Origin: Microcaldota archaeon
GTDB taxonomy: Archaea; Micrarchaeota; Micrarchaeia; Micrarchaeales; CABMGC01
Length of the DNA: 64,000 nt
Direction: 5' to 3'
Assembly: GCA_027334165.1 (NCBI GenBank)
Contig: DAHWXM010000019.1
Location: 1-64,000 of the forward strand
Below the pieces are notes generated by a model. That model was not told the origin of the DNA. It saw only the letters and a program-made list of their open reading frames with translations, and did not search any database. The first letter of the stretch is position 1, and the number at the start of each line of letters is the position of its first letter. Positions 1 to 64,000 of the stretch are shown piece after piece. The position numbers and the translations under genes were made by a program.

Positions 1-692
1 GGGTACGTACAGGTGTAGGATGTTGTGGAGCCTTGTGGAGGCGACATTGTTCGCTGGTAAGTCAGCCCAGGGACAGAGTAAGTGTTGCTTGCACCACCAA
101 AATTGCCAAAGTCGGCATACTTGGAGTACCAAGTCCATATGCCCTGCTGATTAGTGGATGGAACCGAGTCAAATATGTTGGATCTTGTCGAGTATCCGTT
201 AGATATTTGTCCGTCGACCATTGGAGAATAGCCATTGTTTATTAGTGAGGTATAAGCAAGGTTGCTGGCAACAACAGAGAGCGATGCGGTCGCCAACGAT
301 GTTGTGGACCACGACACCGTTAGGGTTGGTGTTATGGTAGAAGCTAATGCAGGGGTCGGAGGTGCCAGGCACACGTCGCCTGCCATGAATGGCACCGCAC
401 CTGAGTCTATGTACTGAGGACTGTTTTGGCCCACCGGCCCAGGAGTCGTTGGACAGGTCAATAGCCATGCCGCTGTATCATTGTTGTACAGCCTTGCATA
501 GGACACTTGTGAGATGGAGCTTGTCGATACTACGCCTTGCTCTGTCAGTGGGGAATAGTATTGATTCGAATAGGTAGTGGAAAAAGGATATGGTTGGGAA
601 AAGGTCTGGGATCCGGCAAGCAGCACCCCCGGAATAAGTGCGATTGCGAGAAGGAACAGCGCATACACAGGTATGGTGCTTGTTTTTGACAT
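1..692 (-). CDS. Secreted protein of unknown function, C-terminus cut by window edge
   Basis: Reading the minus strand from the ATG at 692 gives 230 codons without a stop up to the left edge, which is why the ORF track omits it. The N-terminus (MSKTSTIPVYALFLLAIALI...) is a classic signal peptide or single anchor with a small-residue exit near GVLLAG. The rest is rich in Ser, Thr, Tyr, Asn and Gln with few charges, as in archaeal secreted or S-layer-type proteins. Two cysteines (near LLTCP and DVCLAP) and a third at the edge could form disulfides outside the cell. A TATA-like GTATAAATA lies at about 737-745 and GAGGT precedes the start. I recognise no family. Confidence 0.75.
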   Translation of the reverse strand, partial: MSKTSTIPVYALFLLAIALIPGVLLAGSQTFSQPYPFSTTYSNQYYSPLTEQGVVSTSSISQVSYARLYNNDTAAWLLTCPTTPGPVGQNSPQYIDSGAVPFMAGDVCLAPPTPALASTITPTLTVSWSTTSLATASLSVVASNLAYTSLINNGYSPMVDGQISNGYSTRSNIFDSVPSTNQQGIWTWYSKYADFGNFGGASNTYSVPGLTYQRTMSPPQGSTTSYTCTY

Positions 693-805
693 GTGCCAGT
701 TACCTCGCCGATCGTGTATATTCCTCTATTACTACATATTTATACTTTATCGTGTAAATCGCGCGAGTCCGTAGCAGTGATGGTATCTTGAAGGTGCACG
801 CACTT

Positions 806-1870
806 TTATTTTGGCGGTTCCAGAAGCGCTAGCAATTCCCCTTTTTCTTTTGAGAATTGGTCGCGTATAGGTGCAATTATCTTGGAGAGGCTGGATCCGA
901 CACCGGCCTTGACATCGGCGGGATGCAGGCTCTTTGAAACGAATGCCTTCTCGAACTCAAAATACGAATCGAAGGATACGTCGCCGCCATACTTGCTGTC
1001 CCTGTAGATAGTCATGCTGTTGGAGAATGGGAATATTACGTACTTACACAGCTCCAGAACTGGATTATTTTCCACAGTGCCCACAGGACACCACGCACTC
1101 TTCAGCGCAGATGATATCTCATCATCACTTGCCAGTATGGGTATTGCGGAACCGGCCTTGGACTTGCTCATCTTCATTGCGGCAACGATCTCTTCCTTGT
1201 CAGGGTTATCGGTTATCTTCGGTGGCTCTGCTAGGCCCGCAAGCAGGTGGTGGTGCAGCGGCACTATGTCATTGAATCCGAATTCCTTGAACAGTTCCTT
1301 CGCGAGCATGTGCACGCGCCTCTGGTCTATGCCGGAATGAGGTATGTCAACCCCGAGTTCGTGAATGTCTGCTATCTGCATTATGGGATAGATATACTGC
1401 GACACGTGAAGCACGTCCTTTTCGCTTCTGCCTTGTATTATCAGTGTGCGGGTAGCGCGTGCCATTGTTACCTTCCTTGCCATCTTTATAAGCAACTTCC
1501 AGTACTCGTCATTGTCCTTATACAGATCGGAACCGAGCACGACACGCGTGTTCGGGCATACGCGGTTGAACAGTTTTTTGTAGAACGCTGCAACCCTTAT
1601 TATCCTGTCCCAGTCCCCGCCCAGCTTGTTGTTTGCCATCGTGTGCCAGTCGGCGAGCAGTACCTGGGTCTTGACGCCGGCCTTGTCTAGATCGTTTATC
1701 TTCTTCCCCGCAACGAGTATGTGCCCTATGTGTGGCATGCCGCTTATCTCCAGGCCGATGTAATGCATCGGATGCTCCTTGGTCTCCAGGAGGCGCCGCA
1801 TGTCATCCTCGGTGACTATTTCCTCGGTAGGCAGCGACCGGATAAGGTCCATCCTTGTCTCGATGTCCAT
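806..1870 (-). CDS. tyrS: Tyrosyl-tRNA synthetase (archaeal type)
   Basis: Charges tRNA-Tyr with tyrosine in the cytosol. The 354-residue class I synthetase has the HIGH signature as GMPHIGH near residue 43-49, YIMQIADIH-like core residues (YPIMQIADIHELGVDI), the archaeal TyrRS element GIDQRRVHMLA, and KMSKSKAGSAI as the KMSKS loop. The C-terminal part (YGGDVSFDSYFEFE...LHPADVKAGV) follows the Methanocaldococcus TyrRS layout, which separates it from TrpRS. The gene is divergent from ftsZ1; a TATA-like CTTTTATTT at about 1899-1907 would place transcription just ahead of the ATG. Length is slightly above the usual 310-330 because of a short C-terminal tail. Confidence 0.96.
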   Translation of the reverse strand: MDIETRMDLIRSLPTEEIVTEDDMRRLLETKEHPMHYIGLEISGMPHIGHILVAGKKINDLDKAGVKTQVLLADWHTMANNKLGGDWDRIIRVAAFYKKLFNRVCPNTRVVLGSDLYKDNDEYWKLLIKMARKVTMARATRTLIIQGRSEKDVLHVSQYIYPIMQIADIHELGVDIPHSGIDQRRVHMLAKELFKEFGFNDIVPLHHHLLAGLAEPPKITDNPDKEEIVAAMKMSKSKAGSAIPILASDDEISSALKSAWCPVGTVENNPVLELCKYVIFPFSNSMTIYRDSKYGGDVSFDSYFEFEKAFVSKSLHPADVKAGVGSSLSKIIAPIRDQFSKEKGELLALLEPPK

Positions 1871-2009
1871 GAATATCTCGATTATTTACCAATGTAAACA
1901 AATAAAAGAGTTGACGTGTAGGTGCTGTTGCACCGTCGTTGAACAAGGGAAAATAAGGAGTGTTTTTATTACTTTGCTGCGCAATAGTCCTGAAACAGAA
2001 AGTGATTGC

Positions 2010-3125
2010 ATGAGCGAACCGGCGGCACAGCCAAACGTGAATGAGGGATCGGTAGACGACGAGGAACTGCTCAAGTTCATAGAGTCTGCAAAGCCCAAGA
2101 TTTACGTGGTTGGCGCCGGAGGAAGCGGATCGAATACCGCAACAAGGATGTCGGAACTCAACATAGAGGGTGCAACGCTCATAGCCATGAACACCGATGC
2201 GCCCCACCTCGCGAGAACGCGGGCATCAAGAAAGGTCCTGCTCGGAAAGAAGTCTGCAAAGGGTCTCGGAGCTGGAAGTGACCCGAAGATAGGGGAGGAA
2301 GCCGCAGTGGAGAGCAAGGAGGACATAAAGCACCTGCTTAGCGATGCCCAACTTGTGTTCCTCACGTGTGGGATGGGAGGTGGGACCGGAACGGGCTCTA
2401 TACCGATAATAGCACACGAGGCCAAAGAGCTCGGTGCACTCACCGTGGCAATAGTTACGCTGCCGTTCACAAGCGAGGGCAAGGTTAGGATGAGGAATGC
2501 TCTGGAAGGCTTGGCGAAGCTGAGGCGCGTGACCGACACCACGATAATAATACCGAACGACAAGCTTCTGGCCGTTGCGCCGGACCTGCCGTTGAACATG
2601 GCATTTCGCATAAGCGATGAGATACTTGCAAAGGCCACGAAGGGGATAATAGAGATGGTGACAAAGCCAGGGATGGTTAACCTGGATTTTGCCGACCTTA
2701 GAAGCGTTCTCAAGGATTCGGGATATGCAGTAATAGGCATAGGGGAGGCAAGCGCGACACAGGCCACTGACAGGTCTATAGTCGCGATAGAGAACACGCT
2801 CAAGAGCCCGCTGCTCGATGTTAACCTTGGCACGGCGAAGAAAGCGCTGGTCAACATAATAGGAGGAGATGACCTCACCCTAAGGGAAGCGGAGAACATA
2901 TTCCAGGAGGTTGCCGGGAGGATAAGCGAAGACGCTATGCTCAAGTGGGGCGCCAGAATAGACCCATCTCTACAGAAGAACGTGCTAAGGATAATGGTCG
3001 TTCTTGGAGGAGTAGAGTTTGCGGAGTACACCGAGACAGGGATAAAGAAGAAGATACTGGACAATGCGCCAGACACAGATCTGGACAGCATCTTCAGCGA
3101 GGAGGATACCGAATCCGAGAAGTGA
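2010..3125 (+). CDS. ftsZ1: Cell division GTPase FtsZ (first copy, FtsZ1-like)
   Basis: Tubulin-family GTPase that polymerises into the division ring. The 371 residues contain VVGAGGSGSNT, the tubulin signature GMGGGTGTGSIP for GTP binding, and NMAFRISDEI with the downstream T7-region FADLRSVL. The ORF track begins at 1779 inside tyrS; the ATG at 2010 is chosen because it opens an acidic FtsZ N-terminal tail (MSEPAAQPNV) and sits about 40 bases after a TATA-like GTTTTTATTA. secE follows after 10 bases. In haloarchaea ftsZ1 also neighbours secE, so this copy is probably the FtsZ1 class; that assignment is inference. The C-terminus is acidic without an obvious bacterial-type FtsA peptide. Confidence 0.95.
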   Translation: MSEPAAQPNVNEGSVDDEELLKFIESAKPKIYVVGAGGSGSNTATRMSELNIEGATLIAMNTDAPHLARTRASRKVLLGKKSAKGLGAGSDPKIGEEAAVESKEDIKHLLSDAQLVFLTCGMGGGTGTGSIPIIAHEAKELGALTVAIVTLPFTSEGKVRMRNALEGLAKLRRVTDTTIIIPNDKLLAVAPDLPLNMAFRISDEILAKATKGIIEMVTKPGMVNLDFADLRSVLKDSGYAVIGIGEASATQATDRSIVAIENTLKSPLLDVNLGTAKKALVNIIGGDDLTLREAENIFQEVAGRISEDAMLKWGARIDPSLQKNVLRIMVVLGGVEFAEYTETGIKKKILDNAPDTDLDSIFSEEDTESEK

Positions 3126-3135
3126 GGTCATACAC

Positions 3136-3327
3136 ATGGCAGGCGCTAAGAATCCAATAGTGGCATTCAGGAATTTCTATGCGGACGCAAGGCACGTCCT
3201 CAGCGTCAGTTACAGACCAGACATAGACACGTTCAGAAGAACACTGAAGATAGTGCTTCTCGGCATAATAGTCATGGGGATACTGGGATTTATAGTCTCA
3301 GAGATAATAAAGCTGGTTGTGGGATAA
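3136..3327 (+). CDS. secE: Preprotein translocase subunit SecE (Sec61 gamma)
   Basis: Small essential clamp of the SecYE(G) protein-conducting channel in the plasma membrane. The 63-residue product has an amphipathic N-terminal half (FRNFYADARHVLSVSYRPD) and the typical archaeal linker RPDIDTFRRTLKIVLLGI leading into a single C-terminal membrane helix ending IVSEIIKLVVG. Length matches archaeal SecE (about 55-65). The start at 3136 is preferred over the track start at 3064 because it begins exactly with the family N-terminus and lies just after the ftsZ1 stop. In many archaea secE is followed by spt5 and rpl11; here those two genes are about 48 kb away. Confidence 0.88.
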   Translation: MAGAKNPIVAFRNFYADARHVLSVSYRPDIDTFRRTLKIVLLGIIVMGILGFIVSEIIKLVVG

Positions 3328-3417
3328 GCTGCCGGACACCATCGCGTATTTTAGCAATTAGCTAGCAGCATTATAAGGCATCGCGCAGTAATGTTTAGCG
3401 GCATTGGTGCTTATCTA

Positions 3418-4197
3418 ATGGAAGTGAAGATAGACTTTACCAAATCGGCGCAGGAGAACGCCGAAGAATACTTCGAGATGTCTAAGAGGGCAAAAAGGAA
3501 GGCCGATGGTGCAGATAAGTCTGCGACGGAACTGCGCGAGGATCTTGCCAAGGCCAGGGCCACCGCGCCAGAGAAGAAGGAGATGCGCAGGCTTAGGGAG
3601 AAGAAGTGGTACGAAAAATTCAACTGGTTCTTCACAAGCAATTCAATGCTCGCGATAGGAGGGAGAAGTGCACAGCAGAATGAATTGATAAATTCCAGAT
3701 TTTTCGAACAGAACGACATGTTCTTCCATGCGGACGTATTCGGAGCCTCGGTAGTGATACTGAAAGATGGCGTTAAAACGGACAGAGATACGTGGCATGA
3801 GGTTGCTCAGTTTGCTGCGTGCCATTCGAATGCGTGGGAAAACGGAGCAGCCGCAGCGGACGTTTATGCGCTACATAGGGACCAGATATCAAAATCCACC
3901 GGCAAGGGCTCGCTCGGCACCGGCAGCTTCCTTATGAAGGGGGATAGGGAGTGGTTCAGAGGCACAACTCTGGAGCTTTACGTGTCGCCAACGGAAGTTG
4001 AGGGACAACCACTGGTTGCGATAGAACCGGTACTCACAGCCAGAAAGCGAGGGGTGCACCATGGTATCCTTCTGGTGCCGGGCAACACAAAAAAATCTGA
4101 CGCTGCAAAAAGAATAGCTAAAAAATTCAAATTCGGAGACATCGATTACGTAATGCAGCACCTGCCGGCAGGGGGTTTTGCGCTGAAGGATGAATGA
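3418..4197 (+). CDS. Stand-alone NFACT-R (DUF814) RNA-binding protein, Rqc2/NEMF-related
   Basis: Relates to Rqc2/NEMF/FbpA proteins that bind peptidyl-tRNA on stalled 50S/60S ribosomal subunits. The product (259 aa) starts with the short motif DFTKSAQENAEEYFEMSKRAK, continues as a charged coiled coil, then has the NFACT-R core KKWYEKFNWFFTSN, IGGRSAQQNE and FFHADVFGASVVI. It is far shorter than full-length archaeal homologues (about 600-700 aa): the N-terminal NFACT-N and helix-hairpin-helix parts are missing, with no sign of them upstream. The ATG at 3418 gives a family-like N-terminus about 40 bases after TTATAAG; ATG 3391 is an alternative. Function in ribosome quality control is inferred. 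Confidence 0.85.
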   Translation: MEVKIDFTKSAQENAEEYFEMSKRAKRKADGADKSATELREDLAKARATAPEKKEMRRLREKKWYEKFNWFFTSNSMLAIGGRSAQQNELINSRFFEQNDMFFHADVFGASVVILKDGVKTDRDTWHEVAQFAACHSNAWENGAAAADVYALHRDQISKSTGKGSLGTGSFLMKGDREWFRGTTLELYVSPTEVEGQPLVAIEPVLTARKRGVHHGILLVPGNTKKSDAAKRIAKKFKFGDIDYVMQHLPAGGFALKDE

Positions 4198-4719
4198 TCA
4201 CTTCTTTGCCAGGCGGTCTATGCCTTCCTGCACCATGGTCTGTGCATCTTTGGCACCGACCCACCCACCAATCTCTGCCCATTTTCCAGGCTCTATGCTC
4301 TTGTAGTATGAGAAGAAATGCCCTATCAGTTTCTTCGTGTGTTCGCCCAGATCATCAATGTCCTTTATCGCGGCCTGGTCCGGATCTACCTTCTCGACAG
4401 GTACGGCGATTATCTTCGTGTCTATGCCTGCCTCATCCTTCATATGAAGTGCGCCTATGATCCTGGCACCCACCATGGTGAATGGATAGAATGCTGACGC
4501 GGTTATCACTAGTATGTCCATTGGGTCCCCGTCCTCTGCAAGGGTTCCAGGTATGTATCCGTAGTTGTAGGGGTACACCATCGACGTGTGTAGTATCCTG
4601 TCGACTTTGATTATGTTCAAACTCTTTTCGTGCTCGTACTTTACGTTGCTGCCCTTAGGTATCTCTATTATCGCATTTACCTTTGCAGGAGCGTCGCTCC
4701 CAGCGGTTATGTTAGACAT
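4198..4719 (-). CDS. ppa: Inorganic pyrophosphatase (family I)
   Basis: Hydrolyses pyrophosphate to drive biosynthesis in the cytosol. The 173-residue length is normal for family I enzymes. The metal-binding signature DGDPMDILV is present, with upstream active-site elements EIPKGSNVKYE and YPYNYGYIPGT and downstream KIIAVPVEKVDP. The start at 4719 (MSNITAG...) is chosen over the 4749 track start since the extra residues are not family-like. Convergent with the preceding NFACT-R gene (stops adjoin) and divergent from pyrG. A TATA-like CTTTTATAG lies around 4753-4761. Confidence 0.96.
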   Translation of the reverse strand: MSNITAGSDAPAKVNAIIEIPKGSNVKYEHEKSLNIIKVDRILHTSMVYPYNYGYIPGTLAEDGDPMDILVITASAFYPFTMVGARIIGALHMKDEAGIDTKIIAVPVEKVDPDQAAIKDIDDLGEHTKKLIGHFFSYYKSIEPGKWAEIGGWVGAKDAQTMVQEGIDRLAKK

Positions 4720-4814
4720 AAAAAACACTCGTATAACATTTGCACGCAAATCTATAAAAGTGTGACCCGAATGCGATGACGTTTATCCCGATGTGGAGTT
4801 GGACTCGCAAAGGA

Positions 4815-4821
4815 TTTTAAA
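4815..4821 (+). promoter_or_regulatory. TATA box of pyrG
   Basis: TTTTAAA centred about 25 bases before the pyrG ATG, which suggests a leaderless or near-leaderless transcript. Assignment is by spacing only. Confidence 0.5.
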
Positions 4822-4842
4822 CCTTTTTTAGCCAAGTAAATC

Positions 4843-6447
4843 ATGCCTACTAAATATATCGTCGTGTTAGGTTCGCTCATGAGCGGGCTCGGTAAGGGCG
4901 TTGTCACTTCTTCTATCATAAAGATACTGGATTTCTACGGCTACAGCGTGCTTCCGATAAAATTTGACGGCTATCTGAACTATGATTGCGGCACGATGAA
5001 CCCGTACAGGCACGGCGAGGTCTTCGTTCTTGATGACAAGAGCGAAGTTGACATGGACTTCGGAATGTACGAGCGCTTCCTCAACAGGAGCATAACAGGA
5101 GATCTCTCTATAACTGGAGGAAAGCTCTTCTCATCCATAATAACCAAGGAGAGGAGAGGCGATTACCTTGGCGAGGATGTGCAGATAATACCGCACCTTA
5201 CGGACGAGATACACAAACAGATAGAGACAATTGCTGAGAAGAAAAAACCAGACGTCTTCGTGATAGAGGTCGGAGGCACGGTCGGCGACATAGAGAACAG
5301 TTACTTCATAGAGTCGATGAGGCAGTTCTCGCTCAAGCACGAGGTTGTTTTCATCAACCTGACGTACGTGCCCAGCATAGACGTGGTTGGAGAACAGAAG
5401 ACAAAACCGGCGCAGCTCGGTTTCCGGATGCTACTGCAGTCCGGAATAATGCCCAACTTCATAATATGCAGGTCTGACGCGAAGCTCCTTGAAAAGACAA
5501 AGGAAAAACTAGCCATGTTCTCGAATCTCGGCAAGGAGAGGATAATAGACGATTCTGACGTAGGGACGCTTTACGAGTTGCCGCTGTACCTCATGTCGCA
5601 GAAATTCGACAAGATGCTGATAAAGGACCTTGGATTGCATCCGAGAGGCATAGACAACGCAAAGTACAACGCATGGAAGTCGCGCACCTCAAGGATAAAA
5701 AAACCCGGAACGAAGGTGACCGTGTCAGTAGTCGGAAAGTACACTGGGCTCAAGGATTCCTATGCCAGCATAAAGGAGGCACTGATACATGCAGGCGCTG
5801 AACTCGATGCCGGAATAAACATAAGATGGATAGAGTCCGATAACCTAGAGGGCAAGAAGGATCTTCCGGAACTTAACGGCTCTGATGCAATAATAGTGCC
5901 GGGAGGTTTTGGCAGACGCGGAATAGAAGGCATGATAAACGCCATCAGGTACGCAAGAGAGCACGGCACACCGTTTCTGGGTATATGCCTGGGCATGCAG
6001 CTCATGGTAATCGAGTATGCAAGGAACGTTGCCGGAATGAAGAGTGCAAATTCCTCGGAATTCAACCCTAAGACTAAGTACAATGTGATAGACCTTCTGG
6101 AATCACAGCGCGACATAAAGCTCAAGGGAGGCACAATGAGACTTGGCTCCTGGAGCTGCAAGCTGCCCATGACAGATTCGATAGCGTACAGGGCATACGG
6201 AAGCCACGATATAGAAGAGAGGCACAGGCATAGATACGAATTCAATGGCAAGTTCGCAAAGGCGTTGGAGCGGGCGGGATTGAAGATAACGGGGATTACA
6301 AAGAACGGTTCGTTAGTGGAGTTCGTAGAATGGAGCAATGGATTTGGGATAGGGACGCAGGCCCATCCGGAGTTGAAGTCTAGGTTCGAGAGCGCGGCGC
6401 CGCTATTCGTTGGCTTGATAAAGGAGGCAATGTCAAGAAAGAAATGA
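4843..6447 (+). CDS. pyrG: CTP synthase
   Basis: Makes CTP from UTP, ATP and glutamine, the last step of pyrimidine nucleotide synthesis. The 534-residue protein has the N-terminal synthase domain (GSLMSGLGKGVVTSS P-loop, DGYLNYDCGTMNPY, VEVGGTVGDIE-type element) and a C-terminal class I glutamine amidotransferase domain with the nucleophile elbow GICLGMQ near residue 383 and the catalytic QAHPE near residue 507-511. Length and domain order are standard. The 3' end overlaps the convergent glycosyltransferase gene by 15 bases. CarAB and a UMP kinase elsewhere in the window belong to the same pathway. Confidence 0.97.
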   Translation: MPTKYIVVLGSLMSGLGKGVVTSSIIKILDFYGYSVLPIKFDGYLNYDCGTMNPYRHGEVFVLDDKSEVDMDFGMYERFLNRSITGDLSITGGKLFSSIITKERRGDYLGEDVQIIPHLTDEIHKQIETIAEKKKPDVFVIEVGGTVGDIENSYFIESMRQFSLKHEVVFINLTYVPSIDVVGEQKTKPAQLGFRMLLQSGIMPNFIICRSDAKLLEKTKEKLAMFSNLGKERIIDDSDVGTLYELPLYLMSQKFDKMLIKDLGLHPRGIDNAKYNAWKSRTSRIKKPGTKVTVSVVGKYTGLKDSYASIKEALIHAGAELDAGINIRWIESDNLEGKKDLPELNGSDAIIVPGGFGRRGIEGMINAIRYAREHGTPFLGICLGMQLMVIEYARNVAGMKSANSSEFNPKTKYNVIDLLESQRDIKLKGGTMRLGSWSCKLPMTDSIAYRAYGSHDIEERHRHRYEFNGKFAKALERAGLKITGITKNGSLVEFVEWSNGFGIGTQAHPELKSRFESAAPLFVGLIKEAMSRKK

Positions 6448-7134
6448 GCGGAAGAGCGCCAAGACCTGCTTCGCGCCGGCCTTTGATGACCCGAATTCTC
6501 TCTGCCTGAATGTGTACGGAATCTCACTCATGCGTACCATGGCACGTCTGTCGATGCACTTGAGGATATCGAAAAGTACCTTGTAGCCCTCGCCGACGAA
6601 CCTACCGCGGTTGTCACGTATCAGCGACACCGCCAATTTCCTGCGCATGCCAAAAAACCCGGAGAATATGTCGCTGGATGTCTTTTTTCCGGTGGCAAGC
6701 AGGACGGCGAGTCCGATGGTGCCGAGTGACTTTGACACCATTTTTCGGTACAGGGGCCAATTCTCGACCTTGTTGCGCACGGCAATGGACATGTCGAATC
6801 CGGAAGACAATGAGGAGTATATCCTTCCAACCGTCTCTGGAGGGTGCTGCAGATCGGCATCCATCACCACCACAAAGCGCGTTCTGCTTCTTAGGATCCC
6901 ATCGATTACGCTGCGGGTAAGTCCCTTCCGTTTGCCTCTTCTCTCGATTATCGCAATGTTCTTGTCGGATCCCGACATTCCTCGGACTATGGATTCCGTT
7001 TTATCGGTAGATCCGTCGTCGACTATGATCAGGCGGGCGCCCGGATACTGTCTGCGCAGGCTTGACACCAGGGCGTATGCGGATTTTTCCTCATTCAGGG
7101 TTGGCAATATGAGGGTTAGGTCATTGAATCTCAT
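6433..7134 (-). CDS. GT2 glycosyltransferase, dolichol-phosphate sugar synthase-like
   Basis: Predicted to move a sugar from a nucleotide donor to a lipid phosphate or glycan at the inner membrane face. The 233-residue GT-A fold shows LTLILPTLNEEKS, the nucleotide-sugar motif IIVDDGSTDKT and VVVMDADLQHPPE as the metal-binding DXD region. There is no C-terminal membrane pair, so it resembles the soluble dolichol-phosphate mannosyltransferase type. Start 7134 follows the flippase stop at 7136 with the two genes abutting, and removes an unlikely 25-residue extension in the track. Last gene of the five-gene glycan operon; convergent with pyrG. Confidence 0.85.
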   Translation of the reverse strand: MRFNDLTLILPTLNEEKSAYALVSSLRRQYPGARLIIVDDGSTDKTESIVRGMSGSDKNIAIIERRGKRKGLTRSVIDGILRSRTRFVVVMDADLQHPPETVGRIYSSLSSGFDMSIAVRNKVENWPLYRKMVSKSLGTIGLAVLLATGKKTSSDIFSGFFGMRRKLAVSLIRDNRGRFVGEGYKVLFDILKCIDRRAMVRMSEIPYTFRQREFGSSKAGAKQVLALFRSFLS

Positions 7135-7135
7135 G

Positions 7136-8761
7136 TCAGTTCGCCTTAGATCCGTTAACATCAGGGATGAACAGTTTTGTGTACCGGAGTGCCAGGGTAG
7201 TTGGGGCACTGAGCATTGGCAGATGTCCCACTGCGGCGGTAAGGCTCTTTATGTCGGAGAGGGTCATCACATGGGTTCTTGCCAGGATGACCGGGTACAA
7301 CGCCGCCGCTGCAAGAGCCCCTAGAATCAGCTCTGCTGCCATTACCGGATCTGACAACGGGTTGACAACAGAGGCGTTGGCAAGGTACAGCAGCGCGTAT
7401 AGCACGGCACCGAATAGGATGTTGCTCCCGAATATGGCAAGGATCTTCATGTAATCGAATCTTACTCCGAAAGTGCGTATCGCGCCGCGTATCATCAATA
7501 TTATTGATATGGCGTTGCTCACCAAGAATATCGCGACTATGTTGCCGTAAACCGCGAAACGCGGTGTGAGCAGAAGTAGAAGAATGAGGCCGGAGACCGC
7601 TGCGATGGCGTTGTACTTCAGCACTAATCCAGTTTTTCCGCGTGAAACAATGAGTCCACTGATGAACAGGCTGACGGTGTTGACTATAGCGCCGATGAGT
7701 ATCAGGGACAGGTAAGTAGGCGCAGTGGAGTAGCTTTTGGACAGAAACAGGTATATCGCAGGCTCGGAAAACACGGCAAGATAAACGAGCAGCGGGAGAG
7801 TGAGTATCAGCGAGTAGCCAAGAACCTTGTTGTATGTCTTGTGCAGGCTTTGCGGTTTTTTGACCAGCTTTGCAGTGGAGAACGCTGGCAGCAGTGCGTT
7901 GTTTATGCTGTTGTGCAGAAGTATAACTGCGCTAAGACCCTTTAGCGCTGCGCCGTAATTGCCAAGTATTGCCTTGGACACGTAGAATCCTAGAAATAGT
8001 ATAGAGAAGTTCTGCATACCATCATTCAGCATTGTGTTGAACCCTATCGGAAATGAGAACTTTGCAGTCTCTTTCAGTTCCCAGAGCATCGGGCGAGTGA
8101 ATGTGAATCCGCCATACTGGCCCATCGAACGGAACACGAGTAGTGTGGCTAGCAAGGCACTTGCAGCGTAGCCCAGAAGCATGCCTATCAGGGCGCCCTC
8201 GACGCCAAATCCGAGCATTATGAGGCCCACACTGCCTGCAAGCTGTATTGAATTGCCGACTATGCCGCTTATTGACGAGTATATTCCGCGTGAGAGCCCT
8301 ATTAGTGCCTGTACAGATACGGCCTGCAGCATCACGAATAGGATCATCAGCGATGATGTGATCAGCGTTATATGAGGTATGTCGAGGCTCTTGTAAAGCG
8401 TGTTTGACACGTAACCGCTGAGCAGGAGGGCCAGAATGGTTATCGCAACGGATGACAGAGCCAGAAGAACATATCCTGAAGACAGGGTACGGGACATGCG
8501 CCTTGTATCGCGGGAATAGCTGTGTATCGCCAGGTGACGGTTGAAATAGGTACCGATGCCAAAGCCCCCGACCGCGTCTATTAGCGATGCAAAGCCGAAA
8601 GCGAATACGTAGATACCATAGTCCACAGGTCCGAGGAGTCTGGCGACGAGTATTATCGTTACTCCGGTTATTACAATGTTTGCTATCTGGCCCAGCATAA
8701 CGGCAGACATAACGCGTGCAGTGCGCCTTCCCAGGCTCTCCTTAACTTCTACTGCGCTCAT
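7136..8761 (-). CDS. Polysaccharide/oligosaccharide flippase (Wzx/MATE-like)
   Basis: Multi-pass membrane protein expected to flip lipid-linked oligosaccharide across the membrane. The 541 residues hold about 12-14 hydrophobic segments in the MOP-superfamily pattern, starting with the family-like N-terminus VMSAVMLGQIANIVITGVTIILVARLLGP and DYGIYVFAFGFASLIDAVGGFG, with a typical second-half repeat. It lies 12 bases after the preceding GT-C-like gene and abuts the following GT2 gene, so it is co-transcribed. Substrate cannot be read from the sequence; the operon suggests an S-layer or N-glycan precursor. Confidence 0.85.
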   Translation of the reverse strand: MSAVEVKESLGRRTARVMSAVMLGQIANIVITGVTIILVARLLGPVDYGIYVFAFGFASLIDAVGGFGIGTYFNRHLAIHSYSRDTRRMSRTLSSGYVLLALSSVAITILALLLSGYVSNTLYKSLDIPHITLITSSLMILFVMLQAVSVQALIGLSRGIYSSISGIVGNSIQLAGSVGLIMLGFGVEGALIGMLLGYAASALLATLLVFRSMGQYGGFTFTRPMLWELKETAKFSFPIGFNTMLNDGMQNFSILFLGFYVSKAILGNYGAALKGLSAVILLHNSINNALLPAFSTAKLVKKPQSLHKTYNKVLGYSLILTLPLLVYLAVFSEPAIYLFLSKSYSTAPTYLSLILIGAIVNTVSLFISGLIVSRGKTGLVLKYNAIAAVSGLILLLLLTPRFAVYGNIVAIFLVSNAISIILMIRGAIRTFGVRFDYMKILAIFGSNILFGAVLYALLYLANASVVNPLSDPVMAAELILGALAAAALYPVILARTHVMTLSDIKSLTAAVGHLPMLSAPTTLALRYTKLFIPDVNGSKAN

Positions 8762-8773
8762 TCTCGGGCCCCG

Positions 8774-11128
8774 CTATTTAGATTGCATCGAAATGGTTAT
8801 ATTCTTGGCACCGAAGAGGAAGTATTGGCTGGGCACGGCAGTGCTGTTGGGGGTGAACAGCACCAGCTGGTTGAATCCGGCAGAGATGTTGAACGACGCG
8901 TTGAAAGAAGATGGCGTGCTGTTGAGCCCCAATTCACCGACCATCTTTGGCCTGGCCGTGGAGGTGTTGTTAAGGTACAGGTATAACGGCGTGGAATTTG
9001 AGTAAGACATGGCTTTCATTCCGATTCTGACCTTGCCCGAAGTTGGAGAGTATATCACTATGCCGCGCACGTTATCGCCCCACCACATCGAGCCTATTGT
9101 TGAGTTGCAGTATTGGGAGCAGAACGAATAACCCGGTGTCCATGTGCCTGCAGTGTATGCCGTAAGGGCCTTGCCAGCGTCCCCGAATACGGCGCTCTTT
9201 GTAGAAAATACGAAGGTAGTGTTGCTCGAATAAACAGGTTGGCCAAAGACCCCATAGAGATAATTATACAGCACCCCCTGGTTGGTGTAGTTGTACGCGC
9301 TGCGTATCATGGATATGAACTGAACATTGTACGATGCGAGCCATATTAGTGATGCGTTAGTCGCATTCTCAAGTATGGGAGAAGGATATACAAAACCGTC
9401 GCCAGCTTGGAGGTACGACGCGGAGACCACGAGCGGTATCGAATATGTTGATTGGTATTGAGACGTGTTGTACCTAGACGTGTAGCCCCCGACAATCGGC
9501 TTGCCTCTCATTGCGGTCTGGTAGTACATCTCAAGGCCAGGATATAGCTCCGGCGCTGATGATGAGATATTTGCGAGTGCGGGCAGCATGAGGACGGAAA
9601 AGTTTCCCGATATCTCGCCTATCTGCGGATAAGCAGCGGGCATCGCGGCGTTGGTGGATAAGCTGCTGACGAAGTTTCCTGGAATTGGCAGACCCACGTA
9701 CTCTATTATTATCACGGCAGCAAATATTGCAGCATAGATGCGCTTCTCTCTGTCCCCCCTGTTCTTTGTAAGATAGTCGAAACCGATCGCGGCTATTATG
9801 GCAAAGCATAGCGTCGCGATCAGATCGAAACGACCCGGTTCCCTGAGCAGGTTAAGTATTGGCACATCTCTGTACAGGAGGTATAGTGAGGGTATGCCGG
9901 TCACATTGCCCATCACCTGCACGTACGGCCCCAGGGATAGCCACGCAAATACTATGCCGATGACGATCCATGGCAGCGTGTTCTTCAGCCGGTGTGATTT
10001 GTAGTCGAAGAGCAGTGCCACAAGCATCAGTGCCAACACGGAATAGCCCAGATATGAAATCTTCTCGTTAACGTCAGGCGTGTAACTTACCCCCTGATAA
10101 GTGAGACCGTAAAGTGATGCGTAGTTCCTCACTGCGGCAAAATTGAGCAGAGGGTTGTAGAAGCTGGGGATGAAGAATGATGCGAGATTGTTGCTCCATA
10201 ACATGTTGTGCGTGACTCCGGAGAGCTGATTGGCGGATGATACAACGCCGGGCTGGAGCGCTCCAAACGCTATCGGTATCAGGAACGGACTTCCGAGTAT
10301 AGCAGCCAGGGCCAGCATGCCGGCAAAGAGTTTCGCAAATTCGAAGTTTATGATCTCCTTCCTGTATTCCTTCATTATCACAAACATTATCAACAGCAGG
10401 AACATGAATAGAAATAGCTCTATGCCTTGTAGCAGGTCCCCGAAGAAATTTACCAGCACTATGGACACCGAAGCAAGTACCATGTAGCGCACCTTCTTTT
10501 CACGCAGCATGAGCAGCAAAGCCAGTGCGAATAATGGCACGAATTCGATAGATGCCCAGTTAAGATGGCCCATCGATTGGGCTATGTGCATTGGGCTAAA
10601 TGCAAATATAAGTCCGGCAATGAACGAGGCGTACTTGTTCCCTGTAAGCTTGTATGTCAGTATAAATGTAAAGAGCCCAGACAGCATGAATCCCAGGAAG
10701 AATATGGCATCGTATGTAAACGGAAGGCCGAAAATCTGCAGCGGTGCGGTGAGTATACCGGCAAGCGGCATCAATGTTTCGGTCACCAGGTTCGCACCGA
10801 CAGGGAAGTACAGGAGGTTTGTGAAATACGGATTTACATGAAACGAGAATATCGCGGTAGGAACCCACCATAGGCTCCACATGCTCTGATAAACGTCACC
10901 TCCGCCATTTGGCACGGTGTTCCATGCCCCAACGGTTATGTACCAGAACAGTATCAGTGTTATCGCGGCGTATGCTGCGAGCGACTTCAGGTACAGTCGC
11001 CCGGACTCACTAGTCGCGTGGTGCCGCGCGGATTCGTAAACACGCCTGTGGATAGATTTTTTGTGCACGCTCGGCTGCTTTTCAGTGCTTGGTTCATCTT
11101 CGCTCAAACAATCACGCTGAAACCGCAT
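8774..11128 (-). CDS. Large GT-C-like membrane glycosyltransferase or glycan-processing protein
   Basis: The 784-residue product has a soluble basic N-terminus of about 45 residues, roughly 11-13 membrane helices to about residue 490, and an extracytoplasmic C-terminal beta-rich domain of about 290 residues with many Asn-X-Ser/Thr sites. The first outer loop carries an acidic residue in NGGGDVYQSMWSLWW, the position used for catalysis in GT-C enzymes. I see no WWDYG motif, so it is not a clear AglB oligosaccharyltransferase, though WWGDNVRG occurs in the C-terminal domain. Sits in the middle of the glycan operon with 12-base gaps on both sides. Exact activity is unknown. Confidence 0.65.
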   Translation of the reverse strand: MRFQRDCLSEDEPSTEKQPSVHKKSIHRRVYESARHHATSESGRLYLKSLAAYAAITLILFWYITVGAWNTVPNGGGDVYQSMWSLWWVPTAIFSFHVNPYFTNLLYFPVGANLVTETLMPLAGILTAPLQIFGLPFTYDAIFFLGFMLSGLFTFILTYKLTGNKYASFIAGLIFAFSPMHIAQSMGHLNWASIEFVPLFALALLLMLREKKVRYMVLASVSIVLVNFFGDLLQGIELFLFMFLLLIMFVIMKEYRKEIINFEFAKLFAGMLALAAILGSPFLIPIAFGALQPGVVSSANQLSGVTHNMLWSNNLASFFIPSFYNPLLNFAAVRNYASLYGLTYQGVSYTPDVNEKISYLGYSVLALMLVALLFDYKSHRLKNTLPWIVIGIVFAWLSLGPYVQVMGNVTGIPSLYLLYRDVPILNLLREPGRFDLIATLCFAIIAAIGFDYLTKNRGDREKRIYAAIFAAVIIIEYVGLPIPGNFVSSLSTNAAMPAAYPQIGEISGNFSVLMLPALANISSSAPELYPGLEMYYQTAMRGKPIVGGYTSRYNTSQYQSTYSIPLVVSASYLQAGDGFVYPSPILENATNASLIWLASYNVQFISMIRSAYNYTNQGVLYNYLYGVFGQPVYSSNTTFVFSTKSAVFGDAGKALTAYTAGTWTPGYSFCSQYCNSTIGSMWWGDNVRGIVIYSPTSGKVRIGMKAMSYSNSTPLYLYLNNTSTARPKMVGELGLNSTPSSFNASFNISAGFNQLVLFTPNSTAVPSQYFLFGAKNITISMQSK

Positions 11129-11140
11129 GGTGCCGATGCA

Positions 11141-11902
11141 TCACGCGATGATACTATCTTTTTCTCGTCCTGTTTTAAATATCTTGGTATGGCTGCTGGG
11201 ATTTAACCGGAAGCCCATCATGGACCTTATGAAAACAAATACGTCAATCATGCGTATTTTTGTTTCCTTGTGCTCCCTCCATGCGACTGGGAGCTCGTAC
11301 GGTATTATACCTTCCTGCTGCGCACGGATCAGCAGTTCAGAATCAAAGAACCAGCCATTCTCGGTTATTTCCGAAGCTATCCTGGCGGAGTACTTGCCCT
11401 TGAAGAACTTGAATCCGCACTGATGGTCATGGACCGAAGAGTTGAACAGCGCACGTATCATTAAGTTATATGCCGCGCTCAGGGAGTACCTCAATGGGCT
11501 GCGGTCTATGTTGGAGCCGCTAACGTACCGCGAGCCAACGACTATTTCATTGCCCTCATTAACTAGTCTAACGGCTTTTTCCAAGTAGTCGAGCGGCACT
11601 GACAGATCTATGTCCATATAGCCCACAACGTCAGCGCGCGCCGCTGACATCGCTGCTTTGATGCCACCCCCTTTTCCGAGCCGGTTCCGGCTAGTTACTA
11701 GTTTAACGTTAGGAAGCCGCGCGTACTTTTTAGCAATGGATCTGGTGCAATCTGTTGATCCGTCCTCCGCTATTATTATCTCGAAGCTGCCGAGCTTTTT
11801 GGCTGCCGAGTATATCTTATCGAAGTTGCGCTTCAGATTGGCGCATTCGTTGCATACGGGAAGTATTATTGCAATGTTTTTCATGCGAGCACCATGTGTC
11901 AT
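11141..11902 (-). CDS. GT2 glycosyltransferase (dolichol-phosphate glucosyltransferase-like)
   Basis: A GT-A glycosyltransferase resembling dolichyl-phosphate beta-glucosyltransferase. Motifs: IAIILPVCNECANLKRN, IIIAEDGSTDCT, RLGKGGGIKAAM and the acidic VVGYMDIDLSVP (metal and donor site), followed by HQCGFKFFKG, typical of the ALG5-type subgroup. The start at 11902 overlaps the epimerase stop as ATGA, suggesting translational coupling; an internal ATG at 11884 (MKNIAIIL) is an equally family-like alternative. Second gene of the glycan operon. No membrane segments are evident in the 253 residues. Confidence 0.85.
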   Translation of the reverse strand: MTHGARMKNIAIILPVCNECANLKRNFDKIYSAAKKLGSFEIIIAEDGSTDCTRSIAKKYARLPNVKLVTSRNRLGKGGGIKAAMSAARADVVGYMDIDLSVPLDYLEKAVRLVNEGNEIVVGSRYVSGSNIDRSPLRYSLSAAYNLMIRALFNSSVHDHQCGFKFFKGKYSARIASEITENGWFFDSELLIRAQQEGIIPYELPVAWREHKETKIRMIDVFVFIRSMMGFRLNPSSHTKIFKTGREKDSIIA

Positions 11903-12843
11903 TGTTTACCTGCAATTGTGCTGCCGTGCAGCAAGTCATTTACCGCGGTTTCTACAGCCTCGCGCGAGCTCTTCTCTGGGCTCCATCCGAGACCGCGCAG
12001 TTTCTTGTTGTCGAGCAACATTACGCGCACATCGCCCTTCCAGCCTCTGCCGTTCAGGTTGTTCTTGTAGGCGTACTCTGGCGACAAGCCCATCTTCTTG
12101 CATATTATCTCGGCTATCTCATCGACTGATATCGAATCGTCACTGCCGACGTTTACGCGCGTATGCCGCATGCGAGTCTTGCCGGATAGGAGCGTCACGG
12201 CGTGGATTACGTCGTTTATGTATACATAGCTTTTCCGCTGCTTGCCATCTCCCAGGATCTCCAGCCGTGCGGGGTTTGAACGCAGTTTCTCCATGAAATC
12301 AGGTATTATCCCGTGCGATGTTCTTCCGCCTATCACGTTAGCGAGTCGCAACGATACCGCCTTTATCCCATAGTCAGTCGAGTATCTCTCCACTAGTTCC
12401 TCGCCGAACAGCTTGAACAAGCCGTAGTTCGACACGGGCTTCGTTCTGTATTTTTCGGGAGTGGGTACCTTCCTTGCCTCACCATATACCACAGACGAGG
12501 AAGCGAACACGAATTTTGACGCGTCATGCCGCCTTGCGAGTTCTAGCGCGTTTAGAGTGCCGGTGACATCCTGCTCAAAGTGACGCCGCACATCGAGCAT
12601 TGATGTCCTTACGTTCGGGTTCGCAGCGAGGTGCAGCATCGTACATCCCCTCTCGAGGCGCACTTCGTCGATAGCCTTGCCGTTGGACAAATCGACCTTT
12701 AGCAGCGTTGCATTTGGATTTGTGTGGTGCCCGGATGAAAGGTCATCTATGACCGTGACATTGTTCCCTTCGGCGAGTGAGTCGACGATATGGCCGCCTA
12801 TGTATCCTGCGCCTCCGGTTATCACGTAATCCAAAATAAACAC
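11899..12843 (-). CDS. NAD-dependent nucleotide-sugar epimerase/dehydratase (GalE-like SDR)
   Basis: Extended short-chain dehydrogenase that converts nucleotide sugars, probably UDP-glucose to UDP-galactose or a related change. The Rossmann motif GGAGYIGGH opens the 314-residue protein, DDLSSGHH follows the second strand, and the catalytic SSSVVYGE and YGLFK (Tyr-X3-Lys) are present, then LRLANVIGGR. The GTG start at 12843 is supported by a TATA box centred 27 bases upstream, giving a leaderless mRNA. First gene of the operon and the likely supplier of its sugar donor. Precise substrate is not readable. Confidence 0.88.
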   Translation of the reverse strand: MFILDYVITGGAGYIGGHIVDSLAEGNNVTVIDDLSSGHHTNPNATLLKVDLSNGKAIDEVRLERGCTMLHLAANPNVRTSMLDVRRHFEQDVTGTLNALELARRHDASKFVFASSSVVYGEARKVPTPEKYRTKPVSNYGLFKLFGEELVERYSTDYGIKAVSLRLANVIGGRTSHGIIPDFMEKLRSNPARLEILGDGKQRKSYVYINDVIHAVTLLSGKTRMRHTRVNVGSDDSISVDEIAEIICKKMGLSPEYAYKNNLNGRGWKGDVRVMLLDNKKLRGLGWSPEKSSREAVETAVNDLLHGSTIAGKQ

Positions 12844-12866
12844 CGAAACAGATTATTCAATCGCAG

Positions 12867-12875
12867 TATATAATT
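12867..12875 (-). promoter_or_regulatory. TATA box of the glycan operon
   Basis: On the minus strand AATTATATA is centred about 27 bases before the GTG start at 12843, the spacing expected for a leaderless archaeal transcript. It is the only clear promoter ahead of the five tightly spaced genes down to 6433. Confidence 0.6.
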
Positions 12876-12983
12876 GTTTGTGGGAATCGGCATTATCTCG
12901 GTTAGCGATGGTACGCTGCGGTACGGCGGTTTGCGTCGCGATGCCATTCCCATGTATTCTCTATTTGCGCATCGACACAAAAA

Positions 12984-13082
12984 CTTTAAATAACTATCGC
13001 AACACTTATGTTATTACGGAAAGGCGGCCTTTGGGGAGGCCTAAACAGTGGGGTAAGACAGGCATTAGGTCAAGGCACTTAA
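12984..13082 (+). promoter_or_regulatory. Promoter and structured leader of the TRAM gene
   Basis: CTTTAAATA at about 12984-12992 would start RNA near 13015, leaving a leader of roughly 70 bases before the TRAM protein, unusual here where most starts are leaderless. The leader holds the hairpin GGCCT-TTGGGG-AGGCC (13026-13041) and several G-rich runs. A cold-responsive leader is conceivable because TRAM proteins act as RNA chaperones in other archaea; that is inference. Confidence 0.4.
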
Positions 13083-13343
13083 ATGGGTGGAAGGATGGAA
13101 GTGGAATACGCAATGCGAGAGTTAGAGGAAGGGGGAACGTATGACGTGCGAGTCGATGCGAAGAACCCGAAAGGGGAAGGTATCGGCAGGGTGAACAACG
13201 TAGTAGTTTTCATAAAGAACGCGAAGGCGAGGTCGGGCAAGACTTACAAGGTCAAGATAACCAAACTGCACCGTACCTTTGCATATGCGGAGCTCCTTGA
13301 GAATAGCAAGTATTTTATAGGTAATGGTAGTTTAATAGTGTAA
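13083..13343 (+). CDS. Small TRAM-domain RNA-binding protein
   Basis: An 86-residue protein consisting almost entirely of one TRAM beta-barrel: GGTYDVRVDAKNPKGEGIGRV, VVFIKNAKARSGKTYKVKITKL and the closing FAYAELLE. Stand-alone TRAM proteins in archaea bind RNA and have been shown in methanogens to act as cold-induced RNA chaperones. An internal ATG at 13095 (MEVEYAM) has GGTGG just upstream and could be the true start. The gene ends 4 bases before a T-rich stretch that looks like a terminator. Proteasome beta follows with its own start. Confidence 0.88.
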   Translation: MGGRMEVEYAMRELEEGGTYDVRVDAKNPKGEGIGRVNNVVVFIKNAKARSGKTYKVKITKLHRTFAYAELLENSKYFIGNGSLIV

Positions 13344-13346
13344 GGG

Positions 13347-13373
13347 AATTTTTATTCTCTTACTTTTTAGTTT
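13347..13373 (+). terminator. T-tract terminator after the TRAM gene
   Basis: Two oligo-T runs (ATTTTTATTC and ACTTTTTAG) directly after the TRAM stop match the T-tract terminators used by archaeal RNA polymerase with FttA. Prediction from composition only. Confidence 0.4.
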
Positions 13374-13442
13374 GACCGGATAGGGGCTTTGTCCGGTGTG
13401 GGTTTATTCAGGGTTATTTTTGAGGTATTTATAGGTGCAGAT

Positions 13443-14078
13443 ATGGATAGTAAGGAATTTTATGAGAATGTGAAGAAGGGCACTACGACCGTAGGCATCG
13501 TGTGCGGGGACGGAGTGGTCGTTGGCGCTGATTCTAGGGCGACAATGGACACGTTCATCGCAAGCTCAGAGGCCATAAAGGTCTACAAGATAAGTGACAA
13601 CCTGGCTATGACCATAGCAGGAGGAGTCGGAGATGCGGAATACCTGGTAAAGCTCCTCAAAGTGCAGAACGAGATGTACAAGATGGATGAGGGCAAGACA
13701 CTTTCACCGACATCCGCAACATCGCTAGTGTCCATCATACTTCAGGAGAACAAAATGTTTCCATACCTGGTGCAATTGATACTGGCAGGCACCAACAAGG
13801 GCGTACCAGAGCTCTACAATATAGACGCGCTAGGCGGCTATACCAAAGAAAGCAAATTCACGTCTACCGGAAGCGGTTCGCTGACCGCGCTTGGATACGT
13901 GGAGAGCATATATTCTCCGGATATGCAGACCCAGGAGGCTGCCAAGTACGTGCTTAAGGCGCTAAAGATAGCAATGAGAAGAGACTCCGCAACAGGTGAC
14001 GGCACGAAGCTCGTGGCGATAACCAAGAAGGGTTTCAAAGAGTATACCAGAGAGGAGATGGAAAAACTGCTCAAGTGA
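13443..14078 (+). CDS. psmB: 20S proteasome beta subunit
   Basis: Catalytic subunit of the archaeal proteasome in the cytosol. A 13-residue propeptide (MDSKEFYENVKKG) precedes TTTVGIVCGDG, so autocleavage should expose Thr14 as N-terminal nucleophile. GVVVGADSRATMD carries the conserved Asp, AMTIAGGVGDAEY the Lys-region fold marker, and SGSLTALGYVES with GDGTKLVAI the C-terminal Ser/Asp elements. The 211-residue length from ATG 13443 is normal; the track start at 13389 would add an unlikely hydrophobic extension. The alpha subunit and PAN ATPase are not in this window. Confidence 0.96.
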   Translation: MDSKEFYENVKKGTTTVGIVCGDGVVVGADSRATMDTFIASSEAIKVYKISDNLAMTIAGGVGDAEYLVKLLKVQNEMYKMDEGKTLSPTSATSLVSIILQENKMFPYLVQLILAGTNKGVPELYNIDALGGYTKESKFTSTGSGSLTALGYVESIYSPDMQTQEAAKYVLKALKIAMRRDSATGDGTKLVAITKKGFKEYTREEMEKLLK

Positions 14079-14169
14079 CGCGAGAGCGGTGCACACGCAG
14101 TGCGTGGAGCGCACCGGCATGATGGCGTCTGAAGCGACGGATGTATAGCATAATCCTTAAAGTGATAAA

Positions 14170-16110
14170 GTGAGTGTAGAAAGCGAGAATAAGGAGCTTA
14201 TAGACAAGATAAAGGAGCTCGTTCCTAAGGAAGCAGGGCTTTCGAAGATAGAGTACGAAGGTCCGGACATAGCGATATACGTTAAGAACATCGCTTACTT
14301 GTACGGCGACGAGAACGTAATAAAGAACATTTCAGCTGCGATAAAGAAAAGGCTGTTGGTCAGGTCGGATCCCTCTGAGCTGAGCGATCCGGACGAGGCG
14401 CTAGCCAAAATAAAGGAGATAGTGCCTGCAGAGGCGGGAGTCAATGAGGAAGGTATACGCTTCATGCCGGAGTTTGGCGAGGTGCACATCGAGGCGCTTA
14501 AGCCAGGACTCGTTATCGGGAAGGGAGGCGCGACGCTTATAAAGGTAGTGAAAGAGACCAGATGGGTACCGCGTGTGCTCAGGACCCCCACGATGAACAG
14601 CGATGTGATAAAGGGGGTCAGGCAGATGCTGCTTAAGGAGAGTGACTTCAGGAAGAAGTTCCTAACAGGCATAGGCAAGAAGATAAACCAGCAACTGGTC
14701 AAGAGTGACTGGGTCAAGGCCACCGCACTGGGAGGCTTCAAGGAGGTAGGTAGGAGTAGCCTTCTGGTAGAGACACACCATTCAAAGATACTGATAGACT
14801 GCGGGATAAGCCCGGAGCCCGGAATACGCGGGGCGGATGCCAACGAGGGCAATGCGAACAAGGCATTCCCATACCTGGATAGCGCGAACATAACAATCAA
14901 CGACATAGACGCGGTTATACTGACACACGCTCACATGGATCATACCGGATTCGTTCCATACCTGTTCAAGTTCGGGTACACTGGGCCGGTGTACTGCACA
15001 CCGCCAACACGAGACCTTATCGCACTGCTGCTTTACGACTATACAAGGCTAGTGGCAAAGGGCGGCGGAGTCCCGTTGTATGGAGAGAAGGACATCAAGA
15101 ACATGCTAATGCACACCATAACACGCGACTATGGTGAAGTCACTAACGTCACTGATGAGATAAAGCTTACGTACCACAACGCGGGGCACATACTAGGCAG
15201 CGGCACGGTGCATCTGCACATAGGCGAGGGCCTTTACAACATAGTAGACACTGGCGATTTCAAGTATGGATTCACCAGGCTCTTCGACCAAGCGGACACG
15301 CGCTATCCCAGGATAGACGCGCTCTTTATGGAGAGCACGTACGGCGGACCGCACGACATAACAGCCAACAGGAGGGATGCTGAGATAGAGCTGATGGAGA
15401 ATATAAAGCGCACCATAGAGAATGGTGGTAAGGTTCTTGTGCCCCTATTCTCCGTAGGCAGGAGTCAGGAGATAATGCTTGTGCTTGAGAGCTACATGAC
15501 CAACAATCCACGGTACAAGCTCGACGTTCCGATATACCTAGATGGCATGATACTGGAGGCAAGCGCAATACATACCGCGTACCCCGAATACCTGAGGACC
15601 AACCTTCAGCACAGGATCCTGAGCAACAACTCTCCTTTCGAGAGTGAGATATTCGAAATAGCCAAGGGCGAAAGACAGGAGATACTTGAAAAGGGACCTG
15701 CGGTCATACTTGCCAGCGGCGGAATGCTTAATGGTGGAGCGAGTCTGGAATACTTCAAGGCCATGGCCGAAGACCCAAAGAACATGGTGATATTCGTAGG
15801 ATACAACAGCGTGAGCTCCCTTGGTAGACGCGTTCAGAACGGCCTGCGTGAAGTGGCGCTCCCCGGAGAGGATGGAAAGATGAGCTCGATCAAGATAAAC
15901 CTCCAGGTAAAGACGGTTGAGGGGTTCTCCGGACACAGCGACAGAAGAGAACTAATGCGCTTCGTGGAAAACCTTCGCCCTGCTGCGAAGAGAATATTCA
16001 CGATGCACGGAGAGGAATCGAAGTGCGAAGACCTCGCGCGAACGTTAGGAAACAGGTTTAGGGTCGAATCGCGCTCGCAGATGAACCTTGACTCGGTAAG
16101 GCTTAAATGA
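14170..16110 (+). CDS. fttA: FttA/aCPSF1 transcription termination factor, KH-MBL-beta-CASP ribonuclease
   Basis: Archaeal homologue of CPSF73 that cleaves nascent RNA and ends transcription. The 646 residues are the expected size. An N-terminal KH pair (res about 1-145, with LVIGKGGATLIKVV) is followed by the metallo-beta-lactamase domain with THAHMDHTGF, HNAGHILGSG and DTGDFKYG, then the beta-CASP insert with MESTYGG, VPLFSVGRSQE and ILASGGMLNGG, ending in EGFSGHSDRREL. The GTG start at 14170 is used because the frame opens there and the protein begins with a normal aCPSF1 N-terminus (MSVESENKEL). Stands alone; a T-run follows the stop. Confidence 0.95.
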   Translation: MSVESENKELIDKIKELVPKEAGLSKIEYEGPDIAIYVKNIAYLYGDENVIKNISAAIKKRLLVRSDPSELSDPDEALAKIKEIVPAEAGVNEEGIRFMPEFGEVHIEALKPGLVIGKGGATLIKVVKETRWVPRVLRTPTMNSDVIKGVRQMLLKESDFRKKFLTGIGKKINQQLVKSDWVKATALGGFKEVGRSSLLVETHHSKILIDCGISPEPGIRGADANEGNANKAFPYLDSANITINDIDAVILTHAHMDHTGFVPYLFKFGYTGPVYCTPPTRDLIALLLYDYTRLVAKGGGVPLYGEKDIKNMLMHTITRDYGEVTNVTDEIKLTYHNAGHILGSGTVHLHIGEGLYNIVDTGDFKYGFTRLFDQADTRYPRIDALFMESTYGGPHDITANRRDAEIELMENIKRTIENGGKVLVPLFSVGRSQEIMLVLESYMTNNPRYKLDVPIYLDGMILEASAIHTAYPEYLRTNLQHRILSNNSPFESEIFEIAKGERQEILEKGPAVILASGGMLNGGASLEYFKAMAEDPKNMVIFVGYNSVSSLGRRVQNGLREVALPGEDGKMSSIKINLQVKTVEGFSGHSDRRELMRFVENLRPAAKRIFTMHGEESKCEDLARTLGNRFRVESRSQMNLDSVRLK

Positions 16111-16158
16111 CATCTTTTTCATCTTGCCTTGTAAAGTGGACCGCGACTGGAACGCGTA

Positions 16159-16980
16159 TCAGAACACTTCTGGTTTAGGCCACTCTATGTCGTTCGGTTC
16201 CACGTGTTCTTCGGCCTTTATAGAAACAGAGCTCATGCGGCTGTATATGAGGAATGCTATGGATGCAATTGACACCGCAGTAGCAAGAAGCAGGTAGGAT
16301 GTGCTGCTGTTCATGTACTCATAGCTTGACATCATCAGCGTGAATACGCCCATGACTGCGCCGAACTGGAACCCGCGTTTGTAGGTCGCGAGTATTATTA
16401 TGCCGGAAAGAAAGCTAGCCAGCGCCAATATTATGTTTATTATCTGAAAGAAGTAATTAGATACAAACAGTGAGAGTGTAGAGGTAGAAAGCGATGTCAG
16501 CAGGTCGCCGACGATGAACGAGGCGGTAGGATAGGCAAAGTACGTGAAGATGAGCGCGTTGATGAAGAAGGATAGCCCAGCGGCGTATGAGAACGCATTC
16601 TTCGCGTATGTCTTTTCGGTCTTGCCCCCAGATACAAAGTCTATATCCTCCAAACAGTAAAAGTTGCCCTCGAACTTGACAAGATCGGCGTAGCAGAATG
16701 GCCTCTTGCATCTCTCGCATAGCGAATATGCAGGACGCCAGGTGTGCATAACGCAATTCAAGCCCTTCGCTGCCTCTATGTTATTCTTTGCGGTTGTGAA
16801 TATCTTAAGTATCTTAGGCTCCTCGAGCTGTACGGCGGTTTTGGACTCGCCGTTCGCTGGCTTACCGGAGGCCTCAGCCCTGGCGCCTGATGCTCCACTC
16901 GGCGTAGCGCCGCCAGTAGGGACATCCTCCTCTGCCAATAATCCCACCACCAAATCAGATTCAATATCCACGCGCAGCAT
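16159..16980 (-). CDS. Zinc-binding membrane protein of unknown function
   Basis: I do not recognise a named family. The 273 residues consist of an Ala/Gly/Glu-rich N-terminal region, a B-box-like zinc-binding stretch CVMHTWRPAYSLCERCKRPFCYADL followed by FYCLEDI (Cys/His spacing fits one or two zinc ions), and about five hydrophobic helices in the C-terminal half. The ATG at 16980 (MLRVDIESDL) overlaps the end of the S26e gene by 20 bases; the longer track start would read through more of S26e. Co-transcription with S26e is likely. The zinc domain should face the cytosol and may bind protein or RNA partners. Confidence 0.7.
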   Translation of the reverse strand: MLRVDIESDLVVGLLAEEDVPTGGATPSGASGARAEASGKPANGESKTAVQLEEPKILKIFTTAKNNIEAAKGLNCVMHTWRPAYSLCERCKRPFCYADLVKFEGNFYCLEDIDFVSGGKTEKTYAKNAFSYAAGLSFFINALIFTYFAYPTASFIVGDLLTSLSTSTLSLFVSNYFFQIINIILALASFLSGIIILATYKRGFQFGAVMGVFTLMMSSYEYMNSSTSYLLLATAVSIASIAFLIYSRMSSVSIKAEEHVEPNDIEWPKPEVF

Positions 16981-17203
16981 TTCGTGCAGCAAATCTCGCT
17001 GCCGCAGCCTTCTTCTTCTCGAAGACACCCCTGTGCTTTGCGCAGCTTATGCAATAGTATACCTTCCTTCTTGTTACAAAGCGTATGTTGCCCTCATTGG
17101 CTTCAGTGCTGAGATTTATGACCCTCTCATCCATGACTGCCTTGTTCCTAGGTACTTTTCTGCCACAATTGTCGCACGTTACTGGCGGTTCCCGTCCTCT
17201 CAT
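16961..17203 (-). CDS. rps26e: Ribosomal protein S26e
   Basis: Small-subunit ribosomal protein near the mRNA exit site. The 80 residues match S26e: REPPVTCDNCGRKVPRNKAV supplies the first CX2C, RRKVYYCISCAKHRGVF the second, and a basic Ala/Arg-rich tail follows. The first codon in the track (17206) is TTG; the ATG at 17203 is used. GGTGTG about 8-13 bases upstream may serve as ribosome-binding site. S26e is known mainly from eukaryotes and Crenarchaeota/TACK archaea and is absent from most Euryarchaeota, so its presence is informative for placement. Confidence 0.85.
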   Translation of the reverse strand: MRGREPPVTCDNCGRKVPRNKAVMDERVINLSTEANEGNIRFVTRRKVYYCISCAKHRGVFEKKKAAAARFAARNAARGY

Positions 17204-17304
17204 CAATCACACCAATGTATATTTCTCCTTTGAATTAGTAGATTATAACGTGCTATCTCTATATATACCTATTTGAGGACATGTGCCGGTAGCATGCAAC
17301 GGGC

Positions 17305-17760
17305 TTACAGCAGTATTGTGGTGCCATCGGACCCAACGGACCCTGAAGGACCCGTGTTTACTCCAGAATTGACATTTCTTGTTATTATCAAGTCTATCTC
17401 CGGTGCAAATTCGATCGGGGTAGCTGGTTTAAACTCTCACCCGTTATGCCGGGCTTATACGCCTGCGTCGCTGCTGCGACCAACTGTCCCAAAAAGCCCC
17501 TTTCGTGGCGGAGGCGATATTTAACGGCAACACCTTAGAAACCGATGCGAGGTCGGCCTTTCTGGCAGAATCCTTTAATAGGCAATTGCATCAAAAAAGA
17601 CTTCGCCGACAGCGAGGAGCTTGCGGATGCATCCTCAAACACGTATTCGCCCTGTTTGAAATCCATGCTAATCCCGATGGCGAGTTATGTTTTACGGGTT
17701 GCGTTTTATGCTTTCTGAGACTGATCCAAGGAGTTCGTTCCGTTTGAATTGGGAATGCAC
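17305..17760 (-). pseudogene. Frameshifted remnant of an unknown protein-coding gene
   Basis: No frame is open across this stretch, yet protein-like sequence passes from frame to frame. From GTG 17760: VHSQFKRNELLGSVSESIKR; then after a shift, SMDFKQGEYVFEDASASS; then LKDSARKADLASVSKVLPLN; then LGQLVAAATQAYKPGITG; then FKPATPIEFAPEIDLIITRN and a tail with GPSGSVGSDG ending at TAA 17305-17307. Shifts lie near homopolymers (A4 near 17690, T6 near 17595 and T5 near 17493 on the coding strand, and AAA near 17430). A TATA element 27 bases before the GTG fits a leaderless gene. Either a decaying gene of about 150 codons or clustered assembly errors. No family recognised; the original function is unknown. 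Confidence 0.6.
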
Positions 17761-17780
17761 TTACACCACATTTGTTTTAC

Positions 17781-17790
17781 ATTATAAATA
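17781..17790. promoter_or_regulatory. Shared TATA element between the decayed gene and the HTH-gdhA operon
   Basis: ATTATAAATA is centred about 27 bases before the GTG at 17814 on the plus strand and about 27 bases before the GTG at 17760 on the minus strand. The spacing fits leaderless transcripts in both directions from a single element. Confidence 0.5.
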
Positions 17791-17813
17791 ATTTTGCATG
17801 GCACAGTAGAATA

Positions 17814-18122
17814 GTGGAATCGGAAGAGCTAAACTGCAAGCGGATAGTTTCGTCCATGATACCTGCGGTGCGCATACGCATTGCCGAGGTGCTCGATTCT
17901 AGATACGGGTACAAGCAAAAGGATATAGCGGCAAAACTCGGGGTGGTCCAGGTGGCAGTGAGCAAGTATCTCAACAAGAAGTACTCTAAGGCAGTGGAGA
18001 GGGAAAAGGAGGAGCTGAAGGACAGGATAGAGAAGGAAGGCCTTGTGGATGCCATAATAAAGTGCAATGACCCCAACGAAGTGAACTACAGGATAGAGAG
18101 GTTCTGCGAAGGAACCGCTTGA
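17814..18122 (+). CDS. Small helix-turn-helix transcriptional regulator
   Basis: A 102-residue DNA-binding protein. The N-terminus (VESEELNCKRIVSSMIPAVRIRIAEVL) matches a common archaeal regulator family in which a Cys-containing leader precedes an Xre-like HTH; the recognition region is YKQKDIAAKLGVVQVAVSKYLNKK. The C-terminal third is charged and probably helical. GTG at 17814 is chosen because the TATA box at 17781-17790 lies at leaderless spacing; the track start at 17772 would lie upstream of the predicted transcript. The stop is 21 bases before gdhA, so it may regulate glutamate metabolism and its own promoter. Confidence 0.8.
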   Translation: MESEELNCKRIVSSMIPAVRIRIAEVLDSRYGYKQKDIAAKLGVVQVAVSKYLNKKYSKAVEREKEELKDRIEKEGLVDAIIKCNDPNEVNYRIERFCEGTA

Positions 18123-18130
18123 TTGCGATT

Positions 18131-18137
18131 AGGAGGT
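18131..18137 (+). promoter_or_regulatory. Strong Shine-Dalgarno site of gdhA
   Basis: AGGAGGT with a 6-base gap to ATG 18144 fixes the gdhA start. It stands out because many genes in this window appear leaderless. Confidence 0.8.
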
Positions 18138-18143
18138 AATAAA

Positions 18144-19409
18144 ATGGTGGAAGAATTAGATCCGTTCAAGATAGCGCAGAAGCAGCTCGATGATGCGGCA
18201 GCGATAATGTCGCTGGACAAGCAGGCGCTCGCAATATTGCGTGAGCCAAAAAGGGTTGTCACCGTCAACATACCGGTGAGAATGAGTGATGGCACCACTG
18301 AGACATTCACTGGATTCCGTGTGATGTACAACGATGCAAGAGGGCCGGGCAAGGGAGGCATACGTTTCCATCCTGAAGAAAACGTCAGCACGGTCAAGGC
18401 ACTTGCTGCATGGATGACATGGAAGACGGCACTGGCGGACATACCTTTCGGAGGGGGCAAGGGCGGTGTCATATGTGACACTAAGAAGATGGATGCATTC
18501 GAACTGGAAAATCTCTCCAGGAGCTACGTCAGGGCACTTGCAGAAGTTGTAGGGCCCAAGAAGGATGTGCCCGCACCTGACGTCTACACAACGCCGCAAA
18601 TAATGGCGTGGATGATGGACGAGTATAACAAGCTCGCTGGCGGAAGCGAGCCCGGATTCATAACTGGAAAGCCGGTCGAGATAGGCGGCTCCCAGGGAAG
18701 ATTCGACTCCACAGCAATGGGGGGGATGTACATACTAAGGAACGCAGCCAAAATGGCGAAGATGGATCTTAAGAAGGCAAGAGTTGCGATACAGGGCTTT
18801 GGAAACGCGGGCAAATTCGCCTTCGACATAGCAAACACTATGCTTGGCGCGAATGTGGTGGCCATAAGTGATTCGAAGGGGGGGGTATACTCAGAAAAGG
18901 GCCTGGACTATGACAAGTTGAGCGCGGCGAAGGAGCAGACCGGCACAGTGCAGGGTTACAAAGGCACTGAAGACGTCAGCAACGAGGATCTTCTTGAGCT
19001 TGACGTAGACGTATTGATACCGGCCGCAATAGAAAATCAGATCACCGGAAAGAACGCGGACAGGATAAACGCAAAGATGGTGCTCGAACTCGCAAACGGC
19101 CCGGTCACCCCGGATGCGGACAAGATCCTGTTTGAGAAGGGTATACTAGACCTGCCGGACTTCCTTGTGAACTCGGGAGGCGTGATAGTGTCTTACTTTG
19201 AGTGGGTCCAAAACAACTCCGGAGAGTATTGGACAGAGGATAGCGTTTACAAGAAACTAGACGGCATAGTTACCAAATCCTTCAATGATATGGTTGCCAT
19301 GCAGAAGGAATACAAGGAAAAGGGAAAGAAGATAACTCCGAGGCAGGCGGCGTACATAATAGCCGTTGATAGGGTCGCAAAGGCCATGAAGCTTAGGGGA
19401 TGGTACTAA
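18144..19409 (+). CDS. gdhA: Glutamate dehydrogenase (hexameric, NAD(P)-dependent)
   Basis: Interconverts glutamate with 2-oxoglutarate and ammonium, linking nitrogen and carbon metabolism. The 421 residues contain the substrate-site region [12 protein letters not shown], catalytic-lysine motif [31 protein letters not shown] and the Rossmann motif [13 protein letters not shown] strong Shine-Dalgarno AGGAGGT at 18131-18137 precedes ATG 18144, so the track start at 18123 is rejected. Translated from a shared mRNA with the HTH gene upstream. Cofactor preference is not certain: ISDSKGG follows the second strand. Confidence 0.97.
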
Positions 19410-21145
19410 CGCTGAAGGCCGATCTGCTGTAGCAGTTCGGCACAGTTTAGCGTGTTTACCACATCCTGCTTGCGCAGCCAACCTCTCCGTGCAGTGCCTA
19501 CGCCATAGCGCAGCAGTTGTAGGTGCTGCGTGTTGTGCGAGTCGGTATCTATGGAAAAGCGCAGCTTGTACGCTCTGGCACGTAGTATGTTCTCGTCGTT
19601 AAGGTCAAGCCGGTTAGGAAAGGAGTTTATCTCCATGATTACGCCGTTGCGTTCTGCTGCCTCGAAGACCTTCTCAAAATCGAAGGCTATCGGTGCCCTG
19701 CTGCCTATCAGGCGGTCGGTGGGATGCGCCCATATGCTCACAAGCCCGGTATCGAAAGCACGCGTTATGCGCTCGGTCATTTCTTCTTTTGGCATGGCAA
19801 GGTACGTGTGCACGCTTGCTAGGGTGTAGTCCATCATGCGTATGGTCTCTTTGTTTAAGTCAAGACTTCCGTCTTTGAGTATGTCTATCTCCGCACTCTT
19901 CAGCAAACACAGCTTATCCAACTTCTTTGACGCCGCGTCTATGTGCTTCAGATGCTCACGGAACTTCGAATCAGTCATCCCGTGTGCGACGAATTCGCTC
20001 TTGGAATGATCACTTATGCCAAGGTATTCGTAACCCAGGGCCTCGGCGGCGGCGGCCATCTCCTCAACACTGTTCTGTCCATCGCTTGCCTTGGTGTGTG
20101 CATGCAGGTCGCCGCGAATTTCGCCAATAGATACTGGCGTTGGCAATTCCCCTCTGGCAGCGAGCTCCACCTCTCCGCGATTCTCGCGCATCTCCGGTTC
20201 CACATACTGAAGGCCAAGGCGCGCATATACGCCTTCTTCGTCATCACCGCACACCCTCTTACCGCGTCTGCTGAATAGGCCGTACTCGCTGAGTTTGTAT
20301 CCTTTCCTGATGGCTATTTGCCTTACCCTGACACCGTGATCCTTGCTTCCGGTGAAGTACTGCATCGCAGACCCGAAGCTCTCTTCTTCGACTATGCGCA
20401 TGTCACACGTGATTCCAAGGCTTAGCTGCACCGTGATCTTTGTAGGTCCGCTGACTATGACTTTAGTAACCCCGTCCATAGTGGGTACGAATTTCTGCAA
20501 GTCGCCGGCCCCGTGCGATACGATGAGTATGTCTATGTCGCCTATTGTTTCACGCATGCGCCTTAGGGAACCGGCTATCTCTACCCGTTTTGCCAGACCT
20601 GATGAGAGCAGTATTCCGCGGAGCCTTTCGGCCTCGGGAAGCACGGTACCGAGAAGCATGCGGCCGCTAGAGCCTTTGTACAATTCTAGGCTGGTGCGTA
20701 TGGTATCTTCGCTTTTCTTTCCGAACCGAGGTAAATTGGTTATCCTGTGCGCCTCGACGGCTGCCTGCAGGTCCGCAACGTTCCGCACCTTGAGTGCTTT
20801 GTAGAGTTGCACTATTCGCTTGGAGCCCATACCCTGAAGCTTGGTGAGCTCGGTGAAGTCTATCGGGTATTTTTTCTTCAGCTGGTCGTGCTTCTTAATC
20901 TTCCCGGTAGTGATGAATTCGGCTATCCTATCGGCAAGACCCTTGCCTATTCCTGGCAACCCCATGAGGGCATCTGTGCCACCCTTCCGGTACAGTTCGG
21001 CAACGTCCTTCTGCATGGTACCGATGGTCAGAGCAGCCCGCCTGTAAGCGCGTATCTCAAACTTGTGTGACGCTTCGCCATTGCCGTCTATCTCAAGCAT
21101 GTCGGCAATTTCCTCGAACAGGGTGCTAATCTCCTCATTCTGCAT
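19406..21145 (-). CDS. polX: Family X DNA polymerase with PHP exonuclease domain (PolX)
   Basis: Gap-filling repair polymerase. The 579 residues begin with the helical N-terminal domain and helix-hairpin-helix motifs ([29 protein letters not shown]), then the palm with the metal-binding [18 protein letters not shown] and third Asp in [10 protein letters not shown], and end with a PHP domain ([40 protein letters not shown]) that in bacterial and archaeal PolX gives 3'-5' exonuclease and AP-lyase-like activities. ATG 21145 is about 29 bases after a minus-strand TGTTTATG, supporting the shorter start. Ends overlap gdhA by 4 bases convergently. Confidence 0.93.
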
Positions 21146-21275
21146 GTTGATTAACAGATACTGCAACATTCATAAACATTCCATGCTTCCGGAAGATCGC
21201 TGCGCGAATGCCAAGCGGTTTCTCACAAACCGTATATAAATGTTTTTTCCTATTGTTAATAAGCGTGGTGTGAAG

Positions 21276-21758
21276 ATGGGTGTGGAGAGTTATCTAGATG
21301 AGAAGGACTTTGCAAAGAAACTGATAGTAGACAACAAGTACATGGTCGTTGCAACCTCCAATCCGGAGTCAAAACCGTGGGCGGCGCCGGTCCTGTACGT
21401 GTACGACGAATCGTATGCCTTCTATTTCCTTTCGGCGATAGATTCTTTGCATGCAAAGAACATACTTGGCAATCCGCAAGTTTGCCTATCTATATTTAAC
21501 TCGGAGCAGCCGATAGGGAAATCCGATGGAATTCAGATAGAGGCCCTTGCGCACGTCGTTGATAAGACGGCAATAGAAGGCGTAATAAACATCTACTGCA
21601 GGAAGCTCTTCCCGGAATCCAACGTGCCTCCCTTGAAGCGATACCGGCCGGAAGACTATCTAGAGCCATCGGAATTCAGATTTTTCGTCGTAAAGCCAAC
21701 CAAGGTTTATGTTACGGATGGATTGGAGAGGCGCGTGGAAGTGGATCTGTCTGAGTGA
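21276..21758 (+). CDS. Pyridoxamine 5'-phosphate oxidase-like flavin-binding protein
   Basis: A 160-residue split-barrel protein of the PNPOx-like superfamily. The features are the early strand KYMVVATSNPESKPWAAPVLYVYDE, the strand pair FYFLSAIDSLHAKNILGNPQVCLSIF and a late strand carrying FRFFVVKPTKVYVTDG. Such proteins bind FMN, F420 or haem; the ligand cannot be read here. ATG 21276 (MGVESYLDEKD) follows a TATATAAAT at about 21232-21240 by about 40 bases. Stand-alone gene between polX and ftsZ2. It could be a general oxidoreductase rather than a vitamin B6 enzyme. Confidence 0.75.
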   Translation: MGVESYLDEKDFAKKLIVDNKYMVVATSNPESKPWAAPVLYVYDESYAFYFLSAIDSLHAKNILGNPQVCLSIFNSEQPIGKSDGIQIEALAHVVDKTAIEGVINIYCRKLFPESNVPPLKRYRPEDYLEPSEFRFFVVKPTKVYVTDGLERRVEVDLSE

Positions 21759-21846
21759 AATCCCGATCGGACTATGTCGCCAAAGTGCAGATTCCGAGGA
21801 CGAAAGGTATTTATCATAATATTGTCAAACTTAAATTGGTGTAGCC

Positions 21847-22884
21847 ATGTATGATTCCATTGTTTCTCAGAACCAGAGCATGAATGCTGAATATGAAATG
21901 TTCAAGCCAAGGATAGCCGTTGTTGGTGTAGGTGGCGGAGGCAACAACACGGTGCACAGGCTCAGCAGCATGGACATAAAGGGGGCAGCGCTGTTTGCTT
22001 TCAACACCGACGGCAAGCAGCTCGGCATGCTTGGTCCGACCATAACTAAGCTCATGCTGGGCAGACAGATAACCCACGGACTCGGTGCGGGCGGATATCC
22101 GGAAGTTGGGGAGAAGGCTGCGGAATTGTCCAGGACGGATATAGAACTCCTAGTGCGCGATACGAACCTTACCTTTCTGACAGCAGGAATGGGTGGAGGG
22201 ACTGGCACAGGTGCCGCACCGATAGTCGCAAGAGTCGTTAAGGAGAGCGGCTCAATTGTGGTAGGCATAGTTACAATACCTTTCGCTCTTGAAAGGGTCA
22301 GACTCGAGACGGCAAAGAGAGGGATAGAGAGGCTAAGGCAGAACATAGACACGCTCATAGTCATAGACAACCAGAAGCTCGTACAGCTTTACCCGAATCT
22401 CCCGATAGAAAAAACGTTCGCTCTCGCAGACGAGATAACCGCAAAGGCCGTTAAGGGGATAACCGAGGCCATAACGCAGCCGAGCCTGATAAATACCGAT
22501 TTTGCTGATGTAAGGACGATAATGTCGGCAGGTGGCTTGGCCATGATAAGCGTAGGCACTGGCCAGGGCCCGAACAAGGTCGAGGAGGTCGTTACGAATA
22601 CACTGAAGAACAAACTTCTTGACGTTGATTACAGGAACGCGACAGGCATACTGCTGCACATAACAGGGGGGCCAGATATGACACTCGGAGATGCCAACTT
22701 GATAGGGTCGAAGCTTACCGAAAGCGCATCGCCCAATGCAAACGTCATCTGGGGCGCAAGACTTGACCCCAACTACACAGGAAGGGTAGAGGTCATCGCC
22801 ATATTCACAGGAGTCTCAGGAGGATCCGTACTTGGCAACAACAAGTCTGAACCGGAGGATGAGACAGGGCTATTCCAAATATGA
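21847..22884 (+). CDS. ftsZ2: Cell division GTPase FtsZ (second copy, FtsZ2-like)
   Basis: Second tubulin-type GTPase, 345 residues. Contains VVGVGGGGNNTVHRL, the signature GMGGGTGTGAAPIVA, FALADEITAKAVKGI and TDFADVRTIM. It differs clearly from the copy at 2010 in its termini, including a short N-terminal extension (MYDSIVSQNQSMNAEYEMFKP) and a C-terminal acidic tail. Dual FtsZ systems occur widely in Euryarchaeota and several DPANN lineages, where FtsZ1 and FtsZ2 have separate roles in ring assembly and constriction. Flanked by the flavin protein and convergent rad50. CetZ-type tubulins are excluded by the GGGTGTG context and sequence. Confidence 0.94.
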   Translation: MYDSIVSQNQSMNAEYEMFKPRIAVVGVGGGGNNTVHRLSSMDIKGAALFAFNTDGKQLGMLGPTITKLMLGRQITHGLGAGGYPEVGEKAAELSRTDIELLVRDTNLTFLTAGMGGGTGTGAAPIVARVVKESGSIVVGIVTIPFALERVRLETAKRGIERLRQNIDTLIVIDNQKLVQLYPNLPIEKTFALADEITAKAVKGITEAITQPSLINTDFADVRTIMSAGGLAMISVGTGQGPNKVEEVVTNTLKNKLLDVDYRNATGILLHITGGPDMTLGDANLIGSKLTESASPNANVIWGARLDPNYTGRVEVIAIFTGVSGGSVLGNNKSEPEDETGLFQI

Positions 22885-22908
22885 ACGCCTTGGTTTTACT
22901 AGGATTGG

Positions 22909-25215
22909 TCATAGCTCCTCTATGACCGCTTCCTTATTCTCGTCTTTGTTCCTGTTGAGCAAATAAACTTTTGAGTTATAAGCTTTCTTGAGAAGCGGAT
23001 CATGCGTTATGATGAATGTTTGCTCGACTATCCGAGGCAGGGTCTCATTGAACATTTTTACAAATTTCTCCAACCCGCGCTGATCTATGTTGTGCGTAGG
23101 CTCGTCTAGGATGAGCAGGCCCAAGCCAGGCGCCAGCACCAACGAGAAGGCCACGCGCATGGCGAGACACGCGATGCTCCTCTCACCCCCGCTCGCTATC
23201 GCATCCACGTCGTTCCACGCGGTATTTCCAGAGGCATTGGTAAGTACCTTTAGCACATAGTCGTCAGAATCGGCCTCTAGTTTCACGCTTGTGTAGTCGC
23301 TATACGGATATATCTCCGGCCATACATCATGCATTATGGAATTTATAGAGTCTATGAGTCTTGACCTGAGCAACGCCTGCGTTTCCTGCAAGGACGTCTT
23401 GAATTTTGTCATGTTTGCGGCTACGCTGCGCTTGGTTTTTATATCGTCGTATATGCGTTCGACCTTGGAGATTTCAGTCTTTTTCCCAGTGATCTGTTCT
23501 TCGATATCGGCCACGTACTTTCTGTTAGCAGATGCGTCTGCCGAAAGTCGGCTGTGCTCCGATACTGTCCGCGTGAGTGCCTCCTGTAGTGCATATAGTT
23601 TCGCCTCGTCCACGTTTATAGTTGCGGAAAGTTTGACATTCGCTTCCAGGGCGGAGGAGAGCTGGAACACCTCTCGAACATAACCATCACGACGATCCAC
23701 GGCCTCAAGTTTCGAAGCCAGCATCCCGAGTGACGCAGTAGAATCGTCAACAACAGCAACTGCGCCATCGTAAAGCGACTTCTGTGCCTTCAGTCCCTCC
23801 TCGGCCATGAGCATCGTGTCTTTCAGCTGTGCGATTCTTTGGGAAGGGTCATTGTATTCGTGAACCTTTTCCTCCAATAGGGCAAGCTTACGGAGCTGCA
23901 CTTCTGAAGCCTTAATCCTACCCTTATACTCAGCATCAGCCTTGGCTAATTGCGCTATGCGATCCGCCAATAACAGGATTGCGTGTTTCTTCTCGGCTAT
24001 GAGCTTCTGCCGCATATCCTCCCCAAGTTCCCTTTCGCATATAGGACACTTCTGCGTGTGTCGTTCGAGTTCCGAAATCCATCGCACGTACTCGTTCCTT
24101 GTTGCAATGCATTCGGCAGTCTCCTTCATATTGGAATCTATTAACGCATTGGCGTCTGAGAGGGATGTCTCTATCGATTTACGATCATATTGTGACAGTT
24201 CTTTCAGCATCCTCGAATTCTCCTCGACTCTTTTCGAGTGCTCTGAAATTTCGGCTGACGCCCGTGCGTACTGTCCCTGAAGCTCACGCTCCCTCGCCTT
24301 GATCGAAATCACTTCAGCTTTTGCCTTCTCGATGGCGCCCTTTAGAGCCGTGATGCCCTTTTCTAGTTCTGCGCGTGACGGGTGGCCAGCCGCATTTATC
24401 TTGTCTATCTCCTTTGAAAGAACGTCAATCCTGTTGCGTTGCGCGACTATCTCCTTATCGAGCCGCACCTTTTCCTGGTACTTATGTTTCATGGCACCGA
24501 GTTTCGCCTCTGCTTCGGCAACGAGCGACGATCTTGCAGCCAATTCCGAGTCTATCCTCTTTTGTTCAGATGCGAGCCTTTGCATTTCAGACCCCATGTC
24601 TGATAACTGTTGCTTTAATCCAGGGATATCGAAGTTTGCAGCCGTCTTCTCATTGTCGGTTATGAGGTCCTTCAACTTATTTATGATTGCTGATGAATTC
24701 TCCTGTGCCGTGGAAAACCGATCAAGGCCCAGGAGCTCGTCGATCTGTCGCTTCCGGTCTGATGCGCGCAGCTTGAGGAAGTAATCGAGATCGTTCTGCT
24801 CCGAGTAGATTGCTTTAGAGAACAGGTCATAGTCTATCTTAAGTGCTTTCTCTATCTCTTCATTTACCCTCTGCGGCTGCGACTGAACGTACGCGCCATC
24901 CTTCTCGAGGGTAGCCTTGGGTGCGCCAATCTTGCTGACCTGCCTGGTCACCACGTAACTGGAACCGCCAGAGTCAAAGGATAATTTTACAACCGCGGTG
25001 TCAGTTTCCTCAGGCCTATTGCGTATGATGCCAGCTATGCCAACCTTTCTGTGCTGCACCGCTGGGAAGGTGCCGAATAGCCCAAAGGATATGGCGTCCA
25101 GGATCGAACTTTTACCGGCCCCCATCTGCCCTATTATTATGTTGGTGCCCTTTGTGAACGTCAGCGTACTGTTTCCGTGAACCTTCCAGTTCCTCAATTC
25201 TATGCTTCTTAACAT
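22909..25215 (-). CDS. rad50: Rad50 DNA double-strand break repair ATPase
   Basis: SMC-like ATPase that works with Mre11 at DNA ends. The 768 residues start with Walker A (IIIGQMGAGKSSILDAI), followed by the Q-loop region and long coiled coils around a zinc hook CPICERELGED near the middle, and end with the signature ASGGERSIACLAMRVAFSL and Walker B LGLLILDEPTHNID. It is somewhat shorter than the usual 850-900, the loss being in coiled coil. ATG 25215 (MLRSIELRNWKVHG) is the family start; the track start is 14 codons too early. mre11, normally adjacent with herA and nurA in many archaea, is not in this window. Confidence 0.94.
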   Translation of the reverse strand: MLRSIELRNWKVHGNSTLTFTKGTNIIIGQMGAGKSSILDAISFGLFGTFPAVQHRKVGIAGIIRNRPEETDTAVVKLSFDSGGSSYVVTRQVSKIGAPKATLEKDGAYVQSQPQRVNEEIEKALKIDYDLFSKAIYSEQNDLDYFLKLRASDRKRQIDELLGLDRFSTAQENSSAIINKLKDLITDNEKTAANFDIPGLKQQLSDMGSEMQRLASEQKRIDSELAARSSLVAEAEAKLGAMKHKYQEKVRLDKEIVAQRNRIDVLSKEIDKINAAGHPSRAELEKGITALKGAIEKAKAEVISIKARERELQGQYARASAEISEHSKRVEENSRMLKELSQYDRKSIETSLSDANALIDSNMKETAECIATRNEYVRWISELERHTQKCPICERELGEDMRQKLIAEKKHAILLLADRIAQLAKADAEYKGRIKASEVQLRKLALLEEKVHEYNDPSQRIAQLKDTMLMAEEGLKAQKSLYDGAVAVVDDSTASLGMLASKLEAVDRRDGYVREVFQLSSALEANVKLSATINVDEAKLYALQEALTRTVSEHSRLSADASANRKYVADIEEQITGKKTEISKVERIYDDIKTKRSVAANMTKFKTSLQETQALLRSRLIDSINSIMHDVWPEIYPYSDYTSVKLEADSDDYVLKVLTNASGNTAWNDVDAIASGGERSIACLAMRVAFSLVLAPGLGLLILDEPTHNIDQRGLEKFVKMFNETLPRIVEQTFIITHDPLLKKAYNSKVYLLNRNKDENKEAVIEEL

Positions 25216-25306
25216 TGGCACACCTTGCCGAAGCTGACGCTGTAGGAATAAATGCACCGAACGTATTTATAGTTACCAGGAAGAACCTAGTATGCCAGTG
25301 ACCGGA

Positions 25307-25555
25307 TCAGAGAAGGCTTTCATCCTCCACTTCCACTTCGGTAACTCCGCCTATCTTCCTGAGTCCATCCTCTAACGCTGTGCTTCCTTCACTGTCCTCG
25401 TGAACGAACATAACTTTCAGCACCTTTATGCCGAATGCCACCTCGTCCGTTTGGACAGCCTTAGGGTTGAGGGTCTTCCTTATGCTATCGGAAACCTCCT
25501 GCTCCTTGCCGCTCTCTACGTAGACCTTGAATACTGTTGCGACACTGCTCATCAT
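25307..25555 (-). CDS. Translation elongation factor aEF1B (EF-1 beta)
   Basis: Guanine-nucleotide exchange factor for aEF1A. The 82 residues match the archaeal EF1B: VATVFKVYVESGKEQEV, PKAVQTDEVAFGIKVLKVMFV and the closing LRKIGGVTEVEVEDESLL. Translation starts in an ATGA overlap with the stop of the upstream zinc-ribbon gene, a coupling commonly seen for these two genes in archaea. Length is typical (about 85-90). Confidence 0.92.
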   Translation of the reverse strand: MMSSVATVFKVYVESGKEQEVSDSIRKTLNPKAVQTDEVAFGIKVLKVMFVHEDSEGSTALEDGLRKIGGVTEVEVEDESLL

Positions 25556-25728
25556 GGTCCCTCAAAACCACACTTAGGACAGCGATACTTAGTGTGCGTC
25601 TTTCTGCACTCGTCGCATCGTATTATCACGTATTCGCCACATCGTGGGCAGTTAACATCAATGTACCTGCTGGTCAGCTTCCCACATGAAGAACAGACCT
25701 TGCCCGGAACTCCAGAAACATCGCTCAT
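25552..25728 (-). CDS. Zinc-ribbon protein, translation-associated (COG2888-type)
   Basis: A 58-residue protein with three or four CX2C pairs: VCSSCGKL, VNCPRCGEY, IRCDECRK and YRCPKCGF, enough for two zinc sites. Small double zinc ribbons of this type stand directly upstream of EF1B genes in many archaea and are presumed RNA- or ribosome-binding. ATG 25728 is chosen; ATG 25737 is possible since TATA-like elements lie at about 25751-25757 and 25768-25776. The long N-terminal extension in the track is not family-like. Confidence 0.85.
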   Translation of the reverse strand: MSDVSGVPGKVCSSCGKLTSRYIDVNCPRCGEYVIIRCDECRKTHTKYRCPKCGFEGP

Positions 25729-25831
25729 TTGAACCATCCAGTAGAGATTGCATAAATTAGCAGATATCTTATAAACGCAAGGATATAAAAATATACTTGT
25801 CCATCGGACCGGTTGTCGGTAGGGCGATATT

Positions 25832-27112
25832 ATGTCAAGGATACTTCTAGATACGTACGGATGCACCCTCAATGGTGCCGACAGCGATATAATGCAGGCG
25901 GCGCTAGAAAGGGAAGGGCACAGTGTTTACAGAGGGGATGCCAATATAGCTGGTTCGTACGACTATGTGATAATAAACACATGCACGGTGAAAAAGCCGA
26001 CGGAACAGAAGATACTCAGCAGAATAGACAAGGCACGGCACATGGGTAAAAAACTCATCGTTGCGGGATGTATGGTTGGCGCAAACCGCGAAAAGGTGTT
26101 GAGGCATGCACCAGATTCCAGCATCTTGAACACGGGCAATGTGGGCAATGTGTCTGAAGTCATCGCATCCATTTCCGCAGGAAGAGATGCGAATGCTGTT
26201 ACGCGAGTGCTGCCGGACAAGGCAGGATTGTTAGTGGCAAGAGGAGGAACTGTAGCAAGGATACCGATAAGTGAGGGGTGCCTTAGTAATTGTTCTTTCT
26301 GCGAGACAAAATTTGCCAGGGGACCGTTGCACAGTTTTGATCACGCTGTAATAGTAAGGGCAGTAGGAAGGGCCGTTGAAGCAGGCGCGCGTGAGATAGA
26401 ATTGACTTCGCAGGATGTCGGGGCGTATGGAAGGGATACTGGAACGGACATAGCCGAACTCGCTTCTGCCGTATGCGACATAGATGGAGATTTCAAGGTA
26501 AGGATAGGGATGCTAAATCCGGAACACCTGCCCAGATACATGGATAGGCTGATAGATGCATTCGGAAGGGGCAAACTGTACAGGTTTGTGCACCTGCCGG
26601 TGCAGTCTGGCAGCGATGCGGTCCTGCGCAGCATGCGCAGGAGATACTCGGTGTCTGAATACAGCGCGATGGTCAGAGAGTTCCAATCTCGAATAGATGA
26701 CATCAGTGTGGCAACAGATATGATAGTCGGATACCCAACAGAGACGGAGACAGACTTCGTCAGGTCGGTTGAGCTCATAGAAGAACTCGGATTCAGCAGA
26801 ATCAACATATCGCGTTTTGGAGCCATGGATCACACCGATGCCGCAAGGCTACCAAAATTAGATGACAGGCTTGTCAAGGAGCGCGCTGCAAGAATGCACA
26901 GGATAGCCAGGATACATGAGATTAATGCGTTGGCTAAGATAATGGGAAAACGAGTGCGGGTGCTCGCCACCGAGATAAACCACGGCTCATTGCTAGGAAG
27001 GGACGACGCATACAGACAGATAGCGATAGAAGGGGAGAATGTGCAGCCTGGGCAGATCCTGACTGCGGAAGTCTATGCGAGCAGCCCGGTATGTTTAATA
27101 GCAAGAGCGTGA
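25832..27112 (+). CDS. tRNA t6A37 methylthiotransferase (MtaB/CDKAL1-type radical SAM)
   Basis: Adds a methylthio group to t6A37 in tRNAs reading ANN codons. The 426 residues have the N-terminal MTTase domain with its cysteines (DTYGCTLNGADSD, VINTCTVKKPTE, VAGCMVG), the radical SAM cluster CLSNCSFCETKFARG and a degenerate C-terminal TRAM domain (GKRVRVLATEINHGS). The pattern is that of archaeal and eukaryotic e-MtaB rather than MiaB or RimO. The methyltransferase gene follows with a 23-base gap, so the two tRNA-modification genes probably share a message. TATA-like GGATATAAAAATATAC lies at about 25782-25797. Confidence 0.92.
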   Translation: MSRILLDTYGCTLNGADSDIMQAALEREGHSVYRGDANIAGSYDYVIINTCTVKKPTEQKILSRIDKARHMGKKLIVAGCMVGANREKVLRHAPDSSILNTGNVGNVSEVIASISAGRDANAVTRVLPDKAGLLVARGGTVARIPISEGCLSNCSFCETKFARGPLHSFDHAVIVRAVGRAVEAGAREIELTSQDVGAYGRDTGTDIAELASAVCDIDGDFKVRIGMLNPEHLPRYMDRLIDAFGRGKLYRFVHLPVQSGSDAVLRSMRRRYSVSEYSAMVREFQSRIDDISVATDMIVGYPTETETDFVRSVELIEELGFSRINISRFGAMDHTDAARLPKLDDRLVKERAARMHRIARIHEINALAKIMGKRVRVLATEINHGSLLGRDDAYRQIAIEGENVQPGQILTAEVYASSPVCLIARA

Positions 27113-27135
27113 GAATATCATCGAGGGTGTTCTGC

Positions 27136-27744
27136 ATGTTCATATATCCACAGATTTATAGGAGGCTTAAGCGTGGGCCGCAGGTCATACTGCCAAAGGA
27201 CATTGGGATACTAATGGCATACCTTGGCATCTGCAAGGAGGACGTCGGCATGGATGCGGGAAGTGGAAGCGGATGGCTAGCCGTCAGTCTGGGCAGAGTG
27301 TGTAAGAAAGTATACAGTTACGACGTGCGGGAGGATTTTAGCAAAATAGCTGCGCACAATGCCCGCCTGCTTGGTCTTGAAAACATCGAATTTAAGGTAG
27401 GTGATGTCACTAAGAAGATCCATGAGAAGGGACTTGATTTTGCCATACTGGACCTCCCTGATTCTGACAAGGCGCTTGCGAATGTGAAGAAGGCGTTGAA
27501 GGACAATGGAGGAGTAGCGGGTTACCTTCCACACATGGAACAGGTAAAAAAATTCGTGATGAGGCTCGACGCGCTTGGATTTACGGATGTGTACACGGTT
27601 GAGGTCATAGTGAGGGATATGCTAGTGCGGAAAGAGGGCGTGCGACCATCAACAAAAGGGATCTGGCATACGGCTTACCTAGTATTCGCAAGAAAAACGA
27701 CTGCACGGGTGGCCGGAACCGCGGGAATGCGTGATCCTAAATGA
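27136..27744 (+). CDS. TrmI-like tRNA (adenine-58-N1) methyltransferase
   Basis: SAM-dependent Rossmann methyltransferase. The N-terminal segment YRRLKRGPQVILPKDIGILM is the hallmark of archaeal TrmI, followed by motif I VGMDAGSGSGWLAVSLG, the acidic YSYDVREDF, and FAILDLPDSDKAL as motif IV (aspartate-rich DLP). 202 residues from ATG 27136, a little shorter than the usual 250 because the N-terminal beta domain is reduced. The track start at 27091 would overlap the MtaB gene; GGGTG lies upstream of 27136. Convergent with rfcS, whose stop adjoins. TrmI makes m1A58 or m1A57/58 in archaea. Confidence 0.85.
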   Translation: MFIYPQIYRRLKRGPQVILPKDIGILMAYLGICKEDVGMDAGSGSGWLAVSLGRVCKKVYSYDVREDFSKIAAHNARLLGLENIEFKVGDVTKKIHEKGLDFAILDLPDSDKALANVKKALKDNGGVAGYLPHMEQVKKFVMRLDALGFTDVYTVEVIVRDMLVRKEGVRPSTKGIWHTAYLVFARKTTARVAGTAGMRDPK

Positions 27745-28710
27745 CTACGTATCCTTTGGTATGAGAGCCATGCTCGCGAGCATTGATTCGAGCTGTATCC
27801 GGTCGTTAGCGCCCTCGACTATACGGAAGTTGTAATCACCTACCATGCTTATTATCCTAAGCTTTACCCTGTTGTCTATGTCTAGGTTCAGTGCCTCCCG
27901 GTAACACTGTATCAGTATGTCCTCCCCACTCATGCCCTGCGACAGTATAAGGGAGTTAAGCTCGGTTCTTGCCTTGACGAATTCGCCGGACAATGCATAC
28001 TTGAGCATTGATACGATCTCCTTTGGGCGGGCCCTGGCAGCTATCTCGTAGATTGCCGCCTCTGAAACCTTCTTCTCAGACACAGCGGTGCTCTGCATAA
28101 TGTTTGTTAGCTTCCTGAGATCGCCATCACTCACGTATATCAGCGCGGTTATTGCCTTCTCATCTATCTCAAGCCCCTCAGTAACGGCTATCCTCTTGAT
28201 GTACTCGCGCATTTCATCCTCTTTTAATGGCTTGAACCGGAGGACGACGCACCTGCTCTGTATTGGCTCGATTATCTTGCTGGCGTAATTTGCACTTAAT
28301 ATGAAGCGCGTGGATGAGGAGTACTTCTCCATTGTACGCCTCAACGCATGCTGCGCTTCCGAGGTAAGCGCATCGGCTTCGTCCAGAAATATTATCTTTA
28401 CTAAGCCATTAGACAGGGGAAGCGTGCGTGCAAATTCCTTTACCCTTCCGCGTATGACGTCTATTCCCCTTGCATCAGAAGCGTTCAGCTCCAGGAAAGC
28501 CGCATTAATGTCTTCGCCGTATAGTTCCTTGGCCATGGCTATTGCAGAGGTCGTCTTTCCCACCCCTGCCGGTCCGCCGAATATCATGCTTGGAAAGGTT
28601 TTTGCATTGACAAATTCCTTCAGCTTGTCCACTATTGCAGTCTGACCTATCACTTCGGATAGTCTTGCGGGCCGATACTTCTCCGTCCAAGGTTTTTCAG
28701 TAGCATCCAT
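27745..28710 (-). CDS. rfcS: Replication factor C small subunit
   Basis: AAA+ clamp-loader subunit that loads PCNA. The 321 residues show KYRPARLSEVIGQ, Walker A GGPAGVGKTTSAIAMA, Walker B LDEADALTSEAQHALRRTME, sensor SANYASKIIEPIQSRC with the SRC arginine finger, and the C-terminal collar domain. Length is standard for archaeal RfcS. The large subunit rfcL is not in this window. A TATA-like CTTTATAG on the minus strand lies at about 28754-28762. Confidence 0.96.
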   Translation of the reverse strand: MDATEKPWTEKYRPARLSEVIGQTAIVDKLKEFVNAKTFPSMIFGGPAGVGKTTSAIAMAKELYGEDINAAFLELNASDARGIDVIRGRVKEFARTLPLSNGLVKIIFLDEADALTSEAQHALRRTMEKYSSSTRFILSANYASKIIEPIQSRCVVLRFKPLKEDEMREYIKRIAVTEGLEIDEKAITALIYVSDGDLRKLTNIMQSTAVSEKKVSEAAIYEIAARARPKEIVSMLKYALSGEFVKARTELNSLILSQGMSGEDILIQCYREALNLDIDNRVKLRIISMVGDYNFRIVEGANDRIQLESMLASMALIPKDT

Positions 28711-28829
28711 GTGATCAGCAATAAGTAGTAATATTGATTCGCTGGAAAAAGCTATAAAGTTATTCCACCCCTTCGCCGCGTGGGTTTGAACAAAAACGTG
28801 AATCTCTCGCCATTTGGTTTTGGATAAGG

Positions 28830-28870
28830 ACGGGATGTGTATGCAGTTACATGCAGCAAGGCTGTCCCGT
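28830..28870. repeat. Hairpin-forming inverted repeat in the rfcS-carA intergenic region
   Basis: ACGGGA at 28830-28835 pairs with TCCCGT at 28865-28870; the loop itself contains TGCA-GTTACA-TGCA. It lies directly before the TATA-like ATTTAAATT at about 28871-28879 upstream of carA. It could be a protein-binding site or a small structured RNA. The rest of this 267-base gap shows TATA-like elements and a pyrimidine-rich stretch before carA but no ORF. Confidence 0.35.
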
Positions 28871-28977
28871 ATTTAAATTCGTTTCATTTAATAGACTTGA
28901 TTATATGAGGGATACGCCGATTGTTGCGTCTTTCCTTTTCCGTTCCTTCCGTTGTCTAAGTTCAGGGGTCGATTTAA

Positions 28978-30069
28978 ATGGCTGAGCGTAAGGCATGGCT
29001 CTATCTGGAGGATGGTACAGTGATGGAGGGCAGGGGATTCGGCGGAACATCCAGACGTGGGGGAGAAGTCGTCTTCACCACGGCCATGAATGGATACCCA
29101 GAAAGCCTTACGGATCCTTCTTACCTGGGACAGATACTCATTATAACGCATCCACTCGTGGGAAACTATGGTGTCCCTAGTCCGAAATTTTTAAACGGCA
29201 GGCTACTGAACTTCGAAGCCGAAATGATAAGCGTCGAGGGACTTATCGTAAGCGAGCTTACTGAGGGCAGCAATTATGAGGAGAGAAAAAGCCTCGAATC
29301 ATGGTTCATGGAAAGTAACGTCCCTGGGTTGTCGGGCATAGACACGCGAGAGCTGGTAAAAAAGATACGCGATAATGGAGTCATGCGAGGAATTATCTCA
29401 CAGGAAAAACTGTACCAACCGCTCGCAGAATTTGCATCCCAGGAACCGCTCTGCCTTGTCAAAAAGGCATCCGTCAGCCAACCTATCGAATACGCGGGAA
29501 GTAGGAGAGGAAACATAGTCATTGTTGATCTTGGCGCGAAGCAGGGTATAGTAAACTGCCTTGCGGATACAGGATACACGATAGTGAAGGTGCCGTACGA
29601 TTCTGATGAAAACAGGATAATGAATTACGATCCGGTAGGCATCGTGTACAGCAATGGGCCCGGAAATCCCAATGAACTCAAACGGCAGGCGGAAGAGCTA
29701 TCAAAACTTCTAGAACGCAACATACCTACGCTTGGAATATGCCTTGGGCATCAGGTGGCAGTCTTGGCGCTTGGGGGTGAAGTTGAAAAGATGAAGTATG
29801 GTCATAGAGCCATCAACAAGGCGGTTCTTGAGCGAGGCAGCGGAAGATCTTACATCACAACGCATAACCACGGATACGCGGCGTCGGGAAAGGGCATAGA
29901 CAAATCCGACGTCTGGTTTGTGAGCCCTGATGACGGAATCATAGAAGGCCTTCGAAGAGGGAACCTTATGACGACGCAATTCCATCCAGAAGCAAGGCCA
30001 GGACCGAGGGATACCGAATTCGTGTTCGGGCTTTTTGAAAAGATGATTGAAAATGCAAGACACCCTTAA
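28978..30069 (+). CDS. carA: Carbamoyl-phosphate synthase small (glutaminase) subunit
   Basis: Supplies ammonia from glutamine to CarB. The 363 residues have the N-terminal CPSase small-chain domain (AWLYLEDGTVMEGRGFGG, TAMNGYPESLTDPSY, GIDTRELVKKIR) and a class I amidotransferase domain with GICLGHQVAVLALGG (Cys near 253), THNHGYA and the catalytic TQFHPEARPGP. A stop codon sits immediately upstream of ATG 28978 in frame, so this start is firm. The gene overlaps carB by 17 bases. The product feeds both pyrimidine and citrulline routes. Confidence 0.97.
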   Translation: MAERKAWLYLEDGTVMEGRGFGGTSRRGGEVVFTTAMNGYPESLTDPSYLGQILIITHPLVGNYGVPSPKFLNGRLLNFEAEMISVEGLIVSELTEGSNYEERKSLESWFMESNVPGLSGIDTRELVKKIRDNGVMRGIISQEKLYQPLAEFASQEPLCLVKKASVSQPIEYAGSRRGNIVIVDLGAKQGIVNCLADTGYTIVKVPYDSDENRIMNYDPVGIVYSNGPGNPNELKRQAEELSKLLERNIPTLGICLGHQVAVLALGGEVEKMKYGHRAINKAVLERGSGRSYITTHNHGYAASGKGIDKSDVWFVSPDDGIIEGLRRGNLMTTQFHPEARPGPRDTEFVFGLFEKMIENARHP

Positions 30070-33000
30070 AAAGATTCTGATAATAGGCTCCGGAGGGATA
30101 AAGATAGCTGAGGCTGCGGAATTCGATTACAGCGGAAGTCAGGCGCTCAAGGCTCTGAGGGAAGAGGGCATAGAAAGCGTAATAGTGAATCCAAACATCG
30201 CAACGATACAGACAAGCAAGAACATGGCCGACAGGATTTACCTGCTTCCTGTGACCGGAGAATTCATAGAAAAAGTGATAGAGAAAGAAAGGCCGGATGG
30301 CATAATGGTAGGATTTGGGGGGCAGAGCGCACTTAACGCTGGCGTTGACCTTTACAAAAAAGGTGTGTTGGAAAGATACAACGTCAGGATACTAGGAACA
30401 GATATCAAAAAAGTCGAGATAGCCCTTAGCCGAGAGCGCTTCAAGAATCGAATGAAGGAACTAGGAATAACGGTACCTCCGAGCATCTCCGCTTCCAGTC
30501 AGGAAGAAGCGGTGCGCGGAGCAAAAACGCTCAGGTATCCAATAATGATACGTGCAAGCTTCAGTCTTGGGGGGAGGGGATCAGTAATAGCGCGTAATGA
30601 AAAGGAACTTGTTGAAGGGCTAGACAAGGCCTTTGCGCAAAGCGGCACAGGAGAGATACTACTTGAGGAGCATCTCAGAGGCTGGAAGGAGATAGAGTAT
30701 GAAGTGGTAAGGGATAGGCTCGGAAACTGTGCGGTCACCGCATGTATAGAGAATCTGGACCCGATGGGGATCCATACCGGGGAATCGATGGTTGTGACAC
30801 CGCCCCAGACGCTCAACGACAACGATTATCAGAATATGAGAAGCGTCGCGATAAGAGTTGCGGAGGACATGAAACTTGTTGGAGAATGCAACGTTCAGTT
30901 CGCATTAAACCCTTCCAATGGTGAGTTCTGCGTCATAGAGACAAATCCGAGAATGTCGAGATCCAGCGCGCTGGCGAGCAAGGCAACGGGATACCCGCTT
31001 GCGTACGTGAGCGCAAAATTGGCGTTAGGCTACAGCTTGTATGAAATAAAGAATACCGTCTCGGGGTCGACGACGGCATGCTTTGAGCCCAGCCTTGACT
31101 ACGTAACGATAAAGGCGGCAAGATGGGACATGGAGAAATTCGACGGAATTAGCAGAAGCTTGGGCACTGAAATGAAAAGCACCGGTGAGATAATGAGCGT
31201 AGGCAGAGGCCTCGAAGAGGCGATGCAAAAGGCCGTGCGTATGCTGGACATCGGAGAACCGGGACTTGTCGGGGGGAAAATTTACGGCTCGATAGATTTG
31301 GACACAACGGACGTGTTGAGTGCACTCGAAGAAAAAATGCCTTATTGGTTTCTCTACGCTGCCCGGGCGATGAGGGATGGGATCGGGACAGAGGAATTGC
31401 ACGAAATCACACACGTGGACAGATTCTTCCTGAAAAAAATCGAGAAGGTAGTGAGATTTTACGAAAGCAACAAGGGCAAAAAACTCGAGGGAGAAGATGC
31501 AGATATGGCAAGGCGCCTCGGCTTTTCTGAGTCGCAGTTAAGCATCGAATCGGCGATGCCGAAGATAAAAAGGATAGACACAGTTGCTGGAGAGTGGCCG
31601 GCAGACACCAATTATCTATATTCAACGTTTAACGGTAGCACAAGCGATTCCGCACCGGATAAGAGAGGAGGCGTGCTGGTTGTCGGGGCAGGGGGCTTCA
31701 GGATAGGAACGTCGCTTGAATTTGATTGGAGCACCGTATCACTTGTCAGGGGGTTCGGAGGGATGCGGAGAAGCGCCGTGCTCAACTGCAATCCAGAGAC
31801 GGTTTCCACAGATTGGGATGAAATAGGGGAGTTGTATTTTGACGAGATAACTGAAGACACAGTTGCAAAAATATATTCGTATGGAAAATTCGACAATGTT
31901 GCATTGTTTACAGCCGGACAGGCAGGAAACAACATAGCTACGGGACTTGAGAGGCGTGGTGTAAAGATCTACGGATCGTCGGCAAACGCAATCGACACTG
32001 CGGAAGACAGGGAGAAATTCTCCAGGCTTGCCGAGAGTATAGGTATACGCCAGCCGGATTGGATCGTGGCAGTATCAGCCGCGGAAGCGGAAAAATTCGC
32101 GGATTCTGTGGGATTCCCTGTAATAATAAGGCCAAGTTACGTGCTGAGCGGATCGGCAATGAAGAGAGTGAACAACAAGGAGGAATTGCACATGTACATC
32201 AGAAGCGCGGCGGAAGTTTCCAAAAAGCACCCGGTAGTGATTTCTAAGTATCTGGACAATAGCATTGAGGCAGAACTTGATTGCGCCGCGGACTCTAAGA
32301 ACGTGATAGGGATAGGCATGACGCACATAGAGGAAGCAGGAGTGCACAGCGGTGACGCTACGATAGTTACACCTTGCACAATTTCGGCTTACGGGATTAT
32401 GAAGGAAGTCGCCCTAAGGCTTACTAACGAGATGGCTATACGCGGTCCATTCAACATACAGTTCGTGGTGAATGGCAATGACGTGTACGTAATAGAGCTT
32501 AACCTAAGGGCAAGCAGGTCAATGCCATACTCTTCAAAAGCCGTAGGGATAAACCTGATAGAGCATGCGATAACTGGCATCGATGGCGCGTTTGACTTTA
32601 ATGGCTTTCACGAGCCAGAGCATGGCGCATACTTGGTGAAATCGCCGCAATTCTCTTGGAGCCAGCTGAGAGGGGCTTACCCGCATCTTGGCCCAGAGAT
32701 GAGAAGTACAGGAGAAGTGGCCGCTTTCGGAAAGACAATCGATGATGCTCTCATAAAGAGCTGGCTTGGTGCAACGCCAAATATGGTTCCAAAATCAAAG
32801 GTGCTAGTATATGGCGTATCCAATGTGCATAACCTTGAGGTTGCGGCAAGAACCCTTGGATCGGAAAACACACTCACGCTTTCTGGAGCCGCGATAGATG
32901 ATGCAGCAACGATCAGCGCAGACGAAGCAGTACGGATGATGAGAAGGAGGGAGATTGGCCTAGTGGCAACGGATGGAGATGTGCGAGGCATAGATTATAC

Positions 33001-33124
33001 GGTACGCAGGGCTGCGGCAGACCTGAACACACCACTCGTGCTTAACGGGAAACTCGCCGAAAGGCTGGCTGGAGCGATGAGTGCTGAAGAAATCACGTGC
33101 ATGGAGATGAGCGAATATAGTTAG
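30053..33124 (+). CDS. carB: Carbamoyl-phosphate synthase large subunit
   Basis: Forms carbamoyl phosphate from bicarbonate, ammonia and two ATP. The 1023 residues contain the two homologous ATP-grasp halves: first half with IIGSGGIKIAEAAEFDYSG, ASFSLGGRGSVIA and NVQFALNPSNGEFCVIETNPR; second half with VVGAGGFRIGTSLEFDWS, PSYVLSGSAMKRV and NIQFVVNGNDVYVIELNLR. A shortened MGS-like allosteric domain closes the protein (GLVATDGDVRGIDYTV). The track start is a TTG at 30047; ATG 30053 is preferred. Length is slightly below the 1070 of bacterial enzymes, mainly at the C-terminus. Confidence 0.97.
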   Translation: MQDTLKKILIIGSGGIKIAEAAEFDYSGSQALKALREEGIESVIVNPNIATIQTSKNMADRIYLLPVTGEFIEKVIEKERPDGIMVGFGGQSALNAGVDLYKKGVLERYNVRILGTDIKKVEIALSRERFKNRMKELGITVPPSISASSQEEAVRGAKTLRYPIMIRASFSLGGRGSVIARNEKELVEGLDKAFAQSGTGEILLEEHLRGWKEIEYEVVRDRLGNCAVTACIENLDPMGIHTGESMVVTPPQTLNDNDYQNMRSVAIRVAEDMKLVGECNVQFALNPSNGEFCVIETNPRMSRSSALASKATGYPLAYVSAKLALGYSLYEIKNTVSGSTTACFEPSLDYVTIKAARWDMEKFDGISRSLGTEMKSTGEIMSVGRGLEEAMQKAVRMLDIGEPGLVGGKIYGSIDLDTTDVLSALEEKMPYWFLYAARAMRDGIGTEELHEITHVDRFFLKKIEKVVRFYESNKGKKLEGEDADMARRLGFSESQLSIESAMPKIKRIDTVAGEWPADTNYLYSTFNGSTSDSAPDKRGGVLVVGAGGFRIGTSLEFDWSTVSLVRGFGGMRRSAVLNCNPETVSTDWDEIGELYFDEITEDTVAKIYSYGKFDNVALFTAGQAGNNIATGLERRGVKIYGSSANAIDTAEDREKFSRLAESIGIRQPDWIVAVSAAEAEKFADSVGFPVIIRPSYVLSGSAMKRVNNKEELHMYIRSAAEVSKKHPVVISKYLDNSIEAELDCAADSKNVIGIGMTHIEEAGVHSGDATIVTPCTISAYGIMKEVALRLTNEMAIRGPFNIQFVVNGNDVYVIELNLRASRSMPYSSKAVGINLIEHAITGIDGAFDFNGFHEPEHGAYLVKSPQFSWSQLRGAYPHLGPEMRSTGEVAAFGKTIDDALIKSWLGATPNMVPKSKVLVYGVSNVHNLEVAARTLGSENTLTLSGAAIDDAATISADEAVRMMRRREIGLVATDGDVRGIDYTVRRAAADLNTPLVLNGKLAERLAGAMSAEEITCMEMSEYS

Positions 33125-33149
33125 GCTTGCAGATAGGAACGATGCGGAT

Positions 33150-34595
33150 TTATTTCACGCACATATAATTGGCCGGCAGGTATATGGAAAATGCGGGGTA
33201 CTTGAACTGCGCATACGTGCCAGGCATTAGACTCACACTCCCACCACAATAATCCTGTGCACTTATATTGTAGAACAACAAGAAGGGCATTCTAGCCACG
33301 GTGGAATTGCAATAGTATGGGGAATAGGTAGTCACGTTGTAATAATCCATGTATGGCCATGCGTTGGAAACTATAGAACAGCCGGAAATGCCAGTGCTCT
33401 TCAACGCGGAGACAGCATCGGAGAGCACAGGATTCTTGGAATCCACGCTGCCGTGTAGATTAAACCCCGAATGTGCCAAATTAAAACACGTTGCGATCAT
33501 GAGGACCATGCTTGTGCCAAAGACCGCATATGGCATTGCCTTCTCGCTCGCGCGTTTTCCAAACAGCATCATGTTCCCAATTCGACTTCGGTCCAGAACA
33601 ACGGCCACCAACATCGATGCGCTAAGATAAACTAGGAAGCCCAATCTTATCGCACCTTGCGCATTGTCGAATGAAAATGCAAATCCTGCAATAGACAGCA
33701 GAAGAGATACAAACAATATCGTAATCCCGCGTTCCGCGATGAACTCATGCGTCCTTATGCTGCGCCTTAATTTTTTACCATCATTTAGCCGATGCGCTGC
33801 CCAAAAACATGCAGCCACTGCCAAGACCATAGCAAGTATCACAATGGGATACCAGAGCACCAAGCCGAGCATATTTGCGAATGCACCGAGTCCGAGGCTT
33901 TGCTGCTGGGTTTCGGCCAGCTGCAGGAAGTAGCTTTGAAGAGGATCTCCGAAAATGGCCCAGTTCACTGCAAGCCATGGTAATGTCACAAGGGCGAACA
34001 TGCATAGTGAGCGTACTGTGCTCCGACGCTTTCCTACGAATAACAGCATAGGCAAGAGGGCTAGCCCAACGTATTTTGACAGGCCTGCCAGGCCTACCAG
34101 TATGCCGGCTTCAGATCTCTTGGCCACTATAAGCCCCATTGCCAGCATGGAAAAACTTGCCGCCAATATTTCATTGCCGTTGTAGAGTACAGTGTAGCTT
34201 ATAACATAAGGGCTTGCCATTATTGAAGAAAGCATCAGTGGATCCACGTTCAGTGATTTTGCAGTAGCATACGCGGCCAGAAACAGCATGGCCATTAGGA
34301 AGAGAAGGTATGCCGGTAACGCCAGGTTACCCGCAAATAGTATAAACGCGGCGAGGAGGAGGGATGGAAGTGGCTCCCATACGCCATCGAAATAGAAGTT
34401 CTTGCCAACACTTAGTGCATGGGCAGGATTTATCGCATGGCCAAAGCCTTCTGCAACGGACCTTCCATTCAGATAGTGCGATATGAAGTCCCATCCAACA
34501 CCGTTTGTTCTATACACGCCAAGGATCGCAACCGAGCTTATTGTGAATAGGATTATGCCGCCCAGTGCCTTGTACACATTCATTGAATATACCAT
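33150..34595 (-). CDS. GT-C family membrane glycosyltransferase (GT87/PMT-like)
   Basis: Polytopic protein of 481 residues with about 11 membrane helices. The first outer loop has NGVGWDFISHYLNGRS, an acidic catalytic position typical of GT-C enzymes using lipid-phosphate sugars, followed by PLPSLLLAAFIL, and LVGLAGLSKYVGLALLP in the middle, as in GT87-type mannosyltransferases. The C-terminal about 90 residues form an outer domain with several cysteines. Stand-alone gene; TATA-like GCTATAAAA at about 34642-34650. Likely adds one sugar to a glycan on the outer face. Specific donor and acceptor are unknown. Confidence 0.75.
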   Translation of the reverse strand: MVYSMNVYKALGGIILFTISSVAILGVYRTNGVGWDFISHYLNGRSVAEGFGHAINPAHALSVGKNFYFDGVWEPLPSLLLAAFILFAGNLALPAYLLFLMAMLFLAAYATAKSLNVDPLMLSSIMASPYVISYTVLYNGNEILAASFSMLAMGLIVAKRSEAGILVGLAGLSKYVGLALLPMLLFVGKRRSTVRSLCMFALVTLPWLAVNWAIFGDPLQSYFLQLAETQQQSLGLGAFANMLGLVLWYPIVILAMVLAVAACFWAAHRLNDGKKLRRSIRTHEFIAERGITILFVSLLLSIAGFAFSFDNAQGAIRLGFLVYLSASMLVAVVLDRSRIGNMMLFGKRASEKAMPYAVFGTSMVLMIATCFNLAHSGFNLHGSVDSKNPVLSDAVSALKSTGISGCSIVSNAWPYMDYYNVTTYSPYYCNSTVARMPFLLFYNISAQDYCGGSVSLMPGTYAQFKYPAFSIYLPANYMCVK

Positions 34596-34800
34596 GACTT
34601 GGTCTCCTCATTCTCCTCGTCTACTCTTACACAGGTGTGTTTTATAGCCTTTAACATGCATCGTGCACGGAACAAGACCGGAATTAGGATGTTAATGTAT
34701 GAAGTTCGGGATAACATTTCAGTTGCACGTGTCAGCTTGAATTGAACGCCACGCAAAGGCTTAAATTGGCGTGAACCGCATCAGTCTTGATCTACGATTA

Positions 34801-35682
34801 ATGGCAATGGCCAGGGATAGCGTGAGACTGCAATCTGCGATGGAGTACCTGATGACCTACGGATGGGCGATACTCGTCATCGCGGTCGTCCTGGGCGTGC
34901 TGTACTCCATAGGCGTGTTCAACCCCTCAAATTTCGCGCCGAAGGCGCAGTCCGGATCGTGCCAGGTGTTCAGGCCGAACGGTCCGGGAACGAGTTATGA
35001 CTTGAATCTGGAAGGAACGTGCAACGGTGAGCTGCCACAGTACGTTGCCTACTTCAACGGGCAGTCATATTTTCAAATGTCATCAAACCAGTACGTGCCA
35101 ATAGAAGGCAATGCAGTGACTATAACCGCATGGATAAACCCTTCACAGACGTCAAGTGTGGGACAGGTGGTCAGTGTCGGGGGAAATGCATGGAATTACC
35201 TTATTGAAACAGGGACCGAATTCAGCTTCTGTCTCATAGCAAGCAATGGCGGGGGCACTTGCGTGGTGAATCCGAAGCCCCTGCGGAGTAACACATGGTA
35301 CTTTGTGGCGGGGGGATACAATCCGTCAGACACTACGGCTTTTGCGTATATCGATGGTTCCTTGGAGACAAGCAACTTCGGTACGATGTCCTACGAGCCG
35401 CCATACCAAACGGTCAGGATAGGAACATCGCAATCTGGCACGATACAGTTCTTCTCCGGCATGATAGCCAACGTGCAGGTGTACAATGCAACCCTTTCCG
35501 GGGATGATGTGAATGCACTTTATGCGGAGGGAATAGGTGGCGCGCCGATAAAACCGCAGAATCTCGTGGGATGGTGGCCGTTGAACGGAGATGGGAATGA
35601 CTACTCAGGGAACTTAAATGGCGGTACGGGACACAATGTAGAATTTAGCGGCAGTTGGCTTGGAGCGTACGCGACCACGTGA
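34801..35682 (+). CDS. Pilin-like surface protein with class III signal peptide and LamG-like domain
   Basis: A 293-residue secreted protein. The N-terminus has the class III (type IV pilin) layout: basic MAMARDSVRL, then QSAMEYLMTYGWAILVIAVV as the hydrophobic assembly helix, which is strongly characteristic of Micrarchaeota and related DPANN pilins. After about residue 85 it becomes a concanavalin/LamG-like jelly roll: YVAYFNGQSYFQM, VTITAWINPSQTSS, WYFVAGGYNPSDTTAFAYIDG, and the closing LVGWWPLNGDGNDYSG. LamG folds bind sugars or surfaces, so an adhesin is likely. ATG 34801 is preferred; the TATA-like CTTAAATT lies about 40 bases upstream. Not linked to the pilus operon at 42-48 kb. Confidence 0.82.
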   Translation: MAMARDSVRLQSAMEYLMTYGWAILVIAVVLGVLYSIGVFNPSNFAPKAQSGSCQVFRPNGPGTSYDLNLEGTCNGELPQYVAYFNGQSYFQMSSNQYVPIEGNAVTITAWINPSQTSSVGQVVSVGGNAWNYLIETGTEFSFCLIASNGGGTCVVNPKPLRSNTWYFVAGGYNPSDTTAFAYIDGSLETSNFGTMSYEPPYQTVRIGTSQSGTIQFFSGMIANVQVYNATLSGDDVNALYAEGIGGAPIKPQNLVGWWPLNGDGNDYSGNLNGGTGHNVEFSGSWLGAYATT

Positions 35683-35706
35683 ACCATAAACATGTGCGAG
35701 TTTGTG

Positions 35707-35792
35707 TGCAGGGGGAGAGATTTGAACTCTCGCATCCGATAAGGAAGCGGGTCCTAAGCCCGTCGCATTTGGCCAGGCTCTGCCACCCCTGC
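35707..35792 (-). tRNA. tRNA-Leu (anticodon UAG)
   Basis: On the minus strand an 86-base cloverleaf begins GCAGGGGTGGC and ends CCCCTGCA, with a 7-base-pair acceptor stem, D-arm AGCCTGGCCAA, anticodon loop CTTAGGA (anticodon TAG), a class II long variable arm (TCC-TTATC-GGA) and T-arm GAGAGTTCAAATCTCTC. No intron is seen. The 3' CCA is not encoded. It is divergent from serS and probably shares its TATA region. Confidence 0.93.
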
Positions 35793-35817
35793 AGCAGATA
35801 GCAATTTGCTGTTTAAG

Positions 35818-35827
35818 GTATTTATAC
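35818..35827. promoter_or_regulatory. Possible bidirectional TATA between tRNA-Leu and serS
   Basis: GTATTTATAC reads TATTTATA on one strand and TATAAATA on the other. It lies about 30 bases from the tRNA-Leu 5' end and about 31 bases from the serS ATG, so one element may serve both genes. Confidence 0.5.
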
Positions 35828-35853
35828 TTGCTTATGCAAGAATATGTGATGGG

Positions 35854-37152
35854 ATGATAACCACAAGATACGTAAGAGAACACGTAAAAGAGATAGAAGA
35901 ATCCATGGGCAAACGTCATTCGGATTATCCCATCTCAGAACTCATGGAACTTGATGAAAAAGGCAGGAGGGTAAACACTGAATTGCAGGAACTACGCGCC
36001 GAGAGGAACACCGGAAGCCTCGAAATAGCGAAGATGAAGAAAGAGGGTAAGGCAATCGATAAAGAAAAACTCGATGGACTTGCAAAAATCAAGGATGACA
36101 TAGAAAGGAAAGAGCAGGAGTTCGCAATGGATCAGGCGAGAATCGAGCACCTGCTCATGAACATGCCAAATACATTGCATCAGAGCGTTCCGTTCGGAAA
36201 AGACTCTGGTGAAAACGTTGAAATTAGGAAATGGGGCACGCCGCGGCGCAGTGCTTCCAAGAACCACGTAGACTTACTCAAAGACCTCGGACTGCTAGAC
36301 CTGGAGACCGCCGCAAAAGTTTCAGGGGCGCGGTTCTACTACCTGAAGGGCGACCTTGCGCTTCTCGAACAGGCCCTAATACGTTTCTCCATAGACATAA
36401 TGGTCAGTAAAGGATACGTGCTCGTATCACCGCCGCTGATGCTGAAAAAGAAGTACTATCAAGGAGCTACGGCGTTGGGTGATTTCGAGGAAGCGCTTTA
36501 CAGGGTGTCCGAACCTAGCGAGGTGCAGGGAGCATCTAACCTGGAAAGGATAGAGGATGAACTGTTCCTGATAAGCACATCGGAGCACCCCATGGCGGCA
36601 CTGGTCGCGGAAAATGTGTACTCCACCAGGGAACTTCCGATAAAGTATGTCGGAATAAGTCCATGCTTCAGGCGCGAGGCTGGCGCGCATGGAAAAGACA
36701 CAAAGGGTATATTCAGAGTGCACCAGTTCTACAAGGTAGAGCAATTCGTTGTGTCAAAACAGGAGGATTCATGGGCGCTTTTTGAGGACATGATGAAGAA
36801 CTCCGAGGAGATCTTCCAGAAGCTCGGTCTTCACTACAGGATAGTTAACATATGTACGGGAGACATAGGGATCGTTGCTGCGAAGAAGTACGATCTCGAG
36901 GTGTACATGCCTTCCAGTGGTGAATATCGCGAGCTCGTATCGTGCTCCAACTGCACAGACTGGCAGTCCCTAAGGCTGGACATAAAGTACGATGAGGGCG
37001 GCAAGCGCAGTTATGCGCACACACTCAACTCCACAGTAAGTGCGATTGAAAGGCTCATAGTGGCGATAGTCGAGAACTATTCGAACGACGACGGAAGCAT
37101 AACGGTGCCGGATGCTCTAGTCAAGTACATGGGCAAGAGCAAAATAGGCTGA
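35854..37152 (+). CDS. serS: Seryl-tRNA synthetase (common bacterial/eukaryal type)
   Basis: Class II synthetase of 432 residues with an N-terminal long antiparallel coiled coil that grips the long variable arm of tRNA-Ser (residues about 10-110) and a catalytic domain with motif 2 FRREAGAHGKDTKGIFRVHQF and motif 3 toward the C-terminus (KRSYAHTLNSTVSAIERLIVAIVE). It is the ordinary type, not the rare methanogen form. ATG 35854 (MITTRYVREH) matches the family start; a TATA element about 31 bases upstream implies an almost leaderless mRNA. prf1 follows after 12 bases, so the two translation genes are likely co-transcribed. Confidence 0.96.
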   Translation: MITTRYVREHVKEIEESMGKRHSDYPISELMELDEKGRRVNTELQELRAERNTGSLEIAKMKKEGKAIDKEKLDGLAKIKDDIERKEQEFAMDQARIEHLLMNMPNTLHQSVPFGKDSGENVEIRKWGTPRRSASKNHVDLLKDLGLLDLETAAKVSGARFYYLKGDLALLEQALIRFSIDIMVSKGYVLVSPPLMLKKKYYQGATALGDFEEALYRVSEPSEVQGASNLERIEDELFLISTSEHPMAALVAENVYSTRELPIKYVGISPCFRREAGAHGKDTKGIFRVHQFYKVEQFVVSKQEDSWALFEDMMKNSEEIFQKLGLHYRIVNICTGDIGIVAAKKYDLEVYMPSSGEYRELVSCSNCTDWQSLRLDIKYDEGGKRSYAHTLNSTVSAIERLIVAIVENYSNDDGSITVPDALVKYMGKSKIG

Positions 37153-37164
37153 CGGGGGAGTGGG

Positions 37165-38361
37165 ATGAAGAAGGAATATGACGTTATAAGGGATATAAAG
37201 CGTCTGCGTGGCGTACGTGGCTACGGTACCGAATTGATAAGTATATACGTGCCTGCAGGGTACCAGATAACAGAGGAGATATCAAGGCTTAGGCAGGAGC
37301 ATAGCGAATCGGGAAATATCAAGTCCAAATCGACCAGGACAAACGTACAGAGCGCCATTGACAAGATAATACAGTACCTCAGGCTGTTCAGGGAGACCCC
37401 GAAGAATGGATTGGTGGTATTCTGCGGCAACATATCGAAGAATGCCGGAAAAGTGGACATAGAGCTATTCTCGATAGAACCTCCCCTGCCACTCAAGGTT
37501 AACATCTACAGGTGCGATTCCACGTTTCTGCTTGGACCTATAGAGGAGATGGTCGGCTCGAAGGACATGTATGCACTTGTGGTAATGGATGGTAGAGAAG
37601 CCACAATAGCGACGCTGAAAGGTTCCCACATACAGGTCATAAAGAAACTGAATTCTATGGTGCACGCCAAGGTAAGAAAGGGTGGACAGTCTGCCGCAAG
37701 ATATGAGCGAGTTATAGAAGAGAGCATAGGGGAGTACTACACTCGTGTATCTGAAGTGGTAAACTCGACTTTCATGCAGAACCAATTCAAGCTAAAGGGG
37801 CTCATCGTGGGCGGGCCTGGACCCACAAAAGAAAACTTCGCGAAGTCAAACACGCTCAACTACCAGGTAAAGATACTTGGTGTGTACGATACGGGATACA
37901 CCGATGAATACGGACTGAGTGAGCTTGTTGAGAAGGCCGCAGACCTTCTCAAGGAGCAGGAAGCCTTCCAGGAAAGAAAGATCGTTGAGAGATTCAAGCA
38001 GGAGATCGTTAGAGGCGGACTTGCTGCGTATGGTTATGAGAATACGAAAAAAGCGCTGGAGAACAACCAGGTCAGCCTTCTCATACTGAACGATGAGCTC
38101 GAGATACACGAAGTCAAGTACAAGTGCAATTCCTGCAACCAGGTCTTCGACGCGGTTGAGATAGGGGAGGGCAGGAAGACAAAGCACGAATGCGGAGGTA
38201 ATCTCACAATAGTTGAGGAGCATGATGCACTTGGCGACCTGATAGACATTGCCGATAATGGAGGAGTCGAAACGGTGTTCATATCAAGCGAGAGCTCGTA
38301 CGGCAAAGAATTCCTTTTTGGCTTCAGCGGCATAGGGGTCTTGCTAAGGTATAAGAGTTAG
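37165..38361 (+). CDS. prf1: Peptide chain release factor aRF1
   Basis: Recognises stop codons and triggers peptide release. The 398 residues carry the N-terminal stop-reading NIKSKSTR motif near residue 51, the catalytic GGQSAARYER at about residue 172, and the C-terminal domain with a zinc-binding minidomain (KCNSCNQVFDAVE...KHECGGN). Length and layout match archaeal aRF1. GGGGGAGTG immediately upstream of ATG acts as ribosome-binding site, and the gene sits 12 bases after serS. Confidence 0.97.
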   Translation: MKKEYDVIRDIKRLRGVRGYGTELISIYVPAGYQITEEISRLRQEHSESGNIKSKSTRTNVQSAIDKIIQYLRLFRETPKNGLVVFCGNISKNAGKVDIELFSIEPPLPLKVNIYRCDSTFLLGPIEEMVGSKDMYALVVMDGREATIATLKGSHIQVIKKLNSMVHAKVRKGGQSAARYERVIEESIGEYYTRVSEVVNSTFMQNQFKLKGLIVGGPGPTKENFAKSNTLNYQVKILGVYDTGYTDEYGLSELVEKAADLLKEQEAFQERKIVERFKQEIVRGGLAAYGYENTKKALENNQVSLLILNDELEIHEVKYKCNSCNQVFDAVEIGEGRKTKHECGGNLTIVEEHDALGDLIDIADNGGVETVFISSESSYGKEFLFGFSGIGVLLRYKS

Positions 38362-38387
38362 CAAAGTAACAAGAAACCCGAGAAAGA

Positions 38388-38397
38388 TTTATAAATA
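38388..38397 (+). promoter_or_regulatory. TATA box of candidate small RNA
   Basis: TTTATAAATA is centred about 27 bases before the first base of the hairpin at 38419 and does not fit the lonB start, which has its own TATA box at 38573-38580. Confidence 0.5.
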
Positions 38398-38418
38398 TGA
38401 TTCATCTCATCTATTTTG

Positions 38419-38470
38419 GCGTTTAGAGCATATTCTATTTATCCTTCCCCACCCTCTAAACGCTTTTATC
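38419..38470 (+). ncRNA. Candidate hairpin small RNA upstream of lonB
   Basis: GCGTTTAGAG at 38419-38428 is perfectly complementary to CTCTAAACGC at 38454-38463, enclosing a 25-base pyrimidine-rich loop (CATATTCTATTTATCCTTCC...), and is followed directly by TTTT. The hairpin begins where a transcript from the TATA box at 38388-38397 should start. No ORF of note occupies the stretch. A stable small RNA of about 50 bases is a reasonable reading; a terminator or attenuator of prf1 is the alternative. No known family is recognised. Confidence 0.45.
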
Positions 38471-38518
38471 CTTCATTTCAGCAAATAAGTATTATCACTA
38501 ATACTCGCGATTTCTCAC

Positions 38519-38535
38519 GTTCCGGCATCCGGAAC
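38519..38535. promoter_or_regulatory. Perfect palindrome upstream of the lonB promoter
   Basis: GTTCCGG-CAT-CCGGAAC, a 7-base-pair inverted repeat with a 3-base spacer, lies about 37 bases upstream of the lonB TATA box (TTTATAAA, 38573-38580). It looks like a dimeric regulator site; a heat-shock regulator is an obvious guess given lonB, but no regulator is identified. Confidence 0.45.
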
Positions 38536-38572
38536 ACGCGCACCACAAACGGTGGCACGTTTCATGCCATGC

Positions 38573-38580
38573 TTTATAAA
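38573..38580 (+). promoter_or_regulatory. TATA box of lonB
   Basis: TTTATAAA centred about 27 bases before ATG 38604, indicating a leaderless lonB transcript. Confidence 0.6.
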
Positions 38581-38603
38581 GTTTTAAGTGAGATTGAATT
38601 ACC

Positions 38604-40568
38604 ATGAAAAAATTTGCGACCACAGAAGAGGTTAAGATTCCTGACAAGATCATTGACCAGGTGATAGGGCAGGAAAAGGCAGTCGCGATAATAAGGAAGG
38701 CGGCTAAGCAGCATAGGAACGTGCTGCTCATCGGAGAACCGGGCACGGGCAAGACGATGCTCGCACAGGCCATGGCGGAGCTGCTCCCCGCGGCCGATCT
38801 GGAAGACGTGCTAGTGTACAGGAACGCGAACGATGAGAACAAGCCACTGATCAAAAATGTCAAGACTTACCCAACTGCCCCTGACATGTCAAAACCGCTC
38901 CCAGATGGGCAGGGGAGGCAGATAATACAGAAGGAGAGGATAAAGAACAGACTTGATTACGGAAAGGGCAAGAATAACATAGCCCCCATAATAACTGTAA
39001 TACTTATAGCGCTGTTCGTGGTCTCACTGCTCGGTTTCTTCCAGGGATACCAGTTATTAATATTCGCAGCGGCGATACTTGCGGTAGCTCTGGTTGGTTC
39101 TGTCGCTCTCTTCGTGAGCGGGTTCAGGCGCGTAGGAGGCGTCCTCCCGGGAATGTTCGACTCCAGTGAGCCGAAGCTCATAATAGACAACACAGGCATG
39201 ACTCATGCGCCGTTCGTGGACGGAACGGGCAGCCGCGCGGGTGCGTTGTTCGGAGACGTTAGGCACGACCCACTGCAATCAGGAGGGTTGGGCACGCCGC
39301 CGCACCTTAGGGTAGAAGCCGGAGCAGTGCACAGATCAAACAAGGGCGTCCTTTTCATAGACGAAGTGGCAGACTTGGAGCCCAAATCCCAGCAAGAGTT
39401 GCTGACTGCAATGCAAGAGAAGAAATACCCTATAACAGGGCAGAGCGAAATGAGCTCTGGTGCCATAGTCAGAACAGAGCCGGTGCCATGCGATTTCCTA
39501 CTCGTTGCTGCAGGAAACCTTCAGGACATACAGAAGATGCACCCCGCACTCAGGTCAAGAATACGTGGATATGGATATGAAGTGTACATGGAATCCTCAA
39601 TGCCAGACACCGCAGAGAACAGGGACATGGTGATACGATTCATCTCGCAAGAGGTTAGAAAGGACAAAAAGATACCGAATTTCAATTACGATGCGTGCAT
39701 GGTAATAGTTGATGAGGCCAGGAGGCGCAGTGGAAGGAAGAATAGACTTACCCTGATATTAAGGGATCTTGGCGGTCTTATCCGCGCCGCGGGTGACATA
39801 GCAATAGAACGCAATGCAAAGTTTGTGACAGCGGATGACGTGATAAAGGCCTTATCACTGGCAAAGCCCATAGAGGCACAGTTTGTAGAGCAGTCGCTGG
39901 AGTACAGGAAGGACTACAAGATATTCAAGACAAAGGGCTTTGCGATAGGCAGGGTGAATGGCCTCGCAATAGTCGGTTCAACATATCTCTCTGCCGGGAT
40001 AGTGCTGCCGATAGTTGCGGAAGTCACGCCAGCAAGCTCAAAAACCGAGGGCAAGCTAATACCTACAGGAAAACTTGGCAAGATAGCAAAAGAGGCTGTG
40101 AAGAACATAAGCGCCATCATAAAGAGGCATATGAACAGGGACGTGACGCGTTACGACATCCACGTACAATTCCTGCAGACTTATGAAGGCGTTGAGGGAG
40201 ACAGCGCAAGCATTTCAGTTGCGGTGGCAGTCATATCGGCAATGGAGGGCATCCCGGTCAATCAGGACTTGGCAATGACGGGTTCGCTGTCGGTGAGGGG
40301 TGACGTGCTTCCCGTAGGAGGCGTAACAAACAAAATACTCGCTGCGATAGACGTTGGGATGAAGACCGTGCTGATACCAAGCACAAACATGAAGGACATA
40401 TTCATAGACAAGAAGCGGCTGAGCCATGTGCGCATAATACCGGTGAGCAACATAGCAGAGGTGCTGAAATACGCGCTAAAGCAGAGCCCGAGGCGCGACG
40501 CCATGATAAAGGAGTTGAGCAGTTACATAACGAGCGATTCGCGGGAGAGGAAGCCGTTAATAGTCTAA
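38604..40568 (+). CDS. lonB: Membrane-anchored archaeal Lon protease (LonB)
   Basis: ATP-dependent protease on the inner membrane face. The 654 residues have the AAA+ Walker [17 protein letters not shown] near residue 48, then an inserted pair of membrane helices ([18 protein letters not shown] and [20 protein letters not shown], residues about 128-172), Walker [16 protein letters not shown], and the C-terminal protease domain with the catalytic Ser in [10 protein letters not shown] (about 534) and Lys in [12 protein letters not shown] (about 576). This is the usual LonB design. Own leaderless promoter; top6A follows after 17 bases and may be co-transcribed. Confidence 0.96.
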
Positions 40569-40585
40569 GACAGGTGTAAAGAGCC

Positions 40586-41689
40586 ATGGCAGCAAAAACT
40601 AATGATTCGACCAAGAAACTGGAGGGAATGGGAGCAGGCATAGTGTCAGACATAAAGAAAGGCAAGAATCCAACCTTTAGCACATTGGTCAGGGCGCGCT
40701 CAAACATAATCTTTGACCAAAAGGAGGGATATCTCAAACTAGGTAAGACGAGAGAGGAAAGGAGCTTCCTGAATTTCTCCCAGTCGAAGAGGTTCATGCA
40801 GACAGTAGCGATAGCATCGAAATGTCATAAGTTCGTGAAGGAGAACTTGCACACCACCATAAGGGGTCTGTTTTATCAGCTGAAGTATTCGCTTGGTGAC
40901 GACATAGATGAGAATATATTCAGCGAACAGTCGGAGTCCAATCCACTCATAGAAGACCTCGAAGTTGCCCTGGAAGTAAAGAGGGAGAACCTGAACTTGA
41001 ACGCAAATAGGAAAGGAGTACTTGCGGGAAACATGAAGGTCATGGACACGTTCGGCAATGAGAGGCTTGAGATAGACTGCAGCAAGCAGGGCAGGAGCGG
41101 CTGGGCCATCCCGAGCGACGTTGACAATGACATAGAATTTGTAGACGTAAAGGCAAAGTACGTGCTCGTAGTGGAAAAGGACGCGCTATGGCAGAGGCTT
41201 AACGAAGATGGGCTTTGGAAGAAGGAAAATTTCATACTTATAACACCGCAGGGGCAAGCGGCAAGAGGCACGCGAAGGCTCATACGCAAGCTCGCAGACA
41301 TGGGGCTTCCTGTATACGTATTCACAGACTCTGATGCCTGGGGATGGTACATATACTGGACGATAAAGACGGGCAGCATAAATCTTGCATACATAGGCAG
41401 CGATGTGGCTACACCGGAAGCGAAGTTCATCGGTGTCACAATGTCTGACCTTGACAAGTACGATTTCCTCAACAAGATGACCATAAACGCCAGCGAGGTT
41501 GACCTTAAGCGGGCACAGGAGATGCTAAATTACAACTGGATAAACAAGAGCAAGGAATGGGTAGCCGAGCTTGAGAGAATGATAAAGTCGAAGAAGAAGC
41601 TGGAGCAGGATGCGCTCCAGGGCCCAAGGCTCACGTTTGTAGACGATTACATAAAGGACAAGATAAAAAGACACGATTTCCTGCCTTGA
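40586..41689 (+). CDS. top6A: DNA topoisomerase VI subunit A (Spo11-like)
   Basis: DNA-cleaving subunit of the type IIB topoisomerase. The 367 residues include the catalytic tyrosine in TIRGLFYQLKY (about residue 97) and a Toprim domain with VVEKDALWQRL and FTDSDAWGWYIYWTI. Spo11/Top6A proteins usually have a D-X-D-P-(Y/W)-G motif; here it reads DSDAWG, with Ala for Pro, a mild departure. Length is normal. top6B, normally adjacent in archaea, is absent from both sides (lonB upstream, nth convergent downstream), so the subunit genes are split in this genome or B lies elsewhere. Confidence 0.93.
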   Translation: MAAKTNDSTKKLEGMGAGIVSDIKKGKNPTFSTLVRARSNIIFDQKEGYLKLGKTREERSFLNFSQSKRFMQTVAIASKCHKFVKENLHTTIRGLFYQLKYSLGDDIDENIFSEQSESNPLIEDLEVALEVKRENLNLNANRKGVLAGNMKVMDTFGNERLEIDCSKQGRSGWAIPSDVDNDIEFVDVKAKYVLVVEKDALWQRLNEDGLWKKENFILITPQGQAARGTRRLIRKLADMGLPVYVFTDSDAWGWYIYWTIKTGSINLAYIGSDVATPEAKFIGVTMSDLDKYDFLNKMTINASEVDLKRAQEMLNYNWINKSKEWVAELERMIKSKKKLEQDALQGPRLTFVDDYIKDKIKRHDFLP

Positions 41690-41694
41690 TGGAT

Positions 41695-42342
41695 CTACGC
41701 GCCCTTGTTGAGCAGACTACTCGGACATAAATCGCTTAGCGGGCATTCCGCGCATGCAGGAGTTCTCGCATGGCATACGTCCCTGCCTAGCGCTATGAAC
41801 AGATTGGATATTTCACCGCGTTTTTTCGTAGCGGCTATCCGCATGAGAGAGCACTCTACGGCGTGTGGGGCGCCGGATGGGCTAAGGCCCAACCGATGCG
41901 CGACCCTCGCGCAATGAGTATCGACGACTATGCCCTCGTTTATCCCGTACATCTCATTCAGCACGACGTTGCCGACCTTTCTTCCCACGCCGGGCAAGAC
42001 CATCATCTCGGCAAGTGTCCGCGGGACCTTTCCATCAAAAATTTCGACAAGCATCCTTGCTGACCTCCTCAAGTGCTTCGCTTTCGTCCGATAATAATTC
42101 AAACCGCCTAGATCCTTCTCCAGCTCAATAGGATCCGCATTTGCGTAATCTGAAAATGTCTTGTACTTCTTAAAAAGGCCGCGTGTAGCCGCATTCACTT
42201 GCTTGTCAGTGCATTGTGGCGAGAGAAGCACGGCAGTGAAAAGATCAGAAGCAGTGCGATGCTTCAGCTCGGTGTGTAGATTCCTCCCATAACGTCTTTC
42301 GAGCCTGCCGAGCACTGCGGATAACATCTTCTTCTTATTCAT
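41695..42342 (-). CDS. nth: Endonuclease III (DNA glycosylase/AP lyase)
   Basis: Removes oxidised pyrimidines and nicks the abasic site. The 215 residues have the helix-hairpin-helix LPGVGRKVGNVVLNE with the catalytic lysine, VVDTHCARVAHRLGL with the catalytic aspartate, and a C-terminal 4Fe-4S cluster loop CHARTPACAECPLSDLC. ATG 42342 is chosen over the track start at 42396 because it follows the stop of the pilus operon and has a TATA-like ATTAAAAACC about 27 bases upstream on the minus strand. It is a bifunctional glycosylase, in contrast to the second HhH-GPD gene at 52.8 kb. Confidence 0.95.
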   Translation of the reverse strand: MNKKKMLSAVLGRLERRYGRNLHTELKHRTASDLFTAVLLSPQCTDKQVNAATRGLFKKYKTFSDYANADPIELEKDLGGLNYYRTKAKHLRRSARMLVEIFDGKVPRTLAEMMVLPGVGRKVGNVVLNEMYGINEGIVVDTHCARVAHRLGLSPSGAPHAVECSLMRIAATKKRGEISNLFIALGRDVCHARTPACAECPLSDLCPSSLLNKGA

Positions 42343-42367
42343 GGGAATAGATTGCCCGTCTAGGTTT

Positions 42368-42655
42368 TTAATTCTTGATGGATAGATAGGTACCATAGCC
42401 GTCCGATAACACGTAATAATCTCCAGACTGGCGCATGTTTACCCCATCAAGCAGCGCGGCTTGTACGGCAAAAGGATAACAGGAAGGGGCCGTCTGGACA
42501 AGCCCCACGTACATACTAGATTTTATTGATGCTGATGCCTGTCCATAGTATATAAGATTGGATTGGAGCACGGACAGCGAAGAGAGGGCCGACGCCGTGT
42601 ATATAGAACCAGCAAGGACGGTTAGCATGATCGAAATACCATAAAATGACATCAT
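42368..42655 (-). CDS. Small pilin-like protein, last gene of the pilus operon
   Basis: A 95-residue protein with a hydrophobic N-terminal helix (MSFYGISIMLTVLAGSIYTASAL) and a short outer domain containing one cysteine (SCYPFAVQAALLDG). The N-terminus lacks the basic class III leader, so it may be a minor pseudopilin or a membrane-anchored accessory. Starts in an ATGA overlap with the gene before it. I recognise no family; the call rests on context and topology. Confidence 0.6.
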   Translation of the reverse strand: MMSFYGISIMLTVLAGSIYTASALSSLSVLQSNLIYYGQASASIKSSMYVGLVQTAPSCYPFAVQAALLDGVNMRQSGDYYVLSDGYGTYLSIKN

Positions 42656-43047
42656 GCACCAGCCTCGAGACAGAGAAACACGTATTTATTTCCAGCATGG
42701 AACGGGAAACATGAACCCATCCGGTTGGACAAAGATGCACCGATGCTACCCCCATTCACTGACACCAGCGACATGTTTTCAAATCCATAAATGCCAGCGT
42801 ATTCGTCAAGATAGTTGATTATGCACGACGAACCGTTTATTATGAATGACGAAATGCAAGTTTGCATCGAGGCGTTTTCGGTGGCTTGACGTACAAAATC
42901 GTAGGCCGTGTATGACCACATCAACTCCCTGTTTGAGGCAGAGAAGTTTGCAGTGTATCCTGAAATGCAGTAGGCGATTGTACACAGTAGCGATAACGAA
43001 AAGGATAGCGATAGGAGCGATTCGAAAGTAGCTAATTGTAACCGCAT
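42652..43047 (-). CDS. Pilin-like protein (class III-like N-terminus)
   Basis: 131 residues with a short leader MRLQLATFESLLSLSFSLSLL and one N-terminal membrane helix, followed by an outer domain with four cysteines (MQTCISSF, SSCIINY, SCFPFH, FLCLEAG) that could form two disulfides. The MRLQL start resembles that of a second gene in the operon at 44854. Lies 4 bases after the stop of the preceding large pilin-like gene. Function as a minor pilin is inferred from the operon. Confidence 0.65.
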   Translation of the reverse strand: MRLQLATFESLLSLSFSLSLLCTIAYCISGYTANFSASNRELMWSYTAYDFVRQATENASMQTCISSFIINGSSCIINYLDEYAGIYGFENMSLVSVNGGSIGASLSNRMGSCFPFHAGNKYVFLCLEAGA

Positions 43048-43051
43048 GCAT

Positions 43052-44332
43052 TCACGTTATTTCTATCTTTGAGCCGTTGTAATATACTGTAGAATCCACG
43101 CCATTACTGTCATTAAGCGATATCAGTATCACGAATGTGAATCTGACGTGTGGTGTGCAGATTATGGAATCATGGGACATGCGGCAGGAGTCGTTTGTTG
43201 GTTCTGCTGTGCGAATCATCACTGAGGAAGCATTTTCATAAGCTGCAATGGCCTGTTGGATCGCGGATTGTTCTGGTGAGGATATGTCTGTTTTGTTGTA
43301 ATACCATAGAAGATACTTAGCATTAGTCATAGCCCGCGAATATTCTACATACGAATTCGGATTCACATTAAGCATTGATCCAGAGTGCCAGAGCAGAGGG
43401 CCTTCTGCAGTCCCGGAATATGAGACATTCTGGATTGATGCCGTTCCGACAACCTCGTTTGCGGAGTACACGAAGTCTCTGCTCATGGAACTTATCACGG
43501 TGGAAAGCATTTCGCCATTCGGAGTTGTCAGGTTTATTGTGAACGAGTACGAATATCTTGGGGCATTTGCGGTATTTGTACCGACTTCCTGGAAGCTAGT
43601 GTTTTTTGGGGTTATGCAGAACGTCTCCGTCTGACTTCCGCCTCCGGTATAACAACCTGTAGAGAATATGTTGTACTCCCATGCATTATAAGTTCCGCAT
43701 TGTGAATTGATTCCGTACGGATTGCCCCAGAAGCCTATCTGTGTGCAATGGCCCCATTCGTTAAATTGTGATACATTTTCTGATGTGCTTTCGTTGTATA
43801 CTATGGATTCGCTGATATTCGATATGGTTGCGGAGTATTGAGAGTCAGAGTAGGCATAGGCTGCCGAAAGGGCGTCGGTGTAGGAATAATATGTGCCGTT
43901 GCGCTTTGTGCCTGCACAACGTATAGAATAGTTAATCGATGCATAGTCAATACCGGCTCTCGTGGGCATAAACCGAATTTCTGAGAGATACATGCCAGAA
44001 AAATTACCGTGTATGGAAGTCGTATTAAAAAGAATGGCACTTGACGATAGTGAGAAGTTCAACGAGCCAGAACCGCAGCCATACCCAAGCGCCTGTGCGA
44101 CCGCTTCCTTCCCCACAGAGGAGTTTAAAGGCATCGCAAAAGAGAATGATGGAGCATCAGTACTGTCATTAATCGGTACAATCTGTGTCGTGACGTATGA
44201 AAAATTTTCCGATGAAAATGTTGAATGCTCAAGGCTTATGCCCTTCGTGTACAGCGATATTGCGCTCAGGCTCAGAATGCTCACTGCAGATAGGATGAGC
44301 ATGAATTCTATACTCGTTTGGACACGCATCAT
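43052..44332 (-). CDS. Large pilin-like surface protein
   Basis: The largest secreted product of the operon, 426 residues. The N-terminus MMRVQTSIEFMLILSAVSILSLSAISLYTKGI has the class III layout with basic residue, conserved Glu and assembly helix. The rest is a Ser/Thr/Asn/Tyr-rich outer domain with several cysteines and many Asn-X-Ser/Thr sites, suited to glycosylation and possibly adhesion. ATG 44332 overlaps the previous stop as ATGA; the 16 extra codons in the track are unlikely. It could be a tip adhesin carried on the filament; no known domain is recognised. Confidence 0.7.
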   Translation of the reverse strand: MMRVQTSIEFMLILSAVSILSLSAISLYTKGISLEHSTFSSENFSYVTTQIVPINDSTDAPSFSFAMPLNSSVGKEAVAQALGYGCGSGSLNFSLSSSAILFNTTSIHGNFSGMYLSEIRFMPTRAGIDYASINYSIRCAGTKRNGTYYSYTDALSAAYAYSDSQYSATISNISESIVYNESTSENVSQFNEWGHCTQIGFWGNPYGINSQCGTYNAWEYNIFSTGCYTGGGSQTETFCITPKNTSFQEVGTNTANAPRYSYSFTINLTTPNGEMLSTVISSMSRDFVYSANEVVGTASIQNVSYSGTAEGPLLWHSGSMLNVNPNSYVEYSRAMTNAKYLLWYYNKTDISSPEQSAIQQAIAAYENASSVMIRTAEPTNDSCRMSHDSIICTPHVRFTFVILISLNDSNGVDSTVYYNGSKIEIT

Positions 44333-44655
44333 TTCAACACCATTACGTAGGATTTTCTGGATACTGTTATTATGCGGCATATCTTCCCGGGGCAGATCCC
44401 CACATCGTTTGCTCCGAAAAACAGGGCGGAGAAATTTCCTTGTTTGGCCATGGAGTTGGTAAACGTAGTAAATTCAGAGTAGTTCATTCCGGTGGCATAA
44501 CCTGTGGCAATAATTTTCTGGGAGTCTGCTGCGATGGCCAGAGCAGAGGCCTGCACGAGCGCTGCGTGCCGAATGTACTTCATGCCTGTGGTTCCCCCGA
44601 TAAGCAGCAGTAGTATTGCAAATAGGGTTAACGGCACACCGATTGCAAAGTCCAT
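44329..44655 (-). CDS. TadE-like or pilin-like membrane protein
   Basis: 108 residues from ATG 44655 with a single strong hydrophobic helix near the N-terminus (IGVPLTLFAILLLLIGGTTGM) followed by an Ala/Thr-rich helical region (IRHAALVQASALAIAADSQKI) and a C-terminal beta part with a CPGKIC motif. Topology resembles TadE-type pseudopilins but there is no clear family signature. Sixteen bases separate it from the gene upstream, and it overlaps the next gene by 4. Confidence 0.6.
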   Translation of the reverse strand: MDFAIGVPLTLFAILLLLIGGTTGMKYIRHAALVQASALAIAADSQKIIATGYATGMNYSEFTTFTNSMAKQGNFSALFFGANDVGICPGKICRIITVSRKSYVMVLK

Positions 44656-44671
44656 GTTTTGTATCAATGTA

Positions 44672-44872
44672 TCAACCAATGTTAATGCAGCCCGCGCATA
44701 CGGATATTGAAGATGAATTGCCGGATTCTGATGATGCGAGCGCTGATACATAGTCTGCGACGACGTGCGAGAATCCGTAAAGATGCGATATCATCGGTAT
44801 GGTCGTTGCTGCAAACATTATCACCAGGCACATGGTGAGCAGCATTTCTATGCTCAATTGCAGTTTTTGCAT
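44672..44872 (-). CDS. Short pilin, class III signal peptide
   Basis: A 66-residue protein that is nearly all pilin stalk: MQKLQLSIEMLLTMCLVIMFAATTIPMISHLYG, then a short Ser-rich tail with CAGC. The QLSIE-start with conserved Glu at +5 is the archaeal class III pattern. The track start is 22 codons too early; ATG 44872 lies inside the end of the upstream gene by 19 bases. The small size suggests the major structural or a minor pilin subunit. Confidence 0.65.
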   Translation of the reverse strand: MQKLQLSIEMLLTMCLVIMFAATTIPMISHLYGFSHVVADYVSALASSESGNSSSISVCAGCINIG

Positions 44873-45234
44873 GACATCACGTATTGCCCCACACCGTCGG
44901 GTGAGATCTCGAGCTCTTTGTACACACCATCTGGACACAGCGCATTTCCTGCGACTCGGATTTCGGCGACAAAATCGAATGTACCGTATCCGTTTTTAAT
45001 CCCGTGGCCCGTGAAGGTCGAATTGCATGCCCCTACAGGAACATACGCAGTAAAGGAGGTATTGGTACCGGAAATGTGGTTGTTTATAATGAATGAGAAT
45101 TCTGAAAACGCGTACGATGCGATGTGCCATTCCACAAATGAGGATTTCGCTGCGAGCATGCTGATTGAGGATAGCAGGGCCAGCGCCGCTACCCCAATGT
45201 AGATCAGCCACTCAACAGACAGTTGCAGGCGCAT
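44854..45234 (-). CDS. Pilin-like protein, class III signal peptide
   Basis: 126 residues. Leader MRLQLSVEWLIYIGVAALALLSSISML has the basic residue, Gln-Leu-Ser-Val-Glu and assembly helix of archaeal type IV pilins. The outer domain ends with four cysteines (ACNST, LCPDG, SCKNCN) likely forming disulfides. The upstream codon at 45249 in the track is TTG; ATG 45234 is used. The opening MRLQL matches that of the pilin-like gene at 42652. Confidence 0.7.
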   Translation of the reverse strand: MRLQLSVEWLIYIGVAALALLSSISMLAAKSSFVEWHIASYAFSEFSFIINNHISGTNTSFTAYVPVGACNSTFTGHGIKNGYGTFDFVAEIRVAGNALCPDGVYKELEISPDGVGQYVMSCKNCN

Positions 45235-45249
45235 GTGGATGTACCCCAA

Positions 45250-45534
45250 TCAGGCAGAACCGGCGGATAGGCGTGACAGTTGCTGCGATATTGCGGAGGT
45301 TATGCTGTAATTCGTCCCGTTTATGAGCACGTTGTTCGGGATAGTTGTTTTCAGTTTTACGATCATGACCAATGCCATAACTATCACAATGCTCGCCGTA
45401 GCTATCATCATGACATATTCCAGAGAGCCTTGGGCCCTGGAAGCTCGAACCATCAGGGGTAGGGTCTTCACTTCCATAGGCAACATCCCGTACACGACCT
45501 TTACATATTTTCTCAAATCCATTTTATCACTCAT
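45250..45534 (-). CDS. Pilin-like protein, class III signal peptide
   Basis: 94 residues from ATG 45534, which overlaps the stop of the TadC-like gene as ATGA. A long basic leader (MSDKMDLRKYVKVVYGMLPMEVKTLPLMVRASR) precedes AQGSLEYVMMIATASIVIVMALVMIV, an excellent class III cleavage site and assembly helix (Ala-Gln-Gly-Ser-Leu-Glu). The mature part is short and polar. ATG 45522 or a later one would give a shorter leader. Best candidate for a main filament subunit in the operon. Confidence 0.75.
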   Translation of the reverse strand: MSDKMDLRKYVKVVYGMLPMEVKTLPLMVRASRAQGSLEYVMMIATASIVIVMALVMIVKLKTTIPNNVLINGTNYSITSAISQQLSRLSAGSA

Positions 45535-46283
45535 ACAATATAAGGGGTGTAACTTGCCGATACTACCAGTATGGCAATGGCAATTGCCACGCGTGGTATC
45601 GCATCGTACAGGATGTTCTTTGTGTCTGCCAGAGGATTCCTGAAAAATGCGTTTATTAGCATTGTAATCACTATGTAACATGCCAACACCAGAATGAAGT
45701 GTGACTGTACAGTGAGATAGCTGAAGGAGTTTATCGAAGAAGAAATCTCGAATATCGCCGTGCTTATGCCGCCGAACAGGGGAAGAAAGAAAGTAAGGCC
45801 CAGCATGGCTATGGAGTTCGCACTGCCGATCCGAGAGTTGAACGCATTGGTGCGCCTTGCACGCTCTTTAACACGCGCCGAGAACGCCGAGATTTGCCTA
45901 ACAGAATGCTTCCTTCCCGAGAGACCTAGATGAAGCAACCACACGAATTCGGACAAAGTTGCATCGGCACTATATCGGGAAAGGGAGTCGGTGTCGCCGA
46001 ATAGGAAACTGCGGATGAGCGGCGCAATCTTACCGGAGATTGGATGTGGAAGGGATGTTGCGCGGCGTATCGCCTTCCATATTCCTGTGTCTTGAGAGGA
46101 AACAATGCTGTCAGCCAAAAGGGATAGGCCGGTATCGTTAACGTCGGCCCTCCTTGGCCGCAGAAAAAGCAGCGCGGCGCACGCAAATGGGAACAGCAAT
46201 GACGCCGGAACTTCTCGGATCAGGGCTAATGGTATCAAGATGACCTGAAGCAAGGTGAGCGGCAGTAAATATCTATCAAGCAT
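45531..46283 (-). CDS. TadC/GspF-like pilus platform membrane protein
   Basis: 250 residues with hydrophobic helices at both ends and a soluble helical centre: LTLLQVILIPLALI, FPFACAALLFL near the start and MLGLTFFLPLFGGI, HFILVLACYIVITML, VAIAIAILVV near the end. This matches the half-length platform proteins (TadB/TadC, GspF domain) of type IVc pilus systems. The start overlaps the preceding platform gene by 8 bases. Pairs with the neighbour at 46276 to form the inner-membrane base on which the ATPase acts. Confidence 0.75.
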   Translation of the reverse strand: MLDRYLLPLTLLQVILIPLALIREVPASLLFPFACAALLFLRPRRADVNDTGLSLLADSIVSSQDTGIWKAIRRATSLPHPISGKIAPLIRSFLFGDTDSLSRYSADATLSEFVWLLHLGLSGRKHSVRQISAFSARVKERARRTNAFNSRIGSANSIAMLGLTFFLPLFGGISTAIFEISSSINSFSYLTVQSHFILVLACYIVITMLINAFFRNPLADTKNILYDAIPRVAIAIAILVVSASYTPYIV

Positions 46284-46986
46284 GCAAAACCCTGTTTATA
46301 ACTATGTTTAGCGCCAATGACATCGATGGAAGGAGTAGGAGCATCGCCATTGAAAACATAATCATTGATCCCGCAGTTTGTCCGAGTATGGCATTGCCTA
46401 TGAACCCAAAAATGGCAAAGGACGGAAGCACGGTAGATACGAACATACCAAGAGTGGCATTCCTTTGGAGCATTCCTTCGGCACGGGACATCTTCTCCGC
46501 GAGATCCATGTGTCTGGAGTCCAACACACCGCGAATTGACGCTCCTTCCTCGATGTTTGAACCGTGCAACAAGCCCCGCACCGCTTCTCCAGGCGCGGAG
46601 ATAGAGCAAGATACAACTGCCTCGGGCAGCCGCATTCCGAACCTCGTTCTCTTGCGTATCTCGTCTACCGCTAGCTTTAATGCAGCCGAACTGGAGAAAC
46701 GGGATATTTCGGCCAGTTTGCATAACGTGGGCAGATTAGACGCGTTTTCGCCAAACACACTGTCGAACGCGTAAAGAGCTTCTGCCCGAAGATGTGTTGC
46801 CCTCAGGTCATGCCTCGCGGAATTTACCGCGGCGTAGACGCCATAGGCAAATACGGATGACGATATTATTGATGCGTACATTATGGCCGATGCAGTAAAT
46901 ATATGCGGGTATGTAATTACAAGTCCGATAGAAGTTCCGGAAAATAGGGATAGAAGTATGCGCCACTTATCGTTCTTGAAGTTCAT
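46276..46986 (-). CDS. TadB/GspF-like pilus platform membrane protein
   Basis: 236 residues with two N-terminal helices (LLSLFSGTSIGLVITYP, IMYASIISSSVFAYGVYA), a soluble helical domain containing the GspF-like stretch FGMRLPEAV and GSNIEEGASIRGVL, and two C-terminal helices. ATG 46986 overlaps the ATPase stop by 4 bases. As a half-size protein it probably works with the next gene as a two-subunit platform instead of the single FlaJ/ArlJ protein of the archaellum. Confidence 0.78.
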   Translation of the reverse strand: MNFKNDKWRILLSLFSGTSIGLVITYPHIFTASAIMYASIISSSVFAYGVYAAVNSARHDLRATHLRAEALYAFDSVFGENASNLPTLCKLAEISRFSSSAALKLAVDEIRKRTRFGMRLPEAVVSCSISAPGEAVRGLLHGSNIEEGASIRGVLDSRHMDLAEKMSRAEGMLQRNATLGMFVSTVLPSFAIFGFIGNAILGQTAGSMIMFSMAMLLLLPSMSLALNIVINRVLHA

Positions 46987-48497
46987 ATTCCGCACCCATG
47001 CCGTGCCAATTCTTCACTGAAGCCATCGATTCCGGCATTTTTGGCAATGACCATTTCGATGAACGATTTTTGCCGCTCGAATTCCTTTGCGGCCAGGCGG
47101 ACGGATATCCCGCGAATCTTTGCATAAACCCGGATGGCTTTCGAATCCTTAAGGTCATTCGTCAGCAAGGTGCCGTCAGAAACGAGGTTGTCTATTCGCA
47201 CCTTATCCTGGTCGCCCATGTTGATCCCCGTATCTGTTTCGGCACGGCTAAGCCAGTTATATTCGTACACGCGAGTTATCCTCCTCCCAATTGTGCCAAA
47301 CTGGGAAAGGTGTATTGATAGGTCAAGCATGCTTATGCTCTTCGTGTCAACCCCCATTGGTCTTGTCATTAGGCGGCGTATGACACCCATTGAATCATCT
47401 GGACTGTGCATAGTTGTTAGGAATTGAATGCCGAGGTTCGCTCCGGAGAACAGGTCTCGCGCCTCCTCCCCGCGGATCTCGCCAATTATAAGACAGTCCG
47501 GACGCAGACGCAGCGCGTTTATTACCTGTTCTTTTGTGGTTACGCGGCCCTTCTCCCCATAGAGGGACACGGAGTTCATGTAGTCCTTTAGACTTATCTC
47601 ATGAATGTCCTCTTCCACTGCTATTATCCTCCTGCCCCGTGGCACAAGCCCAAGAAGGGTGTTTAGCATCGTGGTTTTTCCGCTTGCTGGTGCGCCAGAG
47701 ATGACAATGTTCAACCCAGAAGCCACGCAGAACCAAAGATATGCCAATGTGCCGGCGTCCATCGTACCATTGCGTAGCAGCAGATCGGCAGAAACGCCGT
47801 CTTCCTTGCCAAGGCGTATGCTTGCTGCAGCGCCACTTCTCACGTATGGATATATCTGGGCGTGCACACGCGCGTCTCCATGCTGCACATCTATTATCGG
47901 ACTGTCCTCAGAGAGTTCCTTCTCCGAGTCGAGTATCATCCGGTTTATATCATAGCGGAATGCCCCCGCATCCTTGAACTTAAGGTTGGTTACGCATCTC
48001 CCGTACTTTTTCGTATACACTGCAAGCGGAAGATCCGGTGAATTGACCTCTATCTCCTCTAGATGCGTCTTGTTTAGCAGTAGTAGGCTCAGCGGGCCGT
48101 GCCCGGCAATATCGTGGGCTACGAAAGGATACAGTTTGTCTGCCGTCTGCGCGTCAGCGTATCTGAGAATGGCGGCCTTTGCAAGGTGATATGCACTGCC
48201 CATCACATCGGTGGCTGGATCTGCGCCATCTGCAACCAGCGTGTCTATAACGTCACGCTTTGCTCTCTCCATCGCGCGGGAATCCCATTCGCTGCCCTTC
48301 AATCCGTAACCCACAACGTACGCGTATCCATTCTTGCGTTTCACTATTGCGGACGAAGCGATATCTCCCAAACGCTCCACAACGCTGCCGAAATCGAAAT
48401 CGCACAGGCCATACGTAAGATGAGACGGCTCTTTTTCTATTGGCATGTTTTGGGGCCTTCCCCATGTTCCAAGGCTCCGGGCCAGTTTTTGTAGCAT
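46983..48497 (-). CDS. Type IV pilus/secretion ATPase (TadA/GspE superfamily)
   Basis: Hexameric motor ATPase for filament assembly, 504 residues. Walker A SGAPASGKTTMLNTLL near residue 268, Asp-box region VEEDIHEISL, Walker B CLIIGEIRGEEARDLF and the His-box region TTMHSPDDSMGVIRRLM are all present. The N-terminal about 200 residues are the usual variable domain ending in SPIIDVQHGDARVHAQIYP. First gene of the pilus operon; its ATG is about 26 bases after a TATA box, so it is leaderless. No archaellum-specific genes (arlH, arlD-type) or prepilin peptidase are nearby. Confidence 0.92.
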   Translation of the reverse strand: MLQKLARSLGTWGRPQNMPIEKEPSHLTYGLCDFDFGSVVERLGDIASSAIVKRKNGYAYVVGYGLKGSEWDSRAMERAKRDVIDTLVADGADPATDVMGSAYHLAKAAILRYADAQTADKLYPFVAHDIAGHGPLSLLLLNKTHLEEIEVNSPDLPLAVYTKKYGRCVTNLKFKDAGAFRYDINRMILDSEKELSEDSPIIDVQHGDARVHAQIYPYVRSGAAASIRLGKEDGVSADLLLRNGTMDAGTLAYLWFCVASGLNIVISGAPASGKTTMLNTLLGLVPRGRRIIAVEEDIHEISLKDYMNSVSLYGEKGRVTTKEQVINALRLRPDCLIIGEIRGEEARDLFSGANLGIQFLTTMHSPDDSMGVIRRLMTRPMGVDTKSISMLDLSIHLSQFGTIGRRITRVYEYNWLSRAETDTGINMGDQDKVRIDNLVSDGTLLTNDLKDSKAIRVYAKIRGISVRLAAKEFERQKSFIEMVIAKNAGIDGFSEELARHGCGI

Positions 48498-48518
48498 GGT
48501 AACAGTATTTTATTTTAG

Positions 48519-48526
48519 TATATAAT
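48519..48526 (-). promoter_or_regulatory. TATA box of the pilus operon
   Basis: ATTATATA on the minus strand, centred about 26 bases before the ATPase ATG at 48497; implies a leaderless operon transcript. Confidence 0.6.
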
Positions 48527-48537
48527 CTTTTACTTAT

Positions 48538-48573
48538 GTATAATACGAAAAGGTATATATACTTTTCTTATAC
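48538..48573. promoter_or_regulatory. Large interrupted palindrome between the pilus operon and its divergent wHTH gene
   Basis: GTATAA-TAC-GAAAA-G-GTATATATAC-TTTTC-TTATAC: a perfect 10-base central palindrome flanked by GAAAA/TTTTC and GTATAA/TTATAC arms, offset by one base and then three. It lies just upstream of both divergent TATA boxes, where a dimeric or tetrameric regulator could control both genes. Pure AT content alone would not give the matched G and C positions. Confidence 0.55.
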
Positions 48574-48632
48574 ACACATTATAAATTGACAGTGCCGTAA
48601 AATCGGCGACAACCGGATAAATAGGGTATAGC

Positions 48633-48965
48633 ATGCCTAAGATTGAAAAAGAGCGGGATGAAATTTGGCTCTTGAGGAAATTGTTCAGCAAGCCAAACTA
48701 CGCGGTTCTTAAGCTGCTGATGATAAAGGCGCCGAGAACGACAAGGGAGCTTTACACGGTCCTTGGAAAAAGTTTCACTCGCAAGACCCTTATAATAACG
48801 CTAAGGAACCTATCAATGAACCTGAACATCCTCCAACCGACGCACATACGCACCGAGCGCGGTTATGACCTTGGCTATAACATAAACCCAAAGCTTAAGG
48901 AGATAATAAAGGCTATGGAGAAATTCGAAGGAGTTATAGAAAATATAACAGGAGCGAAGAAATGA
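48633..48965 (+). CDS. Winged helix-turn-helix regulator divergent from the pilus operon
   Basis: 110 residues with a helical N-terminus (ERDEIWLLRKLFSKPNYAVLKLLMIKAP), an HTH-like RTTRELYTVLGKSFTRKTLIITLRNLS and a wing region TERGYDLGYNINPKLKEI. The layout resembles ArsR/PadR-like wHTH proteins but I cannot assign the family. Its position, facing the pilus operon across a 135-base gap that contains a palindrome, suggests it controls that operon and itself. Proposed TATA at about 48579-48587 (TTATAAATT). No sensor domain is visible. Confidence 0.75.
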   Translation: MPKIEKERDEIWLLRKLFSKPNYAVLKLLMIKAPRTTRELYTVLGKSFTRKTLIITLRNLSMNLNILQPTHIRTERGYDLGYNINPKLKEIIKAMEKFEGVIENITGAKK

Positions 48966-49083
48966 TGGGTTTTCTTTACCCTCTGCCAACACAGACTCAG
49001 GACATAATCACAAAAAACAGCGAAGATTGTGTCAGACGCAGTTAGGTATTTATATCAAAAACACGCACGTATCAGCGGTAAGC

Positions 49084-49521
49084 ATGGTTTCTAAACAAAA
49101 GACCAAGGTGCTTCAGGAAATACTTAAGATAACCGAAGAGAGGGGCAGCGTAGGCATCTATGGCATCGATGGTATCACCGGGAAGCTTACGCGCGGTAGT
49201 CTGACGGGAATAGATGATAGCAGCCTGCTCAGCAGGAAAGCTCTCAGAGACATTCAGCGCAAGATGAACGGAAAAGGTGGGGATCAGTTCAGAATGGAAT
49301 GGCACATGCAGGAAGGTGCAAAAAGGCTCGCCTTGCTGCGCGATGATAGAAACAACCCAGATCTCATAATGGTGGACAGGATATCGCCAGAGCGCCCGGA
49401 ACTCATTAAGGTAGTGTTCCTTACTGGCAGCGAAGCGGGCAGGAGGAGCTGGGTCTCAATGCAGAAAATAGATGACAGCCCGGAGCTAAGAAGTGTGCTG
49501 CGATACCTTAAGCGGAGTTGA
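49084..49521 (+). CDS. Conserved-looking protein of unknown function
   Basis: A 145-residue soluble protein with no family I recognise. It begins MVSKQKTKVLQEILKITEERGS, which suggests an N-terminal helix, then GIYGIDGITGKLTRGSLTG, then a charged middle with FRMEWHMQEGAKRLALLRDDR and a final helix. Codon use and ORF quality match neighbours, and a TATA-like GTATTTATAT lies at about 49047-49056, about 32 bases before ATG 49084. The protein carries many Arg and Lys residues (RRSW, RKALRDIQRK), so nucleic acid binding is possible. Convergent with the Lrp gene. Confidence 0.6.
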   Translation: MVSKQKTKVLQEILKITEERGSVGIYGIDGITGKLTRGSLTGIDDSSLLSRKALRDIQRKMNGKGGDQFRMEWHMQEGAKRLALLRDDRNNPDLIMVDRISPERPELIKVVFLTGSEAGRRSWVSMQKIDDSPELRSVLRYLKRS

Positions 49522-49536
49522 TCCGGAGCGACAGGG

Positions 49537-50004
49537 TTAATCTCGTAGCGACGTGTGCCCTTCCTTAACGACATTTAGTATTATATCAATCTGTACATCG
49601 TCGCATGGGATTTTTGATATCTCGTTCTTCATAAATGTATTTAGGGATCCTATGTCTCCGTGCGATGTCTTTATTATGTATGTCCACTTGCCTATTGGCT
49701 CATACGCAGCCTCTACAACATCCATTTCAGCAAGCCTCGCTGCAACCTTCTGTTTTTCTTCGGGCAGCAGGGGTTTTGCAAGGTTTAGGTATATGAAAGC
49801 CTTGAGAGACTTGCCTATGAGGCGTGAATCGATGTTTGTGGTATGACCAAGTATCACATTGGCCTTTTTTAGTGAGACAATTCTGCGATAAACTGTCGCG
49901 TTTGTGGTGCCAACAGATTTTGCTATATCGGAGAGTTTTGGGGCCAGCATCTGTGGGTTCTGGAGTGCCTCTAGGATCTTCATGTCAAGCATGTCCAGTT
50001 TCAT
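49537..50004 (-). CDS. Lrp/AsnC family transcriptional regulator
   Basis: 155 residues with the N-terminal HTH (DMKILEALQNPQ, LSDIAKSVGTTNATVYRRIVSLKKANVI) and a C-terminal RAM-like ligand/oligomerisation domain (KAFIYLNLAKPLLPEEK, VVEAAYEPIGKWTYIIKTSHGD). Lrp proteins in archaea bind amino acids and control metabolism or transport. Divergent from the FNR-like gene, with a TATA-like ATATATAAAAT on the minus strand near 50023-50033. Effector and targets cannot be read; the neighbouring flavoprotein gene is the nearest candidate target. Confidence 0.9.
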   Translation of the reverse strand: MKLDMLDMKILEALQNPQMLAPKLSDIAKSVGTTNATVYRRIVSLKKANVILGHTTNIDSRLIGKSLKAFIYLNLAKPLLPEEKQKVAARLAEMDVVEAAYEPIGKWTYIIKTSHGDIGSLNTFMKNEISKIPCDDVQIDIILNVVKEGHTSLRD

Positions 50005-50074
50005 AGTTCTCTATGCCGGTTACGATTTTATATATTATTCGGTGGGAGTAGTATAGGCAACCAGTAGTGATCGG

Positions 50075-50785
50075 ATGATAATACAAAAACCGTACGTGCT
50101 TATAGAGACGGTAAAAACCACACCGGAAGTGACAGTGTTCAAATTCAAGGCGCAGGACAACAGCCGGATTGACTTCGTTCCAGGCATGTTCGCGATGCTG
50201 TTTTACAAGAACCAGGCAACAGGCGAACAGGTAGGCAGAGCATTTTCGATAGCCAACTCGCCTAACTCCGATTACCTGGAGTTCTTCATAGCACTGATAA
50301 ACGGGAGGATGACGTCGAAACTCGCGCAGGCGAAAACAGGGGACGTTTATTACGTGTCCGCCCCCTACGGCCAATTCAAGTTCGCCGACGGCGACAAAAA
50401 GCTCCTATTCCTTGCTGGAGGCACAGGGATAGCGCCGTTTTTCTCCGCGTTAAGGCAGATGAAAGAGCAAGGTCAGGTTGTTGACTGTGCATTGATGTAC
50501 AGCACTAAATATTCAAATGACATAATAATGAAGGAAGAACTGGACAGCCTCACCGACTCACTCAAGACAAAATTGGTGATTACAGTCACGCGTCCGGCAG
50601 ATGGAGAGGTACTGCCTTACGAGACAGGGCATATAGGCCCAGATATGATACTGAAGCACGTGGCCGATGCGAAGGGGCGCGTGTGCTACATATGTGGTCC
50701 GCCGGCATTCGTTAAGGCCATGAAAGAAGGGCTTCTGTCAATCGGAACGCCGCAGGAAAACATAAAGGCGGAGATGTGGGGCTAA
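50075..50785 (+). CDS. FAD/NAD(P)-binding oxidoreductase (ferredoxin-NADP reductase family)
   Basis: 236 residues. The N-terminal FAD-binding barrel has the RAFSIANSP motif (FAD binding) and the C-terminal half the NAD(P) fold with LFLAGGTGIAPFFSALR and CYICGPPAFVKAMKEGL. Such proteins move electrons between NAD(P)H and small carriers such as ferredoxin or flavin. ATG 50075 is the only good start. No iron-sulfur cysteine motif of the PyrK type is seen at the C-terminus, so it is more like a stand-alone FNR or flavin reductase. Overlaps the convergent trm5 by 4 bases. Confidence 0.85.
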   Translation: MIIQKPYVLIETVKTTPEVTVFKFKAQDNSRIDFVPGMFAMLFYKNQATGEQVGRAFSIANSPNSDYLEFFIALINGRMTSKLAQAKTGDVYYVSAPYGQFKFADGDKKLLFLAGGTGIAPFFSALRQMKEQGQVVDCALMYSTKYSNDIIMKEELDSLTDSLKTKLVITVTRPADGEVLPYETGHIGPDMILKHVADAKGRVCYICGPPAFVKAMKEGLLSIGTPQENIKAEMWG

Positions 50786-51840
50786 CGGAGTTGATCTCTG
50801 CGGGTCTTGCGTTTTGAAGAAATTTCAAAGTCCAGCACTATCTCCACATCGGTAGGGGAGTACTGCCTTACTACCCTCTTGAACAGGAATTTGACCCTCT
50901 TTCCCTTCGCTGCAAAGAAGGACTTTATGTCAGACATTGGCTTTGAGTACGGATTGAGCTTTGGACCGAACGCGTAGTAGTGTATTACGCATCTGTCCGC
51001 GGACATCGAATTCGCCACATCGATAAAATCACGGGAGTCCTTTGGCAGCGGCATGAGTATCCTATCGGCAAATCCGCCGTATTTCTTTGAGAATCTGCGC
51101 ACATCGCCGTGAAGCGGGGTCACATTCAACGCCTTGTTTAGAGTCACATTGTCAAGCATGTACTTGTATGCTTCCATGTTTAGTTCTATTGCCACTACCT
51201 TTGAATGTGGATGCTCTTTTGCAAGCAGGATTGCAAACGGGCCTACACCGGCGAACATCACCACCACGGCCTCTCCGTCTTTGGCGAGGTCTGATATGCG
51301 CTTGCGTTCGTATGCAAGACGGGGAGAGAAGAACGCCTTGCGTATGTCCATTGATATGCGAATGTTGTTTTCCGCATACGTCACCGAATAGCCGCGCTCT
51401 CCGGCAACGTGATGGAAGTTCCTTGTGCGGTACCGGCCGGACACGGCACCGGCCTTACTTATGACGCGAGTGACTTTCGGATTGGCGTCCATTATCGCCT
51501 CGGCTATGGCGCGCTCTGTAGAAGGCTGCGATCCTATTATTGCGGTATTTCCGATGAGATCGAAGCTCTTTATCGCATCCTCGTAACCCTTCTTGCCTAT
51601 GCGCTTCAGGAGCAGTGTGCGATAATCAGGCGACCTTGACGATCGTCTGAAAGCCGCTTTTGTAAGCGTCCCGCCAATCAAACGCACCTTCCTCTCGACC
51701 TGTTCGTCTAAGGGCAGTATAGGAAAGTATATAAACGCACCCCTACTAAATACATAGTGTTGTTTATCGAGTAGCTTGTGCGCTTTTAAGTATGCCTTAA
51801 CGGCTTCGGCGCCTTTCTTGTTTACTCGGATTCCGAGCAT
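50782..51840 (-). CDS. trm5: tRNA (guanine-37-N1) methyltransferase Trm5
   Basis: SAM-dependent enzyme that makes m1G37 to prevent frameshifting. The 352 residues contain the Trm5 motif I FAGVGPFAILLAKEHPHSKVVAIE and the motif FADRILMPLPKDSRDFID (the MPLP catalytic loop seen in archaeal Trm5), plus GNTAIIGSQPSTERAIAEAI from the N-terminal region. ATG 51840 (MLGIRVNKKG) matches the family start; the track start lies across the divergent spt5 start. It may belong to the archaeal Trm5a or Trm5b subgroup; I cannot tell. Divergent from spt5. Confidence 0.92.
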   Translation of the reverse strand: MLGIRVNKKGAEAVKAYLKAHKLLDKQHYVFSRGAFIYFPILPLDEQVERKVRLIGGTLTKAAFRRSSRSPDYRTLLLKRIGKKGYEDAIKSFDLIGNTAIIGSQPSTERAIAEAIMDANPKVTRVISKAGAVSGRYRTRNFHHVAGERGYSVTYAENNIRISMDIRKAFFSPRLAYERKRISDLAKDGEAVVVMFAGVGPFAILLAKEHPHSKVVAIELNMEAYKYMLDNVTLNKALNVTPLHGDVRRFSKKYGGFADRILMPLPKDSRDFIDVANSMSADRCVIHYYAFGPKLNPYSKPMSDIKSFFAAKGKRVKFLFKRVVRQYSPTDVEIVLDFEISSKRKTRRDQLR

Positions 51841-51884
51841 GGGAGAATATAATAAGGAAAAACTAAAAAGGGTATGGTGATCTG

Positions 51885-52331
51885 TTGTACTTCGTAGTAA
51901 GAGTAACGTCAAGCCAGGAGAAGATTACCGCTGACATACTTGAAAACAAGATTCAGAAGGCAGATACGGGAGTGTACGCCATAGTGCTCCTCGAAGGCAT
52001 GAGAGGGTACCTAGTCGTTGAGGCCGAGAATGAGCTTTCGTGCAGGGAGATGGTAATGAACGAACCGCACGTAAAGGGCATACTTCCAACACCACTTACC
52101 GAGGAAGAGCTCGATAAGATGCTCGTTTCAAAGAAGCACGTGCAGGAGATAGCGGTCAGTGATGTTGTGGAGTTCCTTGCCGGACCGTTCAAAGGTTACA
52201 AGGCAAAAGTAATAAAGGTAGACTCAGCTAAGGAGGAAATAACTGTTGAGCTTATGGACGTTGCCGTTCCGATTCCAGTGACAACGAAATCGAACATGGC
52301 AAGGGTCATTGAAAAAACAGAGGCTGCGTGA
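51885..52331 (+). CDS. spt5: Transcription elongation factor Spt5 (NusG homologue)
   Basis: Clamp-bound elongation factor for archaeal RNA polymerase. 148 residues: NGN domain (YFVVRVTSSQEKITADIL...RGYLVVEAENELSCREM) and a KOW domain with DVVEFLAGPFKGYKAKVIKVD. The start is TTG at 51885 with GGTGAT 9 bases upstream as ribosome-binding site; the sequence MYFVVRVT is family-like from the first codon. rpl11 follows with overlapping GTGA/ATG starts. Spt4 is not in the window. In many archaea spt5 sits between secE and rpl11; here only the rpl11 link is kept. Confidence 0.94.
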   Translation: MYFVVRVTSSQEKITADILENKIQKADTGVYAIVLLEGMRGYLVVEAENELSCREMVMNEPHVKGILPTPLTEEELDKMLVSKKHVQEIAVSDVVEFLAGPFKGYKAKVIKVDSAKEEITVELMDVAVPIPVTTKSNMARVIEKTEAA

Positions 52332-52333
52332 AT

Positions 52334-52801
52334 ATGGCTGAAGTAGTAATAAATGGATTGATAGAGGGAGGAAAAGCAACGAGCGGTCCGCCTTTTGGGC
52401 CAGCACTTGGCCCACTTGGCGTTAACGTTGCCAACATAATAAATGAGATTAACTCGAAGACGAGCGCTTTTGAAGGGATAAAAGTGCCGGTGAAGGTCAC
52501 TGTTGACGGAGTCACAAAGGCGTTCAAGGTCGAGGTAGGATCCCCTACGACTAGCGCGATGATACTGAAGGAATTAGGACTGCAGAGCGGCGCCAAGACC
52601 AAGGACGAGATTGCAGGCAACATAACGCTCGAGCAGGTAAAGAAGATAGCCAAGGCTAAGGAGATGTCCATGTATGGCAATTCCCTCCAGTCTAGAGTCA
52701 ACCAGGTATTGGGGACATGCAAGAGCATGAACATAACATGCGAAGGGGCAGGCGCCAGAGACATGATCGCGAAGATAAAGAACGGGGAAGTAAAACTCTG
52801 A
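52334..52801 (+). CDS. rpl11: Ribosomal protein L11
   Basis: Large-subunit protein at the GTPase-associated centre. The 155 residues contain the typical NGLIEGGKATSGPPFGPALGPLGVN, followed by the RNA-binding C-terminal domain (LKELGLQSGAKTKDEIAGNITLEQVKKIAKAKE). ATG 52334 is preferred over the GTG at 52328 that overlaps the spt5 stop. Length is normal for archaeal L11. Confidence 0.96.
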   Translation: MAEVVINGLIEGGKATSGPPFGPALGPLGVNVANIINEINSKTSAFEGIKVPVKVTVDGVTKAFKVEVGSPTTSAMILKELGLQSGAKTKDEIAGNITLEQVKKIAKAKEMSMYGNSLQSRVNQVLGTCKSMNITCEGAGARDMIAKIKNGEVKL

Positions 52802-52842
52802 CTTTGCAGAGATTCCGCGTCTTGTCTTCGTTGTTCCCGCTG

Positions 52843-53490
52843 ATGCGGGTTTATACGACGCTTAGAGGACGCTTCGGCTTCCAGGATTGGTGGTCTGGCG
52901 ACACTGCGGACGAAATTCTCGTTGGTGTAGTGCTCACGCAGCAGACTTCGTGGAAGAACGTGGAACGCGCACTAACTAACCTGAAGGATGCAGGAATGCT
53001 GAGCATAGAGAAGCTCGCGGTTGCCGATTTGAAAATGCTAGAGCGTCTCGTAAAGCCGTGTGGATTCTACAGGCAGAAGGCAGTGCGCATTAGGAATATA
53101 TCGTCCTACATACTGGCCAACCATAAAGGGATGACAGGACTGTTGCGGCGAAGGGCTGGTGCCCTGAGGAGGGAGCTGCTTTCTCTTGACGGTGTAGGTG
53201 AGGAAACGGCAGATGCCGTAGCGCTTTATGCCGGAAACAAGAGAACATTTGTTGTAGATGCGTACACAAGGCGGATAATTGGCAGGCTTTATGGAATTGA
53301 TACGGGAATTAGCTACGGCAAAATGCAGTGCTTGATAACCGATAATATAGACAACAGACTAGCGGTATACAAGGACCTGCATGCGCAGTTCGTAGAGCTT
53401 GGAAAGAGATTCTGCAGAACGCGGCCGCTTTGTAGAACTTGCCCTTTGAACGAAGGCTGCGGATCCTTTAAATTACTATCGGAAAGATAA
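52843..53490 (+). CDS. HhH-GPD DNA glycosylase of the MpgII/MagIII type
   Basis: Base-excision glycosylase related to endonuclease III but monofunctional in pattern. The 215 residues open with YTTLRGRFGFQDWWSGDTADEILVGVVLTQQT (the WW...T motif of 3-methyladenine glycosylases), then LLSLDGVGEETADAVALYA where the Nth catalytic lysine is replaced by Glu, the catalytic Asp in FVVDAYTRRIIG, and the 4Fe-4S loop CRTRPLCRTCPLNEGC. ATG 52843 is used; a TTG at 52804 just after the rpl11 stop is possible. The alkylated-base specificity is inferred from family similarity. Confidence 0.82.
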   Translation: MRVYTTLRGRFGFQDWWSGDTADEILVGVVLTQQTSWKNVERALTNLKDAGMLSIEKLAVADLKMLERLVKPCGFYRQKAVRIRNISSYILANHKGMTGLLRRRAGALRRELLSLDGVGEETADAVALYAGNKRTFVVDAYTRRIIGRLYGIDTGISYGKMQCLITDNIDNRLAVYKDLHAQFVELGKRFCRTRPLCRTCPLNEGCGSFKLLSER

Positions 53491-53502
53491 GATAGTGATT
53501 CA

Positions 53503-54525
53503 ATGAATTTCAAGGAATATGTTGAAGCCCATAGGGCAGAGATATTCAACAAGATAGACGGATACCTGAGGGTGAAGGAACCGGCAAAGCATTACGAAAT
53601 CGCCAGAGACTACAGCGTGAGGCAGGGAAGCTATCGACGACCAGGGTTGCTCATGCTCACCGGGCAGATGTTTGGTGCGAAGAGGGAGGACCTTCTGCTT
53701 CCTTCTGCGGCGATGCAGATGTCGGAGGATTGGATACTAATACATGATGATGTGGAGGACGATTCGGAGATGCGGAGAGGGAAACCAGCATTGCACAGGA
53801 TCTACGGCAATGAGATAGCGATAAACGCGGGGGACGCCGTGCACCTTGCGATGTGGAGAGTCCTGATTGACGTACTGAATGGTGGAAAGACCGGCTTTGA
53901 GAAGGCGTTCGTCGATAAATTTTACGGAATCCTGGAGGAGACCGTGGAGGGGCAGTACGTTGAGACAGATTTCATGTACAATGTCAAGGCTCTGTCTAAG
54001 GCGGATGAAAATCTGTATTACAGGATAATAAAATCCAAGACGTGCCACTACACTGTATACGGGCCGATGCAACTCGGTGCAATACTTGCAGGAAGGGGGG
54101 GTGACACCATGGACGCACTTAAGGAGATAGGATATCCAGCAGGGATAGCGTTCCAGATAACCGATGATATACTGGACATGACTGCCGATGAAAAGGTGTT
54201 TGGAAAGAAGAGATATGGAGACCTGTACGAAGGCAAGCTCACTCTCATAGTGCTACACGCGTATCAGAAGTCAACAGCGGAGGAGAGGAAAGAGGTTGAT
54301 AGGATATACCTTAAGCGAAGGAAGGACAAGACCCAGGAGGAGATAGCGTACATAGTCGGACTTATAGAAAAGTACGATGGCTTGGGATACGCATCTGAAA
54401 TGGCAGAACGGTATGGCCAGATGGCGAAGAACGCAGTGGAGAAGTACAAGCACCTGTTTCCCGAAGGCGAGTTCACCGAAACGCTTCTTTCCGCCATGAA
54501 GGAAATGTACGTCAGGAAAAAGTAG
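53503..54525 (+). CDS. Isoprenyl diphosphate synthase (geranylgeranyl/farnesyl type)
   Basis: Trans-prenyltransferase making C15-C20 diphosphates for archaeal ether lipids. The 340 residues include the first aspartate-rich motif LIHDDVEDDSEMRRGKPA, the second motif FQITDDILDMTADEKVFGKKRYGDLYEGK, and the GAILAGRGGD-type helix. Length is normal. Thirteen bases follow the stop of the glycosylase gene, so it may be in the same message. Chain length cannot be given with confidence; residues before the first Asp-rich motif (MSEDWILIHDD) do not by themselves settle it. Confidence 0.9.
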   Translation: MNFKEYVEAHRAEIFNKIDGYLRVKEPAKHYEIARDYSVRQGSYRRPGLLMLTGQMFGAKREDLLLPSAAMQMSEDWILIHDDVEDDSEMRRGKPALHRIYGNEIAINAGDAVHLAMWRVLIDVLNGGKTGFEKAFVDKFYGILEETVEGQYVETDFMYNVKALSKADENLYYRIIKSKTCHYTVYGPMQLGAILAGRGGDTMDALKEIGYPAGIAFQITDDILDMTADEKVFGKKRYGDLYEGKLTLIVLHAYQKSTAEERKEVDRIYLKRRKDKTQEEIAYIVGLIEKYDGLGYASEMAERYGQMAKNAVEKYKHLFPEGEFTETLLSAMKEMYVRKK

Positions 54526-54581
54526 CGACCCTTGAAAGGAGTGCACGAATCGGGCGTGGCATGGCCTGAGTAAATAAAAAT

Positions 54582-54696
54582 GCCAAACAGCAATATGCTT
54601 TCCCACCCCAAGGGGCAGTATTTCATATCGTGGACAGGCTTAGCTTCCGAGTTCGGAATGGGTTCGGGCGTTTCCCCGTCCCTATGGCCGTTTGAC
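54582..54696 (-). rRNA. 5S ribosomal RNA (isolated copy)
   Basis: The minus strand reads GTCAAACGGCCATAGGGACG...CGAACCCATTCCGAACTCGGAAGCTAAGCC...GCTGTTTGGC, with the universally conserved loop B/C sequences and a closed terminal stem of about 9 pairs (GTCAAACGG with CTGTTTGGC-type). About 115 bases, near the usual 120. TATA at 54719-54728 (minus strand GATATTTAAG) is 28 bases before the 5' end. Not linked to 16S or 23S rRNA. Confidence 0.93.
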
Positions 54697-54718
54697 AGAT
54701 AGTATATGCCAGCGAAAG

Positions 54719-54728
54719 CTTAAATATC
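54719..54728 (-). promoter_or_regulatory. TATA box of the 5S rRNA gene
   Basis: GATATTTAAG on the minus strand, centred about 28 bases upstream of the 5S 5' end; a stand-alone promoter for an unlinked rRNA gene. Confidence 0.6.
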
Positions 54729-54772
54729 TTTCATAGGCAGCCTGTGTGCGCATGGTGAGGGCGTCGTTTACC

Positions 54773-55465
54773 CTATTTGACTATGCTGCCGGGATACTCC
54801 TCACCCTTGAAAGCCTGCTCTACCTCCTTTATGTTGGCGCGGACGAACCTGACCTCTATGTTTGCCCTTTTTGCAAGCTTGCTTGCGAAGAAATCGAACA
54901 GGAAGTTGGAACCCGCAACCCTGGTGTCGTAGGTGTATGCCAGCTCGAGCAGCTTGTCGTGGGTGAGCCTGGGCAGCGGCTTTGCGTCCTTGTTGACAGG
55001 GGGCTTGTCGTACAGATATGCTATACTGCTTATGTTGAGCAGGAGCTTGCTGTTCATGACCTCGCACGCCAGCACGGACACCGCGTCAGTTGACATTCCC
55101 GGTATCAGCCCGCCGAGGACCACTATGTCGTTGCTGCTTATGGCCATGCGCAGCTCCTCTAGGCTTGTTGCCACGTTCTGATATACGTTTAGATTGGCGA
55201 GAGACAGCACGTCCTTGAGTATGAGCGCATTTATCCTTGTGAATGCGATTGCAATTTGGTCCAACAGCGAATTGTTGTTTTCGAGTATGTCTTTGGTAGA
55301 GGAGACGTAAAGCCTGCTGGAATATCCGCCTCCGACAACCAGGATGAACTTGTGTTTTTTGGAATATTTAGCAAGAAACTGCGCAAGTTCCTTTGCAAAC
55401 TCCTTGTTCACTCCGCTCTCTGTAGATATTATTCCCCCACTCAGGGATATGCAGGTCGTATCCAT
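54773..55465 (-). CDS. pyrH: UMP kinase-like amino acid kinase family protein
   Basis: Predicted to phosphorylate UMP to UDP. The 230-residue fold is the amino acid kinase family: N-terminal SLSGGIISTESGVNKEFAKELAQFL, then FILVVGGGYSSRLYV, and the mid-domain VVLGGLIPGMSTDAVSVLACEVM, followed by PRLTHDKLLELA. Archaeal UMP kinases have about this length and the same VVGGG and GMSTD-type elements. The usual Lys in the first strand (as in KLSG or KIGGS) is not obvious: here it reads CISLSGG. Follows argF with a 4-base gap, so both are in one operon. The alternative is another small-molecule kinase of this family. Confidence 0.75.
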   Translation of the reverse strand: MDTTCISLSGGIISTESGVNKEFAKELAQFLAKYSKKHKFILVVGGGYSSRLYVSSTKDILENNNSLLDQIAIAFTRINALILKDVLSLANLNVYQNVATSLEELRMAISSNDIVVLGGLIPGMSTDAVSVLACEVMNSKLLLNISSIAYLYDKPPVNKDAKPLPRLTHDKLLELAYTYDTRVAGSNFLFDFFASKLAKRANIEVRFVRANIKEVEQAFKGEEYPGSIVK

Positions 55466-55469
55466 ATTA

Positions 55470-56381
55470 TCACGGTCGTTTCTTTAATTTCTTGCCCATC
55501 AGATATAATATAAGAGCCTCCTCGATAAGCATCTTGTTTTTGGCCTGTTCCCAGACTACACTGTGCTCCCCTTCAAGCACACTTGCCGATATCTCTTCTC
55601 CTCTGTGCGCGGGCAGGCAGTGCATGACTAAGGCATCGGGCTTTGCGTGCCGTAGAAGCGAGGAGTTGATCTGGTACCTGCGAAACATGCGCCTCCTTTT
55701 CTCGGCTTCCCCTTCCTGTCCCATGCTGACGAACGTGTCGGTGTACAGTATATCTGCATTGCGCACTCCTTCTGTCGGATCCGAATTTATGGATACATCA
55801 CCATAGCTGCGGGCGAGCTTCACGTAATGAGGATTAGGACCGTAACCCTTTGGGCCGACCAAAGTAACGCGGGCACCAAGTTTCGTTGCAATTACCATCA
55901 GGGAATTTGCCGTGTTTGCCGCAATGTCCCCCACAAACGATATCTCGATTCCGTTGGCGCTGCCCTTTGCCTTCGTTACCGTGTACATGTCAGCAAGGGC
56001 CTGTGTGGGATGCTCCAAATCGGTAAGTGCATTTATCACCGGCACTGTGGATGAGGAAGCGAGCTCCACAAGGTCACTGTGAGAGCGTAACCTTGCGGCA
56101 ATCATGTCCACGTACGAGCTCAGAACACGACCCGTGTCAGACACCGTCTCGCCGCGCGACATCTGCGATGTGCCTGTATCCACGTATATAGAGGCACCGC
56201 CCAGCTTCGCCATGGCTGCCTCGAACGACACGCGAGTTCTTGTGGAAGGTTTTTCAAAAAGTAGTGCAAGCACTGTGCGGGCCTTGACAGACATGCCGCG
56301 ACCGGATGCAAGTCTGTCCGCAAACGAGAACACCTGCCCGATTTCTTTTTTTGAAAGATCATCAGAACCGAGCAGATGCAT
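55470..56381 (-). CDS. argF: Ornithine carbamoyltransferase
   Basis: Makes citrulline from ornithine and carbamoyl phosphate. The 303 residues have the carbamoyl-phosphate motif FEKPSTRTRVSFE, NALTDLEHPTQALADMYT, the ornithine-side DTFVSMGQEGE and HCLPAHRGEEI (Cys of the HCLP motif), which separate it from aspartate carbamoyltransferase (HPLPR). Length is standard. The track's first codon (56384) is TTG; ATG 56381 is used. No other arginine genes are in the window; CarAB at 29-33 kb would supply its substrate. The pairing with a UMP kinase gene is unusual. Confidence 0.93.
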   Translation of the reverse strand: MHLLGSDDLSKKEIGQVFSFADRLASGRGMSVKARTVLALLFEKPSTRTRVSFEAAMAKLGGASIYVDTGTSQMSRGETVSDTGRVLSSYVDMIAARLRSHSDLVELASSSTVPVINALTDLEHPTQALADMYTVTKAKGSANGIEISFVGDIAANTANSLMVIATKLGARVTLVGPKGYGPNPHYVKLARSYGDVSINSDPTEGVRNADILYTDTFVSMGQEGEAEKRRRMFRRYQINSSLLRHAKPDALVMHCLPAHRGEEISASVLEGEHSVVWEQAKNKMLIEEALILYLMGKKLKKRP

Positions 56382-56389
56382 CAAAACAC

Positions 56390-56773
56390 CTATCCGAATA
56401 TCAGTCCGAGACCCTGCTCGCTTTCCTTCCTTTCCGTCTCGATGCGCGTTATGATCTGCATCTCGAGATCCTCTGGGGCACGAGTTATGCCGTCTATCTT
56501 CTCCTTAAGCACCTTCTCCGCCTTGTCAAGGAAATCGTCGGTAGCGTTGAGATATAGATAGCTGCTCTCACGATCCAGGCCGAGAGATATACCGTCCTTG
56601 AGTAGGTAATCCTGACGTGCAAATATTACAACAGATTCCTCTTTCTCTTTGAGGGCATGAAGCTGTTCTTCTGTAAGGCTCTTGTCCAGATAAGGATCGT
56701 ACTCAAGCAGGCTCTTCAGTTCGGAAGCCCTGTCAGTCCTGCAGACGTATATGCGCTGTGGCAAATGGATCAC
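56390..56773 (-). CDS. Conserved-looking small protein of unknown function after S8e
   Basis: 127 residues starting with GTG directly after the S8e stop (no gap), so surely co-transcribed. The sequence is acidic and helical, with an odd N-terminal strand (IHLPQRIYVCRTDRASELKSLLEYDPYLD), a middle VVIFARQDYLLKDGI, a SSYLYLNATDDFLDKAEKVLKEKIDGI helix and a C-terminal MQIITRIETERKESEQGLG. I recognise no family. The link to S8e suggests a role in translation or ribosome assembly. Confidence 0.65.
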   Translation of the reverse strand: MIHLPQRIYVCRTDRASELKSLLEYDPYLDKSLTEEQLHALKEKEESVVIFARQDYLLKDGISLGLDRESSYLYLNATDDFLDKAEKVLKEKIDGITRAPEDLEMQIITRIETERKESEQGLGLIFG

Positions 56774-57166
56774 TCATATAAGCCTGGCATTTATGCTGCC
56801 CTCTTTACCGGGCCTGTTTGTGACCATGGCCTTGCCAAGCTCAGTGTCTATCATGGTACCCTTTGTGATTATGTTAAGCCTTGCGAAGTTCCTGTTATCC
56901 TTCGACTCCATTATTGCCTTTATCTTGGTCTTCTTGTATCCATCCTTGGTAAGCAGGTTAGCGAAACCAGCATACATGAGCTTGCTTCTCACGTTGCCTC
57001 CTCGTCCGCGGACAGGCTTTACCTCGTTCTCCTGCTCAAGCTTCGTTGCCACAAAGTAGCCGCCCATCTCGTGCCTTCTCTTGTCTCTCGACTTTATCTT
57101 TATCTTGCCGCTTCCGTTAAGTTTCCTTCCGGATTTTGAATGCAGCTGCGATCCAAATTGACTCAT
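56774..57166 (-). CDS. rps8e: Ribosomal protein S8e
   Basis: Small-subunit protein of archaea and eukaryotes, 130 residues. The sequence GRKLNGSGKIKIKSRDKRRHEMGGYF, EVKPVRGRGGNVRSKLMYAGFANLL, RNFARLNIITKGTMIDTELGKAMVTNRPGKEGSINARLI follows the S8e pattern to the end. ATG 57166 fits a minus-strand CTTTAAAT TATA about 27 bases upstream, so leaderless. First gene of a short operon with the unknown gene after it. Confidence 0.93.
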   Translation of the reverse strand: MSQFGSQLHSKSGRKLNGSGKIKIKSRDKRRHEMGGYFVATKLEQENEVKPVRGRGGNVRSKLMYAGFANLLTKDGYKKTKIKAIMESKDNRNFARLNIITKGTMIDTELGKAMVTNRPGKEGSINARLI

Positions 57167-57212
57167 CAAACTCACGCTAACGATATTGGAATTTAAAGTA
57201 TATGTAGATATA

Positions 57213-57245
57213 TGCTAGCAAAGGGTTTTAATCCTTGCTATATAG
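57213..57245. promoter_or_regulatory. Imperfect palindrome between S8e and the carbamoyltransferase gene
   Basis: TAGCAAAGG-GTTTTAAT-CCTTGCTA with flanking ATATATGC/TATATAG makes a 25-30 base imperfect inverted repeat upstream of the S8e TATA box. It could be a regulator site for S8e or the divergent gene, or a hairpin RNA; no evidence decides. Confidence 0.35.
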
Positions 57246-57339
57246 TATCGATTGCGTGAACACGCCCAACGCGCCACACTTGCGGCAGGTATATAAAAAC
57301 AACACGGCATAAGGGTTATGTCAGGATCCAGGGTATACT

Positions 57340-59064
57340 ATGGTTACGCTTGGCATACACGATGCGCACGATGCAGGTGCTGGCGCCGTTAGTGGGGGAA
57401 GAGTCATAGGCGCAGTTAATGAGGAAAGATTCACAAAACGCAAGAATGATGTAGGTTTCCCGGTAAGTTCCATAAGGTACATCGTGGATGCCGCGGGAGA
57501 CATAGATGACGTAGACAGCGTAGCTGTGCCTTGGATAGGAGGCAGTGCACTGTTTGCACGTATGTTTCCAGGACTTGAGGTTAAAAGAAGGCAGCTATGG
57601 CGCCGCGAGACCGGAAAGCCATCGCGCACCAGCATGAAGCTCAGGAATGTGGCGTTCAGACTCATTCAGGACCAGAAGCCAAAATGGCTTTGGCATCTTG
57701 CGGGAAAAAGCATTGGTGGTTATGCACTTTCAAGGAGGCTCACGCATTCAGGATTGGACAAGGAGATAGTATTTGTTGACCATCACACTGCTCATGCGGC
57801 TGGCGCGTATTATGCATCGGGATTCAAAGAGGCATTAGTTGTAACACTTGACGGGGCAGGAGACGGTCTTAGCGGATCCATATCTATAGGAGATAATGGT
57901 GCCCTCAAGCGCATCAAGGAGTTTAGGGCCAGTGCCAGCCTGGGAATCCTGTACGGCGCGGCGACTGTCGCGTGCGACATGCGCTATAGTGAGGATGAGG
58001 GAAAGCTGATGAGTCTTGCAGCGTACTCATATCCGGAGGAAATAAAGGAGTTGGACAAGATATCCATGTTCGACTCGCACAGGGGAGAACTCGTCTGCCA
58101 TCAGGGTGCAAAATTCGAATTTCTTCTCGCTGAGCACATGAAGGACACATTGCTTTGGAAGTACAGCAGAGAGGCATTCGCATATGCGGTGCAGAGGCAC
58201 GTAGAGACCCAGGTACTGAAGATCGTGCAGCATTACATGAAAGAAACGGGCATACACAACGTTGCTGTTTCCGGGGGGCTCTTTTCAAACATAATAGTGA
58301 ACATGCGGCTAAATGAAATGGATGGCATGAAAAACTTTTTCGTGTTTCCACAGATGGGAGATGGAGGACTTGCGCTGGGCGCGGCTTATTATGTCGACTT
58401 CCTTAAGAATGGGAGGTTCAACACCAAACAAGTAGAGAACATGAACTATGGCCCCGCATACACAAATTCCGAAATAGGAGACGCACTGAAGAAACAAAGG
58501 AAAGGAATCGAGTATGAGGAGATAAAGGACATAGAAAGGTATGCCGCAGACAGAATGGTTGACGATAACGAGGTACTGCTGTGGTTTCAAGGCAGGATGG
58601 AATACGGTCCGCGTGCGCTTGGATGCAGGAGCATACTGTCATTGCCAGGCAACAACGACAACAGGACCAGGATAAACCTAATTGTGAAACGGAGGCCGTA
58701 CTACCAGCCGTTTGCTAGCACGATACTGGAGGAAGACGCGCCGCGGCTGCTGGAGCCGTACAGGGCAGGAACGAAGTTCATGACTATAGGCTACAGGATA
58801 AGAAAGGAGCACATGGCGGATTTGGTTGCAGCATCGCACATAGATGGCACTACGAGGCCGCAGATGCTTGGAGAGGAGAATGGGCCGTACAGGAAGCTTA
58901 TAGAGAGAATAAGGGAGCGCACGGGCATAGGCGCGGTGCTTAACACCAGCCTCAACAAGCACGGAAGGCCCATATCCATGACCCCGGAGGACGCCATATG
59001 GACACTGATGAACACAGGTGCGACGAGCCTTGCGATAGGCAATTACTTTGTAACAAAGACCTAG
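57340..59064 (+). CDS. O-carbamoyltransferase of the NodU/TobZ family
   Basis: Transfers a carbamoyl group from carbamoyl phosphate, via carbamoyl-AMP, to a hydroxyl group of a sugar or natural product. The 574 residues have an N-terminal ATP-binding Kae1-like domain (VTLGIHDAHDAGAGAVSGGRVIGAVNEERFTKRK, metal-binding VDHHTAHAAGAYYASGF, TLDGAGDGLSGS, AVSGGLFSN) and a C-terminal carbamoyltransferase domain with GRMEYGPRALGCRSILSLPG and RPYYQPFASTILEE. Family size is 560-620. Codon use matches the neighbours. A GT-C glycosyltransferase gene follows after a short gap, which supports a role in modifying a cell-surface glycan. Confidence 0.9.
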   Translation: MVTLGIHDAHDAGAGAVSGGRVIGAVNEERFTKRKNDVGFPVSSIRYIVDAAGDIDDVDSVAVPWIGGSALFARMFPGLEVKRRQLWRRETGKPSRTSMKLRNVAFRLIQDQKPKWLWHLAGKSIGGYALSRRLTHSGLDKEIVFVDHHTAHAAGAYYASGFKEALVVTLDGAGDGLSGSISIGDNGALKRIKEFRASASLGILYGAATVACDMRYSEDEGKLMSLAAYSYPEEIKELDKISMFDSHRGELVCHQGAKFEFLLAEHMKDTLLWKYSREAFAYAVQRHVETQVLKIVQHYMKETGIHNVAVSGGLFSNIIVNMRLNEMDGMKNFFVFPQMGDGGLALGAAYYVDFLKNGRFNTKQVENMNYGPAYTNSEIGDALKKQRKGIEYEEIKDIERYAADRMVDDNEVLLWFQGRMEYGPRALGCRSILSLPGNNDNRTRINLIVKRRPYYQPFASTILEEDAPRLLEPYRAGTKFMTIGYRIRKEHMADLVAASHIDGTTRPQMLGEENGPYRKLIERIRERTGIGAVLNTSLNKHGRPISMTPEDAIWTLMNTGATSLAIGNYFVTKT

Positions 59065-59092
59065 TGCAATGCCGGACGACATGTGATCACAT

Positions 59093-60634
59093 ATGCGACA
59101 AAAAAAGGGCTGGATGGCGGGATCTTTCGCAGCGCTCAGGAAACCATATAACCTTGCGCTCATCGCGATAGTAGTGTACGCACTGCTGTACTCCGTTGTC
59201 TTTGTGGGCGGGCCATCATATTACGGAGACGACAGCGTGTACCTTAATTATGCATATCAGGTAGTTCACGGCACTTTTACCGAGCACAGCGGGGATATTT
59301 TCAGTGTGAGACTACTGACCATATTACCTATAGCGTTATTCTATAAGACGTTCGGAGTAGGCTTGATGACGGATTCTGCGTGGGACATAGCTTCGTTTAT
59401 AGGGCTAATAGCCGTGGCATTCCTAATGGGCAAGGAGTTGTACGACGAACGGGCAGGCGTTGTAGCCGCGCTTCTCACATCATTCTTCCCAATGATAGTG
59501 ATGCTCTCCGCAACCCCCAGTGATGACATACCGATGGCATTCGTCACCGCCCTCGCAATGCTGGCGCTGCTTTACGGTGAAAGGAGGGATTCCGGGCGGT
59601 GGTACTTCGCATCGGGCTTGCTGCTACTAGCCTCAGGACTCGTAACTCCCGAAGGTTTCATAATCTGCGTGGTGGCAATGGCATACGTCGCCATAGAGTT
59701 TCTCAGGAAAAGGATTGCCATCAGTGGCACCACGCTTATGCTTCCGGCAGGTGTTGCGTTCGCATTCATGCTTATCGTGTTCGTCAATTCGTTCTATTCT
59801 AACCCGCTCATAACATTCACGCTAAACTCCCATTTCTACAGCGCCGTAGGGGGAAATGATACCATACCTTCAACGAACACGAACCCGATGTACTACATAA
59901 ACGTGATGTTCCCGCCGAACGCGCTTAATTTTTCGGGGTTTTTCTTTTACGCGTTGATTGCCGCGGCCATATATCTTGTTGTGGTACGACCAGATGGTAC
60001 GTACTTCGTGCTTTTCTACTTCCTTGCGGCCTTCCTCTACTTGGAATTTGGACCCATGCACATTTCCCTGCACCCGTTCTCGTACCTTCTGAGTTACAGA
60101 CTCCAGCGGTTTATGACACTCATAGCCGCCCCATTGGCAGTTGCAATAGGCATTGCAGTTTCGGATGTCGCGGCGCGAAGCGGAAAGACGCGGATGCGCC
60201 TGTTTGCGTACGCGCTCCTCGCACTTTTGATCTTCATGATCATATTGAACGCCGCCGCGATAAACCTTACGTGGTATCGTGTGCTTAGCTACGAACGCTA
60301 CGACCAGCTCCAGGCAGCGGAATTCCTTGGCAGGATGCCCAACAGCACGATAATCTATTTCGCAGATGCATATCCGAACATACCGATATACATGGGATTC
60401 AACAACATGAGCAGGTTCAGACCCTACTTCGCACTGACCAACTGCAGTTTCGTTTCGGCGGGAGCGTACGTTGTCGCACCCGCGCTGCCGCAGAACGGGA
60501 TTAACTATTCGAAATTTGCATCCGCATGCGGAGGATGGATGGAGATCAATTACACACAGCCTGATTCGGTGCCTCCGCAGCAGATAGACAACATAGGAGG
60601 CTTCTCTGAACTTGCAGTGTATCGCGTAAAATGA
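59093..60634 (+). CDS. GT-C membrane glycosyltransferase (PMT/ArnT-like)
   Basis: 513 residues with a basic N-terminus then about 11 membrane helices and an outer C-terminal domain of about 110 residues. The first outer loop YYGDDSVYLNYAYQVVHG carries the Asp pair of PMT and ArnT-type enzymes that use lipid-phosphate sugars. The middle contains SATPSDDIPMAFVTALAMLALL, common in archaeal members of the family. Twenty-eight bases after the carbamoyltransferase; together they look like a two-gene glycan-decoration unit. Donor, acceptor and order of action are not known. Confidence 0.78.
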   Translation: MRQKKGWMAGSFAALRKPYNLALIAIVVYALLYSVVFVGGPSYYGDDSVYLNYAYQVVHGTFTEHSGDIFSVRLLTILPIALFYKTFGVGLMTDSAWDIASFIGLIAVAFLMGKELYDERAGVVAALLTSFFPMIVMLSATPSDDIPMAFVTALAMLALLYGERRDSGRWYFASGLLLLASGLVTPEGFIICVVAMAYVAIEFLRKRIAISGTTLMLPAGVAFAFMLIVFVNSFYSNPLITFTLNSHFYSAVGGNDTIPSTNTNPMYYINVMFPPNALNFSGFFFYALIAAAIYLVVVRPDGTYFVLFYFLAAFLYLEFGPMHISLHPFSYLLSYRLQRFMTLIAAPLAVAIGIAVSDVAARSGKTRMRLFAYALLALLIFMIILNAAAINLTWYRVLSYERYDQLQAAEFLGRMPNSTIIYFADAYPNIPIYMGFNNMSRFRPYFALTNCSFVSAGAYVVAPALPQNGINYSKFASACGGWMEINYTQPDSVPPQQIDNIGGFSELAVYRVK

Positions 60635-60715
60635 AATGGATATCACATCGGCATGCAAGGTGCGGTAAGATTCATTAAAGTTTCGCGTTCATTATCGATT
60701 TGTGGAAGTGATGAT

Positions 60716-61225
60716 ATGAGATTTGCAAAACTAGTACTTGACAGGGTAGACAGGATAGTGCCTTTTCAGCGCGCGTACGCGCACTGTGACATCCCGTGTG
60801 GCATATACGACCCCCACATGGCCCAGTTGGCGGCTCACACCGTTATAAGGATGGACATGCTAATAGCCGATGCGATGAAAAACGGGGCGGATGATGCGGA
60901 GGGGAAGAACAAGATAGTCAGGTATGTAAGCATCAAGGAACAGCACGCAGAGATATGCAAGCATGAAGTTCGGGTACTGTGGGGAGATTACTTCAAGCCG
61001 GACCACGCGAAAGCACACCCGGAACTCAACGACCTCGTATGGAACATACTCAAACTGGCGTCAAAGGCCAAGCAGAGCACTGATGTAAAGGCAGGCGAGG
61101 AACTACTCGAGAATGTGGAGAAGCTTGCAGAGATATTCTGGAAGACAAAGGGAATAAGCACATACAGAGCCCAGGCACCCTACCCTACAGACCGTGAAAT
61201 GGTGTACCCGAAGGTAGGCGCATGA
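60716..61225 (+). CDS. sodN: Nickel superoxide dismutase (Ni-SOD)
   Basis: Removes superoxide using nickel. Residues 1-22 (MRFAKLVLDRVDRIVPFQRAYA) are a propeptide; cleavage before His23 would expose the nickel hook HCDIPCGIYD with His23, Cys24, Cys28 and Tyr31 in the order H-C-X3-C-X2-Y of Streptomyces SodN. The four-helix bundle continues (HMAQLAAHTVIRMDMLI, IKEQHAEICKHEVRVLWGDYF). At about 147 mature residues it is longer than the typical 117. ATG 60716 is selected over the track start at 60653 to give a bacterial-like propeptide. The maturation protease gene overlaps it by 4 bases. Ni-SOD is best known from bacteria, so its presence in an archaeon is of note. Confidence 0.92.
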   Translation: MRFAKLVLDRVDRIVPFQRAYAHCDIPCGIYDPHMAQLAAHTVIRMDMLIADAMKNGADDAEGKNKIVRYVSIKEQHAEICKHEVRVLWGDYFKPDHAKAHPELNDLVWNILKLASKAKQSTDVKAGEELLENVEKLAEIFWKTKGISTYRAQAPYPTDREMVYPKVGA

Positions 61226-61512
61226 CGCTCCTGCCGGTCTCTATATACAAGGTGAAGGACAACAGCATGATTCCTACCATACTGGATGGAGATTACGTAA
61301 TTTCCATCGGATGGTACGGCAACATAAGGCGCGGCGACATCGTTGTCCTTCGGCATCCTGCCGGAGCCATGAGATTAGTAAAGCGTGTAGAAAGGGTAGA
61401 TGCAGATTCCGTGTATGTTGTTGGGGACAATCGTGCGGAGAGCGAAGACAGCAGAAACTTCGGTGCGGTGAAGAGACAGTCGCTTTTGGGGAAGGTAGTT
61501 GCGGTTATATAG
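61222..61512 (+). CDS. sodX: Ni-SOD maturation protease SodX (signal peptidase S26-like)
   Basis: Small serine peptidase that removes the SodN propeptide so that nickel can bind. The 96 residues are a minimal S26-type fold: active-site serine in KDNSMIPTILDGDYV (Ser15), the general-base lysine in MRLVKRVERVD (Lys54), and the closing box VVGDNRAESEDSRNFGAV. No membrane helix is present, unlike true signal peptidases, in keeping with a cytosolic processing role. ATG 61222 overlaps the sodN stop (ATGA), showing coupled translation of enzyme and protease. Confidence 0.88.
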   Translation: MTLLPVSIYKVKDNSMIPTILDGDYVISIGWYGNIRRGDIVVLRHPAGAMRLVKRVERVDADSVYVVGDNRAESEDSRNFGAVKRQSLLGKVVAVI

Positions 61513-61580
61513 GTGCGTGGCATGCCAGCACCGGCCCCACATTTAATATCCTTATCGTCCGATAGATAGAATGTGTGTCT

Positions 61581-61802
61581 ATGGCAACTAGAGCAAATCC
61601 GAGAGAGGATATGGATCTCCTGTACCTGTCGGTCGGAGTCGTGGCGTTCAGCGTAATAGCCATCATAGCATTCGTGTATGGTTATTCTGATGCATTCTAT
61701 CTGCTAGCCGTGATCGCCATCGTACTCGGATTCTACATGCTGCGCAGGCTCTCGGTTCAGAAGGAGGAGCAGGTAGAGAGAAAGACACCGAGACAGCGCT
61801 GA
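61581..61802 (+). CDS. Small membrane protein of unknown function
   Basis: 73 residues with two membrane helices (LLYLSVGVVAFSVIAIIAFVYGY and AFYLLAVIAIVLGFYMLR) joined by a short loop and a basic C-terminal tail (SVQKEEQVERKTPRQR). No family recognised. ATG 61581 is used (the track begins with a GTG at 61575). It sits 4 bases before topA, so it shares a message with it, but no functional link can be named. Confidence 0.65.
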   Translation: MATRANPREDMDLLYLSVGVVAFSVIAIIAFVYGYSDAFYLLAVIAIVLGFYMLRRLSVQKEEQVERKTPRQR

Positions 61803-61806
61803 TTGG

Positions 61807-64000
61807 ATGAACAAGCTCATAATAGCGGAAAAACCGAGTGTAGCCTTAAGGCTGGCGCTCTCACTGGGAGACGGGCAGCCCAAAAGGAGTGCATTCAACG
61901 GAGTTAGCTATTACGAACTCCAAAAAGACCATGACACCTTGTTCGTGGTCGCGGCGGCGGGCCACCTCTTCACGCTTAGGCAGAAAAGCAAGGAAAGGGA
62001 GATACCGATCTTTGACATAGAGTGGATAGCTTCCTACAAAGTCAACGACAGTTCGTACTTTACGAAACGCTACCTTGACACTATAGCGGAGATAGGGAAG
62101 CGCTGCACAGAATACGTCAACGCCTGCGACTACGACATAGAGGGCACGGTGATAGGGACTAACATAATAAAGTACGTTGTTTCTGGCGATGTGAACTCAG
62201 GCGTGGATTCCGACAAGATCAAACGCATGAAGTTCTCAACCACCACCAGGCAGGACCTTCTCAGCGCTTACGAGGGGTTGGAAGGATTTGACTCGAGCAA
62301 TTTCGATGCCGGGGAGGCCAGGCACATGCTCGACTGGATGTGGGGCATAAACCTCAGCAGGGCACTGATACACGCCATGACTGCGGTAGGCGCGAAGAAG
62401 ATACTCAGCATAGGCAGAGTGCAGGGACCAACGCTTTCCATACTATCCGAACGGGAAGCGGAGATACGAGACTTTGTGCCGAAGGACTTCTGGAGGATAC
62501 TGATTGTAGCGTCTGGCATTGAATTCGAGAACACTAAGGGCAACTTCTTCGATAAGGCTGCTGCTGATGGTGCCCTCAAACGCACAGAAGGCGCAACGGT
62601 TACGGTCAAGTCCATAGATAGGAAAGAGAACAACATGAGGCCCTATCCCCCGTTCGACCTTACGTCACTGCAGCTCGAAGCGAGCAGAGTGTTTGGAATA
62701 GACCCTTCCAGGACACTCGCAATAGCGCAGTCGCTGTATGAGAAATCTTACATTTCATATCCTAGGACAACATCACAGAAGCTTCCTTACACACTAAATC
62801 TGCCCAGAATAATAGGCATGCTTGCGAAGAACGAAAAGTACAAGGCGCATGCGGAGATGCTCATCTCCGGATCGAGATTCAGGCCCGCAGAAGGGGCCAA
62901 GGCCGATGAGGCGCATCCGGCGATTTACCCTACGGGGGAGGAACCGAAGAGACTCGAGGGAGAAGAGGAAAGGATTTATGATCTGATAACGCGTAGGTTT
63001 CTGGCATGCTTCGCCGAATATGCGGTGAGTGATTCGACCAGAATCGTGCTCGGCGCCACTGATGAGGAGTACGCGGCGAGCGGCAGCATAGTAAAGAAAC
63101 AGGGATGGATGGAAGTGTACGGATATTACAAGCCGAAGGAGGCCGTACTGCCGGAGATGCGGGCAGGAAGTGAGGTTACTCCAGAAAGGATCTACTCGAA
63201 GAAGGGCGTCACCGAGCCGCCAAAGAGATACGGCAAGGCGAGCCTTATAGCGCTTCTTGAGAAAAAGAATCTCGGCACGAAAGCCACCAGGGCGGAGATA
63301 ATAGACACGCTCTTTAGGAGAGGATACATAAAGGGCACCAGACTTGAAGTTACTGCGCTTGGGCTCAGCGTCTATTCGGCATTGAAAAAATACTGCGCAC
63401 AGATACTGGATGAGGACCTTACAAGAAAGCTGGAATCCGACATGGAGGACATAATGCGCGGAAATGCAAAGGAAAGTGCTGTGATAGAAGAGGGCAAGGG
63501 GATAATCCAGAGCCTGGTATCGGCATTCAAGGCCAACGAGAAGGGCATAGGCGAAGAGCTAAGAAAGGGGCTCAAGGAGTCAGAAGCGGCAAATGCACTA
63601 GGCAAATGTCCGAAGTGCGGCGGCAACCTTGTTATAAAGAGGTCATCAATTGGCAAGAACTTCGTCGGTTGCAGCAACTGGCCCGAATGCTCGGTAACGT
63701 ATCCGCTTCCACAGGGTGCAGGGATATATCCTACTGGCAAGGTGTGTGAACTCTGTCATACACCAATAGTCAAGGTATTTAGGAAAGGCAAACGCGTCTT
63801 CCAGATGGACCTCGATCCCAACTGCAGCACGAAGAAGGACTGGGAGAAGCCTAAACCACAGGAGGGTGCGGCATCGGCACAAGGCGCGCAGGCGGAAGGT
63901 GCTGGGGCGCACGTGGTACCGCCGCGATCCGCGGGGAAGGTTTCCGGAAAACGCACAGGGAGCACGACACCCAGGGCCAGAAAGAAGACATCTAGAAATG
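61807..64000 (+). CDS. topA: Type IA DNA topoisomerase (topoisomerase I), C-terminus cut by window edge
   Basis: Relaxes negatively supercoiled DNA. From ATG 61807, 731 codons are open to the right edge (hence missing from the track). Toprim domain with LIIAEKPSVALRLA and the acidic CDYDIEGT, the active tyrosine in YEKSYISYPRTTSQKLP, and C-terminal zinc-ribbon domains (CPKCGGNLVIKRSSIGKNFVGCSNWPEC and CELCHTPIVKVF...NCSTKKDW). An Ala/Gly/Lys-rich tail has begun (KKTSRN). The family size is about 650-900. Not reverse gyrase in the part seen: no helicase domain precedes the Toprim. Confidence 0.94.
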   Translation, partial: MNKLIIAEKPSVALRLALSLGDGQPKRSAFNGVSYYELQKDHDTLFVVAAAGHLFTLRQKSKEREIPIFDIEWIASYKVNDSSYFTKRYLDTIAEIGKRCTEYVNACDYDIEGTVIGTNIIKYVVSGDVNSGVDSDKIKRMKFSTTTRQDLLSAYEGLEGFDSSNFDAGEARHMLDWMWGINLSRALIHAMTAVGAKKILSIGRVQGPTLSILSEREAEIRDFVPKDFWRILIVASGIEFENTKGNFFDKAAADGALKRTEGATVTVKSIDRKENNMRPYPPFDLTSLQLEASRVFGIDPSRTLAIAQSLYEKSYISYPRTTSQKLPYTLNLPRIIGMLAKNEKYKAHAEMLISGSRFRPAEGAKADEAHPAIYPTGEEPKRLEGEEERIYDLITRRFLACFAEYAVSDSTRIVLGATDEEYAASGSIVKKQGWMEVYGYYKPKEAVLPEMRAGSEVTPERIYSKKGVTEPPKRYGKASLIALLEKKNLGTKATRAEIIDTLFRRGYIKGTRLEVTALGLSVYSALKKYCAQILDEDLTRKLESDMEDIMRGNAKESAVIEEGKGIIQSLVSAFKANEKGIGEELRKGLKESEAANALGKCPKCGGNLVIKRSSIGKNFVGCSNWPECSVTYPLPQGAGIYPTGKVCELCHTPIVKVFRKGKRVFQMDLDPNCSTKKDWEKPKPQEGAASAQGAQAEGAGAHVVPPRSAGKVSGKRTGSTTPRARKKTSRN

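Follow-up and report, generated by a model that had tools for sequence, protein, structure and literature searches.

The window, by which we mean the whole 64-kb stretch of DNA analysed, carries a gene for a nickel superoxide dismutase (Ni-SOD), sodN, together with the gene of a putative maturation protease, sodX. Very probably, sodN and sodX form a two-gene operon that provides the only superoxide defence that can be detected in a micrarchaeon, a SodX-matured nickel enzyme of long residence that stands in for Fe/Mn-SOD. The sodN gene spans 60716..61225 on the + strand, from ATG 60716 to TGA 61225, and encodes a precursor of 169 aa. The sodX gene follows on the + strand at 61222..61512, from ATG 61222 to TAG 61512, and encodes an S26-type protease of 96 aa. 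The two genes overlap by 4 bases, the ATGA at 61222-61225, and both reading frames are intact. Family E-values of 1e-45 to 1e-48 for SodN and 1e-19 for SodX lie far beyond chance. The original prediction, an archaeal Ni-SOD/SodX pair comprising a nickel hook behind a 22-residue propeptide and an overlapping SodX-like S26 peptidase, is borne out by the translations and by the profile searches.

In these searches, SodN scores 153.5 bits against PF09055 (cut-off 25) and 164.1 bits against the curated NCBI model TIGR02753 sodN (cut-off 90). Its N-terminus reads MRFAKLVLDRVDRIVPFQRAYA up to the predicted end of the propeptide and HCDIPCGIYD thereafter. The propeptide (60716..60781, + strand) has 22 residues and ends in A-Y-A. 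The hook (60782..60811, + strand) comprises residues 23-32 of the precursor and contributes His1, Cys2, Asp3, Cys6 and Tyr9 of the mature enzyme. The motif H-C-x-x-P-C-G-x-Y after a propeptide is thus present, and the hook is seen in all 89 unique Ni-SOD sequences. His1, Cys2, Asp3, Cys6, Tyr9 and Tyr62 are invariant among 33 aligned sequences, and Lys64 is kept in 32 of them, with arginine in the remaining one. Residue -1 is alanine in 33/33 aligned homologues and residue -3 is mostly alanine or valine, a pattern that fits the A-x-A rule followed by S26 peptidases at the cleavage site. The AlphaFold2 model of SodN, built with 33 homologues, has a mean pLDDT of 91.6 and predicts the four-helix-bundle fold of a Ni-SOD subunit. 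It resembles the Ni-SOD crystal structures 1t6u and 1q0d with TM scores of 0.89–0.94 by target length and a Foldseek E-value of 8.7e-9. By homology within this family, SodN would bind nickel, assemble as a hexamer and dismute superoxide. The propeptide is modelled as a short helix (residues 2-14). The maximum 19-residue hydropathy at the SodN N-terminus is only 0.18, so the leader has no hydrophobic signal-peptide core, suggesting that both SodN and SodX are cytosolic.

SodX scores 70.4 bits against TIGR02754, ‘nickel-type superoxide dismutase maturation protease’ (cut-off 63.25). It also passes TIGR02227, the general model for signal peptidase I, with 67.4 bits (cut-off 47), and its assignment therefore rests on TIGR02754 together with genomic position. 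The catalytic dyad, Ser15 and Lys54, is invariant in all 51 aligned SodX sequences. The AlphaFold2 model, built with 18 homologues, has a mean pLDDT of 90.8 and a fold like that of type I signal peptidases. The maximum 19-residue hydropathy is 0.72, which leaves SodX with neither a transmembrane segment nor a membrane anchor. In 92 of the 109 loci, sodX lies directly after sodN on the same strand; several of the other loci end at a contig edge or hold SodX nearby in another orientation.

A maturation pathway can be proposed from the homology of this pair, with cleavage, nickel loading and activity modelled on the Streptomyces pair. Pro-SodN would be made in the cytosol with its 22-residue propeptide blocking the hook. 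Translation starting within the shared ATGA would yield SodX, a soluble peptidase of the S26 Ser/Lys type, which would cut after A-x-A and free His1. The freed N-terminus would then bind nickel together with Cys2 and Cys6. Nickel may be supplied, at least in part, by a NicO nickel/cobalt permease encoded elsewhere in the genome, where we find one strong match of 274 bits (L111, G000:C2:28255-29094). The assembled enzyme would dismute superoxide, and the resulting peroxide would pass to peroxiredoxins, of which the host genome encodes two strong AhpC/TSA members and two weaker family members.

The host is a micrarchaeon. The retrieved relatives are headed by MAGs with the label Candidatus Micrarchaeota (61-71% identity), and these relatives, the tree described below and an archaeal ribosomal protein S8e in the window all agree with the archaeal assignment made from the sequence. 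The assembly has 816 kb in 21 contigs and is 82.9% complete with 0.53% contamination. Within the 83% of the genome that is available, neither an Fe/Mn-SOD nor a superoxide reductase is found, with controls behaving as expected, which answers the question whether Fe/Mn-SOD is absent as far as this assembly reaches; at 82.9% completeness, the organism could have a second SOD that the assembly lacks. A [NiFe]-hydrogenase, as another user of nickel, is likewise not found in the host genome.

The distribution of the two enzymes in the phylum suggests that Ni-SOD replaces Fe/Mn-SOD. Ni-SOD occurs in 52 of 295 genomes and Fe/Mn-SOD in 166. Only one genome (G228) has both, where 29 are expected by chance (Fisher p 1.7e-20), and none does among genomes at least 90% complete, where 12 are expected (p 3.4e-10); both p-values are too small, because the Fisher tests take genomes as independent and related genomes are not. 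The alternation extends into the genus of the window, with Ni-SOD in G034, G050 and G128 and Fe/Mn-SOD in G160 and G226. Strong NicO matches are found in 11 of the 295 genomes, eight with Ni-SOD and none with Fe/Mn-SOD. Most Ni-SOD genomes have no recognisable NicO, so the permease is not a general requirement and other routes of nickel entry must exist. In G228 (L125, L126), SodX is convergent to sodN at a distance of ~600 bp and the two form no operon; this genome is possibly in transition between the SOD enzymes.

Micrarchaeal surveys report Fe-SOD (PMC5864196; PMC8773360), an unrelated protein family with another metal and presumably the same physiological job as the Ni-SOD described here. 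Our counts correct the picture of Micrarchaeota as users of Fe-SOD (PMC5864196), since two families of the window's order often carry Ni-SOD and almost never both enzymes. They do not agree with the supposed rarity of Ni-SOD in archaea either, as it is also found in Aenigmatarchaeota, in MAGs labelled Nanoarchaeota or soil Euryarchaeota and in other archaeal MAGs. Archaeal Ni-SOD, inter-domain transfer and the exclusivity of nickel and iron enzymes are already published. Lutacidiplasmatales carry Ni-SOD (PMC9287336), and it is reported in Marine Group II (MGII) and in one to three taxa of every other archaeal group, DPANN included (PMC10783094). MGII clades have either Ni-SOD or Fe/MnSOD (PMC10783094), and inter-domain transfer is the subject named in the title of Sutherland et al. 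2021, cited in PMC10783094. The Lutacidiplasmatales and MGII enzymes are archaeal Ni-SODs like that of the window, but from a different archaeal phylum, and the micrarchaeal case offers a natural replicate of the nickel-or-iron choice in small-genome organisms. The increment may lie in two points, that Ni-SOD/SodX is present in Micrarchaeota at the scale of a clade and that it excludes Fe/Mn-SOD almost perfectly; neither was found in the literature searched, a body that included few subscription papers.

Comparison with the Streptomyces SodN/SodX system (1q0d, 1t6u; S. coelicolor SCO5254/SCO5255) shows the same nickel hook, Tyr9, Tyr62, Lys64 and four-helix fold, at about 41-44% identity by structure alignment. 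A SodX peptidase is also encoded next to sodN in Streptomyces; in the window, unlike Streptomyces, sodX comes after sodN with the 4-base overlap. S. coelicolor has sodF alongside sodN under Nur control (PMC3919588), whereas no Fe-SOD is found in the window genome. Two features of the protein itself differ. The first is a C-terminal β-hairpin extension (residues 149-165, 61160..61210, + strand), seen in the model and the alignment, with strands 149-153 and 161-165 modelled at a pLDDT of about 95. The Nonomuraea and Streptomyces Ni-SODs end before it. The extension is common to the aligned sequences from archaea, Patescibacteria and Chloroflexi and is also present in a Novosphingobium homologue, judging by its sequence. 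Long Ni-SODs occur in cyanobacteria as well, where most have 155-164 aa (PMC2234264). The original prediction took the longer mature enzyme as an adaptation after transfer, and this spread among bacteria speaks against it.

The second difference lies around the axial ligand. In Streptomyces Ni-SOD, Glu17 and Arg47 hold the axial ligand His1 (PMC5722923). SodN of the window has alanine at the Glu17 position and histidine at the Arg47 position and lacks the His1-Glu17-Arg47 hydrogen-bond support, which is a feature of the Streptomyces enzyme and not a definition of the whole Ni-SOD family. Among the 33 aligned members, position 17 is Ala, Ser or Gly and position 47 is His or Tyr; none has Glu17 or Arg47. 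Arginine at mature position 23 is invariant in all 33, and the Novosphingobium homologue shares Ala17 and Arg23. Catalytic tuning may therefore differ from that of Streptomyces Ni-SOD. We put forward, tentatively and with rather low confidence, that the Ni-SODs of DPANN, Thermoplasmatota and Patescibacteria form a subtype of their own. In it, another support (the invariant Arg23, and His at the position of Arg47) would take the place of the His1-Glu17-Arg47 relay, and together with the additional hairpin this would change how the axial histidine switch and the subunit assembly work. The subtype would have spread through archaea and bacteria with small genomes, displacing Fe-SOD in one lineage after another. 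As its second coordination sphere appears to differ from that of the only crystallised enzyme, mechanism models based on Streptomyces may not carry over.

The same replacements in 33/33 aligned members, with the invariant Arg23 in their stead and the matching Novosphingobium residues, could also point to an enzyme of changed chemistry, whose hook binds nickel but which dismutes superoxide more slowly, acts in a reductase-like manner or stores nickel. We regard this as very unlikely, because the direct ligands, Tyr9 and Tyr62 are all kept, as is Lys64 but for the single arginine, and because Ni-SOD excludes Fe/Mn-SOD across genomes, as expected if the two do the same job. A genuine Ni-SOD in place of Fe/Mn-SOD is the preferred reading.

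The history of the pair was addressed with a maximum-likelihood tree of 89 sequences, in which the bacterial sample is thin (drawn from the best 80 genome matches) and no MGII sequences are included. The window SodN falls inside a cluster of 42 rows with support of 93/91. All members are micrarchaeal by label or kinship except two labelled Marsarchaeota. The Ni-SODs of Patescibacteria and Chloroflexota form separate groups among the archaeal ones. Patescibacteria (Levy-, Woyke- and Curtissbacteria; L060, L073, L074, L076, L078) have their own clade with support of 99/98; their enzymes are 48-58% identical to the window SodN, with the same hook, the same C-terminal tail and sodX directly downstream. 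Soil ‘Euryarchaeota’ EA sequences make a clade separate from the micrarchaeal one. A single clade of all archaea is mildly rejected (p-AU 0.035), consistent with a likely older exchange between domains, in either direction, somewhere in the Ni-SOD family. Two MAGs labelled Micrarchaeota, L043 and L066, have Ni-SODs outside the main micrarchaeal cluster, and L066 groups with the Nanoarchaeota-labelled L079. One clade of all Micrarchaeota, these two included, is not rejected (p-AU 0.118), and a second acquisition is accordingly unproven.

The original prediction was that the pair had been horizontally acquired and then adapted. A recent gift from a bacterium into the genome or genus, later ameliorated, draws some support from the mild rejection of a single archaeal clade and from G160 and G226, where an Fe/Mn-SOD is present and Ni-SOD is undetected, so that Ni-SOD was gained or lost within the genus. 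It is nevertheless highly improbable. Among the best 80 loci, where relatives lie at 49-71% identity, the nearest are all micrarchaeal, from 71% downwards, and bacterial homologues branch outside the 42-row cluster. Two genomes of the same genus (G034 and G128) share with the window the gene order amino-acid kinase, OTCase, S8e, sodN, sodX. The GC contents of sodN (51.6%) and sodX (50.2%) are close to that of the 64-kb window (49.9%), and codon use and GC3 of both genes are inside the range of 56 window ORFs; the earlier remark that there is no obvious break in base composition holds. Micrarchaeal clustering, shared gene order and native GC and codon use together argue for a long-standing resident rather than a recent import, and this is the best reading of the window sodN. 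Placement in an archaeal cluster is largely what had been named beforehand as evidence against horizontal acquisition. The pair would thus be long resident in Micrarchaeota, within a Ni-SOD branch of DPANN, Thermoplasmatota and Patescibacteria that may have replaced Fe/Mn-SOD lineage by lineage. An artefact of assembly or binning, with a bacterial contig placed in an archaeal bin, is conceivable for a draft in 21 contigs but has a negligible chance, given the archaeal S8e near the pair and genes collinear with relatives on the same 64 kb, the low contamination and the recurrence of the finding in dozens of independent MAGs.

Carriage by a virus or plasmid was considered and rejected: scans of viral contigs and of a phage collection gave no relative, and BFVD has no fold match at E 0.001. 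Among plasmids, only Novosphingobium and Nonomuraea megaplasmids carry relatives.

In the window, S8e is located at 56774-57175 and a topoisomerase gene from 61807 onward. The stretch between S8e and sodN (57340-60634) encodes a carbamoyltransferase with the domains Carbam_trans_N/C and a membrane protein resembling PMT_2 glycosyltransferases, neither of which is present at this place in the same-genus genomes G034 and G128. The Fe-SOD regions of G160 and G226 contain none of the window's neighbour genes, and a swap with Ni-SOD at the same site is unsupported; matches to the window carbamoyltransferase in these two genomes are only moderate (33-47%). A flavin/NAD oxidoreductase (NAD_binding_1, FAD_binding_6) is found at 50075-50782, ~10 kb from sodN. 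Such an enzyme is encoded a short way upstream of sodN in several other genomes of micrarchaea (L005, L007, L012, L014, L017), and a functional link between this oxidoreductase and sodN is possible.
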